From the IMG/VR virus record IMGVR_UViG_3300032267_000867, positions 1-57,441 of that record: a stretch of DNA of 57,441 nucleotides. One strand, given 5' to 3'. Below are positions 1 to 57,441 of the stretch, piece by piece; position 1 is the stretch's first letter, and each line of letters begins with the position of its first letter. The notes under the pieces were generated by a model, which saw nothing but the letters and a program-made list of their open reading frames with translations, was not told the origin of the DNA and searched no databases. This DNA comes from a virus. The position numbers were made by a program, and so were the translations under genes.

Positions 1-123
1 ATTCAGGCCCAGGCTGTGCCGACGCATCATCGCATCAGCCGTTAGCGGCCCGTGCTTGCGGATGATGTTTAGCGCCTTCTGAATTTTGCGCTCGTAATCG
101 GTGTCTGCGACGTGCATCCCGGC
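1..123. repeat. Direct terminal repeat, left copy (genome circularity)
   Basis: These 123 bases are identical to 57319-57441. The reading frame of the primase-helicase gene runs without interruption across the join, so the two ends are the same sequence seen twice. It may be an assembly overlap of a circular or circularly permuted genome, or a true short terminal redundancy; the sequence alone cannot decide. The unit genome is 57,318 bp. Confidence 0.95.
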
Positions 124-2217
124 GTCGCGCAGCAGGGTATCAACGCAATGCTGTGCCAGCGCCCGGCCCCAGGCGACATCGGTCACGTCGATGACCGGAT
201 TGCCCGGATCGCGCGCCACCGCCCGTATCAGGGCCAGCTTCATGGCGTTTTCCGCCAACCGCCCCGCGATGGCGGTGACGTAGGTTCCCTCGGCTTCGCG
301 CTGCTGCTGTAGCTGATCGTGGCGCATCGCCCGTCGGGCGTCGCTGGCTTCCGGTGTCTCGGGCACCATCATGACGTTGGCGGGCATATCCGCCATCATC
401 ACATCCGCCAAATTCCCCGTCCCAGCGCCCCGCGCAATCGCCTGTAAGGCGTCAATCAATGCTGGCGGCGGATCGGTCAGGATGGGTTCCTGCTCGTCCG
501 GATAGCTGCATGGCGAGACGAAAAGCAGCATCCGCGCCATCAACCCGTCGTGCAGGCTGGCCCCGGCTATGGCGTTCCAGAATTGGCCGGGCGTGGTGGT
601 CCCGTAAAAGCACGCATGGGGATCGTGGATGTCCTCGCGCGGGCGTCCCATCTTGGTCTGGTCGGCGTATTCCGTGCCCTGCCATGGCCCGCTGGCGCTG
701 CTGTAAAGCTCCTTGAGCATGGCGGCGATTTGCTTGCGGTGGCTTCCCGCCTTGTCGCTGACGATGCCGGTCAGCCAGTCACCGAATTCGTCAATCTGAA
801 ACAACATCGCGGGATGCCGCGCCAGGGCGGTGCGGAGGCCAGAACCGGATGCGATGTCGGACCCGCCCAAATACTGCGACAAGTCGGCGGCGTTCAGGCA
901 TTTTTTGATCACGCGGCGGGCGTGGTCCTTACCGGCGCCAGAATCCGCAATGCCGATGGCGTAGATGTTGGTGCGCAGATCGGTGGTGGTGCAGTAGCGT
1001 CGCCCGGCCAGCGTGCCGATTAGCGTGATCCCGGCGGCGAGAGCGAGGAAAGGCTGTGGGCTGATCGCCGTTGCCTCGCAATGCTCGACGAACATTTTCA
1101 GCGCCCCAGGCACGTCCATCAAATCCGCGCTCACCGGCAAGGGGGCTTTTTGCTTTTCGGCGCTGCGGGCGTCCAGCTTGGCCAACAATGCAGCGGCGGC
1201 GTGCGGCTGACCGTCGGGAATGGCGGGCATGCGCTCAGGCACGTCGCGCGGCTTGCGCATCCCGTCTTGGAATGCGGTGCGCAAGGTGTTTTGCGCATGG
1301 CGGAAATCTTTGCAGGCGTGGCGAATGTCCGCCAGGGCGGCGGAAAGCTCCGTGAACGCAAAACCCTCCTGCAACTCCCCCGCCGCCACCAGCCCACCGA
1401 TGGAAAACGCCGCCTTGTTCAGCGTGTGGTGCTTGCTCCCATCCCACGCCCGACGGATGGCGTCACACTCGCTGTGCAGCGCCGCCACGCCGTAATGCGT
1501 GCCACCATCGGGGTTGTGGGGCCGATGCGCCATTGGCGTATGTGCGGGCGCTGTAGGGCGTTCTGGCGAAGCCGGTGGGGTTGTGGGAAATGTGAGGTTG
1601 CCGTCTAGGTCTCCGCACAAATCAAGCGCGCGTCCTTCGATGGCGAACACCAAATGATTCTCCGCGCCATCCACAAAGCCAAAATAGTAGGATTGCGAAA
1701 GGGTGAAGCTCTCGCGCGAAAGCGCGCCAACAAAAAGCCCATTGATCCGCGCCACCATATTCGCCCGCTCATCGGGCGCGATTGGTTGCGATAGCGGCAT
1801 CAGCAACCGCCAGCGCGGTGTTGCTGGGGTATGGCTGGGCGACGTGTAGAAAATGGCGGCAACATTGGCATTCGTCAAAATTGTGCGCGCCCGATCTGGG
1901 GTGATTTGCTCCCCGTCGTAATCTACCTCAATGCCGTTCACCTGCTGGACATTGGCGTTGTTGCGGAAGCTGCCACCGCCAGAACGGTGATCGCCAAACT
2001 TTGCCAGCTTCAGCCAAGGCAAGGCGTCTTTGCTGGATGCGTGGGTTGTTTTTAACCGCTCCATAAGAGCGCGGAGGCTCATTGTTTCTTCGGTTTTTGC
2101 AGAGGCCGCAAAATTCTGGAAAAACGTGAGGCCAATTGGCTTGTCCAGGGGAGAATCCGATGGCGTAGCGCCAAGGCTCCGACTTGCCAAATAATCGCTA
2201 AAACGTGAACCAGTCAT
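1..2217 (-). CDS. Primase-helicase, DUF3987 type (5' and central part; gene crosses the window edge)
   Basis: The frame opens at 2217 and is open to base 1. Through the terminal repeat it continues to a stop at 57190, for about 781 residues. The N-terminal part resembles archaeo-eukaryotic-type primases: an acidic VDYDGE at residues 98-103, SPSH near 126-129 and an RWRLL strand near 136. A DUF3987-like NTPase follows, with Walker A ADSGAGKD (about 424-431) and Walker B FQIDEFG (about 473-479). The last 80 residues look like a winged helix. It probably primes and unwinds the phage DNA, and it lies next to the candidate origin at its 3' end. The start overlaps the upstream HNH stop by one base (TGATG). 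The domain names are assigned by motif, not by a database search. Confidence 0.85.
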   Translation of the reverse strand, partial: MTGSRFSDYLASRSLGATPSDSPLDKPIGLTFFQNFAASAKTEETMSLRALMERLKTTHASSKDALPWLKLAKFGDHRSGGGSFRNNANVQQVNGIEVDYDGEQITPDRARTILTNANVAAIFYTSPSHTPATPRWRLLMPLSQPIAPDERANMVARINGLFVGALSRESFTLSQSYYFGFVDGAENHLVFAIEGRALDLCGDLDGNLTFPTTPPASPERPTAPAHTPMAHRPHNPDGGTHYGVAALHSECDAIRRAWDGSKHHTLNKAAFSIGGLVAAGELQEGFAFTELSAALADIRHACKDFRHAQNTLRTAFQDGMRKPRDVPERMPAIPDGQPHAAAALLAKLDARSAEKQKAPLPVSADLMDVPGALKMFVEHCEATAISPQPFLALAAGITLIGTLAGRRYCTTTDLRTNIYAIGIADSGAGKDHARRVIKKCLNAADLSQYLGGSDIASGSGLRTALARHPAMLFQIDEFGDWLTGIVSDKAGSHRKQIAAMLKELYSSASGPWQGTEYADQTKMGRPREDIHDPHACFYGTTTPGQFWNAIAGASLHDGLMARMLLFVSPCSYPDEQEPILTDPPPALIDALQAIARGAGTGNLADVMMADMPANVMMVPETPEASDARRAMRHDQLQQQREAEGTYVTAIAGRLAENAMKLALIRAVARDPGNPVIDVTDVAWGRALAQHCVDTLLRDAGMHVADTDYERKIQKALNIIRKHGPLTADAMMRRHSLGLN

Positions 2218-2966
2218 CACAGCAAAGCTCCTTTCGAGCGAGCCCAATCAATTGGGTCTTTCGCCTGTTTCGTTTGATTGCATCGGGCACAAAGCAATTG
2301 CAAATTGCGCGGCCAGTTTGATCCGCCTCGCGCAAGCGGCTGAATATGATCCACATGGTATCCAGGTTTGATGGAAATTCGACAATGCGCGCATTTTCCG
2401 CGTTGGGCGACAAAAATGCGCTGCACATCCCCTGCGGAATGCCGTCCCTCGGCGTTGCGTATCCTCGCACGACGCGCACGAACGATGCAGCGTGATTTTT
2501 CTGGATTAGCGGCGCGCCAAATCTTGGCGGTTTGAGCAATGTGATCTTTTTTCCGCTTTCTCCATTCTGCATTTTTAATCGCTATACGCTCTCTATTTTT
2601 TTCTGCATAAGCCTTTCGAATGGCTTGTGTTTTTTCTGGGTTGGCAGCCCGGTAAGCAACATTGGCTTTCACAATCTCATCTTTGTGTTTTTTGCGATAA
2701 TTTGCGTTATTTTTTTTGTGCTTTTCGGGGTTTTCCTCTCGCCATTTTTTTACGCGAGCAACGACTTGAGCGGTTTTTTCTTTTGCCTTTTCAGGATTTG
2801 CTGCGCGCCGTGCAGCCGTATTTTCACAGGCGCACATAAGGCATGCACCACTGATGGTATTGCGCTCACAAACATGACCGCGATGGCACAGCACATTCGT
2901 AAAATATCTTTTCAATCCATTAGCGCGCGCTTCGTTTCGGCTAATGATAAGCAACCCCTGGTTCAT
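2217..2966 (-). CDS. Free-standing HNH endonuclease, copy 1
   Basis: 249 residues. The C-terminal third is a classic HNH nuclease: CAHC, then HVDH with the catalytic His, N in NLQLL, and a closing CARC zinc pair (about residues 188-230). The N-terminus has a small Cys/His knuckle (CHRGH...CLMC). The middle is a very basic linker with repeated AANPEK units, likely a DNA-contacting arm as in homing endonucleases. It is a clear paralogue of 4803-5372, and the two flank the SF2 helicase region. Its TGA stop shares a base with the ATG of the primase-helicase, and its start overlaps 2963-3196 by ATGA. The function is probably a mobile homing-type nuclease. Confidence 0.9.
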   Translation of the reverse strand: MNQGLLIISRNEARANGLKRYFTNVLCHRGHVCERNTISGACLMCACENTAARRAANPEKAKEKTAQVVARVKKWREENPEKHKKNNANYRKKHKDEIVKANVAYRAANPEKTQAIRKAYAEKNRERIAIKNAEWRKRKKDHIAQTAKIWRAANPEKSRCIVRARRARIRNAEGRHSAGDVQRIFVAQRGKCAHCRISIKPGYHVDHIQPLARGGSNWPRNLQLLCARCNQTKQAKDPIDWARSKGALL

Positions 2967-3196
2967 CCGACGGTCCTGATTTTGTCCATGGCGATGTCTA
3001 TGCCCGCCCGCAGGTCGGTGAGCTTATCGACATACCCGGTGCAAATCACCTCGATAAATTGGCCCCACTGCTCGCGGCTCCACGCCGCCATATCCGTCTT
3101 GCCTAGGCTTTCGACGAATTCCCCGGCCCGGTCTGATGCCTGCATCATCGCGGCAAGCTCATGCTCATTTGCGTCAATCATTTTTCCCATTCCCAT
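2963..3196 (-). CDS. Small conserved-looking protein, unknown function
   Basis: 77 residues, acidic, with a compact helical look: alternating ANEHELAAMM and SREQWGQFIEVICTGY segments. I recognise no family with certainty. It overlaps the HNH gene by ATGA and follows the helicase after 29 bases, so it sits in the replication operon. Three methionines (3196, 3190, 3181) compete as the start; the first is given because GGGA-rich sequence lies among them and none has a clear ribosome site. Confidence 0.65.
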   Translation of the reverse strand: MGMGKMIDANEHELAAMMQASDRAGEFVESLGKTDMAAWSREQWGQFIEVICTGYVDKLTDLRAGIDIAMDKIRTVG

Positions 3197-3225
3197 TGTT
3201 GGTCAGTCAGCATGCGGCATAGCCG

Positions 3226-4803
3226 TCAAAATTTGAAGCCTGTGATTTCCACATACTTGCCCACCGGGCGCACCTGAATTTCGGTCGGCTGGCGCAGCGT
3301 GCTGGCAGCGTTGATCGCCGCTTCGCTGTTTGCTGGGATCGGCGCATCGCTGCGGCGCTTCCACCATGTCTCCGCCTTTTGGCGCGGGTAGCCGATGTGG
3401 TCAAAGCAAATCCACTCGCTGTGGATGGTCAGCCCGCAAACGTAGGTCACACGCATCGACGACGGCTTGCCCGGCTTGGCGTGCAGCGCATACGTCACGT
3501 CTTTGACCGGAATCCATTCTGGTTTGATTTGCGTGGATAGCAGCGCCCCTGTTGAAGCCTGAGTTTGCAGCTTTGAACCTTGCACCTCAAATGGCGCACC
3601 GCACTCCGCGCACTCTCGGGCCGCAATCATGTTTTCAGCCCCGCATTCAAGGCAAGCCTTCGTCGTCGGCATTTCGCCAGCGCCGGGCCTTTTCTCTTTG
3701 ACGGATACGCAATCAAGCGGACCGTGCCGTTCGATATTCCCGCCCCAATCTAAAATCAAACAATTTTCTTTGTCAGGGAATAGGCGGGTTCCACGCCCAC
3801 AAGATTGGATATAAAGCCCCGCGCTTTTCGTGGGCCGGGCCAATCCTACAAGATCGACATGGCGCGCATTGAAGCCAACGGCTAGCGCGCTCACGGAAAC
3901 CAAGCATCGAATTTCTTGCCGCTTGAACGCCTCCACAATTCTGCTGCGCTCAGCGGATGGCGTTGTGGCGAAAACGCCTTCACACGAAAAACCTCGCTCG
4001 CGAATGGCGTCGCGCAACATTGTGCAGTGGTTCACGCCGCAGCCGAAAACAATCCAGCCTCGACGCGATGCGCCCTGTGTCACCAATTCATCCGCGATTG
4101 CAGCAACGGTGCTGGGGTCCGATGCGGCAACGTCAAGTTGACCGGCAATGAAGTCACCGCCGCGCGTCCCAACGCCGCTAGTGTCAATTGCGACACTGCC
4201 TTGCTTGCTGACAGGCGGCGAAAGGAATCCTTCCTCAATGGCGTCAACGATGCTGTATTCATAAACAATTCTGGAAAAGATCGCGTCCTTGCCCTTGTGG
4301 AGCATGCCGCTATCAAGCCGAAACGCCGTAGCAGTCAGCCCCACAACGCGAAGATGACCGACGTTAATCTCTCGCACACTGCGAAAGAATTTAAGCCACA
4401 TTGTATCAGCGTCGCGCGGAATGCTCTGCGCTTCGTCCACGATAATAAGGTCAACCCGCTGTAGAAGTTCGGCCTTGCGATGTATGGACTGAATGGAGCC
4501 AAAAATGACTTGCGCGCGTGCGTCGCGGCGGTTCAGACCGGCGCTGTAGATGCCCGCTGGGCATTCCGGCCAAAGCCCGATCATTTCGGCAAAATTTTGA
4601 GCGACGAGTTCTCGGGAGTGGGTCAGGACGACGATGCGGGTGTCCGGGTATTCCGTCAGCGCCCGACGCACAAACTCGCAAATTACCAGGGCTTTGCCGG
4701 TGCCAGTAGGAAGCACCGCTAACACGTTGTCATCCGCGACAGCCAGCCCATCCCAAATGGAATTTACCGCTTTTTCTTGATAGTGACGAAGGCTGATGGT
4801 CAT
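3226..4803 (-). CDS. SF2 DEAD/DEAH-type helicase with C-terminal zinc knuckle
   Basis: 525 residues. Helicase motifs are plain: Q-like RHYQEKA at 6-12, Walker A LPTGTGKA (31-38), DEAQ as motif II (123-126), GLTATA as motif III (155-160) and SCGRGTR as motif VI (about 333-339). After the helicase core comes a four-cysteine knuckle (CLECGAEN...CAECGAPF), often seen in phage and plasmid helicases of the SSL2/type III-Res type. It probably unwinds DNA in replication or recombination. The start overlaps the upstream HNH stop by one base (TAATG). It is flanked by the two paralogous HNH genes, the usual position of intron-less homing genes beside a conserved replication gene. Confidence 0.93.
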   Translation of the reverse strand: MTISLRHYQEKAVNSIWDGLAVADDNVLAVLPTGTGKALVICEFVRRALTEYPDTRIVVLTHSRELVAQNFAEMIGLWPECPAGIYSAGLNRRDARAQVIFGSIQSIHRKAELLQRVDLIIVDEAQSIPRDADTMWLKFFRSVREINVGHLRVVGLTATAFRLDSGMLHKGKDAIFSRIVYEYSIVDAIEEGFLSPPVSKQGSVAIDTSGVGTRGGDFIAGQLDVAASDPSTVAAIADELVTQGASRRGWIVFGCGVNHCTMLRDAIRERGFSCEGVFATTPSAERSRIVEAFKRQEIRCLVSVSALAVGFNARHVDLVGLARPTKSAGLYIQSCGRGTRLFPDKENCLILDWGGNIERHGPLDCVSVKEKRPGAGEMPTTKACLECGAENMIAARECAECGAPFEVQGSKLQTQASTGALLSTQIKPEWIPVKDVTYALHAKPGKPSSMRVTYVCGLTIHSEWICFDHIGYPRQKAETWWKRRSDAPIPANSEAAINAASTLRQPTEIQVRPVGKYVEITGFKF

Positions 4804-5372
4804 TACACCAGCCTCCCTTCACGGCGGGCAAAATCAATCGGGTCAGCGGCACTCTTTCGCATATTGCAAGGCGCGCACAACAGTTGAAGATTGCGAGGCC
4901 AATTAGACCCACCGCGCGAAATCGGCTGGATATGATCGACGTGATACCCACCCTTGATGGAAATGCGACAATGCCCGCATTTGCCCCGTTGAGCGTCGAA
5001 GATGCGCTGCACATCGGCGGCAATATGTTGTCCCTCGGCGTTTCGCATTCTTGCGCGGCGCGCGCGTTGAATGCAGAGTTTTTTCTCTGGGTTGGCAGCA
5101 CGCCAAGCGGCGTTAATTTTCGCAACTTTATCTTTATTATTTTTGCGATAATTTGCGCGGCCTTCTTTTACTTTTTTAGGATTCGCTGCATACCATGCTT
5201 CTTTATGTTCACGGTTGCACATAAAGCACAAACGATTGGAAGTATGACGCTCGGCAACATGGCCGCGAGGGCAAGGCTTGCCCGTAAAATATTTCTTCAA
5301 CCCGTTGGCGAGCGCGTCGCCTCGGCTAATGACAGGACGGAATTCGGGTGATAAATTTGATTCAGTCATCAT
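4803..5372 (-). CDS. Free-standing HNH endonuclease, copy 2
   Basis: 189 residues with the same layout as 2217-2966: an N-terminal CPRGH...CFMC knuckle, a basic AANPK linker (shorter here by about 60 residues), then CGHC...HVDH...NLQLLC...CN as the HNH core. The two cores are almost identical around GGYHVDHIQP, which points to a duplication and copy-in of the same element. Its stop overlaps the helicase ATG by one base (TAATG), the same geometry as copy 1 uses with its own downstream gene. Confidence 0.9.
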   Translation of the reverse strand: MMTESNLSPEFRPVISRGDALANGLKKYFTGKPCPRGHVAERHTSNRLCFMCNREHKEAWYAANPKKVKEGRANYRKNNKDKVAKINAAWRAANPEKKLCIQRARRARMRNAEGQHIAADVQRIFDAQRGKCGHCRISIKGGYHVDHIQPISRGGSNWPRNLQLLCAPCNMRKSAADPIDFARREGRLV

Positions 5373-5400
5373 AACCTCTGGTGTAGGTGTTGGTGGTTAG

Positions 5401-5434
5401 AAGCCGCCTCGGTGTTTCCAGCACCGGGCGGCTT
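5401..5434 (-). terminator. Hairpin after the exonuclease gene, candidate terminator
   Basis: Arms AAGCCGCC/GGCGGCTT (8 bp) continue, past a one-base bulge, into CGGTG/CACCG (5 bp) with a 7-nt loop. It lies in the 98-bp gap between the exonuclease stop (5471) and the HNH start (5372). The U-run is poor in both directions, so this could be a weak or bidirectional terminator, or an mRNA-stabilising stem. Confidence 0.5.
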
Positions 5435-5470
5435 TGTCATTTAAGCCAGAATCGTGAGCGACGGCAACTC

Positions 5471-6400
5471 TCATTCCTGGGGGCCGTCCCGCCATTCCTC
5501 ACCGTCGGGCATGGTGTAGAGAACCCAAAAGTCGCCAGCGTCAATTTGCTCCCCACGCACAAAAGCGGGAATATACAGGTGCGACGCACAGCCAGCGCGC
5601 TGGTTTTCTGGCGAGATGAGCGTGACGTAACGCGCGCAGAGCCATTCCCCCTCGGGCGCGGGGGCGGAGTGCAAGCATGATCGGCAATGCCGCTCGGGCA
5701 TGGCGTCGCCATGACAGACGGCGGAGTGATCACAGAATTTGCATTCAAAATGCGTGGGGTCACTGCTGATCCGCGCGGGCGGTTCGACGCTGGCGATGAT
5801 CCTGGCGGCCTTGACGACAAGGCGCAGCGCGCATTCGGCATCGTATCGAATGCGTTCTTGATATAGCTCGTCGGTGTTTTTGTTCACCGCAAGATAGAAG
5901 GCGCGCTCGATTCCGGCGAGGTGCATGTAAACCTGCATCTGGGCGAAGTGCTGGGGCTTCGATTTTTCGACGCCATCCTTCTTGAGCGACGTGAAGGATT
6001 TTTCGCTGTGCGTTTTGAATTCGCAAACATGCCACGCCTTGGGCGCCTCGGGGAATCCAACGGCGACGCTATCCATGCTGCCACCGAAATGCCCGGAGGC
6101 GTCGCGGAGGTTGAATTGCTGACCGGTCTCCGGGTCCAGCGCCATCACCGTCACGCCAATGCGACGCAGGTCGTGGATAAAGCGGCTTTCGGCTTGGTGG
6201 CCTGTTTCGAACAGGCGCAGCATCCGTCCGGAATGATTGGCGCGCGTCGCCCACCGCCAAGAATACCAGATGGCGCGGCTGCACTCCGCACCGATCATGC
6301 TGGCCCCCAAGTGGTTGCGGTAACCGGAACCCTGCTCGGCGGCGTAGGCGTCGTAGATCGCAGAGACGGTTTTGTCCTCTGCTGGTGGTAGTGCAACCAT
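5471..6400 (-). CDS. PD-(D/E)XK exonuclease, Cas4/RecB-like
   Basis: 309 residues. The nuclease core shows GHQAESRF (about 67-74), GGSMDSV with the metal-binding Asp (D110) and CEFKT with the E-x-K pair (E127, K129), followed by a QMQVYMHLAG helix (QxxxY motif). Cysteines at about position 40 and in CKFCDHSAVC fit the iron-sulphur cluster of Cas4/AddB-like nucleases. Downstream cysteines (CRSC and others) may form a further metal site. It lies directly downstream of the SSB-like and Sak4-like genes, so it likely resects DNA ends for single-strand annealing. The start at 6400 has an AGGGGAA ribosome site. Confidence 0.88.
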   Translation of the reverse strand: MVALPPAEDKTVSAIYDAYAAEQGSGYRNHLGASMIGAECSRAIWYSWRWATRANHSGRMLRLFETGHQAESRFIHDLRRIGVTVMALDPETGQQFNLRDASGHFGGSMDSVAVGFPEAPKAWHVCEFKTHSEKSFTSLKKDGVEKSKPQHFAQMQVYMHLAGIERAFYLAVNKNTDELYQERIRYDAECALRLVVKAARIIASVEPPARISSDPTHFECKFCDHSAVCHGDAMPERHCRSCLHSAPAPEGEWLCARYVTLISPENQRAGCASHLYIPAFVRGEQIDAGDFWVLYTMPDGEEWRDGPQE

Positions 6401-6417
6401 GTTGGTTCCCCTGCGTT

Positions 6418-6445
6418 AAAAAAAACCGGGGCGTTTCCGCCCCGG
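6418..6445 (-). terminator. Rho-independent terminator
   Basis: On the minus strand an 8-bp stem CCGGGGCG/CGCCCCGG closes a GAAA tetraloop and is followed at once by eight T. It sits 8 bases after the stop of the SSB-like gene. This is the one textbook intrinsic terminator that I find oriented with the genes, so it probably separates the Sak4/SSB-like transcript from the exonuclease. Confidence 0.93.
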
Positions 6446-6453
6446 CGCTTTGA

Positions 6454-6987
6454 TCACTTCCGCCAGGGCGGGACACCACCAGCGGCAGGCGCTGCGGGCC
6501 TGGGCGTGGAAGGCGGTGGGGCCTGCCTAGAGCTAAAGCTAGACGGTGCCTTGGCGACAGGCGCGCCGTCTCTGGCGGCGGCATAGCCCTTCACCACATT
6601 GCGACGGCGCTGCTCATCCGGCGGGAGGTCTTTGTCCCGGTTGTCCACTTCCACCGCCACGGTGATTGTCATGGGCAGGAAGTGAATTTCCTCACTATCC
6701 GAAATGTGTTGCTTGCCGATGGCCAAGCAGATGGCGGAAAGCGTGCGCAAAGCGATTTCCTGCGCGGTCGGGTTAGGATTCTTGATGTTCAGGTTGTCCC
6801 AAACCCGGCGCCCTTTGGAGGGGCCATCGATGATTTCGAGCGTCAACTGAAGCATCGTCCCGCCCTTGGCGGTTTCCTTCATCACGCTTTCGATCACCTG
6901 CGCCGTGTAATTGCCGGGCGGCAGATTGTCGCGGGGCTGTGCGGGTTCGACGCTGGTGGCGTCAAAGGTTTCACCGAGAAATGCCAT
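6454..6987 (-). CDS. DUF669-like ssDNA-binding protein
   Basis: 177 residues. The N-terminal two thirds carry the DUF669 pattern: LPPGNYTAQV, a WDNLNIKNPN segment, and then a beta-rich tail. The C-terminus is a flexible Pro/Ala/Ser stretch ending in PPWRK. Family members are SSB-like proteins found beside phage recombinases, which matches the Sak4-like gene 4 bases upstream and the exonuclease downstream. A longer frame to 7152 exists, but its extra N-terminus reads as a shadow of the previous gene, and AAGGAATAAGACC before the ATG at 6987 supports the start given. A strong terminator follows the stop. Confidence 0.85.
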   Translation of the reverse strand: MAFLGETFDATSVEPAQPRDNLPPGNYTAQVIESVMKETAKGGTMLQLTLEIIDGPSKGRRVWDNLNIKNPNPTAQEIALRTLSAICLAIGKQHISDSEEIHFLPMTITVAVEVDNRDKDLPPDEQRRRNVVKGYAAARDGAPVAKAPSSFSSRQAPPPSTPRPAAPAAGGVPPWRK

Positions 6988-6991
6988 GGTC

Positions 6992-7768
6992 TTATTCCTT
7001 GCTGGTTGCGAAATAGGGGATGTGCTGGGCGATGGTCGGCCACATCTGTTCCGGATCATCCGGCAAAGAGATGGATTCCGGCATGCGATAGCGGTTTTTT
7101 GCGAGGTGAGACGGGCGCTCGGTGGTGTAAAGCACGCGCTGCCCACCCCCAACGCCGCGCGCCCGGCTGCTGGGGTCTTTCTTGTCGTCCTTCACGACAC
7201 TGACGCGATAATTCATAAACCACACGCAGTCGACGTGCTCCTGCACCAGGGCGCTCGCGGCCTTCTGGAGCTTGGGCGCGTAGCGGTCGTAGGCTTCCAC
7301 CTCGGGGCTTTCAAACCGTTTTGGCTCCGTATGGGCGATCATGGCGATGGTCATTTTGCGCTCGTCGCGGAGGGCGTTCAACCCGTCCAGAATTCCGCGC
7401 CATGTGTCCAGCGAGGCGGCGTAGCCCTTGCCGTAGCCGGGCTGTTCAATATCTTTCCAATTGTTCAGGCGGCACGTCTCTGCCCACACCAGCGGCTCCA
7501 GCCAGTCGAGGCTGTCCAGCACCACGGTTTCGAATTCGTGGTCCTCGCTGTAAAGCGAGGCGATGGTCTCCATCACCTCGGCGTAGCTTTTAAGCAGCCC
7601 GAAGGTGGGCATGTCGATCATGCCAAGACCGTCCTCGGTCTGGAGGATAACCGGCTTGGGCATGCCAGCACCAAGCGAGGTTTTGCCGATGCCATGCACC
7701 GCATGGAGCATGATGCGCGGCGCTTTCACCTCCGTGCTGCGGCGCAATGACGCCATTGAAATTGCCAT
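6992..7768 (-). CDS. Sak4-like RecA-fold ATPase (AAA_24)
   Basis: 258 residues. It is a single RecA-like domain with Walker A HGIGKTS (25-31), a Walker B strand TVVLDSLDW (about 81-89) and AMIAHTEPK, which fits a sensor-type strand. Proteins of this size and order in phages are Sak4 single-strand annealing/recombination proteins, or general AAA_24 ATPases. The SSB-like gene follows within 4 bases and the Cas4-like nuclease after that, which supports a recombination role. The start at 7768 is chosen over 7801 because AGGAAAAAAG precedes it. A dyad at 7812-7826 may be its operator. Confidence 0.85.
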   Translation of the reverse strand: MAISMASLRRSTEVKAPRIMLHAVHGIGKTSLGAGMPKPVILQTEDGLGMIDMPTFGLLKSYAEVMETIASLYSEDHEFETVVLDSLDWLEPLVWAETCRLNNWKDIEQPGYGKGYAASLDTWRGILDGLNALRDERKMTIAMIAHTEPKRFESPEVEAYDRYAPKLQKAASALVQEHVDCVWFMNYRVSVVKDDKKDPSSRARGVGGGQRVLYTTERPSHLAKNRYRMPESISLPDDPEQMWPTIAQHIPYFATSKE

Positions 7769-7811
7769 CTTTTTTCCTTTCCCAAAAGCACCAAAAAGCA
7801 AAGTGCAAAAA

Positions 7812-7826
7812 TATGTTTACAACATA
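7812..7826. promoter_or_regulatory. Candidate operator upstream of the Sak4-like gene
   Basis: Perfect 6-bp arms TATGTT/AACATA around a TAC spacer, in the 92-bp gap between rusA and the Sak4-like gene. Read on the minus strand it contains GTTGTAAAC, close to the GTTTGTAAAC core of the palindrome at 8457-8476 that abuts the HTH gene. It may be a second site for that regulator. Confidence 0.45.
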
Positions 7827-7860
7827 GGGCGCGGGGAGCGCAATAGGCCAATCGGCAATT

Positions 7861-8223
7861 TTATTTGATGGGCCGCAAAGTCAGGTAAACGGCGCCTTCG
7901 CGGGCCACATCATGCTCCACCACCAGCCGCTGGCATAGCCTGTCGTTGGTGATCGCGCCCCCGGCTTGGCAGGCGTCGAGCAACTGCTTCACGCGGTTAT
8001 CAACATCGCCGCGCATTTTTGGCAGTTCAATAATTGCTTCAAACGGCGCGGCAATCTGCTTGTGCGCACGTTGTATGGACACTTCCCAGCGCGCCGCATT
8101 TGCCCAGGTTTTGGACGCGGCGCGCTTAATCAACTTCGCGCCCGTGCGGGTGCGAATCGGCACCCACGCTTTATTGATGCTGGGCGGCAGCGGCAGAATC
8201 AGCGTGATGTCGTCATCGCTCAC
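7861..8223 (-). CDS. rusA: RusA-like Holliday-junction resolvase
   Basis: 120 residues, the normal RusA size. It begins with the typical LPLPPSINKAW strand-turn, has the acidic GDVDNRVKQLLDA motif (72-84, Asp 73 and 75) and a further catalytic-type Asp in ITND (D94). RusA cuts four-way DNA junctions, here probably to resolve recombination or replication intermediates before packaging. It overlaps the HTH gene upstream by ATGA and is separated from the Sak4-like gene by a gap holding a dyad. Confidence 0.93.
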   Translation of the reverse strand: MSDDDITLILPLPPSINKAWVPIRTRTGAKLIKRAASKTWANAARWEVSIQRAHKQIAAPFEAIIELPKMRGDVDNRVKQLLDACQAGGAITNDRLCQRLVVEHDVAREGAVYLTLRPIK

Positions 8224-8456
8224 GCGGCTTCGTCGGCGGGCTTAACGACGTCAATCACCAGATCAGGGCGCACCACGCTGGGGTGAATTCCCAGCGTGTG
8301 ATGCAGGGCGGATAGCGCTTTACGCGACACACCTCGACGGCGCCAGTAATGCACGCGCTGGCGCGAATAACCCAATTTTCGCGCGACGCCCACCGTGCCA
8401 CCGGCTGCATCAATAACGTCCCGCGCTAAGGCGGCCAGATCGTAAGAGTTTTCCAT
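8220..8456 (-). CDS. Cro-like HTH transcriptional regulator
   Basis: 78 residues from the ATG at 8456. A helix-turn-helix is clear in GTVGVARKLGYSRQRVHYW (about 19-37), similar to Cro/YdaS-type phage repressors. A perfect palindrome ends at the base before this ATG and leaves no room for a ribosome site, so the message may be leaderless or translated by coupling. A longer in-frame start at 8531 adds 25 residues rich in Arg and Cys that look non-native. It overlaps rusA by ATGA. It probably represses its own promoter and perhaps the recombination operon. I see no lysogeny genes. Confidence 0.78.
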   Translation of the reverse strand: MENSYDLAALARDVIDAAGGTVGVARKLGYSRQRVHYWRRRGVSRKALSALHHTLGIHPSVVRPDLVIDVVKPADEAA

Positions 8457-8565
8457 GCCGCGTTTGTAAACGCGGCGTTGACGCGCGGCAAGAGTGTTTT
8501 GACGCTTGCACGACACAAGCCGCCATGACATAAGACAGGGCGCTCTCCTGGCGTGATGTGATCAT
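8413..8565 (-). CDS. Possible 50-residue leader ORF across the HTH start
   Basis: The ATG at 8565 has one of the best ribosome sites in the window (GGGAAAGGAAC) and sits downstream of a hairpin, the same layout as other early genes here. The frame runs 50 codons and stops inside the HTH gene in another frame. The peptide is Ser/Arg/Cys rich and resembles nothing I know. It may be a leader peptide that carries ribosomes over the operator, or just a chance ORF. Confidence 0.35.
8457..8476. promoter_or_regulatory. Palindromic operator abutting the HTH ATG
   Basis: Perfect 9-bp arms GCCGCGTTT/AAACGCGGC around a GT spacer, touching the ATG at 8456. A dimeric HTH protein bound here would cover the translation start. 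The central GTTTGTAAAC core recurs with one base less in the dyad at 7812-7826. Confidence 0.7.
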
Positions 8566-8590
8566 TGTTCCTTTCCCATGATACCAACTT

Positions 8591-8624
8591 GCCCGCCTTG
8601 GTTCGAGCCAGGGCGGGCATTTTT
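8591..8624 (+). terminator. Hairpin with plus-strand T-run after the RlpA-like gene
   Basis: GCCCGCC/GGCGGGC arms with an inner GG/CC pair and a short loop, followed on the plus strand by five T. It overlaps the TAA stop of the RlpA-like gene. On the minus strand, the direction of the genes, it lacks a U-run. It would best stop antisense transcription, and it also lies upstream of the ribosome site at 8565. Confidence 0.6.
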
Positions 8625-8976
8625 ATGGGCGGTGCAAAACCCTAATTCGCACAAACCCGACGCCGGTGATGTGCAGGCGCTTCGCGGCTTCGTGCGACAG
8701 GTCCAGAATTCTCGATGAAACGTATGGCCCCCGGTCATTGATTCGCACGACCACAGACCTATCGCGGTGCATTACCTCGACGATGGTGCCAAACGGCAGG
8801 CACCGGGAAGCTGCGGTTAAGGCGGTGCTTCGGAAAGGCTCCCCGGATGCGGTGGGGCGTCCATTGTGGCTGGCGCCATACCATGACGCCAGCCCGGTTG
8901 GTGGGCACCGTGGCGACGCCTGGGCGGCACCAGCGGCGAAGATCAGGGTGGCTAGGGCCACCCTGGCGCCACTCAT
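8623..8976 (-). CDS. RlpA-like double-psi beta-barrel protein, secreted
   Basis: 117 residues with a likely signal peptide (MSGARVALATLIFAAGAAQA, cut near residue 20). The rest is one RlpA-type barrel: GLASWYG, TASGE, LPFGTIVEV, the hallmark INDRGPY, and RILDLSHEAAKRL. Bacterial RlpA proteins are outer-membrane lytic transglycosylases that act on stripped glycan; this one lacks the SPOR domain and a lipobox. It may weaken the periplasmic wall at lysis or during infection, far from the GH19 endolysin gene. It overlaps the upstream gene by ATGA. Confidence 0.88.
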   Translation of the reverse strand: MSGARVALATLIFAAGAAQASPRCPPTGLASWYGASHNGRPTASGEPFRSTALTAASRCLPFGTIVEVMHRDRSVVVRINDRGPYVSSRILDLSHEAAKRLHITGVGFVRIRVLHRP

Positions 8977-9176
8977 GGCGGAGCCTCCGTTACTCGGCCA
9001 ATCGTAATATTGCTCTGCGCGCGGATGTCCTTATTGCTCCAGGACCAGCATTGTCCGTCATAATCGAACACGACCCAGAGCAGATCGTGCTCGATCCCAT
9101 AATCAATCACCATTTGCGCCATGCCTTTGCCGTGCGGCGTGCGGACGGGGATGGGCGGGTTGAGTTGAGTGATCAT
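8973..9176 (-). CDS. Small protein, unknown function
   Basis: 67 residues. It is beta-rich with alternating aromatic residues (HDLLWVVFDYDGQCWSW), suggesting a small barrel or sheet. No family is recognised. It is coupled by ATGA overlaps to the RlpA-like gene downstream and to 9173-9412 upstream. Confidence 0.75.
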   Translation of the reverse strand: MITQLNPPIPVRTPHGKGMAQMVIDYGIEHDLLWVVFDYDGQCWSWSNKDIRAQSNITIGRVTEAPP

Positions 9177-9412
9177 GGCTTCACCTCCAGGGCTGCGCGG
9201 ATGCTTTCCATGGTGGCATTCCAGAGATTGGCCGTCTCAACTGCCGTAAGTTGATCCGATGCCATGCCTTCCATTGCCGCTTCGGCGTGCTGAAGCGCCT
9301 CCCGCAGCCGTTCAATTTCATTGGCTGCTGCCGTCATTACATCAGACGCCGCGTCCTCCTGCTCTCCTTTGCCGCATAATTTAAATGCCCAATATCTGAG
9401 TAGCTCGCTCAT
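9173..9412 (-). CDS. Small helical protein, unknown function
   Basis: 79 residues, mostly alpha-helical, with a likely coiled coil in the middle (ANEIERLREALQHAEAAMEG). It belongs to the chain of overlapping accessory genes 10840-8623, each sharing four bases with the next. No function can be read from it. Confidence 0.75.
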   Translation of the reverse strand: MSELLRYWAFKLCGKGEQEDAASDVMTAAANEIERLREALQHAEAAMEGMASDQLTAVETANLWNATMESIRAALEVKP

Positions 9413-9723
9413 GGCTTCACCCCCGGCGCTGCTGCGACCATGGCGCGGTATAAAGCCACGATCCCATGGCCATGCGCACTTGATGCATGTCCTGCATCAA
9501 ACATTTCCTCAGTCGGCTCTACCGGCACCACGGCCCACCCTGCCGCGCGGATGGCGGCGAGGGCGGCAGTAGTAGCGTCATCCAGCCGCCGACGCTCCAA
9601 AGCGCCCAGCCGGTTGAGGGGATTTCCGCTCATGTGTGGCGAGTTGTTCATAGAGAAATGCTTCGCCATTGCCATTGCCATCATCTCCACCAGTTCGGCT
9701 TCGTCTTTTGCTGGTTCGCTCAT
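9409..9723 (-). CDS. Accessory protein, unknown function
   Basis: 104 residues from the ATG at 9723, which shares ATGA with the upstream stop; the longer frame to 9777 only adds shadow sequence. A Met-rich helix (VEMMAMAMAKHF) is followed by ATTAALAAIRAAGWAVVPVEPTEEM, a phrase common at the C-terminus of small phage accessory proteins whose role is unknown. Confidence 0.75.
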   Translation of the reverse strand: MSEPAKDEAELVEMMAMAMAKHFSMNNSPHMSGNPLNRLGALERRRLDDATTAALAAIRAAGWAVVPVEPTEEMFDAGHASSAHGHGIVALYRAMVAAAPGVKP

Positions 9724-10100
9724 TCCACAATCCCCCAATGGCTGATGCTTGCAGGTTCTGCTGTCCCCGGCTCCCACCAGCGCAGCATGGCGCGGATGGC
9801 GCGGGGGAGTTCCATGTCGCGTTCGTACCGGCGCATTTCATTCGGGTATTCGTCTCGATAAGGATACGAGCCGCTGGCATTTTCCGCCAATTCCTCGACA
9901 GCCTCCTCCATCAGAGGGCGCACCTGCTCAAGCCTCACACGCATCGCCTGCAACATCTGCATATGCTCGCGCAGGCTGCTGCTGGCACCCTCGATGTAAT
10001 TGGCGGCGTCGTTCAGCAGAGCCTGATTGTGGGACACATAAAACCCCGCCATAAAGCGCAGGCCGTCGATCATCTCGGGGACGGTTCGCATCTTGTTCAT
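9720..10100 (-). CDS. Helical accessory protein, unknown function
   Basis: 126 residues from the ATG at 10100. It is predicted to be almost all helix, with a coiled-coil stretch (SSSLREHMQMLQAMRVRLEQV) and a Trp-containing C-terminus. The start at 10100 overlaps the previous stop by ATGA. The extra 68 residues of the longer frame are Arg-rich shadow. Confidence 0.72.
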   Translation of the reverse strand: MNKMRTVPEMIDGLRFMAGFYVSHNQALLNDAANYIEGASSSLREHMQMLQAMRVRLEQVRPLMEEAVEELAENASGSYPYRDEYPNEMRRYERDMELPRAIRAMLRWWEPGTAEPASISHWGIVE

Positions 10101-10360
10101 ACCCCCGCCTCGATCCGCATGGCGCTGGCCAAATAGTGTTTGGCGAGCACCTCGCGCCCATATGCCATATGCTCTGCGGCGATGGCCTGTAGCATCACGG
10201 AGACGTGAGCATCCAGCGCCGCCGGAATTCCGGGGTGGCAATGCCCAACGCGTGCGATGGTCATGGCGATCTTGGTGGCCTCGTCGCGCATTTCCTCGGC
10301 GCATTTGAGGTAGCGGGCATCGACGGACGTGACAGCCATTTTCTGAAGATTCTCCATCAC
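10097..10360 (-). CDS. Small accessory protein, unknown function
   Basis: 87 residues, helical, His- and Met-containing, with no recognised motif. It is linked by four-base overlaps on both sides, so it is co-translated with its neighbours. Confidence 0.72.
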   Translation of the reverse strand: MMENLQKMAVTSVDARYLKCAEEMRDEATKIAMTIARVGHCHPGIPAALDAHVSVMLQAIAAEHMAYGREVLAKHYLASAMRIEAGV

Positions 10361-10563
10361 AAAAACCCCACGACCATCTTAATGTATTGCAGATCGTGCC
10401 GGGCGGCGTCGTCGTCGCCGTTGGAACGGTGGGTGAGGTATTCCGCCACCGTAGCCAGCACCTCGCGGGCCACTTCGGGATTGGCGGGCGTTTCGCGGCT
10501 GATTTGTTTGACGCGCTGCGCCATTTCCAAATCCACCAGCTTGATGGGTAGGGGGTTATCCAT
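10357..10563 (-). CDS. Small accessory protein, unknown function
   Basis: 68 residues from the ATG at 10563, which has GGAAGGA eight bases upstream; the frame to 10650 is longer but lacks a site. It is helical (ASREVLATVAEYL-like segment), with a C-terminal YIKMVVGFL. Its start overlaps the end of the winged-helix-like gene by eight bases. Confidence 0.72.
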   Translation of the reverse strand: MDNPLPIKLVDLEMAQRVKQISRETPANPEVAREVLATVAEYLTHRSNGDDDAARHDLQYIKMVVGFL

Positions 10564-10840
10564 GTGTTTCGTCCTTCCGTGATGTTGCGAGGTAGATAGC
10601 CTTGCCGCCCGCACCCAGGCGGCTTTTCCGGTAGAATTCAATTGGGCCATAGAGCGCGCATTTGATTTGCAGGTTGCGCATCATGGCCATGGCCGACTGC
10701 CTCCATGTTCTGGGGCGCTCGGCTTTGGTGAGGTAGATCGCGTCGGCCAGCGCCTCCAAAGGCACTTCCTCGCCGCACCGCGCGGCGAGGAATTTAACCG
10801 CGCGAGCTTCGTGCGGCGTGAAGTGCAGGTCGAGTTTCAT
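10556..10840 (-). CDS. Winged-helix-like DNA-binding protein (putative)
   Basis: 94 residues. The order FTPHEARAVKFLAARCGEEV, then LADAIYLTKAE, then RTWRQSAMAMMRNLQIK and a basic beta-hairpin-like end resembles OmpR-type winged helices without a receiver domain. It heads the run of overlapping accessory genes and may regulate it. The family is inferred only from the pattern. Confidence 0.68.
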   Translation of the reverse strand: MKLDLHFTPHEARAVKFLAARCGEEVPLEALADAIYLTKAERPRTWRQSAMAMMRNLQIKCALYGPIEFYRKSRLGAGGKAIYLATSRKDETHG

Positions 10841-10868
10841 TTAAAACTTTCCAAAAATGCGAGGGGTT

Positions 10869-10893
10869 CCCCCGACTTTCGTCGGGGGTTTTT
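10869..10893 (+). terminator. Strong hairpin, plus-strand terminator shape
   Basis: Arms CCCCCGAC/GTCGGGGG with a four-base loop, followed on the plus strand by five T. On the minus strand the loop is GAAA, a very stable GNRA loop, but no U-run follows. It sits between the stop at 10896 and the start at 10840, so it could serve the upstream gene as an mRNA end while blocking transcription from the other side. Confidence 0.7.
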
Positions 10894-10895
10894 GC

Positions 10896-11240
10896 TCAAA
10901 AGTTGTAATCGTAAAATTTGACCGGCTTGTCGCCCAGCGAGTAGCGATTGTCGTGGGCGTCATACCACTGACTATCGCGGCGCAGGCGGATGCGGATAAC
11001 CTTGCGTTCCAAGTCGCTGCTGATGAACCACTTCTGGTCGCGCTGGTTTACCACCGTGCCGAAGAACCCACCGGGCACAAAGTCCATTTTCCAAGAATCG
11101 TCGCGGTCGGCCTTCATCGCGCGGATTTCGATGGTCTTGGGGCTGATCTGGCGGATAACTTCGTAGGGGTTCACATCGCTGTAGCCGAGCTTGTTGGCGT
11201 AGGGGGCGACGGTCATGGTGGTGTTGGTTGCGGTGGTCAT
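10896..11240 (-). CDS. Conserved phage protein, unknown function
   Basis: 114 residues. It opens with a Thr-rich tail, then NKLGYSDVNPYEVIRQISPKTIEIR, FVPGGFFG and QKWFISSD, and ends with an RIRLRRDSQWYDA strand. The beta-rich, basic make-up suggests a nucleic-acid-related fold. I recall similar uncharacterised phage proteins but no function. AAAGGAA precedes the ATG, with a hairpin just upstream of it. Confidence 0.8.
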   Translation of the reverse strand: MTTATNTTMTVAPYANKLGYSDVNPYEVIRQISPKTIEIRAMKADRDDSWKMDFVPGGFFGTVVNQRDQKWFISSDLERKVIRIRLRRDSQWYDAHDNRYSLGDKPVKFYDYNF

Positions 11241-11255
11241 TGGGTGGGTTCCTTT

Positions 11256-11278
11256 CTCTCAGGCGTCGTTGCCTGGAG
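11256..11278 (-). promoter_or_regulatory. 5' UTR hairpin before the ribosome site of 10896-11240
   Basis: On the message CTC-CAGGC pairs with GCCTG-GAG (one bulged A) and ends directly at the GAGAAAGGAA ribosome site. It is one of seven hairpins placed this way in the early genes. Confidence 0.55.
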
Positions 11279-11298
11279 ATTTTATAAACCCACCCCGG

Positions 11299-11317
11299 AA
11301 AAAAGAAAATAGCCTTT
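11299..11317 (-). repeat. 19-bp motif shared with 54764-54782
   Basis: The 19 bases here recur exactly upstream of the gene at 54289-54699, again 60-85 bases before the start codon. On the message strand it ends in a T-rich TATTTTCTTTTTT, so it may be a weak terminator of the previous gene or part of a shared promoter. Confidence 0.6.
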
Positions 11318-11362
11318 CCGCCTAAATCGGAAGATTTTTTTGACAAAAATGCAGGGACGGGT

Positions 11363-11584
11363 TCAGCCGTCGTCCGGCATCAACACGTTGCCGATTTTGA
11401 CATAAAGACCCATGGCCACCGCAGATGACGGCGGCACGCTGGCGTAGCCAATTTGTTTCGCCGTTTCGTAAACGATCATCATCACGGTGGGATTGCGTGA
11501 CAACACCTCTTCCAACGCCTTTCGCGCGGAAGCTGCAATCAGGCAATTGTCAGGGTCAATCTTTTCGATCTTCTCGCTCTTCAC
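11363..11584 (-). CDS. Small protein, unknown function
   Basis: 73 residues. An acidic N-terminus leads into a helix SARKALEEVLSRNPTVMMIVYETAKQIGYA and a Gly/Val end. No family is recognised. Its start overlaps the phosphoesterase stop by ATGA. Confidence 0.75.
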   Translation of the reverse strand: MKSEKIEKIDPDNCLIAASARKALEEVLSRNPTVMMIVYETAKQIGYASVPPSSAVAMGLYVKIGNVLMPDDG

Positions 11585-12594
11585 GCGGAACGTCCCGCTT
11601 TGACGCGAATGCGCGGCTTACCGGCTAATTGCTGGCCGCGAAACCACGCGACCCCATTTACAATTTCGCACAATTCTGGCGGCATAAGCTCTCCGTCCTT
11701 CCATGTTAAAACGGCAAAGCCGGGATTCCAAAGTCTGGTATTGCCTTGCATGTAGCCAAAACATGGCCATGCTGGATCAGCCAACATGCCAATCTGCACG
11801 CCATATCGGCGCCCGCGCATATCGACCATTGGTTTCACTTCCAACGAGTGCGTATCGCCGGAAACAAAAGAAACGCCTGCTTTGACCGCGTTATTCCATC
11901 CCGCATGAATTCCGCCGTGGAACCTGTGCATCACAACGGAGTCGTTCAAATCCAGTCGATGACACATTTTCCAATCTGGAAATTGCCCGGCGAAGTCAAA
12001 TCCATCCACGCCTTCAAACATAGCAGCATTTAACGCTAAATATTTATCGAACCGATCATCATGATTGCCGCGCACCCAAAATCTCAACGCGCGCGGCGCT
12101 AGTCCCATAATATCGTCGAGATGCTGTTTGGCCGCGCTTAGTTCTTCTTTGACTTTGACGCGACGATTCCACCCCAGCGGGTCATGGCGCGATGGTTCGC
12201 CCATATCCACCAAATCGCCCACACTCAGCAAAATATCGGGCTGCACCAGAGGAATGGCGCGCAATAGCGCTTCATGCGCTAAGCTGCGGGGCTGTGACAG
12301 CGACGTCCAATGCGCATCGCTAAAAGCCACCGCAACGGCGTTTAAATGGTTGATTTTTAACGTCAATTCGCATTCCGGTGGATTATCCGGATCATACGCC
12401 ACCGCCATCGCCTTGTGCGCTTTGCGCACATCGGGCTTGTTGAAACGACTGAGCGCCGCTTCGTATTGATTTGCAGCGGTTTTATTGCTCATCGGCGGTA
12501 TAAATGACCGCGCCGCTGCCGTCACATTGCCGTGCAGCATCACCGCGTTATAGACTGGTTCTATGTCGCTCCACTGGTAAGCGGGCTGTGCCAT
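11581..12594 (-). CDS. Calcineurin-like metallophosphoesterase
   Basis: 337 residues. The metal-binding motifs are in the family order: SDAH (D93, H95), GDLVD (D127), GNHDD (176-180), a His in VVMHRFHGG (about 219-227) and SGDTHS (about 245-250), equivalent to GHTH. It could act on nucleic acid ends, nucleotides or a phosphoprotein; the substrate cannot be told. The N-terminal 60 residues have an HGNVTAAARSF segment like a small HTH, so nucleic acid binding is plausible. It lies between the lysis genes and the early accessory genes. Confidence 0.88.
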   Translation of the reverse strand: MAQPAYQWSDIEPVYNAVMLHGNVTAAARSFIPPMSNKTAANQYEAALSRFNKPDVRKAHKAMAVAYDPDNPPECELTLKINHLNAVAVAFSDAHWTSLSQPRSLAHEALLRAIPLVQPDILLSVGDLVDMGEPSRHDPLGWNRRVKVKEELSAAKQHLDDIMGLAPRALRFWVRGNHDDRFDKYLALNAAMFEGVDGFDFAGQFPDWKMCHRLDLNDSVVMHRFHGGIHAGWNNAVKAGVSFVSGDTHSLEVKPMVDMRGRRYGVQIGMLADPAWPCFGYMQGNTRLWNPGFAVLTWKDGELMPPELCEIVNGVAWFRGQQLAGKPRIRVKAGRSA

Positions 12595-12606
12595 GGTTGA
12601 TAATCC

Positions 12607-13149
12607 TCATTTTGCAGGGGTTTCATCCAGAGCAGCCTTTGCTTTTGTCCACCGTGCAATGCGATCATCCCGCCCATTAAATCCGCCATTCACTCTGCGG
12701 GTGATGTCATCAAACCGTCCAGCGTCGGCTAACTCATTTAATTTTCTGTCGTTCCACCACCACGCGGCGCTTGTTCCAGCACCTTCCGCCGTTTCCAGCC
12801 ACGCGCAAAACACGTCCAACGCCATGTCAGGCTTCAGCGCATCCCGCGCCGCCGTTGTGTTTGCACGCCCTGTTATTTGAATGGCTCCACGGCCCCGAAA
12901 ACGCAGACCGTCGCCTTTCTCCGTGTTGCCCAGGTCGCGCCGCCCCTCATACTTCGCCTGCGCTTCCGTCGGCCCCCATATTTCTCGGGTGAATTTTCCG
13001 CCGCCACTCTCGTGTCCAACCTGCGCCAAAAAGGCGGCGATCCGGTCCTTGGTGTCGATGCCATACGTCGGGCAGGCGGCGGCGAAAGACGCTGCCCAGG
13101 CATCCGGATACACCCAGCCCAGTTGCTTCATCAGCGCCGTGGTGATCAT
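12607..13149 (-). CDS. Endolysin, GH19 chitinase-fold muramidase
   Basis: 180 residues from the ATG at 13149, which shares ATGA with the holin stop. The GH19 lysozyme pattern is present: FLAQVGHESGGGKFTREIW with the catalytic Glu (E47) and a second acid (E56), then RFRGRGAIQITGRANT and the SAAWWWNDRKLNELAD segment. There is no signal peptide and no separate wall-binding domain, so release depends on the holin just upstream. It cleaves peptidoglycan to free the progeny. Confidence 0.93.
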   Translation of the reverse strand: MITTALMKQLGWVYPDAWAASFAAACPTYGIDTKDRIAAFLAQVGHESGGGKFTREIWGPTEAQAKYEGRRDLGNTEKGDGLRFRGRGAIQITGRANTTAARDALKPDMALDVFCAWLETAEGAGTSAAWWWNDRKLNELADAGRFDDITRRVNGGFNGRDDRIARWTKAKAALDETPAK

Positions 13150-13661
13150 TTTTGCAGCCGCTGAATGATGCCGTCCTTGGCCCGGCTGCCAGCCGAAGAG
13201 CCGAAATAGTAGGTGATCACACCGCCCCATGCGCTACCCAGTGCCCCCAGCATAACAAGCAACGCTTCCGACGCGCCATTGGACGGCAACCCGAATTTCA
13301 GCATCCAGAACAACACGCCGAAATAGCCCGTCGTCACAAGCCCGGCCAGCACCTTTGGCGCCCAGTCGTGAGTTTTGATTTCCCGGTTTCGTGCGCTGTT
13401 TCGATCTTCGCCAGCAAGGCGTTCCAGGTCGATGTCCAACTCCCGCATGTGGATCAGGAATTCCTGCTCCGCCTTTTTGAGCGCGAGAAGCTGCTCCGGG
13501 GTGGCGTTTTGCATCGCCGCCGCTATCTGCTCCTCCGATCCATCGGGACGCCCTAGGACGGCGTTGCTCACGGCGGTGACGGCCATGCCCGCTAGCGGGC
13601 CACCTAGCGCCGTGGCAATGGATGGCGCCACGGTGCGGATGATGTTCAGGATTTTGTCCAT
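13146..13661 (-). CDS. Holin, GTA-type three-TM family
   Basis: 171 residues. Three hydrophobic segments (about 15-37, 100-122 and 132-153) surround a charged helical loop (LALKKAEQEFLIHMRELDIDLERL). The THDWAPKVLAG and ITYYFGSSAGSRAKD sequences are typical of the 3TM holins of gene-transfer agents and alphaproteobacterial phages. It would form membrane lesions that let the endolysin out. It directly precedes the endolysin with an ATGA overlap. Confidence 0.88.
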   Translation of the reverse strand: MDKILNIIRTVAPSIATALGGPLAGMAVTAVSNAVLGRPDGSEEQIAAAMQNATPEQLLALKKAEQEFLIHMRELDIDLERLAGEDRNSARNREIKTHDWAPKVLAGLVTTGYFGVLFWMLKFGLPSNGASEALLVMLGALGSAWGGVITYYFGSSAGSRAKDGIIQRLQK

Positions 13662-13663
13662 GG

Positions 13664-15355
13664 TCAGTCCTCCATGTAGAATTTTAGATTGGTCTTCAGC
13701 CGCTCGTCGTCCGGTGCCAAGGCCAGCGCCAATTGCCCTTGTTCAATGGCGACTGACTTCATGCCTAAGCGATACGCTGCAATAGCAGCATGGTCATGCG
13801 GTTGCGCGCCCCAAACTGCGGGATCAGATGAAAATGTGATGACTTTGATTGTGATCGCCAGCGCCCGCATGGCGTAGGCGAAGGATTCCGCCCACCGGCC
13901 CTGCCGGTAACACAACACCGAAAGCTCGCACCAAGGCTCCCGGGTGTTGGGTTCCTCCAGCGAAGCCAGTTGGAATTCCTTCTCCGCCTTGGCCTGCTCG
14001 CCCAATTGCCAATAGCATCGGCCCCGGGTCCGATAGGCAAAAGATCGGTTGTTTGGCCATTTGGCGCTGGGCATGGCGAGATAATGCGCGAAGGCGTCCA
14101 CGCATTCCTGATGCTGCGCGTGATAGTAAAGCTCGCGGGCGTAGTAAAATGCGCTGCGCTCACAGTTCGTGTCCTCGTCCCGCGCCGCCTTCAGCATGTC
14201 CAGGTATTGACCACGGCTTTTGGTCGGGTCGGGCAGGTGCTTCATCAACAGCTTGTCGGTGTCCACCCACGCCTCTGTAATGCGCTTATCCGCCGTGATG
14301 TATTCGTGGCAGAGATACGCCCACCGATAGCCGTGGCGGGAGTGAATTTTCTCGTTCTGGAAAATCAGCCCTTGGCCGCAGTCAAACGGGTAGCGCATCC
14401 GCGTCGTCTCGCCCAACTGCCAGAGGCGTTCTATTTCCTCTCGCCAGCCGGGTTCCAACACCTCATCCAGATCGACGCTGACACACACGTCGATGTCGGC
14501 AGGCACCAGGGCTAAGGCGGCGTTGCGTGCCACGTCGAACCGCCAGGGCCGCACGGAGATGGTATGCACCAGCGCGCCGCACCTCACGGCCAGTTCCGCC
14601 GTCTCATCCGTGCTGCCGGTGTCGGCAATCACGATGGCGTCGGCGTCCCGGGCGGCTTCGCAAAAGCGTTCTACAAATTGTGCCTCATTTTTGGCGATAG
14701 CGTAAACAGCGATTTTCAAGGGTGGCCTCGTTATCAAGCCCCAGCGCGTGGCGTATTGGGGGCGGTTTGCGACGATCCATGGCCGCGCCTCGTCGATGTG
14801 GCGCTGGTTGTCGTGCCCGATGGTGGACGATCCGACGTGATGCACATAGGCACGCGACACAAAATGCTGATAGCCCAGCGCCGAAAGGTCGGCGCACTGC
14901 ACGTCGTCCGAATACCAGTTGATTGGCGGAAACGGTGCGGCTTCAAAAGCCTCACGACTAATCCAAGCCAAGATGGGCGAGACGGCCTCAACCTCCACCG
15001 GGTCGGGATTCCGCATATGGTGAATGTTCTGGCAGTAGCGCACGGAGTCGGATCGCGCGGCGACAAGGCCAAGGCGCGGCACCGTAGCGCGCAGGGTGGC
15101 TACATCCTCCATCAGCACGCGGATGGTCGAGGGGTTCAAAACGATGTCGTCGTTGGCAATCAGGATTTCGTCGTGCGTCTCAAATGCTTTTTGCATTGCA
15201 TAATTGTATGCGGCGCCGAAATTGCCGTGGCCGGTGCGGAAGACCTGCAATTCGGTTTGTAGCGCGCCGTAGGCGTGGACGCTCTCGCGCATCACGGTCA
15301 GCGGCGAAGGCCCGGAGCCTTCAAGCCGCGTCGTACAAACTACCAGCGGAATCAC
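13664..15355 (-). CDS. Two-domain GT2-type glycosyltransferase with TPR tail
   Basis: 563 residues. The first domain (about 1-210) has the GT-A features NYAMQKAFETHDEILIANDD (a DxD-like acidic pair) and SPILAWISREAFEA. The second (about 213-390) is a fuller GT2 core: YAIAKNEAQFVE, ADTGSTDETA and VSVDLDEVLEP with the DxD motif. The last 170 residues look like TPR helices (RGRCYWQLGEQAKAEKEFQLA). Such enzymes transfer sugars to protein, glycan or DNA. The place between lysis and fibre genes suggests modification of the host surface or of virion fibres. Confidence 0.88.
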   Translation of the reverse strand: MIPLVVCTTRLEGSGPSPLTVMRESVHAYGALQTELQVFRTGHGNFGAAYNYAMQKAFETHDEILIANDDIVLNPSTIRVLMEDVATLRATVPRLGLVAARSDSVRYCQNIHHMRNPDPVEVEAVSPILAWISREAFEAAPFPPINWYSDDVQCADLSALGYQHFVSRAYVHHVGSSTIGHDNQRHIDEARPWIVANRPQYATRWGLITRPPLKIAVYAIAKNEAQFVERFCEAARDADAIVIADTGSTDETAELAVRCGALVHTISVRPWRFDVARNAALALVPADIDVCVSVDLDEVLEPGWREEIERLWQLGETTRMRYPFDCGQGLIFQNEKIHSRHGYRWAYLCHEYITADKRITEAWVDTDKLLMKHLPDPTKSRGQYLDMLKAARDEDTNCERSAFYYARELYYHAQHQECVDAFAHYLAMPSAKWPNNRSFAYRTRGRCYWQLGEQAKAEKEFQLASLEEPNTREPWCELSVLCYRQGRWAESFAYAMRALAITIKVITFSSDPAVWGAQPHDHAAIAAYRLGMKSVAIEQGQLALALAPDDERLKTNLKFYMED

Positions 15356-15585
15356 TTATCGGCTTTCTTATCCAGCTTTTCAAAGATCGCCTTCAGCATG
15401 TCTTTCATTTCGCCAATGTCCTGGCGGTAATCGGACTTGCTGACATAAGAGACATGCATCTCGCGCTCAAGCCTGATCAGGCTTTCCTTCAACGATCCAA
15501 TAGCGTCCCAGACTGTCTTGAGTAACCAGCCGAAGCCGGCCACCCCAAGAGACATCATGGCGTTGAAAATGTCTTGCTGGCTCAT
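15352..15585 (-). CDS. Small membrane protein with coiled coil
   Basis: 77 residues from the ATG at 15585, which shares ATGA with the upstream stop and has GGAG upstream. One hydrophobic segment (FNAMMSLGVAGFGWLLKTVW) is followed by a charged coiled coil (SLKESLIRLEREMHVSYV and IGEMKDMLKAIFEKLDKKADK). It may be a second holin-like or spanin-like lysis protein, given the neighbourhood; no family is assigned. Confidence 0.72.
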   Translation of the reverse strand: MSQQDIFNAMMSLGVAGFGWLLKTVWDAIGSLKESLIRLEREMHVSYVSKSDYRQDIGEMKDMLKAIFEKLDKKADK

Positions 15586-16052
15586 TTTAGCATCTCCGGC
15601 CAAATAATATCCCAGGGAAACCCCGGTTGAGACGGCACGTCTCGCAGAGCTTGCCTGTAGGTGGCAACGTCGAAGTCGAGGCCGTTGCCTTCCTCGAGGG
15701 CCTTGATCACGCGCCAGTCGGTGGCGGCGAGGCGGGCATTGCGATCTGCCCGAACCGAAGCCGCTTGCTGGTCGGTCATGGCGTCAATCTCGGCCTGCGG
15801 GATGGCTTCGACAGCCCACTGCTGAATCCAAGATTGCCCGTCATACAACGGGGCAATCTCAACCATGCGCTGCGTCAAAACATCAACCATCGGCTGAGCC
15901 GAGTAATGGACCGGGAACACGTTCCATTCGGCCAGACTGGCAGGCGACAGAATGCCATTCGGGAAACTTGTCGAAGGGGTGTCCCGCATCAGATCAGTCT
16001 GCGTGTAAGGATACGCAACAATCTGATTGTCGATGGCTTTGACGTAGAGCAT
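15582..16052 (-). CDS. Tail-fibre assembly-like protein
   Basis: 156 residues. The C-terminal part ADRNARLAATDWRVIK...YRQALRDVPSQPGFPWDIIWP is the standard ending of phage tail-fibre assembly/chaperone proteins. The N-terminus resembles XkdW-type fibre-associated proteins. It lies just downstream of the fibre genes. It probably helps fold or attach a fibre rather than being a major structural part. Confidence 0.82.
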   Translation of the reverse strand: MLYVKAIDNQIVAYPYTQTDLMRDTPSTSFPNGILSPASLAEWNVFPVHYSAQPMVDVLTQRMVEIAPLYDGQSWIQQWAVEAIPQAEIDAMTDQQAASVRADRNARLAATDWRVIKALEEGNGLDFDVATYRQALRDVPSQPGFPWDIIWPEMLK

Positions 16053-16053
16053 C

Positions 16054-16323
16054 TTAGTCTCCTAGTTGCTGCTTCAGCACCGCCAGCATCACCTTGGCCT
16101 TCTTCTGCTCTAGCCGCTCAGAGGCGAGAAGGCCAGTCAACTGATCGACAAAGCCAGACAGTTCAGCGCGGTCAATGCTGTTCATGGCGGCGATGGTTGC
16201 CAGCGCCAGCGTGTAGTTGTCGATGTTGATCTGGTAATGCATCACCTCTTGCTCGCGGGCTTCAAGGTTGACGGCGAGGATTTCCTCGCGGGTCTTCGGG
16301 GTTTCTTTAGTGGTATCGGTCAC
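16054..16323 (-). CDS. Small coiled-coil protein in the fibre region
   Basis: 89 residues, largely helical (YQINIDNYTLALATIAAMNSI and LASERLEQKKAKVMLAVLK). No family is recognised. Its position between the propeller protein and the fibre-assembly gene suggests a fibre accessory role. Confidence 0.68.
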   Translation of the reverse strand: MTDTTKETPKTREEILAVNLEAREQEVMHYQINIDNYTLALATIAAMNSIDRAELSGFVDQLTGLLASERLEQKKAKVMLAVLKQQLGD

Positions 16324-16332
16324 TTATCTCTC

Positions 16333-18380
16333 CTAAGTGATTGTGTTGAAGGCTACGCCAAGGCCGCTGCCTGCCGGCAAGGTGCTTGGGTTTGCATATT
16401 TCGTTCCAAAACCAGAACTAGACCAAGGGTATGCGGTTACATACGGGCTTGTGTTGTGGGCAAAAGCAATACTTGCTCCATCTAAACTAAAAGCAACGTC
16501 AAACGTAGTACCGGTAGGTGAAGTGGCTGGATCAGAATATTTAGTTCCAAATCCCGACCCTGACCAAGAATAAACCGAAACATATGGCGCAGTGCTAGAT
16601 TGGGCAATAGCAATTGCAGAACTGCTTGGATTAAATGCTACGCCATCCCCTGTACCAGTCGGTAATGTGGCCGGATCAGAATACTTGGTTCCAAACCCAG
16701 AACCGGACCATGGGTATGTTGATACAAATGGCGTTGATGAATGTGCTACAGCAATTGAAATCCCATCGGGACTAAACGCCACGTCATTTCCTTGGCCTGT
16801 TGGTAAAGTTGCTGGATTAGAGTATTTAGTCCCGAACCCAGAACCTGACCACGGATAGGCTGATATAAATGGTGTAGTGGCGTGAGCAACAGCAATTGCC
16901 GCGCTACTAGGGCTAAACGCCACACCATATCCGGTGCTGGCAGGAAGGGTGGCGGGGTTAGAGTATTTGGTGCCAAAGCCGCTTGATGACCATGGATATG
17001 CTGTCACATATGGCGATGTGACATGCGCCACAGCAACCGAAGCCCCATCTGGGCTGAACGCCACGCCATCTCCATTGCCTGTTGGTAAGGTGGCAGCGTT
17101 GGCGTATTTGGTGCCAAAGCCGCTTGAAGACCACGGATATGCCGTCACAAATGGCGTTGTGGTATGGGAAACAGCAATTGCCGAGCGATTTGGGCTAAAT
17201 GCTACGCCGCTTCCCTGACCTGTTGGCAACGTCACCGGATTGGCATATTTTGATCCAAACCCACTAGAAGACCATTGATACACCGACACATACGGCGTTG
17301 TTTGGTGAGAAACAGCAATCTGCTGAACCGGAAACCCGCCGGATGTGAAGGCGACGGCATAACCATCGCTACTCACGGCAGTTGATGGATTGGCGTATTT
17401 CGCCCCGAAGCCGCTTGAGGACCACGCATAGACTGCGATGTTGGGGCTGGTACTATGCGCCACAGCAAGGGCTGTAGCGTCTCCGCTAAAAGCAACGCCG
17501 AGCCCCGTGCTGGTGGGAAGCGTGGATGGGTTTGCGTATTTGGTTCCAAAGCCGCTTGATGACCATGGATACGCATATATATATGGTGTTGCGTTTGTTG
17601 TCACAGCAATAGCGTCGTTGTTAGGGCTGAAAGCCACGCCATTTCCATTAAATCCACCCGGCAGAGTTGCAGGGTCAGAGTATTTAGTTCCAAACCCAGA
17701 ACCTGACCATGGGTATGCTGTTATGTATGGGCTGTCATCGTGCGCGACAGCTATTGCGGTTCCAGAAGGACTGAATGCGACGCTTCTGCCAGTGTTTGTT
17801 GGCAAAGTTGCAGGGTCAGAGTATTTAGTTCCAAAGCCAGAGCCTGACCATTGGTAAGCTAAAATGTAGGGACTGGAACCATTTGCAACAGCAATTGCAG
17901 AGCCGTTTGGGCTGAATGCAACGCCAGAGCTACTGTTTGTTGGCAAAGTTGCAGGGTCAGAGTATTTAGTTCCAAAACCAGAACCTGACCATGGGTATGC
18001 TGTTATGTAGGGGCTGCTGATGTGGGCTACGGCAATTGCAGAGCCATCAGGACTAAATGCGACGCCCCGAACGTCGTCTACCGGCAACGTCGCTGGATTA
18101 AAATATTTAACTCCATAACCATTACCTGACCACGGATACGCATAAATATAAGGGCTTGAGTCTGTACCCACAGCAATTGCCGATCCAGTCGGGCTGAAAG
18201 TTACAGAAAAATTAGTTCCAGCAGGAGAAGCGGTGGGATTAGTATACCTTGCTCCAAACCCACTGGCATTGGTCCACGGATACGCAAAAACGCCCGTCGT
18301 ACTGCCACACACAGCAATCGCCCGAGACGCCACTAGGTTTGGCGTGAAGCCTGCGACCTGAGTTGTATTCGCGCTAAACA

Positions 18381-18381
<1 letters not shown>
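16333..18381 (-). CDS. 14-repeat beta-propeller-like fibre protein
   Basis: 682 residues from the ATG at 18381, which shares a base with the stop of the collagen-like gene (TAATG); the frame to 18417 is only an extension. It is built of 14 units of about 45 residues with a consensus like VAFSPDGSAIAVAHxxSPYxxAYPW followed by GSGFGTKYSDPATLPTG. The FSPDGSAIAV strand is the WD40-type blade signature, and 14 units suit two seven-bladed propellers. It probably sits at the distal end of a tail fibre and binds the receptor. No coiled coil or transmembrane part is seen. Confidence 0.82.
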
Positions 18382-20960
<2,579 letters not shown>

Positions 20961-21455
20961 TCAGCCCCATACCCAGTTGCCCAGGTCGTTTTCCAATCGC
21001 CAGAAGCCCCTACCGTTTTCTAGCACAATCATAGCCCATGTGGCTATCTCCCCGAAGCCAGGATCGGGCGCAACAGGAAACGGACCCACTGCGTATTCTC
21101 GGCTGATCGGCAAGTTGACCACCCAAGAATAGTCGCGCCCTAGCAACGTGTTCACGCTGATGCGGACCCTGTAGAGCCGCCCCGGAACGCCGCCTGTGAA
21201 ATCCATCCGAATAATGCCGAGGTCCATCGACACATAAGAAATGGCCAGTTCGCCCGCGCCGGAAGGTGCTACGCTAATTTGAAGGCTGGAAATTTCATCG
21301 CCGCTTCGATAGATCGCGGCCACCGCGTCCAGATAATAATCAAGCTGCTGATTGGCCTCGCCCATCGGCCATTGCAAATAAATACGTCCGCTGGGATTTA
21401 TCGTGACCATTCTGGCCACGAATGGGGTGACATTAAATGGGGATGGATTGGGCAT
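20961..21455 (-). CDS. Fibre-tail adaptor-like protein, copy 1
   Basis: 164 residues. The segments SVAPSGAGEL, GRLYRVRISVNTLLGRDYSWVV and NLPIS match the protein at 23106-23504, so the two are paralogues. The fold looks like a small beta-sandwich. Similar small proteins in phage fibre clusters link fibres to the baseplate. The paralogy is seen in the sequence; the adaptor role is inferred. Confidence 0.7.
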   Translation of the reverse strand: MPNPSPFNVTPFVARMVTINPSGRIYLQWPMGEANQQLDYYLDAVAAIYRSGDEISSLQISVAPSGAGELAISYVSMDLGIIRMDFTGGVPGRLYRVRISVNTLLGRDYSWVVNLPISREYAVGPFPVAPDPGFGEIATWAMIVLENGRGFWRLENDLGNWVWG

Positions 21456-21456
21456 T

Positions 21457-22443
21457 TTACCAGCCGACGGCGATGTAGCTTTGAGTCGCAGCTACGTTAG
21501 AGAGCCATTCGCTTCCATTCCAATACACAGCCCACCCTTGATAGCTGCTGGCAGTTTTACCGGAAACAGCGTGAAGGGTGGGGCGCCCGCTCCCCCAAGT
21601 AGGGCTGTTGGCCGAGCCTTCGCAAACCACCACCTGAAAGCATGCGTTAGGGAAGGGCGCGTTGAAAGTGACTGTGTTGGGGCTGTTCGCAATGTCAATA
21701 TTGCCCCACTTGATGATGAGGCCGCTTGGCAACGTGGCGGTGCCCGGAGTGGAAATGAGCGTGGCCGGGAATTGCCCTAAATTCACCGCATTAGCGTTGG
21801 AGACGGCGGAAGCCACGCTGAATAGCTGCGCAGCGGAACCTGCCAAATTGGCTTTCGTTGCGGCGATACCCTGCACAAAAGCCGTGGTGGACAACCGCGT
21901 TGAATTGTCGGTCGAGGTCTGCGTGGTAGCGGTTGGGTTGCCGGTGAAAGCTGGGCTGTTCAGCGGGGCTTGAGCAGCCCAGGACGCCGTTGCAGCATTG
22001 CCTGAACCTGTGCAAATCCAAACAAGATTGTTGCTGCTATCCCAAACCATAGAAGGAGGCAGCCCAGCAGCAGAAGCTGCGCCAGCCACGTTGCCATTTG
22101 GGTTGCCTGCATAGACAACCATTTGAGATAGGGCATTGAGCGTGCCTTTAGTGATCAAGTTTTGAATGATAGAACCGGAAGCCCAGCTTTGTGGGTCGGT
22201 TCCTTCTTGAGCGCGTTGAATTGTAAATGTGTCGCCGGAGACCGCCGTCACTTTAACAATCTCAGGGTTTACGCCCGGGGTTGGGGTCGCGGGCGAAAGC
22301 GTCGCCAAAAAATATTGATATGCGGAATTTGGCACCGGGAATTCCGCGCCCGTCCCGGCGGAAAGCGTGACCGAGGTTGCGTTGTAGGCGATGGCGCCTA
22401 CCGTGACGGAAGACGCATTGTTTGCCCAGAGAAGCTGGCTCAT
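21457..22443 (-). CDS. Tail-fibre protein with gp53-like C-terminal domain
   Basis: 328 residues. The N-terminal part is beta-rich ([15 protein letters not shown]). The middle has [17 protein letters not shown] and [12 protein letters not shown], the repeat phrase of phage tail fibres. The last 90 residues (GLIIKWGNI...[11 protein letters not shown]...[16 protein letters not shown]) match the gp53-like tip domain that contacts the host surface. It overlaps its downstream and upstream neighbours at the four-base level. Confidence 0.87.
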
Positions 22444-22694
22444 TTTGCCCTCATCGGAACGCAGTTAGGAACGGTTTTGCCGTCCTTTTCTTTAGTGCCA
22501 AATGCTTCATAGCCCGCCCAACAGGGTTTTCCTGCCCGCACGGAATCCATATAGGAATGGATGGCATCAGGCTTTGGTGCGCCAGCGGTGCGCAGCGCGA
22601 TGGCTACCGCCTGCTTCTGCGGCTTACCGGCTTCCATCTCGCGCTTGATGTTGCGCGAAATGGTCTCTTGGCTTTTGCCTTTTTCAAGTGGCAT
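22440..22694 (-). CDS. Small basic phage protein with a [12 protein letters not shown] motif
   Basis: 84 residues. The motif [20 protein letters not shown] followed by AVAIAL is found in many uncharacterised phage and bacterial small proteins, generally near structural genes. The C-terminus has two Cys and [12 protein letters not shown]. The function is unknown. Confidence 0.8.
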
Positions 22695-22700
22695 GGCGGT

Positions 22701-23093
22701 TCACCACGAAAATGCTGTGAAAAGATGGCCAGATGTCGCGGCATTCGCCTTGAGCGTGACGCCGGTCGCTAGGGCCGGGAGCGAGTAAGACGCCCCAGGC
22801 ACCAAGGTAAGCGTGCCGCCGTTGGCTGCCGCGTCGGTTGATCCGGGCGTGCCGACGAAGCTGATGTAAAGATTCTCAACCGGGTCGATGTCCTGCGCCG
22901 CGACGCTTGCGGGGTTGGAAATCGTGCCGCCCGAAATCGGGCCGGTCAGCACCGTGACCGCCGTGCCGCCCGTGGTGATGGTAGTGACGGGCGCGACGAC
23001 GGGCGTGTAGCCAGCGCCGTCATTGCCGGGCGCAATCCACACCGGAATGGCAGCCGCCGGGTTGCTCTGGTCATTGGGGTAGGATTGCGACAT
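22701..23093 (-). CDS. Virion-associated protein, unknown function
   Basis: 130 residues, rich in Thr, Ala, Gly and Val, predicted all-beta. It starts MSQSYPNDQSNPAAAIPVWI, a head seen in phage decoration or fibre-base proteins. The C-terminus LKANAATSGHLFTAFSW is typical of proteins beside phage fibre genes. Its role is inferred from position. Confidence 0.75.
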   Translation of the reverse strand: MSQSYPNDQSNPAAAIPVWIAPGNDGAGYTPVVAPVTTITTGGTAVTVLTGPISGGTISNPASVAAQDIDPVENLYISFVGTPGSTDAAANGGTLTLVPGASYSLPALATGVTLKANAATSGHLFTAFSW

Positions 23094-23105
23094 CGGTTGA
23101 ACCTC

Positions 23106-23504
23106 TCAGGTCGAAATGGGAGTGCTATAATATGGCGATGGCGGCGGGCCGGGCGGAACCACTAAGGTGTTATAGCTGATTAGCAAGTCGATGAAGAACG
23201 AGAATTCACGCCCCGATACACAATATACCTTGACGTTGACGCTATATAAGCGCCCCACGACACCGTTCGCCAGCCAAACCGCCACTACGCCATTGGCGTA
23301 GGTGATTTCATTTGCCGCTAGTTCCCCATCGCCCGACGGCGCGACGGAAGCAGTGGCATAATCCACCGTGTCCTCCGCGTCGGCCAGGACGGCGGAAATG
23401 TCCAGCGAATAATCCAGGCTGTCATCAGGCTCCGAAACCGGCCAGACATACCTAGGCTGCCAGGGCGGAACGATGCTGAGCAATCTGTTATCCGAAACGA
23501 TCAT
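23106..23504 (-). CDS. Fibre-tail adaptor-like protein, copy 2
   Basis: 132 residues, paralogue of 20961-21455 (shared SVAPSGDGEL, GRLYSVNVKV, LLIS). It ends in a Pro-rich tail (VVPPGPPPSPYYSTP), a likely exposed linker. Each copy sits beside a different fibre gene, which fits one adaptor per fibre. It overlaps the small gene 23501-23650 by ATGA. Confidence 0.7.
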   Translation of the reverse strand: MIVSDNRLLSIVPPWQPRYVWPVSEPDDSLDYSLDISAVLADAEDTVDYATASVAPSGDGELAANEITYANGVVAVWLANGVVGRLYSVNVKVYCVSGREFSFFIDLLISYNTLVVPPGPPPSPYYSTPIST

Positions 23505-23650
23505 TCAGGCGCGGCCAATTGCTGATCGCCTTGCGCCTTGATGGCAGCAATAGCGTCAGCGGATTTGTAGAAAGGCAGTTCGCCCAGCAGCGCGAGAAGC
23601 TGGTTGACCTGTCCAACGGTGAAGGTGAGCGTGATTTGCTTGTCGTCCAT
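23501..23650 (-). CDS. Small protein of 49 residues, unknown function
   Basis: The frame opens at ATG 23650 and ends in a TGA that shares four bases with the next ATG. It reads DDKQITLTFTVGQVNQLLAL...LPFYKSADAIAAIKAQ, a pattern I recall from small phage proteins near tail and fibre genes. The function is unknown, but the composition and coupled overlap argue that it is real. Confidence 0.75.
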   Translation of the reverse strand: MDDKQITLTFTVGQVNQLLALLGELPFYKSADAIAAIKAQGDQQLAAPE

Positions 23651-23664
23651 TTTGTCCTCTTGGA

Positions 23665-27801
<4,137 letters not shown>

Positions 27802-27810
27802 TGATGCACC

Positions 27811-28515
27811 TCAAACTGGATCGTTGTTCCAAGTCACGAGAGCCGTGCTTGTGTTTTCCCAGTCAACGATGGCGTTGCTGGTGTTTTCCCAGTCCACCGT
27901 CGTCCCGGGATCGTATGTCGTAAAATTAGACGTGTATTGAAATGGCGTTTCCGCCGCCCCGCTTGCGATGGCGGCGATGAGAATGTCAGCTTGCGGCGAA
28001 GCGGGCATGGTGATGTTCACGTTGTTGCCAGCCGAGAACGTCACGCCAATGTCGTAGGTTTGGGTTATGACCGGAGAAATTCCGTCCGCGCCATATAGGA
28101 AACGAACAATCCGGCGCTTAAGCCAGGATATGTTGAAAACTTTCCCGTCGCCCTTATAAAAATGCCACGTCAGCAGCCGCTTATAAATGTCGTCGGTGGT
28201 GTTGTAGTTTGAGGCTGCGGTTGATTCCTGCGTGTTCAGCGGAACGAAGAAATCGGGACCGTAGGTGTTGACCGGGCCAATCACGCTTGCCGCAACTGCC
28301 GGAATTGTTGGGCGAGGATATCCGTAAACGCCGCGCCCCACCCAGTCGAGCAGCGCGCCGGAAAGTTTGGTGTAGACCGGCAGATTAAGCTGGTTGAAGG
28401 TGTTGACGTAGCTTTGCGTGATTTGGTTGTAGGACGCCACGAAGGCTTGCAGATCGTCATCGTCCGCGTATTGCGTGTAGAGATATGACGGAATGGTTTT
28501 TTGCAACGTGGTCAT
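27811..28515 (-). CDS. Baseplate wedge / tail protein
   Basis: 234 residues. It follows baseplate J at once, the usual place of the wedge protein that carries fibres (gpI or DUF2612 type). The helical front half (YADDDDLQAFVASYNQIT) and the KRRIVRFLYG region fit such proteins. The C-terminus holds three tandem near-repeats, VDWENTSNAI / VDWENTSTAL / VTWNN, possibly the fibre contact. Confidence 0.75.
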   Translation of the reverse strand: MTTLQKTIPSYLYTQYADDDDLQAFVASYNQITQSYVNTFNQLNLPVYTKLSGALLDWVGRGVYGYPRPTIPAVAASVIGPVNTYGPDFFVPLNTQESTAASNYNTTDDIYKRLLTWHFYKGDGKVFNISWLKRRIVRFLYGADGISPVITQTYDIGVTFSAGNNVNITMPASPQADILIAAIASGAAETPFQYTSNFTTYDPGTTVDWENTSNAIVDWENTSTALVTWNNDPV

Positions 28516-28521
28516 GTGGCG

Positions 28522-29943
28522 TCACCCCTGCACGATGCTGATGGCGGTGACGTTGGTTAGGAAATAGCTTTCGGGATCGCCCGCGATGATGCCCGTGCCC
28601 GCATCCGGAGCTGTTAACACACCGTCGATGGTAACGGCGAACACCATACGAGTGAGGAAAGCGGTCGGCAAAATGGACGCGGTCGCAATCTGATAGGCGT
28701 TTTGCAATTCAAACAGGTTCATCGGAGCGCCTACCGCGATGCTGTTGATGTAGTTTGCTAGCGCCGTCGCGCCCAGCGCGGCCATGGACGAAGCCGAAAC
28801 GCTGTTCAGGGAATTTGTGTTCCACGTCAGCGACACCTCCACGTTTTGCGCGGGAGGAACCACGAACGGGATGGAATAGGTGTTTGGATAGTCGTTGATC
28901 GTGATAACTTGATTGCGCGCGTTCGGGGTCAGAACGCCGCCGCCCGTGTATGTGGTCCCGGTAGCATTGAACACTACGCTGAAAGTGGTGTTGCTGATCC
29001 GTGTCACACTAAGTGTTTGATTTATGCCCGTTATTCCGCCCGTTCCAGTCACCCCACTAATTGTAGTGGTATCGCCGGTTGTCAATCCGTGGTTGAGGTC
29101 GGTTGTTATCACGGCGGGAGACGTAGCCGAGATTGCAGAGATTGACATCGTGGAACCAACGAGGTTGCTGATATCAAAAAGCGCCGTGTAGATGGCGTAA
29201 GCCACTTGATACGGATCGCCGCCGCCCACAATGATTTCCCAGGACGAGCCGCTTGGCACGATGGAAATAAGCCGGGGCTGCACGCCCGGGACGTTGGCCA
29301 GCAGCGTCTTGAGATAGCGCGGCATGCCCTGCGATGCCGCCAGACCGGCTTGCAGCACCTGAGCGCGATAGCTCTCCACCGACTGCGCACCTGCGCTGGG
29401 CGTGCCCGGCAGGGGGTTAGTGACCGTCAAGGTGATCGTTGATGGAACCGAGCTTGCCAGCGCCGTCACGGTGTTGGCCGGAACCGCCCAGGAACCCGCC
29501 GTGGTGGCGAGGCAGTAGAGCGACGGAGTTACGCCGCCCGCACCGATGATGCCGCCATCCTGCACGGCGTATTGATATGTGCCGTCGGAAACCACGAAGC
29601 CAATCGGAATGATGAAGCCGGGCGTGCCGGTGAACACCACATAGACGGATGTGTTGGTAGCCTGCCCCTGCTGCACGCCATAAATCTGGCCGAGTTGGTT
29701 CAAAATGAATTGGTTGGCGCCGTATGGCGTGACGGAATTCACCAGTTCGACCAAGGCCGAATTGCAAAGCAGAATCGCCGCCACGTCCGTGCTGCTGATG
29801 TCTTCGATCAGCGTGCCAGGAAGGTTTGCAGTGTAGCCGGGGTTGGTCGCCACGACGTTGGCGATAAGTTGAGCATGCACCTCCGCTGGGACGGCGGGGA
29901 TCATCCCAGCCGGGCCGAGAACGATGGGGATGGTTCCGCTCAT
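28522..29943 (-). CDS. Baseplate J-like protein with an inserted Ig/FCCH-like domain
   Basis: 473 residues. The J-family pattern is visible: N-terminal LPGTLIEDISSTDVAAILLCNSA, the GFVVSDGTYQYAV core, ESYRAQVLQAGLAASQGMPRYLKTLL and a C-terminal SVQG. Between about 264 and 338 an extra domain ([16 protein letters not shown]...) closely matches one in the tailspike. Baseplate J forms the wedge ring that triggers contraction. It overlaps 29940-30275 by ATGA. Confidence 0.9.
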   Translation of the reverse strand: MSGTIPIVLGPAGMIPAVPAEVHAQLIANVVATNPGYTANLPGTLIEDISSTDVAAILLCNSALVELVNSVTPYGANQFILNQLGQIYGVQQGQATNTSVYVVFTGTPGFIIPIGFVVSDGTYQYAVQDGGIIGAGGVTPSLYCLATTAGSWAVPANTVTALASSVPSTITLTVTNPLPGTPSAGAQSVESYRAQVLQAGLAASQGMPRYLKTLLANVPGVQPRLISIVPSGSSWEIIVGGGDPYQVAYAIYTALFDISNLVGSTMSISAISATSPAVITTDLNHGLTTGDTTTISGVTGTGGITGINQTLSVTRISNTTFSVVFNATGTTYTGGGVLTPNARNQVITINDYPNTYSIPFVVPPAQNVEVSLTWNTNSLNSVSASSMAALGATALANYINSIAVGAPMNLFELQNAYQIATASILPTAFLTRMVFAVTIDGVLTAPDAGTGIIAGDPESYFLTNVTAISIVQG

Positions 29944-30275
29944 ACCGGCACACTCATAGCCATTTTGACACCCTGGTTGTTCGTCACACTGACATTATAC
30001 GTCGGCGTGGTGGATTGCACTTTGGTGATTTGCAGCGCGGCGAAATAGGGCGAGAACCGCTGCTGCATTAGCGCGACATAAAAATCGGGGAATATTTGCT
30101 GCAACACGCTTTGCTGCGCTGGAATTCCCCAATTGCCCCAAAAGGGGCTTTCGTTAATGCTCAGTTTCAAGCACTGCACCAGCGCCGTCACATACACATA
30201 GTCGTTTTGCCCATCGGCGGAGGTCTGCACCTCCATCCATTGGTTGGTTTTCGGATCGCGCCCATACACCCGCAT
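29940..30275 (-). CDS. gp25-like baseplate wedge protein
   Basis: 111 residues. Size, position just before baseplate J and the core YVTALVQCLKLSINESPFWGNWGIPAQ fit the small gp25-like proteins of contractile tails. The C-terminus ITKVQSTTPTYNVSVTNNQG resembles the last strands of that family. The start overlaps the spike stop by one base. Confidence 0.78.
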   Translation of the reverse strand: MRVYGRDPKTNQWMEVQTSADGQNDYVYVTALVQCLKLSINESPFWGNWGIPAQQSVLQQIFPDFYVALMQQRFSPYFAALQITKVQSTTPTYNVSVTNNQGVKMAMSVPV

Positions 30276-30871
30276 CAGACGACGTTGCCCGTGTTAGAAC
30301 CGCCCGACTGCACGCCGCTGTGTTTGTGGGTCAGGAAGACCCGGCCATCAATCTTCACTCCGCCGCTATCAATCACGATTGAGTGCCCCCCGCAGGAAAG
30401 AGTGATGGACGATGGCGTTAGGGTTATCACGCTTGCACCGCTGTCGTCCTTGATGACGCAACCGTTTGGCCCTGTGATATTATAGGCGTTTGCGTCCACC
30501 GTTGGGAAGGACGTATTTGCGAGTGGAAAGAATACCAAGGCCGAAAGGTTGGGCGGTGGCTGGTTATAGGTCGCCGTGCCAGTGCCAAGCCCCGTAATGC
30601 CGTCGAGGTAGGCGTCAGCCGACATCACGAAGCCCTTGTCGCCCACCTGGGTCGGCGGGCGAGCGTAGCGTGAAATCGCTTGCGGCACCTCAATTTGCGG
30701 AAACGTGATCGGGCCGTTGAGTTCAAAATTGACCGTCACCATGCCCTTGTTCACCGCCACCACCGAAACCGGCAGCGCCTGTCCAAGCTGCTGGATTTGT
30801 GCGTCGATTTCGGTGCGGGTGTAATTGACGATGCCGCGAGCGAAAGGCGTGGTTTGTGAGTTATTGGCCAT
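30275..30871 (-). CDS. Baseplate central spike, Gp138/gpV type
   Basis: 198 residues. The N-terminal OB-like part (VSVVAVNKGMVTVNFELNG) leads to a beta-helical needle (SITLSCGGHSIVIDSGG). The end THKHSGVQSGGSNTG carries the two histidines that in such spikes bind a metal ion at the tip. It punctures the outer membrane during contraction. It lies between the hub and the gp25-like gene, as expected. Confidence 0.9.
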   Translation of the reverse strand: MANNSQTTPFARGIVNYTRTEIDAQIQQLGQALPVSVVAVNKGMVTVNFELNGPITFPQIEVPQAISRYARPPTQVGDKGFVMSADAYLDGITGLGTGTATYNQPPPNLSALVFFPLANTSFPTVDANAYNITGPNGCVIKDDSGASVITLTPSSITLSCGGHSIVIDSGGVKIDGRVFLTHKHSGVQSGGSNTGNVV

Positions 30872-30886
30872 GAGCCGCCTTCGCAG

Positions 30887-31963
30887 TCATTGGTTTGGTC
30901 CTTGAACGCCGCCAGCGGCGGTTGGAATGAACGAGCAGGTCACAACCGTAACCCACGAATTTGCATCGGGCTGCCGGAAGTTTCCGACGTGTCGAAGCTC
31001 AATAATGTTAAATGTGCCTTGCTGCGTGGATTGAAAGCGATAAGGAATTGGAACCGTCGGATCGCCCGGTTGAATGCCGTAAAAACGGCCTTTTGGCAAT
31101 GTGATTTCAAATCCAACTTGCAAATCGGCTCGCATTGGGCATTTAAATTGAATTGTGTTTGGCTGAATCCATGTTGGCTGGCCAATCAAATCCAAATACG
31201 AAATATCAACCCGCTTGATGGTTGTTGTTCCGTCATAAACAAGCACGCCATTATTTGGCGTAATGGTCATGTTTACGCCAGGATAATTTTCGGTCGTCAC
31301 AAGCTGCTTTGATAGCGTTTTAATTGTTTGAGCAAATTCGGAAAAAGAACGCGATACAAAATTGCGCGGCCCCGAAGAAAGAATGGTGCTTATGCGAATT
31401 TCGCGTGTGAAATTAGGCAATGCTGCGGCCAGCGTGTTTTCTATAGCCACTCTCATGCTCATGCCTACAGGCATGTTAAAATGAAAATCAATTGGGGCGG
31501 TTGGGGAGCCAAGCGGGGGCGCTGTATTATTGGTGGCCGCTGTTGGCTGTTGCGCAGCCGTTGTGGCTGTTCGCGTTTGCGTTGGCGGGCTTCCTGGCGA
31601 TATGACCAAATTCATGGTCATATTAGTGCCAATCCAATTTCCGTAAGACTGCAAAATATAACCGTTGATGATTGGTCCAGATTGTTTTTCTGAAGCTTGC
31701 GTGGCCAGCGGCAAGCCGGGCTTAAACCCAGCTTGAACGGAAATAAGTTTGTTATTCAAGTTGTTGGCGTTGCTGATATTTTTAATGGGAATGCCCCATA
31801 TTTCCATCATTGCCGCGCCAAGGGGTATTGCAAGAGCAGTAACCGGCACATCAAAAACCACATTGAGCGCGCCCGGGTCATTTTTACCGTTGAACCAGCT
31901 TGTGTATATTTGCTTTTTGTCTGCGTTCGTGGGGTCAGTAATGGTGATTTCATAGAACCTCAC
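30887..31963 (-). CDS. Baseplate hub protein, gp27-like
   Basis: 358 residues. Beta-rich domains flank a low-complexity Thr/Pro/Ala linker (about 125-160). The order between a plug-like protein and the spike is that of the hub of short contractile tails. Segments such as REIRISTILSSGPRNFV and VRIDISYLDLIG-like KRVDISYLDLIGQP fit domains seen in gp27/gpD hubs. It ends in GGVQGPNQ, a tail shared with 32448-33158. Confidence 0.8.
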   Translation of the reverse strand: MRFYEITITDPTNADKKQIYTSWFNGKNDPGALNVVFDVPVTALAIPLGAAMMEIWGIPIKNISNANNLNNKLISVQAGFKPGLPLATQASEKQSGPIINGYILQSYGNWIGTNMTMNLVISPGSPPTQTRTATTAAQQPTAATNNTAPPLGSPTAPIDFHFNMPVGMSMRVAIENTLAAALPNFTREIRISTILSSGPRNFVSRSFSEFAQTIKTLSKQLVTTENYPGVNMTITPNNGVLVYDGTTTIKRVDISYLDLIGQPTWIQPNTIQFKCPMRADLQVGFEITLPKGRFYGIQPGDPTVPIPYRFQSTQQGTFNIIELRHVGNFRQPDANSWVTVVTCSFIPTAAGGVQGPNQ

Positions 31964-32451
31964 GGCGTCACCTCAAACACTCTATTTTGCGGGCGATAAA
32001 TGAGTGTGGATGTCGTGAAATAACCCGCCGCAAGGTTAATGTTGTATTGCACCGATCCGAGCGTGGAGACTTCCCCGGGAAAGGAATTCAGAGGGAACGT
32101 GAATTGCGTGTCGTTGATGATCTTGCAAGCAAACGTGCCGTTGTAGGCATCCGGCGCCATGCCCGAAAGAGTGAGGTTGATGATAGAGCCGACTTTATGC
32201 TCATGAGGTGTTGCGACAGTGATGGTCGCATTGTTCGGTTCCCACGTTGCAGCTTGCACGTTGATGCCAGCGGGCGAACCAATAAGCGGAAGCGAGAAAA
32301 CAAGGTTGCCGCCAAGCGTTCTGCACGTCACATAATACCGCTGGCCGAAAAGAGACCACGGAATAGTGATGATGTAGGTGGTGCCATCCAAAGTAGGTTG
32401 GAAGGTAAAGACTTGCGTGTTGGACGGCGTGAATTCCGTATAGGTGGTCAT
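31960..32451 (-). CDS. Baseplate plug-like protein with FCCH-like insert
   Basis: 163 residues. The front TFQPTLDGTTYIITIPWSLFGQRYYVTCRT and FSLPLIGSP matches the small baseplate plug domain known from cyanophage Pam3 (gp18-like). Residues about 65-140 hold the recurring HEHKVGSIINLTLSG...AYNGTF domain. It overlaps both neighbours by four bases. Confidence 0.78.
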   Translation of the reverse strand: MTTYTEFTPSNTQVFTFQPTLDGTTYIITIPWSLFGQRYYVTCRTLGGNLVFSLPLIGSPAGINVQAATWEPNNATITVATPHEHKVGSIINLTLSGMAPDAYNGTFACKIINDTQFTFPLNSFPGEVSTLGSVQYNINLAAGYFTTSTLIYRPQNRVFEVTP

Positions 32452-33158
32452 TGGTTCGGTCCTTGGACGCCAGCAGGTAGATTGGTGCCCTGAGAAGCCG
32501 GGACGGATGTTGATGGAACACCGCCAGGGGTTGCGTTCAACGATCCGTCGGACGGCAATTGGCTTGTCGCGTTGCTCATGAACGTATTTTGTGCGGCTTC
32601 AGCTTCTTGTAGCGTAATGAGGGGCTGCACAAAATCCCATTGCCATGTGTTTTGCGGAATCGGGCTGTCGCCACCACTGACATCCGTGAGGCCCGTCAGG
32701 ATGCAATTGGTATAAAAGCCTGCTGGGGTTGCGACGATGTATGTTCCGCCCAGGTTTGCGTGATCCTTGAGCTTGGATTGAAGCAGCACCATCGTGGCCA
32801 GTTTCGCCGTATGGCCACCCGACTTGTTGACCGGGATAGACATTTTCATGGAAATGGTAAGCGGCTCACTGATGATCGCGTTTGCCGCTACCGACTGGTT
32901 GGCGAAAGGATACTGGCCAATAGCAAAATTAGCCAACTTGCCCCCTGGAACAGGGGAGAAGTGCGCAAAAAACCTATCGGGGTTAAACGGGCTTTTACCA
33001 GCCAAGACGGTAACGAGAAGATTTGGGCCTTCCGTCAAAATGATAATGGGCATCATGCCGCCAGGAAAATTGCTGGCGATGCCTTGCACCAAAATGATTG
33101 GCGTAAGCTGGAACCCGATCTGATAAATGGACCGGCCAATGGTGTCGAGAATGCTCAT
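32448..33158 (-). CDS. Tail tube initiator / baseplate protein
   Basis: 236 residues. It lies between the tape measure and the plug-like protein, where hub-distal or Dit-like tube initiators are encoded. An IILVQGIASNFPGGMMPII segment is followed by two beta sheets and a disordered C-terminus ending in GVQGPNQ. The family is not recognised; the role is from gene order. Confidence 0.65.
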   Translation of the reverse strand: MSILDTIGRSIYQIGFQLTPIILVQGIASNFPGGMMPIIILTEGPNLLVTVLAGKSPFNPDRFFAHFSPVPGGKLANFAIGQYPFANQSVAANAIISEPLTISMKMSIPVNKSGGHTAKLATMVLLQSKLKDHANLGGTYIVATPAGFYTNCILTGLTDVSGGDSPIPQNTWQWDFVQPLITLQEAEAAQNTFMSNATSQLPSDGSLNATPGGVPSTSVPASQGTNLPAGVQGPNQ

Positions 33159-35107
33159 CCGTAATACCCCGGAGCGCCGAGCGAAGCCGACGTGTTAATG
33201 ATGTTGCCGCCCGTGTTGTCGTTGATAACTATATGAACCGCCTGCCCAGGGCGAGCCGAAAGCACCTGCCTTCCAGGCTGTCCTTCACCACCGGTAAACT
33301 GTCCGGAAAAACGATCCCGCCATTGGCCTGCCGTCAGATTTTGCAAGTAAGGATTTGCAGCAATAGCATCCGCGCTGAGCAATTGGCTCATCGGCATATT
33401 GCCCGGAGCATGCATTACCGCTGCACCTCCAGAAGCACCAAAATGCCAGCCTGCGTAAAGCGCGAGGTTAGATGGAGAAACGCCTGCGCGCTGCAATGCG
33501 GGCGCAAGATCAAATTGCGCATGCGCTTCCGCCATCTGGCGCGAAAAGAGAGGGTCGGTGCGCAGCGCAAGGATTTGCTCATTTGACAATCCGGCAATGC
33601 GCGAACCGCCAAACCGCTTTGCAACACTAAGCCACGTTGCCGCCGTAAATTGATGCGCGCCCGTAGCCGAGGAAAGCGGATTGCGAGCATTAGGATTGCC
33701 GCCGCTTTCAGCGCGCGTCATTTGGTCGATGAAAGAGCCGCCGCCAGATTCTTTGCCTTGAAGGTCTTTGGGGTCTGGAATATCGCTGTTATCATACAAT
33801 CGAAAACGATGAGACCCTACGCGCGGCGGCCCTTCTCCGGGCCGGGGGTTAATACGGGGCTGCTCTCTGCTTGGCCTATCACCTTCGGGCGCGGTTTCCA
33901 CCCGGCCCAACATGCCCATTATCCAATCATAAAGGCGCCCCAAAGCCTTGAATGGCATGGACAGATATTCGATGAACGTAAGCACTGAAACAGCCGCATC
34001 TTTCATGCGGGTCGCCATTACGCCAACTTGCTCAATAAATTCAGCAAGTGCAGATTTAGTTTCATCTGTCGATAGAGTTCTTGCAAAATTGTTAATCCAA
34101 GTTGCAAATGAATTTAACCCTTCACGAAAGGTTGGGCTATTTAATGCTGATTTTGCAAGATTAGTGAAAGCTTCAACTATGTTGGCAAGAGGTTCGCGAA
34201 GCGAAGTCAGCCTTTCAATTAAGGTTGTTTTAAGCGCCTCTCCTGCGGTTCTGAGCCGTTCAAGAAAATCTTGATAGCCTCGATTTGTCTCGTTACTTCC
34301 GCCAATTGTTATTGCGTTTCTTGAGAGCGAGGTGCTAAGGCCCGCTAGTTCTTGCTCCGACATTCCGCCAAGCTGGCGAAGTTGCGACATAGAAAGGCCA
34401 AATTCGGTCAGCCCATATGATTGCGCCAAAGTGCCGCGAAGATTTTCCGGAATAGACAAATAGCGCGCACGAATGGCGCTTAAGGTTTGCGGCAAAAGCT
34501 CAAACGGATTTTTGTTGGTAATGTCTTCGTTGCTGATACCGAGCATTTGAAGCCGGTGTCTTTGACGCAGATCGTTTTGCATATCTGCGATGCTGGAAAG
34601 CGTTGGTTCTGCGCCTCCGATCCGCTCATAGGTGATGTTTGCCGCCTGAAGCTGGCCGGGCGTAATGCCAAGCCCCATTGATCTTGTGCGTTGTTGGCTG
34701 GCAGAACGCGCAAGTGCCTCAAAGCCAAACAGCCCCGTTCCGCCAGACAGCAACCCAAAAACGCTGGTTAAGGTGCTGAATTTAAGCAGGGATAGGGTTA
34801 TATCTTTCATGCCGCCCGCGATGCGCGTTGTAGCGCGGGCAACGTCAGTCAGCGAATAGCCAGTCTTTTCAACCTCGCGCCGCATTTTTTCTTGCGCTTT
34901 GGTTTGCTTTTCGATGATGTCAACCTGACGGCTCATAATGTCCGTCATTTCTTCGATAGCAGAGCCGGATTTGTTGATGGATTTGTTTGCGGCGTCCCAA
35001 GCACCGGGCAGCTTTTTTAAGGCTGTTTGATACTTGGCAAACATCTCCATAAACGCCTTGAAGGCGTCGTCGTTCACATCGACATCAATGATGCTTTTGA
35101 CCGCCAT
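33155..35107 (-). CDS. Tape measure protein with transglycosylase domain
   Basis: 650 residues. The first 460 residues are helical with hydrophobic stretches (about 105-135) typical of tape measures. From about 464 a lytic-transglycosylase/goose-lysozyme-like domain follows: QMTRAESGGNPNARNP with the catalytic Glu, GAHQFTAATWL, LALYAGWHFG. It sets the tail length (short here, a short contractile tail) and likely cuts peptidoglycan on DNA entry. It starts at the base next to the frameshifted chaperone stop. Confidence 0.9.
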   Translation of the reverse strand: MAVKSIIDVDVNDDAFKAFMEMFAKYQTALKKLPGAWDAANKSINKSGSAIEEMTDIMSRQVDIIEKQTKAQEKMRREVEKTGYSLTDVARATTRIAGGMKDITLSLLKFSTLTSVFGLLSGGTGLFGFEALARSASQQRTRSMGLGITPGQLQAANITYERIGGAEPTLSSIADMQNDLRQRHRLQMLGISNEDITNKNPFELLPQTLSAIRARYLSIPENLRGTLAQSYGLTEFGLSMSQLRQLGGMSEQELAGLSTSLSRNAITIGGSNETNRGYQDFLERLRTAGEALKTTLIERLTSLREPLANIVEAFTNLAKSALNSPTFREGLNSFATWINNFARTLSTDETKSALAEFIEQVGVMATRMKDAAVSVLTFIEYLSMPFKALGRLYDWIMGMLGRVETAPEGDRPSREQPRINPRPGEGPPRVGSHRFRLYDNSDIPDPKDLQGKESGGGSFIDQMTRAESGGNPNARNPLSSATGAHQFTAATWLSVAKRFGGSRIAGLSNEQILALRTDPLFSRQMAEAHAQFDLAPALQRAGVSPSNLALYAGWHFGASGGAAVMHAPGNMPMSQLLSADAIAANPYLQNLTAGQWRDRFSGQFTGGEGQPGRQVLSARPGQAVHIVINDNTGGNIINTSASLGAPGYYG

Positions 35108-35805
35108 TCAACCCATTCCTATCCGTTTCAGCGCCGTGGAAAAATGGCGCTGGCGAAACTCAGAGACGGAATCCCACCGCCAATCATCCACATGCTTGCC
35201 GAAGAAATCATAAAATCCTTCTCCGGCCACCCACCCTAATGCGGCACTGACGAGGTGATCGTCGGCGTCTCCGAAGTCTCTTCCGTTGTCGATATCGGCA
35301 ATGATGCGGCGTATTCCGTAGAGTTCAACAATGTGGTCGATGCTCCCCACAAACGCATCCTCTCCAGAACGGGGCCGATCTCGGTCTTCCGGGACATGGC
35401 AGAGGCGCAGATAAAAAAAGTTATCAGTCCTTCTACCTCCGCAATGTCTTCCTCGTCCATTGCTTTCCGATCGATGGCATCTTGGAGGGGCATCGTCACC
35501 CACCCTGACGTGCTAGGAATCACCACGCTTGATAGCCGACGAATTTCGGCCATGAAGCCATTGTTGATCCCGTCGCGCCCCTCCCAAACGCCCGCGTCCT
35601 GGGCAATTTTCTTAAGCACCAGTGCCGCCACGCGCGGGCCAGAAACAAAGCTCAACCCCTCGCTGATCAAAGTGGCAAATGTTTTGGCGATAATCATGTG
35701 GTATCGTTCAAAAACCTCACGCGCGAGCGGCGTGCTATGCACGAAGATCGTGCCTTCGTCGGTTTCGACTTCTATCACCAAATTTAGTTTTTTATTGATC
35801 TTCAC
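35108..35805 (-). CDS. Frameshifted tail assembly chaperone (GT-like product)
   Basis: A -1 slip on the seven T at 35413-35419 joins residues 1-131 of the chaperone to a 101-residue extension in the -1 frame (starting YLRLCHVPEDR, ending FSTALKRIGMG), for a 232-residue product. The extension has credible composition (ALGWVAGEGFYDFFGKHVDDW) over its last 60 residues. The stop is at 35108, one base from the tape measure ATG. This matches the gpG/gpGT arrangement of tailed phages, in which the long form guides tube polymerisation around the tape measure. Confidence 0.85.
35236..35805 (-). CDS. Tail assembly chaperone, short form (G-like)
   Basis: 189 residues from a GTG at 35805 (reads KINKKLNLVIEVE after the start), with AAGGATAA upstream. 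An N-terminal beta strand region is followed by helices such as FERYHMIIAKTFATLISEGL. The zero-frame end ASLPISTTEETSETPTITSS is low-complexity, typical for the short form. It is placed between tube and tape measure, the standard position. Confidence 0.87.
   Translation of the reverse strand: MKINKKLNLVIEVETDEGTIFVHSTPLAREVFERYHMIIAKTFATLISEGLSFVSGPRVAALVLKKIAQDAGVWEGRDGINNGFMAEIRRLSSVVIPSTSGWVTMPLQDAIDRKAMDEEDIAEVEGLITFFICASAMSRKTEIGPVLERMRLWGASTTLLNSTEYAASLPISTTEETSETPTITSSVPH
35413..35419 (-). other. Slippery heptamer T TTT TTT, -1 frameshift site
   Basis: Seven T on the minus strand in the zero frame ACT TTT TTT (codons 129-131). Both tRNAs can re-pair after a -1 slip, and the -1 frame is open to 35108. 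No pseudoknot was worked out downstream. Confidence 0.85.
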
Positions 35806-35898
35806 TTTGCGTTATCCTTCGCGTCCAAGGGGTAGGATGCAGCAGGCAGGTGGACTACTCCTGCTTTTCGGACCGTCGCCCTAGCTGCACCCGTTCGA

Positions 35899-36345
35899 TT
35901 AAACCAGATTCCAGAGGTTGTTGTTGATCTGGTAGTAGCCGCTGACGGTGACGGAATAGCTCGCGTCCTCGCCTGCGAAATTTAACTCACGCACATTCTG
36001 AATGGCGCAGTTGTTGAAGGTGTAAGCCGGAAGCGACGTGGTGTCGGGCGTCACCGTGATGTCGCCAATCGTGCTCAACGCCTGACGCTGCGCCTCCCAG
36101 AGAGCCGCAAGGTTCTGCGTCTTGAGCAGCGAAATGGTCACCGTCACCATCTGATAGGGAAACGGCGAGGTGATGGTGCCCGTCATCGTCGGGATCATCG
36201 TCGTCGTTTCGCCCTCAAAGGCGATGGCGATGCCAGGGCGCCCCAGGAAGGGCGCCGTGACTTGCAGGGCCGGATAGTCCGGAATGACCACGCTGCCCCG
36301 TAACCGGTTGAGCGTGCCCTGAGCGACTTGTGGATTAGCTGCCAT
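35899..36345 (-). CDS. Tail tube protein (DUF3277-like)
   Basis: 148 residues, all-beta: GSVVIPDYPALQVTAPFLGR, then ITSPFPYQMVTVTISLLKTQNLA and a C-terminal FAGEDASYSVTVSGYY strand. Size, fold pattern and position right after the sheath identify the inner tube of a contractile tail. AGGAG lies before the start. The 93-bp gap to the chaperone has small stems but no good terminator. Confidence 0.9.
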   Translation of the reverse strand: MAANPQVAQGTLNRLRGSVVIPDYPALQVTAPFLGRPGIAIAFEGETTTMIPTMTGTITSPFPYQMVTVTISLLKTQNLAALWEAQRQALSTIGDITVTPDTTSLPAYTFNNCAIQNVRELNFAGEDASYSVTVSGYYQINNNLWNLV

Positions 36346-36361
36346 GGTTGTTTTCTCCTAC

Positions 36362-37972
36362 TCAGCCGCCAGCCGGGAACGACGAGACGTTGACGTAAAA
36401 CACGATCTGGATGAAGCCGCGCTGCGGCGTGTAGGTGACCGAGAGGCCGCGATAGATGCCCGCAGGGTAATCCGCCGGATTCTGCGAGACGTAGGTCACG
36501 AACGGCACCGCGTTAACCGTGATGGGCGCGAGCGCGAGGCCAAAAGAGATGGCGTTGCGCATAACGGTCTGCGCCACCGCCTGAAGCCGGTTGATGCCGT
36601 TCTGGTCGTAATACAGCGGGTTCTGGGAGTTGTTCGAACCGTTGATCACCGCATTAGAAATGGTGATGTCCATGTTGATCTGCACCCAGTCCACCGAATA
36701 CCAATAAGTGGCATCGTGGGCGTCCATCATGGTGCCCCAGAGCAGGATGGTGTTGCTGATGCCACCTTCCGCGCCAGTGCCCACGACGTTGACGCTTTCG
36801 TTCTTGAGCGTGGTCAGCAGAGCGTTGTTGCCGCGCGTCGGGAACGGCGTCACGCCGTAAAGATACTTGAAGGCGAACGGTGCAACGAGGTTCGCTGCGC
36901 TGGGTTCGTAAGCCAGGAAGTTCCAGAAGGCGGAAACAACCGTGAATTCCGTAACCGGAGCGCCCGCGTTGCCATACAGGCTGGCCTTGAGGCTGCCGGT
37001 AACGGTAAGCGCGCCAGGGTCAACCGCCTTATAGGCGGTGATGTCCACGCCATTCGCCACAACGGCTTGGTATGTGCCGTTGTAAGCCGAAGGCGTGCAA
37101 CCCACGATGGTGAACCAGTCGCCCTTAGAAATGCCGCTGGTGTTAAGGGTCGTGAACGTGATGGCGCCCGAGGTCCAAACTGCGCCGATCAGTTCGTTTG
37201 CGCCGTAGGTGCCGAATTGCGGCGACTCAATCAGCGTAAACGCGCACTTCATCAAGTTGGTGTAGCTGTTGTAGGTGGCCAGCGTGGTCGTGATGAAGAA
37301 ATAGGTGCGCGCCGTGGTGGATTCGAATTCCGCCAGCAAAGCCAGGAAATCCGCGTTGCCATCCCACTGTTTCGGCACAACGTAGGCGTAGAAGTAGCCT
37401 TCCGCGCCGGGCGTGTAGTCGCTGTTGGGGTTGGCCTGGATGTATGCGGCCAGCGCGGCCACACCGTCTTCCGTATTGCCCGGCCCAAGCTCCAGCACAT
37501 AGCAGGACAAGCCAGAACCCTGGGCAAAGAACGTGTTGCTCATCGCGGTAAGCTGGATCGCGCTTTGCGGAACGTATGTGCCGCCCGTGCCCGAAGCCAA
37601 AATCAATTCCTGGCCCAGGTTGTAGGTGTATTGCGTCGTGCTGGTGATGGTGCAGAGGTAGGTGCCGTTATAAGCCGACGGTCCAAGCCCACCGTCGGTG
37701 ATGCCAGCCATCGTCAAGACGATCTGACTGCCAACGGTATAGCCATGCGGCGAAACCGTCGTGGCTGTCACAAGCGCTCCGGCCACCACCACCTGATCCA
37801 GCGGGGCGGGCGCAGTCAAGATTGCCGTGAGATCGGCTTCTTGCGTGATGAGCGTTGCGGTGCCCGGGCTAGTGGTCGTCCCACCTTGGGAAATCAGCGC
37901 GCCCGTCTTTTGCAGAGTGGCGGGCGCTGCGCCAACCGTCTGCGTCACATTTACTTGAACAATGGTTGGCAT
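36362..37972 (-). CDS. Tail sheath protein (DUF3383-like)
   Basis: 536 residues. The N-terminal MPTIVQVNVTQTVGAAPATLQKTGALIS and the core with FAQGSGLSCYVLELGPG, YAYVVPKQWD and GLSVTYTPQRGF are typical of DUF3383 sheaths. Two FCCH-like domains (about 70-130 and 265-330; each with YNGTY) decorate the outer side. The sheath contracts to drive the tube into the host. AGGAG precedes the ATG. The plus-strand frame over the whole gene is a shadow. Confidence 0.93.
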   Translation of the reverse strand: MPTIVQVNVTQTVGAAPATLQKTGALISQGGTTTSPGTATLITQEADLTAILTAPAPLDQVVVAGALVTATTVSPHGYTVGSQIVLTMAGITDGGLGPSAYNGTYLCTITSTTQYTYNLGQELILASGTGGTYVPQSAIQLTAMSNTFFAQGSGLSCYVLELGPGNTEDGVAALAAYIQANPNSDYTPGAEGYFYAYVVPKQWDGNADFLALLAEFESTTARTYFFITTTLATYNSYTNLMKCAFTLIESPQFGTYGANELIGAVWTSGAITFTTLNTSGISKGDWFTIVGCTPSAYNGTYQAVVANGVDITAYKAVDPGALTVTGSLKASLYGNAGAPVTEFTVVSAFWNFLAYEPSAANLVAPFAFKYLYGVTPFPTRGNNALLTTLKNESVNVVGTGAEGGISNTILLWGTMMDAHDATYWYSVDWVQINMDITISNAVINGSNNSQNPLYYDQNGINRLQAVAQTVMRNAISFGLALAPITVNAVPFVTYVSQNPADYPAGIYRGLSVTYTPQRGFIQIVFYVNVSSFPAGG

Positions 37973-38006
37973 TGAATTCTCCTAGGTAGGACGATGCTGC
38001 GACGGC

Positions 38007-38396
38007 TTAGGTGTAGGTCACAAGCACACGCGGCGAGCCAGCGCCCGGGACCGCCGAGCAAACGATGCCCACCGAGCATGGAACGCTGATGTCGAACACC
38101 GCACCGGCAATGTTGTTCGTGCCGTTGTAGGGCAGGGTGAACACCTGATTGGCGGTCGTCGCGGCACCGGTGGTGGCGCAATTGTTGAACGTGAAAGCGC
38201 CCGAGGTGGTGCCAGGGGCCAAGATCACGATGCGCGCGATGCGGCCAGCAGACGCCTTGATGACGGCGGCGGCGGTGATGTTGAGCGCAGCCGAGGCGGC
38301 GTTGGCAACCACCTGCACGCCCTGGGCGTCCATATACTGGGGCTTGGCAACGCCGCTGGCGACGCCGGGGAAAACTTGGTTCGGGCTTTGGGGCAT
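38007..38396 (-). CDS. Structural protein, unknown function
   Basis: 129 residues, Ala/Gly/Thr/Val-rich and all-beta (AGRIARIVILAPGTTSGAFTF). It is small and placed between the completion proteins and the sheath. It may be a decoration or tail-completion protein. No family is recognised. Confidence 0.75.
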   Translation of the reverse strand: MPQSPNQVFPGVASGVAKPQYMDAQGVQVVANAASAALNITAAAVIKASAGRIARIVILAPGTTSGAFTFNNCATTGAATTANQVFTLPYNGTNNIAGAVFDISVPCSVGIVCSAVPGAGSPRVLVTYT

Positions 38397-38408
38397 GGGA
38401 AACTCCTG

Positions 38409-39362
38409 TTATGCAGCGGTTGGATACGGTGAAACTTCATACTGCACGATGCAGCTTTCGATAAGCTGGCGCGCAATATCGTTGATGCGGGTCTGATAAT
38501 AGCTCACATCAAACTCGATTGTCTTCTTCATTGCGATGGCCTGAAGCTCCATTTGGCCACGCTTTTCGTCGCGCATGATGGGCATGCTCATAATGCCCAG
38601 CGCATCAGTATCGACACTGAATTGGTTCACCGTGTCGATCCAGTCTTGAGCTTGCGCGTTGTTGTAGCCGTATAGGGTCACGCGGACGTGATCCGTGGCA
38701 AGCTGATAATGCGATCCGTTGACCGTCAATCGCGGCGCGGCCTGGATGGCGTTTGTGCGGCCCGGTTCGATATGCACCACGCCGTAAGGCGGGCTGATGT
38801 TCGCGGGCACAAGATATGACGGGTAAAGCAAAATGTTCGGATTGTATGGCGCAAGCCAAATTGGCGAATAAGTCTGGATCGTCAGCCACGCGGGCAGGCT
38901 GTTGGAGACGATAGGTTCCGAGGCCAGCAGCGTGTAAAGATTCTCAACAAGCTGCGAAGCCAGGGCGGAATAGACCGCATCACCCTCATAATGATTGACG
39001 CCCGCTTGCGTGTAGCGATTGCCGCGTCGCGCAAAGGCGAAGCGAATGCCATCGAAGGTGGCGATCCAGAGGGTTTGCGGGTCAACGACGTTGAATTCGG
39101 AGATTTCGTCAGTGGTGGTGAACACCACCTTGTTGATCGAAACCGTCTCATCTTCACGCTGCGTGCGCCCTACCGAATAGTGGAACGAACCCGCGATTTC
39201 GATGCTTTCACCCGCCAACCAGAAAACGTAGCCGTCAATCGGCAAAATTCGCTTTATGTATTTCGTGAAACGGATTGTCTCGCCAGCCGAGAGCGACTGA
39301 ATGCCCGCTTGCAAGGCGTCGCGGAGTGGCAAGTTGGCGAGGGTTTCATCGACGGTTGCCAT
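38409..39362 (-). CDS. Neck/tail-completion structural protein, unknown family
   Basis: 317 residues from the ATG at 39362, which shares a base with the previous stop (TGATG). Mixed fold; segments DHVRVTLYGYNNAQAQDWID and VSYYQTRINDIARQLIESC stand out. The latter resembles the LIC_12616-like neck proteins of related phages. Function is inferred from the position between connector genes and sheath. Confidence 0.7.
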   Translation of the reverse strand: MATVDETLANLPLRDALQAGIQSLSAGETIRFTKYIKRILPIDGYVFWLAGESIEIAGSFHYSVGRTQREDETVSINKVVFTTTDEISEFNVVDPQTLWIATFDGIRFAFARRGNRYTQAGVNHYEGDAVYSALASQLVENLYTLLASEPIVSNSLPAWLTIQTYSPIWLAPYNPNILLYPSYLVPANISPPYGVVHIEPGRTNAIQAAPRLTVNGSHYQLATDHVRVTLYGYNNAQAQDWIDTVNQFSVDTDALGIMSMPIMRDEKRGQMELQAIAMKKTIEFDVSYYQTRINDIARQLIESCIVQYEVSPYPTAA

Positions 39363-39811
39363 CAGGTAAACCAAGCCTTCATGCTGGCTTCATAAAGCCC
39401 CGTGTCGATGAAAGATGGGCGCGGAGCGCGCTTCACCTTTTTGCCGCCCTTGATGTTCTTGTATCGCGGGTTTTTGAACCGATGGCTTACGCCATCAAGC
39501 GCGGCCTGCGTTGGAACGCCGGGAATTCCCAGGCTTTCCATTTCTTTGCTGTCGAGGAAATGCCGGAACGCCGCTTCAATTTCGCCCGTGGCACCGCCAA
39601 AGGGGTCGATGTTTTCAACCGGTGCGCCCATGTCCAATGCGTCAATTGCACCCTGAATGGACCGCTCAAGCGCGCCGATTACCTCATCGACGCGGCTTTC
39701 AAAAAACACCTCCATGACATGATATTTGTCTTCAAGGATTTCGGCCACCATGCCGGTGGTTGCGCCGTCGTCATAGGGCTGGTCGATAACGCCGAGGTGC
39801 AGGGTCGTCAT
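39362..39811 (-). CDS. Head-tail completion protein (putative)
   Basis: 149 residues from the ATG at 39811, ATGA-coupled upstream. Helical front half (VMEVFFESRVDEVIGALERS), basic C-terminus (RYKNIKGGKKVKRAPRPSF) ending in DTGLYEASMKAWF. The last phrase, an oligomerising tail, is common in minor tail/neck proteins. Family not assigned. Confidence 0.68.
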   Translation of the reverse strand: MTTLHLGVIDQPYDDGATTGMVAEILEDKYHVMEVFFESRVDEVIGALERSIQGAIDALDMGAPVENIDPFGGATGEIEAAFRHFLDSKEMESLGIPGVPTQAALDGVSHRFKNPRYKNIKGGKKVKRAPRPSFIDTGLYEASMKAWFT

Positions 39812-40278
39812 GCCACGCCCCACATCGTGCCGTAGGTCTGCGCATACGCCAGATATTGACGCCCCCAGGGGGTTTTGACGTTCTGCAATTGCGAAAGCGT
39901 CAGCGCCTGCAAGGCTTCCGGAACCGCAAGGCTGTCGCTGGTGCCGCTATCGGAGGCGGAGGTCACGACGCCTGCGGCGAAGGCGTTGAGGCCATACGCT
40001 TTGCGCAGATCGGCAAAGTAGGTGCGGCCCGGCTGGTCCTGAGCGTAGTTAATGAGGTTGTCGCCAGCCAGATTGTAAACCGCCTGCTCATAGATGCTGG
40101 TTTGAACCGGCGCCATGCTAGGCGTTGCCACCACCGCCAGCGCGGGGTTTACGATCATCAGTGCAACGGAAAACGCCCACCCGATTGAAGGGCTATTGAT
40201 CGGCAAATACAACGGGTTGATACCCATCACATTCGTGACGAAGTCCTGAAAGCCTTCTAGGGTGGGCGCATTGTTCAT
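39808..40278 (-). CDS. Head-tail connector, DUF4054-like
   Basis: 156 residues. FQDFVTNVMGINPLYLPINSPSIGWAF followed by QAVYNLAGDNLINYAQ and YFADLRKAYGL is the pattern of DUF4054 proteins found between capsid and sheath genes. They close the portal vertex and join head to tail. It is linked to neighbours by four-base overlaps. Confidence 0.78.
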   Translation of the reverse strand: MNNAPTLEGFQDFVTNVMGINPLYLPINSPSIGWAFSVALMIVNPALAVVATPSMAPVQTSIYEQAVYNLAGDNLINYAQDQPGRTYFADLRKAYGLNAFAAGVVTSASDSGTSDSLAVPEALQALTLSQLQNVKTPWGRQYLAYAQTYGTMWGVA

Positions 40279-40790
40279 GCTGCTTTTCTCGGTCGTCCAC
40301 GACGCGGAGGCTCGCCGGTGCCTTCTCGGGTTACGCTGACGGTTTCGTTCAAGCCGGGTTCGGTGCTGCCGTTCTGCTGCACCACCTCAAGCTCAAGATT
40401 CTCGACGCGCACAGCGCCTTCCGTGGCGCGTTCGATGGCGTTGTGCAGGGCGGCGGCGGAGAGCTTGCGCGCCTCCTGGCTTTCGCGTTCCAGCACGCCG
40501 GAATTATGCTCGTCGGCCTGCATGATCTTCTCGACAACAATCGGCTTGTCGAAACGGTAGCACAGCCCGACGAAAGGCTTACGTCGGTCAATGTCAGCCA
40601 CATCAACGAGGCCATAAATGGCGTGCTGATCGACGATGGCTTTCACAATCTCAAGCGCGGAATTCGGTTGGTAAACCACGATCTGCGAACCGGGCGCAAT
40701 TTGCTGGCGCCGAATGGAGGTTTCCTCCGGAATTCGGTAGATGAAATCGTGTTTCTGCTTTGAGCAGTTGGCGACGTAAAGGGTGGGCAT
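40275..40790 (-). CDS. Capsid-adjacent structural protein, unknown function
   Basis: 171 residues from the ATG at 40790, which has AGAGGA upstream. An OB- or beta-barrel-like front (PTLYVANCSKQKHDFIYRI and QIAPGSQIVVY) is followed by helices and a basic C-terminal tail (PPRRGRPRKAA) that may touch DNA. Present next to the major capsid gene in related phages by memory only. Confidence 0.72.
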   Translation of the reverse strand: MPTLYVANCSKQKHDFIYRIPEETSIRRQQIAPGSQIVVYQPNSALEIVKAIVDQHAIYGLVDVADIDRRKPFVGLCYRFDKPIVVEKIMQADEHNSGVLERESQEARKLSAAALHNAIERATEGAVRVENLELEVVQQNGSTEPGLNETVSVTREGTGEPPRRGRPRKAA

Positions 40791-40847
40791 GTTATCCTCT
40801 GGGTCCAATGGAAACCGCACGGGGTCCAGCCGCACGGCAAGGTAGCC

Positions 40848-40875
40848 ATGGCGCGGAGCCGAAGCCCCGCGCCAT
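40848..40875 (-). other. Stable hairpin with TTCG loop after the major capsid gene
   Basis: On the message ATGGCGCGG pairs with CCGCGCCAT (9 bp), and an inner GC-TTCG-GC tetraloop closes it. It starts eight bases after the capsid stop. There is no U-run, so it is more likely a 3' end protector of the abundant capsid message than a terminator. Confidence 0.6.
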
Positions 40876-40883
40876 AACCGAGC

Positions 40884-41906
40884 TTACTGGTACTGCATCG
40901 ACACGATGGCGATGGCTTCCGGACGCACACCCCAGCCGGAGGTCACGCGCAGTTCGGAAAGCACGTCAATCGCGCCGCCCGCAAGCGGGGTCGGGATTTC
41001 GCGCGGTGCCGCCATGTCGCAATACTGGAGCGTGCAAGCGGCGAGGCCGGGCGAAAGGTCAGCGAAGGCGTTGGTGTTGATCTTGTTCGCCTTGGGCTTT
41101 TCAACTTCAGGCAGAATGATCAACACGGCGTCAGTGCCACCGGCGCCCTTGCCGATCAGCGTGTCGTCGTAGCACCAGAGGATCTCGTCTTCGTTCATCT
41201 CACCGACGGCCTTGACCACACCGGCAGTGGACAGCGTGCCAGCGCCAGCGCGCTGGAATTGCGTCACCTGCACGATGTCCTGATACTCAAAGGCGCCCAG
41301 GATGCGCTGCGGGCCAAGCACCACGATGCGATGGCCAATGCCAAGCTGCATGGTGCGGGTCTTCAGGGCGGACACCTGCGAGAGCAGGAAGAACGCCATC
41401 TGGCCGTTGTCGTAGGTGACGACGGTGTTGTTGCCGTTGGAATCCGCAGGCAGGTTGACGCTAGTGGCGCCGCTGGTGTTCAGCAAGCCTTCGCCCTGGG
41501 CACCGTTGAAGCCATACAGCAGAGCAGAGCGCATAAGCTGGAAGTGGCCCTGGCGCATGCCAAGGCGCTGAGCCTCGACGATGCTTACGCCCCACTGCGA
41601 CATGGCAGCGGTGTCGTGGTGGTCATATTCAGCACGGACCCGCTGGAGGTAGGTCGGGGTGCTGATCTGACGCGCCACAACGCTGACGCTGGGGAGCGAG
41701 TTGTAACCGCTCTGGCCAGCCGCCGTAATGGTGCGAATGTCGAAGGCGTCGATATAGACGTAGAGATCGCCTTCGCCCAGGCGGACCTGGGGGTTGCCAC
41801 CGGCCAGAGCGTCGAACGCGCCCGAAGCCTGATTGTATTGCAACAGCTTCTCCGGCACCATGTAGTGCGGAGAAACCATTACGCGGGACGGGGTGATATT
41901 CGCCAT
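40884..41906 (-). CDS. Major capsid protein (DUF2184-like)
   Basis: 340 residues. SVVARQISTPTYLQRVRAEYDHHD, EAQRLGMRQGHFQLMRSALLYGF and HRIVVLGPQRILGAFEY with the closing REIPTPLAGGAIDVLSELR fit the HK97-fold DUF2184 capsid proteins. It follows the scaffold polyprotein and a virion protein. It builds the icosahedral shell. Confidence 0.9.
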   Translation of the reverse strand: MANITPSRVMVSPHYMVPEKLLQYNQASGAFDALAGGNPQVRLGEGDLYVYIDAFDIRTITAAGQSGYNSLPSVSVVARQISTPTYLQRVRAEYDHHDTAAMSQWGVSIVEAQRLGMRQGHFQLMRSALLYGFNGAQGEGLLNTSGATSVNLPADSNGNNTVVTYDNGQMAFFLLSQVSALKTRTMQLGIGHRIVVLGPQRILGAFEYQDIVQVTQFQRAGAGTLSTAGVVKAVGEMNEDEILWCYDDTLIGKGAGGTDAVLIILPEVEKPKANKINTNAFADLSPGLAACTLQYCDMAAPREIPTPLAGGAIDVLSELRVTSGWGVRPEAIAIVSMQYQ

Positions 41907-41918
41907 TGCAGCGGCTCC

Positions 41919-42824
41919 TTAAATCTGAATGAGCGCGGCGGTGCCGCTGTTGTTCCAGTTGGCGACGTTGTTCACCGGGTCCCAGACAACGGTCTTGCTG
42001 TTGCCCGACTGAACGCGGAGAACCTTGCACGGCAGCGCGCCCTGCAACTCAACAATCGTAATGGTGCCGCCCAGCGTGCCCCAAACCGAAGCATCACCCG
42101 GCAGCAAGAACGTGAAGTTCTGGTTGTTGGTGAAGGTGTTGACCGTCTGCGTCGTGTTGATGGCGGAAACCAAACCGGTGCCGGTGTTGGTTACGCCTGC
42201 GAGAGTGAAGCTGTCGCCCACGCCAGCAACCGGGGTTGCCACGGAGGCCACAACCGCAACCTGACCGCCGTTAGTGGCGGACCAAGTGAGCGAAGTCACA
42301 GCGTAGGTGGCCGAAGCGGAGGCCACGAGGCACTGGGCGTTCAAGTCCCAATACACCGCCTGCGCGATGCTGTTGTTCACAAGGCTCGCGGCAAGCGAAG
42401 GATCGCAAGCCACGGCGATGCGAGCGCCGCTGTTCAGCGGGAAGTAAGGCACCGTCATGCCGCCAGCGGCGGTCGGGACGTTGCTCTGGGGCCAGGACAC
42501 CCAAGCGGTCGCTTGGTTGAACGTGGAGAAGCCAATAAGCTGCTTCGCGGCGCCCGCGCTGAGCGTGGTGGCGCGGCCAACGATGGGGCCAAGTTCAGGA
42601 CCAACCGACGTGCTGTTGCCAGCCAGGGCCGGGACGTTGGCGTAAACGCCCACGCCGCCCCACATCGGATAGCTCTCGTTGGTCGCCAGCAGACCACCGG
42701 CAAGTGCATAGCGCACCGCCGGATCGTCCATGGCAACACCCTGGACGAGGCCGTAGGACTGAGTGCTGAAACCACCAATGTTGGTGGTGGTCAGCATCGG
42801 GTTAAAAGAGACTGAATTTGCCAT
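41919..42824 (-). CDS. Virion protein next to capsid, FCCH-like domain
   Basis: 301 residues. The N-terminal part is Gly/Ala-rich. Residues about 170-260 hold a domain (GVGDSFTLAGVTNTGTGLVS...NNQNFTFLLPG) like those in sheath and baseplate J. Position between scaffold and capsid genes suggests a decoration or cement protein. No exact family is recognised. Confidence 0.75.
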   Translation of the reverse strand: MANSVSFNPMLTTTNIGGFSTQSYGLVQGVAMDDPAVRYALAGGLLATNESYPMWGGVGVYANVPALAGNSTSVGPELGPIVGRATTLSAGAAKQLIGFSTFNQATAWVSWPQSNVPTAAGGMTVPYFPLNSGARIAVACDPSLAASLVNNSIAQAVYWDLNAQCLVASASATYAVTSLTWSATNGGQVAVVASVATPVAGVGDSFTLAGVTNTGTGLVSAINTTQTVNTFTNNQNFTFLLPGDASVWGTLGGTITIVELQGALPCKVLRVQSGNSKTVVWDPVNNVANWNNSGTAALIQI

Positions 42825-42836
42825 GATGCTCTATCC

Positions 42837-43685
42837 TTAGTGCATAGCGTTGCGACGGAAGAACGGCTTTGCGATTGCGCGCGGAGCCGTCCGGAATTCG
42901 CCCATCCATGCGCTAGGCTCACCGACGAATTCAGTGATCACGCGGTCGGCGGCGTCACGCTTCTTGATCGCGCGGAGGCTGCCAGCCGAGACACCAACCG
43001 GGCTGCGAGCAGCGGCAGTGGCGTCGGCGTAGATGGCGGCTTCCGCGATGTCGAGCGCGTTCTCAGGCAGGTCACGCAGCGGAACCGACTTCCAGGCTTC
43101 GCTGTGGCTCTGCATGCCCTTCGCCAGACGGATGCGGTAGGCGGGGGCCGTCTCACCCTGGAGCGGGGCGGGGGCGCGCTCACCGAATGCGCTGTAAACG
43201 CTATCGGCGCGGGCCTGATAGTCGGCCATCGCCGCGTAATCCGCATCGCTCATGCTCTTCGGCATCTGGCCGATGAGAGCGGAGAGGCGGCGGATTTCGG
43301 CAGCGACGTGCGCTTCGTTGGCGGAGCGACGCGCGCTGTCGGCCTTCATGTCGTCATCGGCTTTCTTGAGGGCTTCCGGCATTTCAGCGTCGGCCATCAG
43401 CTTCGGCGGCATAGCGCCACCGGCGCGAACCATCGCAGGCTCTTCGACTTCAAGCTCAACATTGTCGGCCATGTCGTCGTCATCGTCGTCAGCGGCCTTC
43501 GCCATCTGAGCGGCCTTGAGGTCCGCCATGGAATCCAGTCGGCCCTTCATTTCCTGATGAGCCTCGTGCATTTTGTCCATGCGGCTGCACAGGGCGTCAA
43601 TGCCCATCAGCAGCTTGTCGAGGTTGGCGCCGTCAGCGTCCGCACGCTTTTCAGCGCCTTCCATTTCTTTCTCAACTTCAGCCAT
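42837..43685 (-). CDS. Nested scaffold protein, internal start
   Basis: 282 residues in the same frame as the fusion, beginning MAEVEKEMEGAEK. GGAGGT, a full anti-Shine-Dalgarno match, lies 6 bases before this ATG (43692-43697), far better than the ribosome site of the parent gene. It would supply excess scaffold, as lambda Nu3 does within C. This is inferred from the site; nothing in the coding sequence contradicts it. Confidence 0.8.
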   Translation of the reverse strand: MAEVEKEMEGAEKRADADGANLDKLLMGIDALCSRMDKMHEAHQEMKGRLDSMADLKAAQMAKAADDDDDDMADNVELEVEEPAMVRAGGAMPPKLMADAEMPEALKKADDDMKADSARRSANEAHVAAEIRRLSALIGQMPKSMSDADYAAMADYQARADSVYSAFGERAPAPLQGETAPAYRIRLAKGMQSHSEAWKSVPLRDLPENALDIAEAAIYADATAAARSPVGVSAGSLRAIKKRDAADRVITEFVGEPSAWMGEFRTAPRAIAKPFFRRNAMH

Positions 43686-44681
43686 AATATTACCTCCGGA
43701 GGTTGTTTCAATGGTTTCGGGCAGTTCGACTCCGGCGGGAGGACCGCCCTTGTCCCATACACCCTCTTCGCAAATAGCAAGGTGGTCTAATAGACTGGGT
43801 TTGCCTTCTATCAGAAGATTAGACCCGTCCTCAAGCCTTTCCTGCACGTTGCCATCCGTTTGACGGAACACAACGGCAGGTGAGGTCGAGAGTTGCTTCG
43901 ACGCCATTTGCATGGCGGCTTCGTCATCGTAGATTTTGGCAATTCCCCAGACTTCTTCGCCCTGGATATAGGGCAAGAGAATGGTGCCGATGACGCGATT
44001 GATGAATTCTTTGCTGTCCAGCTTGCCCGCTTTTGGATGCTCCCAGATCACGGGAAGCCCGTTGCAGCGGTCAAGAAAATGCTGGTTAAGGTAGTTTTCC
44101 GGCTTACGGTAAACGTATTCGTCAATCTTGCTGCGGTAGGCGGTGCCGGTGCCGGTAATGCGCAGCGCGAATAACCACACGTTTTCGTAGTGCTGCGGGC
44201 TGACAAGATCGCCCTTCATGATTGCCCGCGCCACCCCAAGCTCGTCCATTGACAGCTTTTCCAAAGCGACGCGGGCGCCCGGGTGCAGCGGTGTGCGGGG
44301 AGAATTAACGCTGCACCAAGCGAATGACGTATGCTCGCCGTTCAGCAGCGGATCGAAGCGGCCTTCGACGCGCTGCAAGAACGTCGTGTAATCCACCGGA
44401 TCGCCAATTGGCGGCACGGGGTTAACGTCGGCGGGTTGCTCCTCGCCGGGCGGGAATTGATTGTCACTGATGCGCCGCGCCCAAACGCGGCGGGGGCCGG
44501 GCGGGCAGAAGCCTAGCTCCTCCTCGCACTCGCGCACCGCCGTTTGTTCAGGCGTCTCGTCGCCTTTCTGTTCGCCGCCAGGAAAGCACCATGCACCGGG
44601 CCAATCGCCGCCGGGGCCGCGCTTCAACAGAAGCACCTCGCCTGCGTCGTTCAGAAACATGATGCCAGCGGCTTTGATCAC
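42837..44681 (-). CDS. Nudix hydrolase - prohead protease - scaffold fusion
   Basis: 614 residues from a GTG that overlaps the upstream stop (GTGA). The N-terminus has a perfect Nudix box: G36-x5-E42-x7-RE-x2-EE-x-G (residues 36-58). About 170-330 matches DUF2213 prohead proteases (YVYRKPENYLN, NRVIGTILLPYI, EGKPSLLDHLAIC). The last 280 residues are a charged, helical scaffold with a poly-Asp stretch. The protease and scaffold would shape the procapsid; the Nudix part may hydrolyse a nucleotide or be a folded decoy. Internal initiation is likely (see 42837-43685). Confidence 0.9.
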   Translation of the reverse strand: MIKAAGIMFLNDAGEVLLLKRGPGGDWPGAWCFPGGEQKGDETPEQTAVRECEEELGFCPPGPRRVWARRISDNQFPPGEEQPADVNPVPPIGDPVDYTTFLQRVEGRFDPLLNGEHTSFAWCSVNSPRTPLHPGARVALEKLSMDELGVARAIMKGDLVSPQHYENVWLFALRITGTGTAYRSKIDEYVYRKPENYLNQHFLDRCNGLPVIWEHPKAGKLDSKEFINRVIGTILLPYIQGEEVWGIAKIYDDEAAMQMASKQLSTSPAVVFRQTDGNVQERLEDGSNLLIEGKPSLLDHLAICEEGVWDKGGPPAGVELPETIETTSGGNIMAEVEKEMEGAEKRADADGANLDKLLMGIDALCSRMDKMHEAHQEMKGRLDSMADLKAAQMAKAADDDDDDMADNVELEVEEPAMVRAGGAMPPKLMADAEMPEALKKADDDMKADSARRSANEAHVAAEIRRLSALIGQMPKSMSDADYAAMADYQARADSVYSAFGERAPAPLQGETAPAYRIRLAKGMQSHSEAWKSVPLRDLPENALDIAEAAIYADATAAARSPVGVSAGSLRAIKKRDAADRVITEFVGEPSAWMGEFRTAPRAIAKPFFRRNAMH

Positions 44682-44794
44682 TTGTTGCCTTTGGTCGCGC
44701 TTTTGCCCGCGCCGGAAGGCGCGGAGCCGCCATCATTATGGGCGGTCGAGTTCATGCACGCAATGGTTTTATGGAAATCAAGTTTTTTTATCAC
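44678..44794 (-). CDS. Small gene of 38 residues, unknown function
   Basis: It opens with a GTG that shares a base with the TAG of the gene before it (TAGTG) and closes with a TGA inside the GTG of the next (GTGA). It reads IKKLDFHKTIACMNS... with a Gly/Ser/Lys tail. GGGG lies upstream. The perfect coupling on both sides argues for translation, although nothing similar is recognised. A GC hairpin (44708-44725) lies inside it. Confidence 0.5.
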   Translation of the reverse strand: MIKKLDFHKTIACMNSTAHNDGGSAPSGAGKSATKGNK

Positions 44795-45084
44795 TAGCAG
44801 CCCCAGCGGCGGAGAGATTTGTTGATGCGGCTGTCCGGATCATGCGCGGCTTCGCTGCCGGTGTTTTTCTTTTTCATGCCCTTCATGCGGGCGCAGAAGG
44901 ATTTGTGCCTGCGGTTTTTTGGGTCTTTGGTGGGAGCGCGGAGCGTGCCACCGGTTTCTTTGTGATACGCCTCGCGCCCGGCTTCGGTCAGCCCACCCGC
45001 TTTTGATTTCAGGGGTTTCGCTTCGGCGTCGTGGCGTGCCAGGGTCTGCTGAATTCGGGAAACAGCGTCGGCTATGGTTTTCAC
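44794..45084 (-). CDS. Small basic protein, DUF6321-like
   Basis: 96 residues from a GTG at 45084 (GTGA overlap with the upstream stop, GGAGGAA before it); the longer frame to 45180 lacks support. GGLTEAGREAYHKETGG, LRAPTKDPKNRR, SFCARMKGM and DPDSRINKSLRRW form a pattern I know from DUF6321 proteins, found in phage and bacterial genomes with no known role. Confidence 0.8.
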   Translation of the reverse strand: MKTIADAVSRIQQTLARHDAEAKPLKSKAGGLTEAGREAYHKETGGTLRAPTKDPKNRRHKSFCARMKGMKKKNTGSEAAHDPDSRINKSLRRWGC

Positions 45085-45884
45085 TTGCTTGATTCCTCCA
45101 GCTTCGCCTTGCCCTTTTCGGTCAGCATGTTGTCGGGCAAATAACGGGGGCTGTAGATGTAGCGATACCAGCACCGGCAAAACACCTCTTCGCCGGGCTG
45201 GGTGATGTCATCGGTGTAGCCCGCTGGCCCGCACTTCATCAAGCCAGATTTCATGGCCCAGTTGCCGCGCATGGTGTAGACCTGCCGATCCCGCTCCTTG
45301 TGGTCCTTGCGGTAATTGTAACCTTTTTGACGCCAATGCGAATGCCACTCGCCTGCGATGGCGCCGCCGTCCGTCGCTAGGATTTCGGAGATGGACGCCA
45401 CCAGCTTGTGGCCCTGGTCGATGATCACGCGGCGTTCCTCAAACGGAAGCTGCTTGAGCGATTTCTTGATGTCGCCCTTGGTTTCGTTCTTGTCCACCAC
45501 GTCAGAGCCACCTTGCGGGATGGACGTTGACCAGCCGCTAAAGCGTTGCAAGGTTTTCTGGATCGCCGCCTCGCGGTTGAGGCGGATAAGCTGAGCGCTG
45601 GCCATAATGCGCCTGTCGAGTTCGGTGCGTAGCTTTGGTTTGATCTGGTCCAGGGTAAAACGCGACACGCCCGGGTTGAGTTTAAGAATCGCGCCCTTGT
45701 CAACATAGCGCGCGTAAACGCTGGCCAGGGATGCGCGCAAGGTGCGTTCCATCACCGCCGTTGGTGTCAGGGACCGTTCCGCCGCTTGCTTAATCAGCAC
45801 CAGCCATTGATCGACGCGCAGCGGGTCATAACCGTTGTCGGTGATGTCACGCACGGCGGCAGTGATGGTCTCGTAGAAATTCAC
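45081..45884 (-). CDS. Head morphogenesis protein (Mu F / SPP1 gp7-like)
   Basis: 267 residues. A helical N-terminus leads to KNETKGDIKKSLKQLPFEERR, EWHSHWRQKGYNYRKDHKERDRQVY and the GEEVFCRCWYRYIY ending that is characteristic of the minor head protein family. It follows the portal, as usual, and is thought to go into the procapsid with it. Confidence 0.88.
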   Translation of the reverse strand: MNFYETITAAVRDITDNGYDPLRVDQWLVLIKQAAERSLTPTAVMERTLRASLASVYARYVDKGAILKLNPGVSRFTLDQIKPKLRTELDRRIMASAQLIRLNREAAIQKTLQRFSGWSTSIPQGGSDVVDKNETKGDIKKSLKQLPFEERRVIIDQGHKLVASISEILATDGGAIAGEWHSHWRQKGYNYRKDHKERDRQVYTMRGNWAMKSGLMKCGPAGYTDDITQPGEEVFCRCWYRYIYSPRYLPDNMLTEKGKAKLEESSK

Positions 45885-46096
45885 TGCCCGAGTTCCTCAA
45901 TGCGCTGGCTTAGGTCCGCGATGGTTTCGATAGCCCGCGCGACTTTTGTCTCAATGTCATTAAGCTCAATACCGTAGGACGACGCCATGCGGATGTCTTC
46001 CAAATCCTGCAACGCCAGCAGCACTTTGGCGCGCAGTTCATCCGCCGCCTTTCGGCACGCGGCGACATCTCGCAAATGGCTGATTATCTCATCCAT
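45881..46096 (-). CDS. Small coiled-coil protein between portal and head protein
   Basis: 71 residues, one long helix with heptads (ADELRAKVLLALQDLEDIRM and ETKVARAIETIADLSQRIEEL). It may be an oligomeric factor for head assembly. ATGA overlap with the next gene; it begins at the base after the portal stop. Confidence 0.75.
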   Translation of the reverse strand: MDEIISHLRDVAACRKAADELRAKVLLALQDLEDIRMASSYGIELNDIETKVARAIETIADLSQRIEELGQ

Positions 46097-47509
46097 TCAG
46101 ATGCGCTCGGGCCTTGGTGCGTGCATGGTGGGTTCCTCCGCCTGCTGGGGCGGCTCGTATTGTGCCAGCGCCTCATAATCCAGCACCAACGGCTGCGGGA
46201 ATAGCGTCTTGTTTTCGCCGCTGCTGTCGATTGCCCATTCGATCAACCGCGCCTTGTTGTCGGGGTCCATCATCGGCATCAGCACCTGCATCATCGAAAT
46301 GATGGCTTTCTGCCGCACGTCCTCGGCTTTGGTGTCGGCTTCCGGGTCTTTCAGCAGGCTTGGCCATGTGGCCACAAAGCCGTTTTTCCAGCGGTAGAAA
46401 GCGTCGGTGTAGGAAACGTCCTGATACTCGGGGAAGTCGGCCTGGATGGTGGCGTAGAAATCTGGATTCCAAGCGCGACGCATCACCACCGCATCGAAAA
46501 AATCGTAAGCTGGCTCCAGCCATTCGCGGATGCCGTCGATATAGCGCGCGATGTTTTTGGCGTCCTCGGTGCCCTCGCCAAAGCCCGCCACCATCGTCTC
46601 GTTGTCCAACAGCTTGGCGGGCATGTCGGCAGCGGTGGCGATGTTTTTGAGGATGTTGGTGCGGGCGAAGGTTCCGGCGCCGTCGATGTTTTGCAGGTTG
46701 AGGCTTTCGACGCTTTCGGTCAGGTCGATAGACATGACGTTATTGGTTTGCGCGTCTTTGAGCAGTTGGCGCTTGATGCCCGCCATACGCTGCATGGCGT
46801 TGTCGATGATCGAACCGGGAGCCTTCAGCTTGGCAATGATCAGCCCCGCCTTTCGCGCCACCATGTCGTCCGTCACCATTGTGCTGACGAAGGATTTCAA
46901 CGGGTATAGGGCGCGCTGGAACACGGATCGGCCAACGTAGCCGAATGCGCTGGTGGTGTATTCGATATACACCGGCTGCTCATTCATCAGCACGACGGAA
47001 CGGCTTCGATGGTAGGGTTTGCCTGCAACTGTGATTGCCGCTGACTTCAGGAAGTCTGGCGCATTCGGGTCCTGATTGAGCACAAGAGACCCAGCTGTGT
47101 TCAGAGGGTCAAGGATGTTGAAATAGAGCTTTAGGTCGCCCAGGCGGTCGAGAGGCAATTCAGCTTCGCTGTCCACACCATCTGCGCCGATAATGATGGA
47201 GCCAACGCCGTATATGCGGGCGATGCTGCCGAGTTGGGCGATGTATTTGTCGGCGTGGACGCGCTTCCATTCGGTCTCAAAAGCCTCGCGCACGCGGGTT
47301 TCGGGAGCGTTCTGAATGCTGATTTGCCGCGCCTGCGATTGCGCCATAGCGATGGGCGCATCAACCATTTTCCGGCCCAGCGGGTGATAGCTGTAGATTG
47401 TTTTGCAAAGCTGGTAGCTGACATCGGAACCGGGAATCAGTTCGTCGGCCATCAGCAGGGTTTGCAGCGATCCGCCAAGGTTGGCGCCGGTGACGGTAAT
47501 CGTGGACAT
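46097..47509 (-). CDS. Portal protein (DUF1073-like)
   Basis: 470 residues. The N-terminal SYHPLGRKMVDAPIAMAQ, then the crown helices (DMVARKAGLIIAKLKAPGSIIDNAM), the SVESLNLQNIDG strand and the tail QKAIISMMQVL fit portals of the DUF1073 family. Some members carry an extra Acb1-like anti-CBASS region; this one is of plain portal length and shows no such tail. It forms the dodecameric DNA gate. Confidence 0.9.
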   Translation of the reverse strand: MSTITVTGANLGGSLQTLLMADELIPGSDVSYQLCKTIYSYHPLGRKMVDAPIAMAQSQARQISIQNAPETRVREAFETEWKRVHADKYIAQLGSIARIYGVGSIIIGADGVDSEAELPLDRLGDLKLYFNILDPLNTAGSLVLNQDPNAPDFLKSAAITVAGKPYHRSRSVVLMNEQPVYIEYTTSAFGYVGRSVFQRALYPLKSFVSTMVTDDMVARKAGLIIAKLKAPGSIIDNAMQRMAGIKRQLLKDAQTNNVMSIDLTESVESLNLQNIDGAGTFARTNILKNIATAADMPAKLLDNETMVAGFGEGTEDAKNIARYIDGIREWLEPAYDFFDAVVMRRAWNPDFYATIQADFPEYQDVSYTDAFYRWKNGFVATWPSLLKDPEADTKAEDVRQKAIISMMQVLMPMMDPDNKARLIEWAIDSSGENKTLFPQPLVLDYEALAQYEPPQQAEEPTMHAPRPERI

Positions 47510-47689
47510 TTAATCTACGCCTTTTTCGGACAGCCGCCGGTGAGCGGTGAGGTGGTCTTCAAACGGGCCGGATGGCGGAATGCTGACGGCAACCCGCGCC
47601 ATGGCCAACGCAGCGCGAAGCGCATACGCGGGCACGTCGTAGCCGTGCTTTGCAAGAGCGACGGAGAGCATTTGAACCGCGTCGGCCAT
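47510..47689 (-). CDS. Small protein between terminase and portal, unknown
   Basis: 59 residues from ATG 47689, overlapping the terminase stop by one base (TGATG), ending at the base before the portal. Helical (AVQMLSVALAKHGYDVPAYALRAAL-like region with GYDVPAYALR), then PPSGPFEDHLTAHRRL. No function can be read. Confidence 0.75.
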   Translation of the reverse strand: MADAVQMLSVALAKHGYDVPAYALRAALAMARVAVSIPPSGPFEDHLTAHRRLSEKGVD

Positions 47690-48981
47690 CAGAATCCCTC
47701 TTGGTTGCCTAGTGCGATAGCGATGGAATAGCAGAATGCGTCGAGCAGGTCATCTTCGCCCATGTCTTTGACGCCCAGGGTGAACGTCAAAACCTGTTGC
47801 ATAAGGTGGTTTCTCGTCGCGCCCTTGTATATCATCGTTTTTTCGTAGGCGTGGCGAGAAAATTTCACTTTGCCTTGATGGACGTAGCCGGAAACGGAAA
47901 TGGCGCGTTCCGCCTTGCCCAGGCTGGTCAACTTGCTGTCGATGCTGTGGGTATTCCAGCCGCGTCGGACACCCTGTTGCAGCAGCACCATGCCGGATGC
48001 CTTGTCCTCAATCCAGACGCCCAGGTTGCCGATCTGCGCGCCACATTGGGCTGAGAATTCCTCTAGCCGGGCGAAGATGCTGGGAAGCCAATGCTCCAGC
48101 AGCGCGCCTTCAATTTGGCAGACTTCATAGTCGAGGATGATCAATTCCGGCTTCATGCCGTATGCGCCACGGGCGCAAAAAATGACGGCGGTGCCGTCAT
48201 TGTCTTTGCCGGTTTTGGTGGCGGTATCAACGACGGCGAACACGCCAGCGCACTGCGTTGGGTATTCCACCGGGGCGCCGTCAGCGAGCAGGTTTTCCAG
48301 CTTGAAGAATTGGGTGCCAGACCAATCCACGAATTCCGCAAGGTATTCCTGTTTCCACACCATTGGCGGGCGTTCCGCCTCAAGCCGCACCAACTCCTCT
48401 TGCGGCATGTAGGGGTTGCTGGCCGTGGGGGCGTGGAATTCGACAAAGCCGTGTTCTGGCTCGTTGCAGATGCGCCAGAAGAAATTGTCGGGATCGACGC
48501 CGTTCGCGTTGCTCAGGGCCGTCGCCGTGCCCTTGTAGTCGAGCAGCGTGGGCTGGATGGCGCGGTTCCAAATGTCCATCATGTTCGGCTTGGTGAACGC
48601 AGCCTCGTCGATATAGACATCGTGATATTTCCGAGACCGGCCCGCGCTTTCGTTTTCCAGGGTCCAAAATTCAATCCGCCCCCCGGTGATGCAGCGAATG
48701 ACGCCTTCGGTTTTGTTGTGCGATTTCACCACCGGGCGGAGCATGTCGAGCAGTTCGTCGTAGATTTCGGTTTGGTATTTATACGCCGGGACGAAATATC
48801 CTTGAATGCGGCCCTTCATAATCCGGTCGCCCGCCATGGTCTTGGCCATGCTGGTTTTGCCCCAGCGACGCCCGCAGCGGATCGCGCGAAATCGCGCGGG
48901 CTTGCCGTTGACGTCAAGCATTTTAAACGCGCCAACCTGCCCGGTGTGTAGTTCGGGCAGCTTCACGACAATTTCAGACAT
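47689..48981 (-). CDS. Terminase large subunit
   Basis: 430 residues. ATPase: Walker A CGRRWGKTS (36-44), Walker B VYIDEAAF (122-129). Nuclease: Asp in VVDTATK (D252), WIEDKASG (E325, D326) and GEDDLLDAF (about 409-416). It packages DNA into the procapsid through the portal. The short N-terminus is normal for this group. It overlaps the small subunit by eight bases. Confidence 0.95.
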   Translation of the reverse strand: MSEIVVKLPELHTGQVGAFKMLDVNGKPARFRAIRCGRRWGKTSMAKTMAGDRIMKGRIQGYFVPAYKYQTEIYDELLDMLRPVVKSHNKTEGVIRCITGGRIEFWTLENESAGRSRKYHDVYIDEAAFTKPNMMDIWNRAIQPTLLDYKGTATALSNANGVDPDNFFWRICNEPEHGFVEFHAPTASNPYMPQEELVRLEAERPPMVWKQEYLAEFVDWSGTQFFKLENLLADGAPVEYPTQCAGVFAVVDTATKTGKDNDGTAVIFCARGAYGMKPELIILDYEVCQIEGALLEHWLPSIFARLEEFSAQCGAQIGNLGVWIEDKASGMVLLQQGVRRGWNTHSIDSKLTSLGKAERAISVSGYVHQGKVKFSRHAYEKTMIYKGATRNHLMQQVLTFTLGVKDMGEDDLLDAFCYSIAIALGNQEGF

Positions 48982-49327
48982 CCGGCAGACCGCCGATCAC
49001 CTTGATGGTCAACCCTTTTTCCGCGTCTTCCATGGGCGCAACGTCTCGCCATCCGGCGCGGCACTTGAGCCAGAATATCGTTGCGCTGACGGATGACGGC
49101 CCGTCGCCCATCGCTTTATTCCACAAATTTTGCGTCATGGCGGTGTTAGCTTTGATCGCTCCAACATCCATTTCATCGCGGAAATATTTGCGCATGGTTT
49201 TGGGGTCGATACCCAAAACACGCGCAATGTCGGAATATGTAATGCCATAGCCGATCATGGTTTCCACCATGGCTCGGTCTTTATCAGTTGGTTGATAGGG
49301 TGGCCTTCCTCCGGGGTGTTTGGTCAT
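48974..49327 (-). CDS. Terminase small subunit (putative)
   Basis: 117 residues from the ATG at 49327 (GGAAAA upstream); the frame to 49384 adds shadow sequence. An HTH (TYSDIARVLGIDPKTMRKYF) follows a basic head, then an amphipathic helix (IKANTAMTQNLWNKAMGDG) suited to oligomerisation. It would recognise the packaging site. The direct overlap with the large subunit supports this. Confidence 0.88.
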   Translation of the reverse strand: MTKHPGGRPPYQPTDKDRAMVETMIGYGITYSDIARVLGIDPKTMRKYFRDEMDVGAIKANTAMTQNLWNKAMGDGPSSVSATIFWLKCRAGWRDVAPMEDAEKGLTIKVIGGLPDV

Positions 49328-49403
49328 TTGCAATAATTTTCCAGGGTCCGCGTCAAAAGTAAGCGGCGAATGATACCCGATCAACCCCGGCGAGCAAAAG
49401 CCT

Positions 49404-49526
49404 TTATCGCTTGTCCCACCGCTTGGTATCCGTTTCGCGCCATTGCACCGCCAGGGTTATGCAGGCGCCGATGACGGCGCCCACACATCCGGCGATCAGC
49501 GCGCCCCAAAAAAAATCCAGTGTCAT
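49404..49526 (-). CDS. Small single-pass membrane protein, 40 residues
   Basis: The frame opens at ATG 49526 within ATGA of the gene before. It has one hydrophobic segment (FFWGALIAGCVGAVIGACIT) and a basic, charged tail. It may be a small holin-like or i-spanin-like protein, or an early membrane effector; nothing decides. The 76-bp gap to the small terminase holds nothing recognisable. Confidence 0.72.
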   Translation of the reverse strand: MTLDFFWGALIAGCVGAVIGACITLAVQWRETDTKRWDKR

Positions 49527-49738
49527 TGTTTCGTTTCCTCTTGATGCAAAGTGCCGTGAGCAAATTCGATGATTTCGTCGAGGCCAGACATAACTTCGGT
49601 CATCGCCAAGCGAAGAGCGTCGCGCTCTTCTCGGAGTTGGTCCCTCTCGTTGAGAAGGGCCAGCAGGTGGCCCTTCTCAACCATCACGATAAGCGGGCCT
49701 TGATCCACGATGGCCCGGAATTCCTCGTCGTTCATCAC
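49523..49738 (-). CDS. Small coiled-coil protein, unknown function
   Basis: 71 residues with a clear coiled coil (LLALLNERDQLREERDALRL). ATGA overlap on both sides. Possibly an early effector or subunit of a complex with its neighbours. Confidence 0.75.
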   Translation of the reverse strand: MMNDEEFRAIVDQGPLIVMVEKGHLLALLNERDQLREERDALRLAMTEVMSGLDEIIEFAHGTLHQEETKQ

Positions 49739-50628
49739 GCCACCGCCATATCGTCAAACAGATCGACTGCGCCAGCTTCGCTTGCGTCAAGATTCCGGCA
49801 AGCCTGCCGCCAATAGGTTTCCTTGAGTTCAACGCCCACAAACTTGCGGCGGGCGCGCAAAGCACCGAAACCTTCCGATCCAATCCCCATAAACGGAGAT
49901 AGCACCACGTCGCCCGGGTTGCTCCACATGCGCAACGCACGTTCAATCACGTCGAGTTGCAGCGGGCACAAATGCCGCTCGTCGCCCATTTCCTTGGCGG
50001 CGGCGGTGTTGAGCGTGCGGGTTTGATTGACCGTCATCCAAACCGGGCTGGCGATTTCCTGCCAGAGCGGCAGCGGGAATTCGCTTGGCGTATGCTTGAT
50101 CGGTGAAGCGTTCACGCCCGGCTTGCGGAACACCAGCAGGTAATCCGGCATGCCTTGGCGACTGCGGCTGCTATCGGCCTGCAACGTCTTGTAGAGCAGC
50201 CCGTGAGCCTTGGTGCGGGTCATTTCCACCACCGGGCACTTCCAGATGGTCACACGACTATGCAGCACCCATCCGGCTTCCATGTGAGTTCGGATGATGT
50301 CACCGGAGAAATCCTTAATCCCAATTTCTCCGTCGATCCACGCGCGCATCGGCAGATCGGAACAATGCACCGCGCTCAACCGGCCCGGTTTTGTGATCCG
50401 GAATTTCTCCGCCACCTCAAACGCATAATGCTTAGCGAATTCGCCATCCGTGGCGCTATTGCCCATGTCAGCGGCGCTGCTGCTGTAAATGAACAAATTC
50501 CCGAATGGCGGCGAATAGACCGAAAAATCCACGGAAGCGTCCGGAAGCTGCCGCAAAACATCCACGCAATCGCCGTGGTAGGCGACGTAGCCGTCGCCAT
50601 GCGCCTCGTTCAAGCACTGAATAGCCAT
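49735..50628 (-). CDS. DNA methyltransferase, beta class (N6A or N4C)
   Basis: 297 residues. Motif IV SPPF (39-42) comes before motif I SPFMGIGSEG (about 244-253) and EL of motif II, the permuted order of the beta class. The QADSSRSRQGMPDYLLVF and FRKPGV strands fit. No cognate restriction enzyme is near, so it probably protects phage DNA. It is coupled to the SNF2-like gene by a 19-base overlap. Confidence 0.92.
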   Translation of the reverse strand: MAIQCLNEAHGDGYVAYHGDCVDVLRQLPDASVDFSVYSPPFGNLFIYSSSAADMGNSATDGEFAKHYAFEVAEKFRITKPGRLSAVHCSDLPMRAWIDGEIGIKDFSGDIIRTHMEAGWVLHSRVTIWKCPVVEMTRTKAHGLLYKTLQADSSRSRQGMPDYLLVFRKPGVNASPIKHTPSEFPLPLWQEIASPVWMTVNQTRTLNTAAAKEMGDERHLCPLQLDVIERALRMWSNPGDVVLSPFMGIGSEGFGALRARRKFVGVELKETYWRQACRNLDASEAGAVDLFDDMAVA

Positions 50629-51992
50629 GATGGTATCTTTCCCTTGTGGTTAGGTTGATATTTTACGCGGGTTTCCGATTTTTGACCAGCCCGCTTCATC
50701 GCGGAAGCCATGGCGCGCTTCATTTTTGAGTGATCCGCGCTCTTGCGGTCGATCACGCGGCCAATCTGGTCTTCGCCTTCCGCCACGATCAAATGGCAGT
50801 CCACCGGTCGGGCTTGACCAAAGCGCCAGCATCGACGCACTGCCTGATACCATGCCTCGTAGCTAAAGCTGCGCCCGGCGAAAATCATCACGTTGCAATG
50901 CTGCCAGTTCATGCCAAAGCCCGCGACGGATGGCTTGGTGATCAGCACCCGGGCGGTGCCCGTGGCAAACGCCGTCAACCGATCTTCTTTTTGCCGGGCA
51001 TCCATGCTGCCGCGCACCTCGACGGCATCGGGAATCGCAGCACGCAATGCGTCGGCTTCATAATCGGTGTCGCACCACAACAGGCACGCGCCTTCGGTAG
51101 GCACAAGGCTGGCGCACATTGCGGCGCGGGCGTCGGCGGTTTGACGTTTAACGTCATGCAACGTAGTCGCGCTTACCTCCAGCGAGAATAGGGCGCCAGC
51201 GGGCGCGCGAACATCGCCCGCCGCCTTGTGGCGGAGGACGTTAAGCGGAGGCAGGATATATTCGCTGGCGTCGTGGCCCAGGTCCGCAGGCGTCTCTGCC
51301 ATCCGCGCCCACGACGCCATCCAATCCCAGAATTCTTGCTCGGCGTGTCGCTTGATCCGCCATTTCTGGCTGGCCTGTTCGGTGTCGTTGATAAAGAATC
51401 TGGTCAGCATCTCGGTGGACGACATGATGCCGAGAAACTCGGCGTGATTGCCAAGTTCCATGTGATCGTTTGGGGCTGGCGTTGCGGTTGCCGCCATGCG
51501 GAAACGCGCGCCGCTGAATGCCTCGATCAGACTGCGCGTGGTTTTGCCGGTAAAACTTTTTAGGATTGAGCTTTCGTCGAGAGCCACAGCACCAAACGCG
51601 GAGGGGTTCAGCGCATCAAGCATGTCGTAGTTGCAAACGTTGATGCCGGGACCGGCTTCGGATTGGCTGCGGATTTGCCGGGCTTGATACCCAAACCGAT
51701 CCGCCTCGCGGACGATCTGCGCTGCGACGGCAAGCGGCGTTAAAATCAGCGCCATGCCGTTGGTGGCAGCGGCGGCGTGGTGGCACCATTCAAGCTGAGT
51801 GAGTGTCTTTCCCAAGCCAGTGTCCAGAAAGCAGCCCCACCGGCCTTGGCGCAGCCCAAACGCCACGCAATCGGCTTGGTGCGGCTTAAGGGCCGGGTTG
51901 AGCTGCGGCACCACGTCCAGCCCGGAAGCGTGCGGGCGCGGCGCTTTGCTGGCCAAAAATTTTAGATATGTGGAGTTATCTCCATCGCTCAT
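50610..51992 (-). CDS. SNF2-like SF2 helicase
   Basis: 460 residues. Motif I DTGLGKT (57-63), motif II LDES (138-141), motif III AATATPAP (about 167-174), then a C-terminal lobe with RVLITKPSVAGFGMNWQHC and WYQAVRRCWRFGQ (motif VI). Phages often carry this protein next to a DNA methyltransferase, as here. It may move along DNA to remodel protein-DNA complexes in replication or defence evasion. AAAGGAA before the ATG, behind a hairpin. Confidence 0.92.
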   Translation of the reverse strand: MSDGDNSTYLKFLASKAPRPHASGLDVVPQLNPALKPHQADCVAFGLRQGRWGCFLDTGLGKTLTQLEWCHHAAAATNGMALILTPLAVAAQIVREADRFGYQARQIRSQSEAGPGINVCNYDMLDALNPSAFGAVALDESSILKSFTGKTTRSLIEAFSGARFRMAATATPAPNDHMELGNHAEFLGIMSSTEMLTRFFINDTEQASQKWRIKRHAEQEFWDWMASWARMAETPADLGHDASEYILPPLNVLRHKAAGDVRAPAGALFSLEVSATTLHDVKRQTADARAAMCASLVPTEGACLLWCDTDYEADALRAAIPDAVEVRGSMDARQKEDRLTAFATGTARVLITKPSVAGFGMNWQHCNVMIFAGRSFSYEAWYQAVRRCWRFGQARPVDCHLIVAEGEDQIGRVIDRKSADHSKMKRAMASAMKRAGQKSETRVKYQPNHKGKIPSWLFSA

Positions 51993-52008
51993 TGTGATTT
52001 CCTTTCCT

Positions 52009-52035
52009 GATGGGCCAATGGCCCATCGCTTTTTT
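52009..52035 (+). terminator. Hairpin before the SNF2-like gene, plus-strand terminator shape
   Basis: Perfect 8-bp arms GATGGGCC/GGCCCATC with a three-base loop, then GC and six T on the plus strand. On the message it lies after an A-run and directly before AGGAAAGGAA. It would stop plus-strand RNA and structure the 5' UTR of the gene. Confidence 0.7.
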
Positions 52036-52064
52036 ACGGGATAATGTTTTTTGACGATAGGGGA

Positions 52065-53645
52065 TCACTCCCCGTCGCGCTTCTTTTTCTCAACCGTCAC
52101 ATGCACCAGGGTTTCCTGGGCGCGAGTGGCTGCAACATACATTAGGTTGCGCTCCTGGCCCTTCTGCCAATCTTGACGGGCGTAGAAGCTGGGTTGGTAG
52201 GCGTTGGCGCCCCACCAGATCACGCGCGGCCATTCCCGGCCCTTGCTTTTGTGGATGGTCGAAAGCGTGACCACCTTGGGGCGCTCGCCTGCGGGCGTGT
52301 CGCCAAACAGCTTGTTGATGGCAATCTCGACGCTGGAGATGTGCGCATCGTCGGGAAGCACGCTCATGATTTCAAACAGCGTGCTGGTTTGGTCCGCGAT
52401 TTTGTCGGCTTGTGCGTCCTGGCCGCGATCCGTGGCGCGGGCGATTTCCGCCCGTGACCACCGGCCCAGGCGGTCGCGCAGGTCTTCCACCGTGGTGGCG
52501 GTCTTCCACTTTTTGGCCAGCTTGATGAGGCCCAAGCCAATGTCGCGGCCCTCAATGATGCAGCCCTTGCCGCGCCGGATGAGGCTATAGGCGATTTCGA
52601 CCAGCGGCGCGGTGTTGCGGCAGAGGATTGCGTCGTTGGCGGTCAGCGTGACGTAGGTTGCCTCCCAGAATACTTTTTCGTCGATCCGCTTAACGCTGCC
52701 CTGGGCGGCGTTGGCGGCGGGCTGGATGTGCTGCACCCATTGGCGGGCTTCGGCCACCACCGCCTTGGGGCAGCGGTAGGAAACGGTCAGCGGCAGGGTG
52801 ATGGCGGAGAATTCGTCGCGGATGAGGCCAAGGCTATCGGAATCCGCGCCGGTGAAGCCGTAGATGGCTTGCGCGGGGTCGCCCACCGCAACCAAACGGC
52901 CACCGGGCGCGAGCAACTTGCTGGCCAGGGCGCGGCGGGTGGCGTTGGTGTCCTGCGCTTCGTCGATCAGCACCCAGTCAAACGGGCGGATGGTCAGGTT
53001 GCGCTGAATGGGCAGGTAAACCATGTCGTCGAAGTCAATCATTTCGTCGGCCATGTCGTTGCTGACGGTCAGCAATTCGGCGGCGGCGTCGATGCCCTCG
53101 CCAAGCGCGTAGCCATCGGGCAGCAGTTCGGCAATGGCGTGATGGGCGATCATGTCTTCCCATGCCTTGGTGTCGGCGATGCTGACCATCGCGCCGATGC
53201 CCGCCTGCTTGGCCATAGATGCCGTTTTGATGGCAAAGCTGTGCATGTCCATCGGCAGGCGCCTGTTTTGCGTCATGCGCTTGGCGATGGTGATCAACTT
53301 CTTGCCGTCTACCTTGGTTCGGGGGCAGATGGTGCGCAGGGCGGAAAAGCCAAAGCTATGCACCGTGCCGATGCGCACTCGGGCGCCGAGGTTGAGCGGC
53401 GCGGCCTTGATTGCAATCTCCTCCGCAATTTTCTTGTTGTAAGCCATGAAAGCCACGTCGCCGTTGGTGCGGTCGAGCAGGTTGATAAGGGTGGTGGTCT
53501 TGCCCGCACCTGCGACGGCTTCGATGACCGCGCTGCCGGTGCCATTGCTGGTCCAGTCATAAACCGCAATTTGCTGGGGCGAAGGTTGGTGCTTGGCTGC
53601 GGGAGCGGCCTGGGTGGCGGCGATGCGGGTGGGAAGCGGTGCCAT
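52065..53645 (-). CDS. SF1 helicase, UvrD/Rep-like
   Basis: 526 residues. Motif I AVAGAGKT (43-50), motif Ia FMAYNKKIAEE, motif Ib GTVHSFGF, motif II VLIDEAQD (225-232), motif III VGDPAQAIYGF (254-264), motif IV SYRCP, motif V STIHKSKGREW (about 474-484) and VAATRAQ (motif VI). A 3'-to-5' DNA helicase for replication or repair. AAAGGAAC precedes the ATG, behind hairpin 53664-53683. Confidence 0.95.
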   Translation of the reverse strand: MAPLPTRIAATQAAPAAKHQPSPQQIAVYDWTSNGTGSAVIEAVAGAGKTTTLINLLDRTNGDVAFMAYNKKIAEEIAIKAAPLNLGARVRIGTVHSFGFSALRTICPRTKVDGKKLITIAKRMTQNRRLPMDMHSFAIKTASMAKQAGIGAMVSIADTKAWEDMIAHHAIAELLPDGYALGEGIDAAAELLTVSNDMADEMIDFDDMVYLPIQRNLTIRPFDWVLIDEAQDTNATRRALASKLLAPGGRLVAVGDPAQAIYGFTGADSDSLGLIRDEFSAITLPLTVSYRCPKAVVAEARQWVQHIQPAANAAQGSVKRIDEKVFWEATYVTLTANDAILCRNTAPLVEIAYSLIRRGKGCIIEGRDIGLGLIKLAKKWKTATTVEDLRDRLGRWSRAEIARATDRGQDAQADKIADQTSTLFEIMSVLPDDAHISSVEIAINKLFGDTPAGERPKVVTLSTIHKSKGREWPRVIWWGANAYQPSFYARQDWQKGQERNLMYVAATRAQETLVHVTVEKKKRDGE

Positions 53646-53663
53646 TTTTTAGTTCCTTTCTCT

Positions 53664-53694
53664 GCGGGGCATCATCGCCCCGCCCGATTTTTTT
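53664..53694 (+). terminator. Hairpin before the SF1 helicase, plus-strand T-run
   Basis: Arms GCGGGGC/GCCCCGC (7 bp), loop ATCATC, then four bases and seven T on the plus strand. On the message it lies between an A-run and AGAGAAAGGAAC, the same layout as its relatives. Confidence 0.6.
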
Positions 53695-53703
53695 ACAGGG
53701 TTT

Positions 53704-53731
53704 TTTTTACCGCGCCAACCCCCTTGTCCAA
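53704..53731 (-). promoter_or_regulatory. Possible sigma-70-type promoter for the SF1 helicase
   Basis: On the minus strand TTGGAC and TAAAAA stand 16 bases apart in the 162-bp gap before the gene. The -10 is weak and partly A-run, so this is a candidate only. Confidence 0.3.
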
Positions 53732-53771
53732 TATTTTTTTGACGGGCGCGGATTTTTTAGGTGGGAAATAC

Positions 53772-53790
53772 TTAACCGGATTCCGGTTAA
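53772..53790. promoter_or_regulatory. Perfect palindrome, candidate operator
   Basis: Arms TTAACCGGA/TCCGGTTAA with one central base, in the gap between the 29-residue membrane protein and the SF1 helicase, upstream of the candidate promoter. A dimeric regulator site is likely. I find no second copy by eye. Confidence 0.5.
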
Positions 53791-53807
53791 TTTTTGACGG
53801 CTTGCCG

Positions 53808-53897
53808 TCAGAGGTAGGCGTGGAGCAAATGGTTCACGCCCCAGGTGTATGCGGCCAAAAATGCGATGGCCAAAATGGTTCGGATCGTGCCGCGCAT
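53808..53897 (-). CDS. Small membrane protein, 29 residues
   Basis: Opens at ATG 53897 with AAAGGAA upstream. It reads RGTIRTILAIAFLAAYTWGV and then NHLLHAYL: one hydrophobic helix after a basic start. The longer frame to 54032 is a shadow. The role is unknown; very short membrane proteins of this kind are frequent among early phage genes. Confidence 0.6.
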   Translation of the reverse strand: MRGTIRTILAIAFLAAYTWGVNHLLHAYL

Positions 53898-53911
53898 TTG
53901 ATTGATTCCTT

Positions 53912-54205
53912 TCAGGCGATAATGGCGAAGGCGGAAGCGACGCTGGACACGCTGCCTGCTCCTGAGAGCGCATCGCTTGCAGCCCCGTAAAGATCGCCGC
54001 GCCCAATGTGGCCGCAGAACGAAACCACCCACCCATCTGCGTCAGTGCGGGCGATGACGGTCTTGCCGTCGGCTTCGACGCGGAGCAGGCGATGCCCGTT
54101 CATCTCGACCACCACCAGGGTTCCAAAGGTTCCGGAATCTGTCCCATCCCGCAAAAAGCAGTTGATGATGGTCTCGATTTTTTCAGCGGTGTTGATGTTG
54201 AACAT
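53912..54205 (-). CDS. Early protein, unknown function
   Basis: 97 residues, mixed alpha/beta (TLVVVEMNGHRLLRVEADGKTVIA), ending in a Ser/Ala/Gly-rich tail. No family is recognised. AAAGGAA lies before the start, with hairpin 54237-54256 just upstream. Confidence 0.72.
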   Translation of the reverse strand: MFNINTAEKIETIINCFLRDGTDSGTFGTLVVVEMNGHRLLRVEADGKTVIARTDADGWVVSFCGHIGRGDLYGAASDALSGAGSVSSVASAFAIIA

Positions 54206-54236
54206 TTTGAATTCCTTTCTCTGGCTGGCTCATCAG

Positions 54237-54256
54237 CGCCGGGTTGCCGCCCGGCG
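54237..54256 (-). promoter_or_regulatory. 5' UTR hairpin of 53912-54205
   Basis: Arms CGCCGGG/CCCGGCG with a six-base loop, about 14 bases before AGAGAAAGGAA. A second GGGGC/GCCCC stem lies behind it, near the previous stop. It belongs to the family of pre-ribosome-site hairpins. Confidence 0.55.
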
Positions 54257-54288
54257 GACCATTGGGGCCGAGGCCCCTAGGTTTCGCC

Positions 54289-54699
54289 TTAAAAATATGA
54301 TTGCATCATCGGGGAAAGGTCGTCGATGTTTCCGCCGTTGCGGAGGTAATCCATGGCCGGGGCGATCTCGGCGGCTTCGAAGGCGCTGTAAGCCTCTGAA
54401 CCATAAACCGGGGCGCCTTCGTTCCAGCGATCCCGATCCAGCTTGCCGCCCGCCTTGAGATGAGCATCCACCCGATCCGCCAGAGCCTGCGCCTTATCCT
54501 GCGCGCCTTCGACGCGGCGATAAAACCGCTCGCCATCTTCGTGGCAAGCCAGGGCCACGCTGGGAAATGAAACCTCGTGACGGAAGCGACGGCCCTTAGC
54601 GGTTTGAACCTCAACAAAAAACCGCTCGTGATATTCGGGTTCGGGAAAGTCAAAAGATGGAACCGCGAAAAGATCGGAAACCACTGAAACTTCAACCAT
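54289..54699 (-). CDS. Early protein, unknown function
   Basis: 136 residues. Aromatic-rich beta front (VEVSVVSDLFAVPSFDFPEP), an EVQTAKGRRFRHEVSF strand pair, then helices (AQDKAQALADRVDAHLKAGGK). It may be a small enzyme or inhibitor; nothing is recognised. The ribosome site is GGAGAGAAA. Confidence 0.72.
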   Translation of the reverse strand: MVEVSVVSDLFAVPSFDFPEPEYHERFFVEVQTAKGRRFRHEVSFPSVALACHEDGERFYRRVEGAQDKAQALADRVDAHLKAGGKLDRDRWNEGAPVYGSEAYSAFEAAEIAPAMDYLRNGGNIDDLSPMMQSYF

Positions 54700-54719
54700 T
54701 TTCTCTCTCCGTTTCTCTG

Positions 54720-54737
54720 CGGCGCCTCATCGCGCCG
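54720..54737 (-). promoter_or_regulatory. 5' UTR hairpin of 54289-54699
   Basis: Arms CGGCGC/GCGCCG with a GATGAG loop on the message, following an A-rich stretch and preceding CAGAGAAACGGAGAG. Same family as its neighbours. Confidence 0.5.
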
Positions 54738-54763
54738 TCAAAAATGTTTTAACGGGTTTCCTC

Positions 54764-54782
54764 AAAAAAGAAAATAGCCTTT
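54764..54782 (-). repeat. 19-bp motif shared with 11299-11317
   Basis: Exact copy of the motif upstream of 10896-11240. Here AAGAAAAT and ATTTTCTT flank it as an 8-bp stem followed by T-rich sequence just after the stop at 54799, so a terminator role is most likely at this site. Confidence 0.6.
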
Positions 54783-54798
54783 CGCCAATTTTCTTGAT

Positions 54799-55464
54799 TT
54801 ATTTTCGCATCCGGCCCCGCACCATCGTAAGCAGTTCCAGCTTGGTTTTGTTCCGCAGGGAATTTTGAAGCGATGCCACAGCGCGCTCCTCCGCTTCCGT
54901 CATGTTCAAGCCAAGCCTGGGCAGGCGGGGCTTTTCGACCATCTCAATCGCGCACTGCACCGCCTCGCGGGGCTGATAGACAATTGGCTTCAACTCCCCG
55001 GCGTCGCGGGCGTTGTTGCACAAGCGTTCGATGGCGCCTTTGCTCCGCCCCATTTTCTGTCCGATGGCGGGATATGAGAATCCGCGCTTGCGCAGTCCCA
55101 GGATGACCGTTCGTTCTTCGTCGGTGATAGGCTTGAGGTTTCGAGTCAAGATGTTTTGTACCTCGCCTTTGACGATCATGCGGGCGCGAACGTGCCCAAC
55201 GAGGCGGGCCGACACTCCCAGGTTTGCGGCGATCACCACCGGCATTTCGGTGGGGCTGTTGCGGATGGCTTCGTAAATTTCCGGATGCGCGATTCCGCTT
55301 TTGTCTGAGATGCTTTTCACGACGCCTGCTTTGATCATTCGGGCGCGAACGTGCCCGACGGTTTTGGCGGAAAACCCTAGGCGTGCCGCCATGGAGGCGG
55401 GCAATTCGTTCGGGCAGCGCCGAATTTCGTCATAGATTTCGGGATATTTGAGGGGCGTGGTCAT
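54799..55464 (-). CDS. DNA-binding protein with tandem HTH units
   Basis: 221 residues. Two near-duplicate units, YPEIYDEIRRCPNELPASMAARLGFSAKTVGHVRARM and HPEIYEAIRNSPTEMP..., each hold an HTH (MAARLGFSAKTVGHV / IAANLGVSARLVGHV in short form), and a third HTH (YPAIGQKMGRSKGAIERLC) follows. The C-terminus is basic. It probably binds a repeated DNA site, perhaps at the iteron region or early promoters. ATGA overlap with the previous gene. Confidence 0.82.
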   Translation of the reverse strand: MTTPLKYPEIYDEIRRCPNELPASMAARLGFSAKTVGHVRARMIKAGVVKSISDKSGIAHPEIYEAIRNSPTEMPVVIAANLGVSARLVGHVRARMIVKGEVQNILTRNLKPITDEERTVILGLRKRGFSYPAIGQKMGRSKGAIERLCNNARDAGELKPIVYQPREAVQCAIEMVEKPRLPRLGLNMTEAEERAVASLQNSLRNKTKLELLTMVRGRMRK

Positions 55465-55673
55465 TGGGAATTCTTTTTGCGTGGGTCGGGAATGAAGGTG
55501 GGCGGCGGGTTGGCTGCGCGGGCGATAAGCCAGTGCAGCAGGGGCGGCGGTGGCCGGGCGCTACCATTTATCCACCGACGGAACGCACTCTTGCTGCGTC
55601 CGGTCGCTTTAGCCAACCACGCCACCGATACTCCGGTGGCGTCGAGGGCGTCGCGAAATTCCTGGCCGCTCAT
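55461..55673 (-). CDS. Small HTH protein
   Basis: 70 residues. GVSVAWLAKATGRSKSAFRRWING is a Cro/CI-like HTH; the rest is Pro-rich. It may be a transcriptional regulator of early genes. It is ATGA-coupled on both sides. Confidence 0.8.
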   Translation of the reverse strand: MSGQEFRDALDATGVSVAWLAKATGRSKSAFRRWINGSARPPPPLLHWLIARAANPPPTFIPDPRKKNSQ

Positions 55674-55987
55674 TCTGCGGCTCCTTCCAGGGCGTCGATG
55701 ATGCTCTGCACGTCGATGTCATCCAGGGCGCTGATCAGGTCGTCAATGCCACTGGTGGCTTCCGCCATGTTGCTGATGGCGGATTCCATGGCTTGGCCAC
55801 GGTCATTGGCCTGCGCGCCTTCGGAGAGCGCGCCGAAAGCATCTTGCTCTTCGTCGCAAGCGGTCTCGATTTCGTCGCGCAGGTTGGAAAGCTCGTCGGT
55901 CAACGCCTTCACATCCTCGATTTCCTCCATGATTTCGGACAGGCGCTTGGTCACTGCGCCCAGAATTTTGCGGCGTGCTTTGTTCAT
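55670..55987 (-). CDS. Acidic helical protein, unknown function
   Basis: 105 residues from the ATG at 55987 (GGAGAAAGAAA upstream); the frame to 56233 adds an Arg-rich shadow. Long helices with many Glu/Asp (LSEIMEEIEDVKALTDELSN) form a likely coiled coil or DNA mimic. The strongly acidic C-terminal half (SGIDDLISALDDIDVQSIID) fits a DNA-mimic or a bundle protein; unproven. Confidence 0.75.
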   Translation of the reverse strand: MNKARRKILGAVTKRLSEIMEEIEDVKALTDELSNLRDEIETACDEEQDAFGALSEGAQANDRGQAMESAISNMAEATSGIDDLISALDDIDVQSIIDALEGAAE

Positions 55988-56004
55988 TTTCTTTCTCCAT
56001 GTTG

Positions 56005-56026
56005 CCGGGCGGTTGATTCCACCCGG
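56005..56026 (-). promoter_or_regulatory. 5' UTR hairpin of 55670-55987
   Basis: Arms CCGGGTGG/CCGCCCGG on the message (one G-U pair) with an AATCAA loop, 5 bases before TGGAGAAAGAAA. Same family as the other pre-ribosome-site hairpins. Confidence 0.55.
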
Positions 56027-56076
56027 TCGCTTGATGCGCCTCCGTGTGGGGCGGCGCATCCGGTGACCGGTCGGGG

Positions 56077-56280
56077 TTAGTGGCGGGGCTGGCGGCGGGG
56101 CGGGCCTTCGGGCAGCCCCAGCACGTCCCACTCGCGGGTGGGGCGGGCGTAGGCGACGTAGCCCATGCGCTCGGTGGCTTCCGCCATGGTGTTGGCGGCT
56201 TCCAGCGTGGCGACGGGAAGGCACTTCCGCCATTCGCCCGCCTGGGTTCCGCCGATGTAGTAGATCACGGTGTAGGTCAT
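56077..56280 (-). CDS. Small protein, unknown function
   Basis: 67 residues from the ATG at 56280 (AAGGA 11 bases upstream). Starts TYTVIYYIGGTQAGEWRKC, then helix TLEAANTMAEATERMGYVAYA: a compact alpha/beta fold. The frame to 56292 starts too close to its ribosome site. No family is recognised. Confidence 0.7.
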   Translation of the reverse strand: MTYTVIYYIGGTQAGEWRKCLPVATLEAANTMAEATERMGYVAYARPTREWDVLGLPEGPPRRQPRH

Positions 56281-56284
56281 CGCT

Positions 56285-56434
56285 TTACGCATCCTTCTTT
56301 TTGGGAGTGGTCAGGAGCAGCCCGTTGCGCTCAAGCCACGCTTTGCGGTTGGCCAGCATCTGGTCGATGGTGGTCGGCATCTTGCTGATGGCGGCTTCGA
56401 CTTCGGCCTTGGTCATTGTGTGCTTCATGCTCAT
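56285..56434 (-). CDS. Small protein, unknown function
   Basis: 49 residues from the ATG at 56434 with AAAGGAAC upstream; an extra ATG two codons later is also possible. It reads TKAEVEAAISKMPTTIDQML and a basic end (TTPKKKDA). Helical. Unknown role. Confidence 0.65.
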   Translation of the reverse strand: MSMKHTMTKAEVEAAISKMPTTIDQMLANRKAWLERNGLLLTTPKKKDA

Positions 56435-56452
56435 CGTCCTAGTTCCTTTCCT

Positions 56453-56489
56453 GCGGCGGTCGGTTGATCCCGCCGCCTGCACCCTTTTT
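56453..56489 (+). terminator. Hairpin before 56285-56434, plus-strand T-run
   Basis: Arms GCGGCGG/CCGCCGC (7 bp) with a ten-base loop, then five T nine bases later on the plus strand. On the message an A-rich stretch precedes it and AGGAAAGGAAC follows. The gap 56435-56631 contains nothing else convincing: a 13-codon ORF and a weak TAAAAT box only. Confidence 0.5.
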
Positions 56490-56631
56490 AATGCTCATCA
56501 AAAAACGATGCAACCCAAAAAGCGCCCATAGGACAAATTATTTTACAATCGCCAGGAACGCCACCAGAGGCCCGCCAGCGGCTTTAAGGCGTTCTCAAGG
56601 GATCATCTGCCGCCCAGGCTCCAGACCGCCT

Positions 56632-56907
56632 TCAGCGGTCATAGATGGTTGGATACATGCCCACCTTCTCGGCAATCCACACACCAAGGATGGTGCCTGC
56701 AACATCTCTGTCAGCCGGTTCAAAGCACGACACATAAGCATCAATCGCGTTCGCCAGCATGCTGCCGACAAATGCGTTCGAGTCATCCTCCCCAAACAAA
56801 TCAAAGGCTGCACTTGCGGCCCTATACATCGCCTCGTGAACCCTCTCCCTTTCCGGTGATGCCATCCGGAGTTTGGATTCCAGCCGTGATCGTGTTTCTG
56901 CGTCCAT
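56632..56907 (-). CDS. Early protein, first gene after the candidate origin
   Basis: 91 residues, helical (ERVHEAMYRAASAAFDLFGE and ADRDVAGTILGVWIAEKVG). No family is recognised. ACAGGAGAG lies before the ATG. It is the first gene transcribed out of the iteron region. The stem GACCGC/GCGGTC overlaps its stop. Confidence 0.72.
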   Translation of the reverse strand: MDAETRSRLESKLRMASPERERVHEAMYRAASAAFDLFGEDDSNAFVGSMLANAIDAYVSCFEPADRDVAGTILGVWIAEKVGMYPTIYDR

Positions 56908-57189
56908 TTTCTCTCTCCTGTAAAAAAAACATTGACTTGCTAAATTGCTTGCTAAGTTAGGTGGGGGCTAAGTGCTTGTGCTTGCTTGCTTTTTTCTCTA
57001 ATTTAACAACTTAACAATTTAGCATAAGGGGGGGGGGTAAACCGGAACCATCGCGCGTGATGGAAATCATGTGACACGCGATACGTATAAACCCCTTCCA
57101 TATGCTAAATTGCTAAATTGCTAAACCGAGTGTTTTCAAGCACTTACCAGTGCTAAGTTAGGCAATTTAGCATTGCTAAATTCAATCCA
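56908..57189. other. AT-rich iteron region, candidate replication origin
   Basis: The longest gene-free stretch (282 bp). Direct and inverted copies of TGCTAAAT recur: three head-to-tail at 57103-57125, singles at 56938 and near 57015, and an inverted pair ATTTAGCA/TGCTAAAT around 57165-57182. TGCTAAGTTAGG occurs twice (56950-56961 and 57151-57162). A dyad CGCGTG/CACGCG (57054-57080) and a run of ten G (57028-57037) complete it. Such iterons beside a primase-helicase suggest an origin; a promoter for the early genes must also lie here, but I cannot place one firmly. Confidence 0.65.
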
Positions 57190-57441
57190 TCAATCGGCAA
57201 ATGATGTCGATAGCTGGTATTTGATGGTTTTGGGTCCGGGCTTGTTTTTGTCCGACTCCACCGCCACCACCTTGCCCATCCGGACTAGATCGTCCAGCAC
57301 CTCGGCGCGCTCTTTGGGATTCAGGCCCAGGCTGTGCCGACGCATCATCGCATCAGCCGTTAGCGGCCCGTGCTTGCGGATGATGTTTAGCGCCTTCTGA
57401 ATTTTGCGCTCGTAATCGGTGTCTGCGACGTGCATCCCGGC
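57190..57441 (-). CDS. Primase-helicase, C-terminal part (continues at base 1)
   Basis: The 3' end of the gene described at 1-2217, seen here because the window closes on itself. From the repeat boundary it reads a winged-helix-like end: KIQKALNIIRKHGPLTADAM, then ERAEVLDDLVRMGKVVAVES. The TGA stop is at 57190, directly next to the iteron region. The last 123 bases duplicate the window start. Confidence 0.85.
   Translation of the reverse strand, partial: AGMHVADTDYERKIQKALNIIRKHGPLTADAMMRRHSLGLNPKERAEVLDDLVRMGKVVAVESDKNKPGPKTIKYQLSTSFAD
57319..57441. repeat. Direct terminal repeat, right copy
   Basis: Identical to bases 1-123. See there. Confidence 0.95.

Follow-up and report, generated by a model that had tools for sequence, protein, structure and literature searches.

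A single gene of the 57,441-base virus contig analysed here (the whole stretch is called the window below) is best read as a two-product head-assembly gene that carries a catalytically intact Nudix domain as a passenger, which is likely packed in the head and acts on an NDP-X compound. We give this reading a probability of about two in three. The contig encodes a tail sheath and thus comes from a phage with a contractile tail. In gene direction the order in the window is small terminase, large terminase, portal, MuF-type protein, the 614-aa gene, the phrog_6268 gene, major capsid protein, and then neck and tail genes (Table 1). As far as they are annotated, the Shewanella phage QDWS, Pantoea phage PdC23, Klebsiella phage Chronis, and Yersinia phage YenM_29.18 have the same head-operon order, and the part common to these four is large terminase, portal, one head gene, the Nudix-protease-scaffold gene, one head gene, and the major capsid protein. 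Their phrog_6216 proteins have the same three parts, occupy the same place in the operon, and are 36-49% identical to the window protein.

Table 1. Position of the Nudix-protease-scaffold gene, its parts, and the neighboring head genes in the window
Feature	Position	Strand	Remarks
Nudix - DUF2213 head protease - scaffold gene	42837..44681	-	GTG start, 614 aa; phrog_6216 over whole length
Long-form GTG start codon	44679..44681	-	weak Shine-Dalgarno AAGG at 44688-44691, spacing 6
Nudix domain, residues 1-145	44247..44681	-	PF00293 E 3e-19 over residues 4-141; AF2 pLDDT 89
Nudix box, residues 36-58, GEQKGDETPEQTAVRECEEELGF	44508..44576	-	exact GX5EX7REUXEEXGU
Predicted DUF2213/assemblin-like head maturation protease, residues 146-311	43749..44246	-	phrog_530, DUF2213, and AF2 fold
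GGAGGT Shine-Dalgarno of nested start	43692..43697	-	spacing 6 nt to ATG 43683-43685
Nested scaffold ORF, 282 aa	42837..43685	-	in-frame ATG at 43685; coil/acidic segment and conserved C-terminal domain
Next head gene, phrog_6268 (unknown function)	41919..42824	-	Pantoea phage PdC23 counterpart annotated 'endosialidase'
Major capsid protein	40884..41906	-	phrog_264; PF09950 just below cut-off
MuF-type head morphogenesis protein	45081..45884	-	phrog_324 E 2e-29
Portal protein (DUF1073/Phage_portal_3)	46097..47509	-	profile matches
Terminase large subunit	47689..48981	-	profile match

The PHROG family that matches the whole 614-aa protein, phrog_6216 (E 5e-150), is one of unknown function. The PdC23 and Chronis counterparts are annotated as 'NUDIX hydrolase' and that of one of the four phages is called 'glycosyl transferase', and neither the nested scaffold nor the protease role is annotated in any of the four. 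The GenBank names 'NUDIX hydrolase', 'TolA protein', and 'glycosyl transferase' hide a head protease and scaffold, and the annotation is corrected here. Megablast of the 614-aa gene region against phages gave no match and a scan of genome contigs for relatives of the region confirmed none. The relatives compared below are the matches listed, and since this sample leans to close kin and may lack DNA relatives of the window itself, the prevalence counts are indicative only. Between the MuF and Nudix genes of the window lies a small ORF (44794-45180, minus strand) that ends in KSFCARMKGMKKKNTGSEAAHDPDSRINKSLRRWGC, a C-terminal motif that recurs in eight or more PHROG families without an assigned function (phrog_727, 4689, 11180, and others). 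In the relative L254 (1088-2855) the MuF gene directly upstream holds an intein-like Hint segment ending in ...VANRIITHNC.

Judged by its conserved residues, the Nudix domain appears to be catalytically intact. The first-pass annotation had called the Nudix box perfect, and the match to the consensus is indeed exact. R50, E51, E54, and E55 are invariant in all 52 family members compared and E42 is present in 51 of them; besides the box glutamates, E116 is near-invariant in the same 52. Of the 106 relatives among the matches listed that carry the domain, 101 have the box without any deviation. The domain is also under purifying selection, with a dN/dS of 0.03-0.15 between close relatives that is low, as it is for the protease. 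When the AF2 model was compared with the PDB, 522 fold matches were obtained at E up to 1e-3, a MutT-type Nudix protein being matched at E 2e-9, and the best 50 of the 522 are described as Nudix-type or related hydrolases. When solved structures were compared by profile, Nudix proteins of the MutT, CTP pyrophosphohydrolase, and NudI types came nearest, and the highest score was 59.5 bits. ADP-ribose pyrophosphatases and NpnN hydrolases carry as a signature a Pro about 15 or a Tyr about 16 residues past the Nudix box. In the family alignment, positions 12-21 past the box hold neither a conserved Pro nor a conserved Tyr, and the signature of these subclasses is not seen in the family. Since Nudix enzymes cut NDP-X pyrophosphate linkages, the cyclic oligonucleotides that had been put forward at first as a substrate class fit poorly; ADP-ribose derivatives, NpnN, capped RNA, and (d)NTPs are better candidates.

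The top fold and profile matches would suit nucleotide housekeeping, that is, MutT-like sanitation or recycling late in the infected cell, with the place in the head operon setting only the time and level of expression, and the existence of relatives with a separate Nudix ORF is in keeping with this. However, housekeeping has no need for the fusion to a procapsid protease that is found in most members, nor for the fusion to the portal of Bcep43, and although it is possible we consider it rather unlikely.

That the middle segment is a head protease is weakly indicated by the window sequence alone but holds firmly for the family. The match to phrog_530, 'head maturation protease', has an E of 1e-6, and PF09979/DUF2213 scores 18.3 bits with the whole protein and 21.8 bits with the domain alone, both below the Pfam gathering cut-off of 22. 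Since 39 of 48 relatives match DUF2213 at E up to 0.01, the window protease is by family evidence a divergent DUF2213 member. Throughout the 48 relatives, residues H215, S265, T266, S267, D299, and H300 (numbered as in the window protein) do not vary. The AF2 model of the segment (pLDDT 92) has T4 gp21 among its best PDB fold matches, and nearly all the others of the best 50 are herpesvirus maturational proteases; with E 0.008 at best and TM no higher than 0.46, the scores are modest. The similarity to gp21 and to assemblin is remote only, and both of these lack a Nudix domain. The protease profile had no match among PDB sequences and it was fold comparison alone that gave matches. We read the segment as an assemblin-like fold with a candidate Ser-His-His or Ser-His-Asp triad, the triad being drawn from the pattern of conservation. 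The view that the Nudix domain heads a capsid protease polyprotein with a scaffold, proposed in the first-pass annotation, is supported by the phrog_530 match, by DUF2213 in the relatives, and by the modest fold matches to gp21 and herpesvirus proteases. The herpesvirus protease gene also gives a nested scaffold. The lambda protease gpC has a ClpP-like fold; it belongs to another protease family than the window protein, which in addition has the Nudix domain at its N-terminus.

The start of the nested scaffold ORF is conserved throughout the family. In all 16 relatives checked by hand (the window included) there is an ATG 13-21 codons past the GVWDK motif with a Shine-Dalgarno (SD) match of at least 4 nt, as against 22 of 240 other in-frame ATGs with a comparable SD in the same 16. 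Among the matches listed, 85 of 92 relatives have an SD-preceded ATG or GTG 12-22 codons past the motif, compared to 179 of 4494 control windows (4%); the 92 were dereplicated at 90% identity, the 11-codon test window was set after the pattern had been seen in the first 16 relatives, and because the sequences are related these counts are not independent trials. The nested SD and ATG are more than chance, and the GGAGGT noticed in the first-pass annotation is real; it stands 6 nt before the ATG that would start a scaffold of 282 aa. The residues just upstream of the nested start vary freely (SGGNIM, GETKM, EELKM, GSEM, ADSM, EAEIM), so that conservation of the protein sequence does not account for the SD. 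Moreover, the scaffold is a stand-alone ORF in the relatives L056, L087, L095, and L100, where it begins with MTEEEE, MTEEER, MADEPD, or MAEVEQ, like the nested product; the MAEVEQ of L100 compares with MAEVEK in the window. A readable SD precedes the stand-alone ORF in L056, L087, and L100. Such ORFs lend indirect support to the predicted production of a separate scaffold protein.

The two starts differ in strength, the long form having only a GTG with AAGG and the scaffold an ATG with a full GGAGGT, which fits a low output of protease chains and a high output of scaffolds. When the RNA surrounding the nested SD, where the palindrome CCTCCGGAGG lies, was folded, it gave no unusual structure (z +0.57) and therefore a regulatory hairpin is not claimed at this site. 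As in lambda C/Nu3, the internal start is in frame and has a ribosome-binding site to itself, and it is conserved. In L009-L012, L005-L008, and L045-L050 the middle of the scaffold is a fast-changing, strongly charged repeat of the HRKDARKHRMDDDDD type, and this region exceeds its counterpart in the window scaffold by about 60 aa or more.

The Nudix domain is optional on the same head module. Of 103 dereplicated relatives among the matches listed, 76 have it fused and 7 have it as a neighboring ORF, and in the other 20 none was found. Mapped onto the protease tree, these three states call for 13 changes; the starred branches by themselves require at least 8 for the fused state. The whole Rac-like clade is without Nudix: in Rac-SA53 and Actinobacillus pPE4, whose DUF2213 proteins have the same protease-scaffold and the same nested start as the window, no Nudix domain was found in the gene or elsewhere in the genome. 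In the Nudix-free relatives outside the Rac clade whose upstream region was checked, other N-terminal segments or nothing precede the protease, and no Nudix. In L007 the Nudix domain is a 141-aa ORF with an intact box that overlaps the protease ORF, and in split genes of the L007 and L045 types the last Nudix helix remains on the protease ORF. Just upstream of the separate Nudix gene of L007 is a 429-aa ORF (4484-5773) with a HEYGHAID zinc-metallopeptidase-like motif. L016, L024, L203, L207, L210, and L254 have a shared type of N-terminal motif ahead of the Nudix or the protease; it is common among relatives and found also where Nudix is absent.

The helix left on the protease ORF, together with the very short linker that the model predicts between the C-terminal helix of Nudix and the N-terminal helix of the protease, might mean that Nudix serves assembly itself and, by binding nucleotides or in a purely structural way, tunes the protease or the scaffold. 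Such a role is very unlikely because Nudix is repeatedly absent where the same head module is kept, is missing altogether from Rac-like phage genomes, and retains catalytic glutamates that are needless for a purely structural function. The earlier idea that nucleotides are sensed during assembly is likewise weakened, since the same head module occurs in relatives without Nudix or with a separate Nudix ORF.

In the mechanism that we propose, the long Nudix-protease-scaffold chain would begin at the weak GTG and be made in few copies, while the 282-aa scaffold would be produced in excess from the strong internal start. The C-terminal scaffold domain, being present in both products, would draw the few protease-Nudix chains into the procapsid, and at maturation the assemblin-like serine protease would cleave the scaffold and probably itself too. 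The Nudix domain would be a passenger that is dispensable for head assembly. Its linkage to a protein that the procapsid encloses would most likely bring it into the head, and in the infected cell it would then act on an NDP-X compound, for which an ADP-ribose derivative, NpnN, a damaged dNTP, and capped RNA are candidates. We infer packaging and injection from this linkage; fusion to a head protein, one mark of a virion-packaged effector, is found in the Nudix domain. On the other hand, the relatives with a separate Nudix show that the domain can do without a covalent link to the protease, and this weakens the case for packaging. An optional Nudix could also act late in the producing cell instead of in the next host.

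With the window-family Nudix profile, the C-terminal domain of the Bcep43 portal gives 93 bits, and a stand-alone gene of Burkholderia phage Bm1, which lies in the head-gene region near the protease, gives 95 bits; the Nudix genes of Vibrio phage 2.275.O, RaK2, and PA5oct give 76-94 bits. With T4 NudE the profile scores 39.5 bits and covers only profile positions 4-63, the first half, as compared to 76-95 bits over the full length elsewhere, and T4 NudE was rejected as the nearest kin. These proteins probably form a Nudix subfamily of virion genes that is separate from T4 NudE, with the C-terminal motif E[HS]xxxxW...LHP; the boundary is provisional, cellular Nudix proteins having been compared within the PDB only. 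Its attachments are to a head protease, a portal, a head-gene neighborhood, and a tail-sheath neighborhood. In Vibrio 2.275.O, RaK2, and PA5oct (L264, L262, and L263), which are jumbo myoviruses, the Nudix gene comes directly after the tail sheath or sheath stabilizer gene. The text of the RaK2 virion paper does not mention Nudix, and no virion proteomics of these phages was found in the literature.

It may also be that the virion delivers the Nudix domain as a counter-defence enzyme, which at the start of infection destroys nucleotide immune signals or their products, such as the ADP-ribose derivatives of NAD-consuming defences. Yet its nearest relatives by sequence and fold are MutT/CTP-pyrophosphohydrolase types, and the Pro that marks ADP-ribose pyrophosphatases is not conserved. 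The intact catalytic residues under purifying selection, the patchy presence as for an accessory arms-race module, and the recurrence of the subfamily in virion gene clusters argue for counter-defence, which was also predicted in PMC9503650 for fusions of Nudix with head proteins; with virion presence and substrate being predictions, we regard it as unlikely. That the subfamily is repeatedly attached to virion-building genes so as to be packed, delivered, and to remove a nucleotide immune signal in the next host, with the low-copy long form fixing a small dose of enzyme per capsid, is a speculation that we hold to be quite unlikely.

A Nudix domain in the procapsid had at first been called unexpected, but this kind of fusion is already on record. 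The DUF2213-NUDIX architecture is in Pfam and is mentioned in PMC8770471, and a 2022 survey (PMC9503650) describes Nudix fused to MuF, to portal, and to a capsid-processing serine peptidase. The last are the same kind of fusion as the window gene. The survey proposed that the fused Nudix domains are packaged and injected and that they remove defence signals of the ADP-ribose type. That survey groups such fusions with T4 NudE, whereas the window family is matched over its full length by the Bm1, Vibrio 2.275.O, Bcep43, RaK2, and PA5oct proteins. Lambda gpC/Nu3 is the classical nested protease-scaffold gene (Shaw and Murialdo 1980, as cited in PMC8508860); like the window gene, it combines protease and scaffold in one gene and the scaffold is the C-terminal product of an internal in-frame start. 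Thus the core idea of the fusion is already in print. Not found there are the conservation of the nested start across the family, the gene splits at each of the two domain borders, the recurrent lack of Nudix, and the separation from T4 NudE. The family offers a clean system to ask whether phages load enzymes into heads by the protease-scaffold route, and because fused, unfused, and missing versions of Nudix occur naturally on the same head module, dispensability, packaging, and effect on fitness can be compared directly.

Two other genes in this phage genome were noted. A collagen-repeat protein of 858 aa (18384-20957, minus strand; PF01391 E 9e-42) is encoded beside the tail fibre adaptor and fibre genes, and a family 2 glycosyltransferase with TPR repeats is encoded at 13667-15355 on the minus strand.
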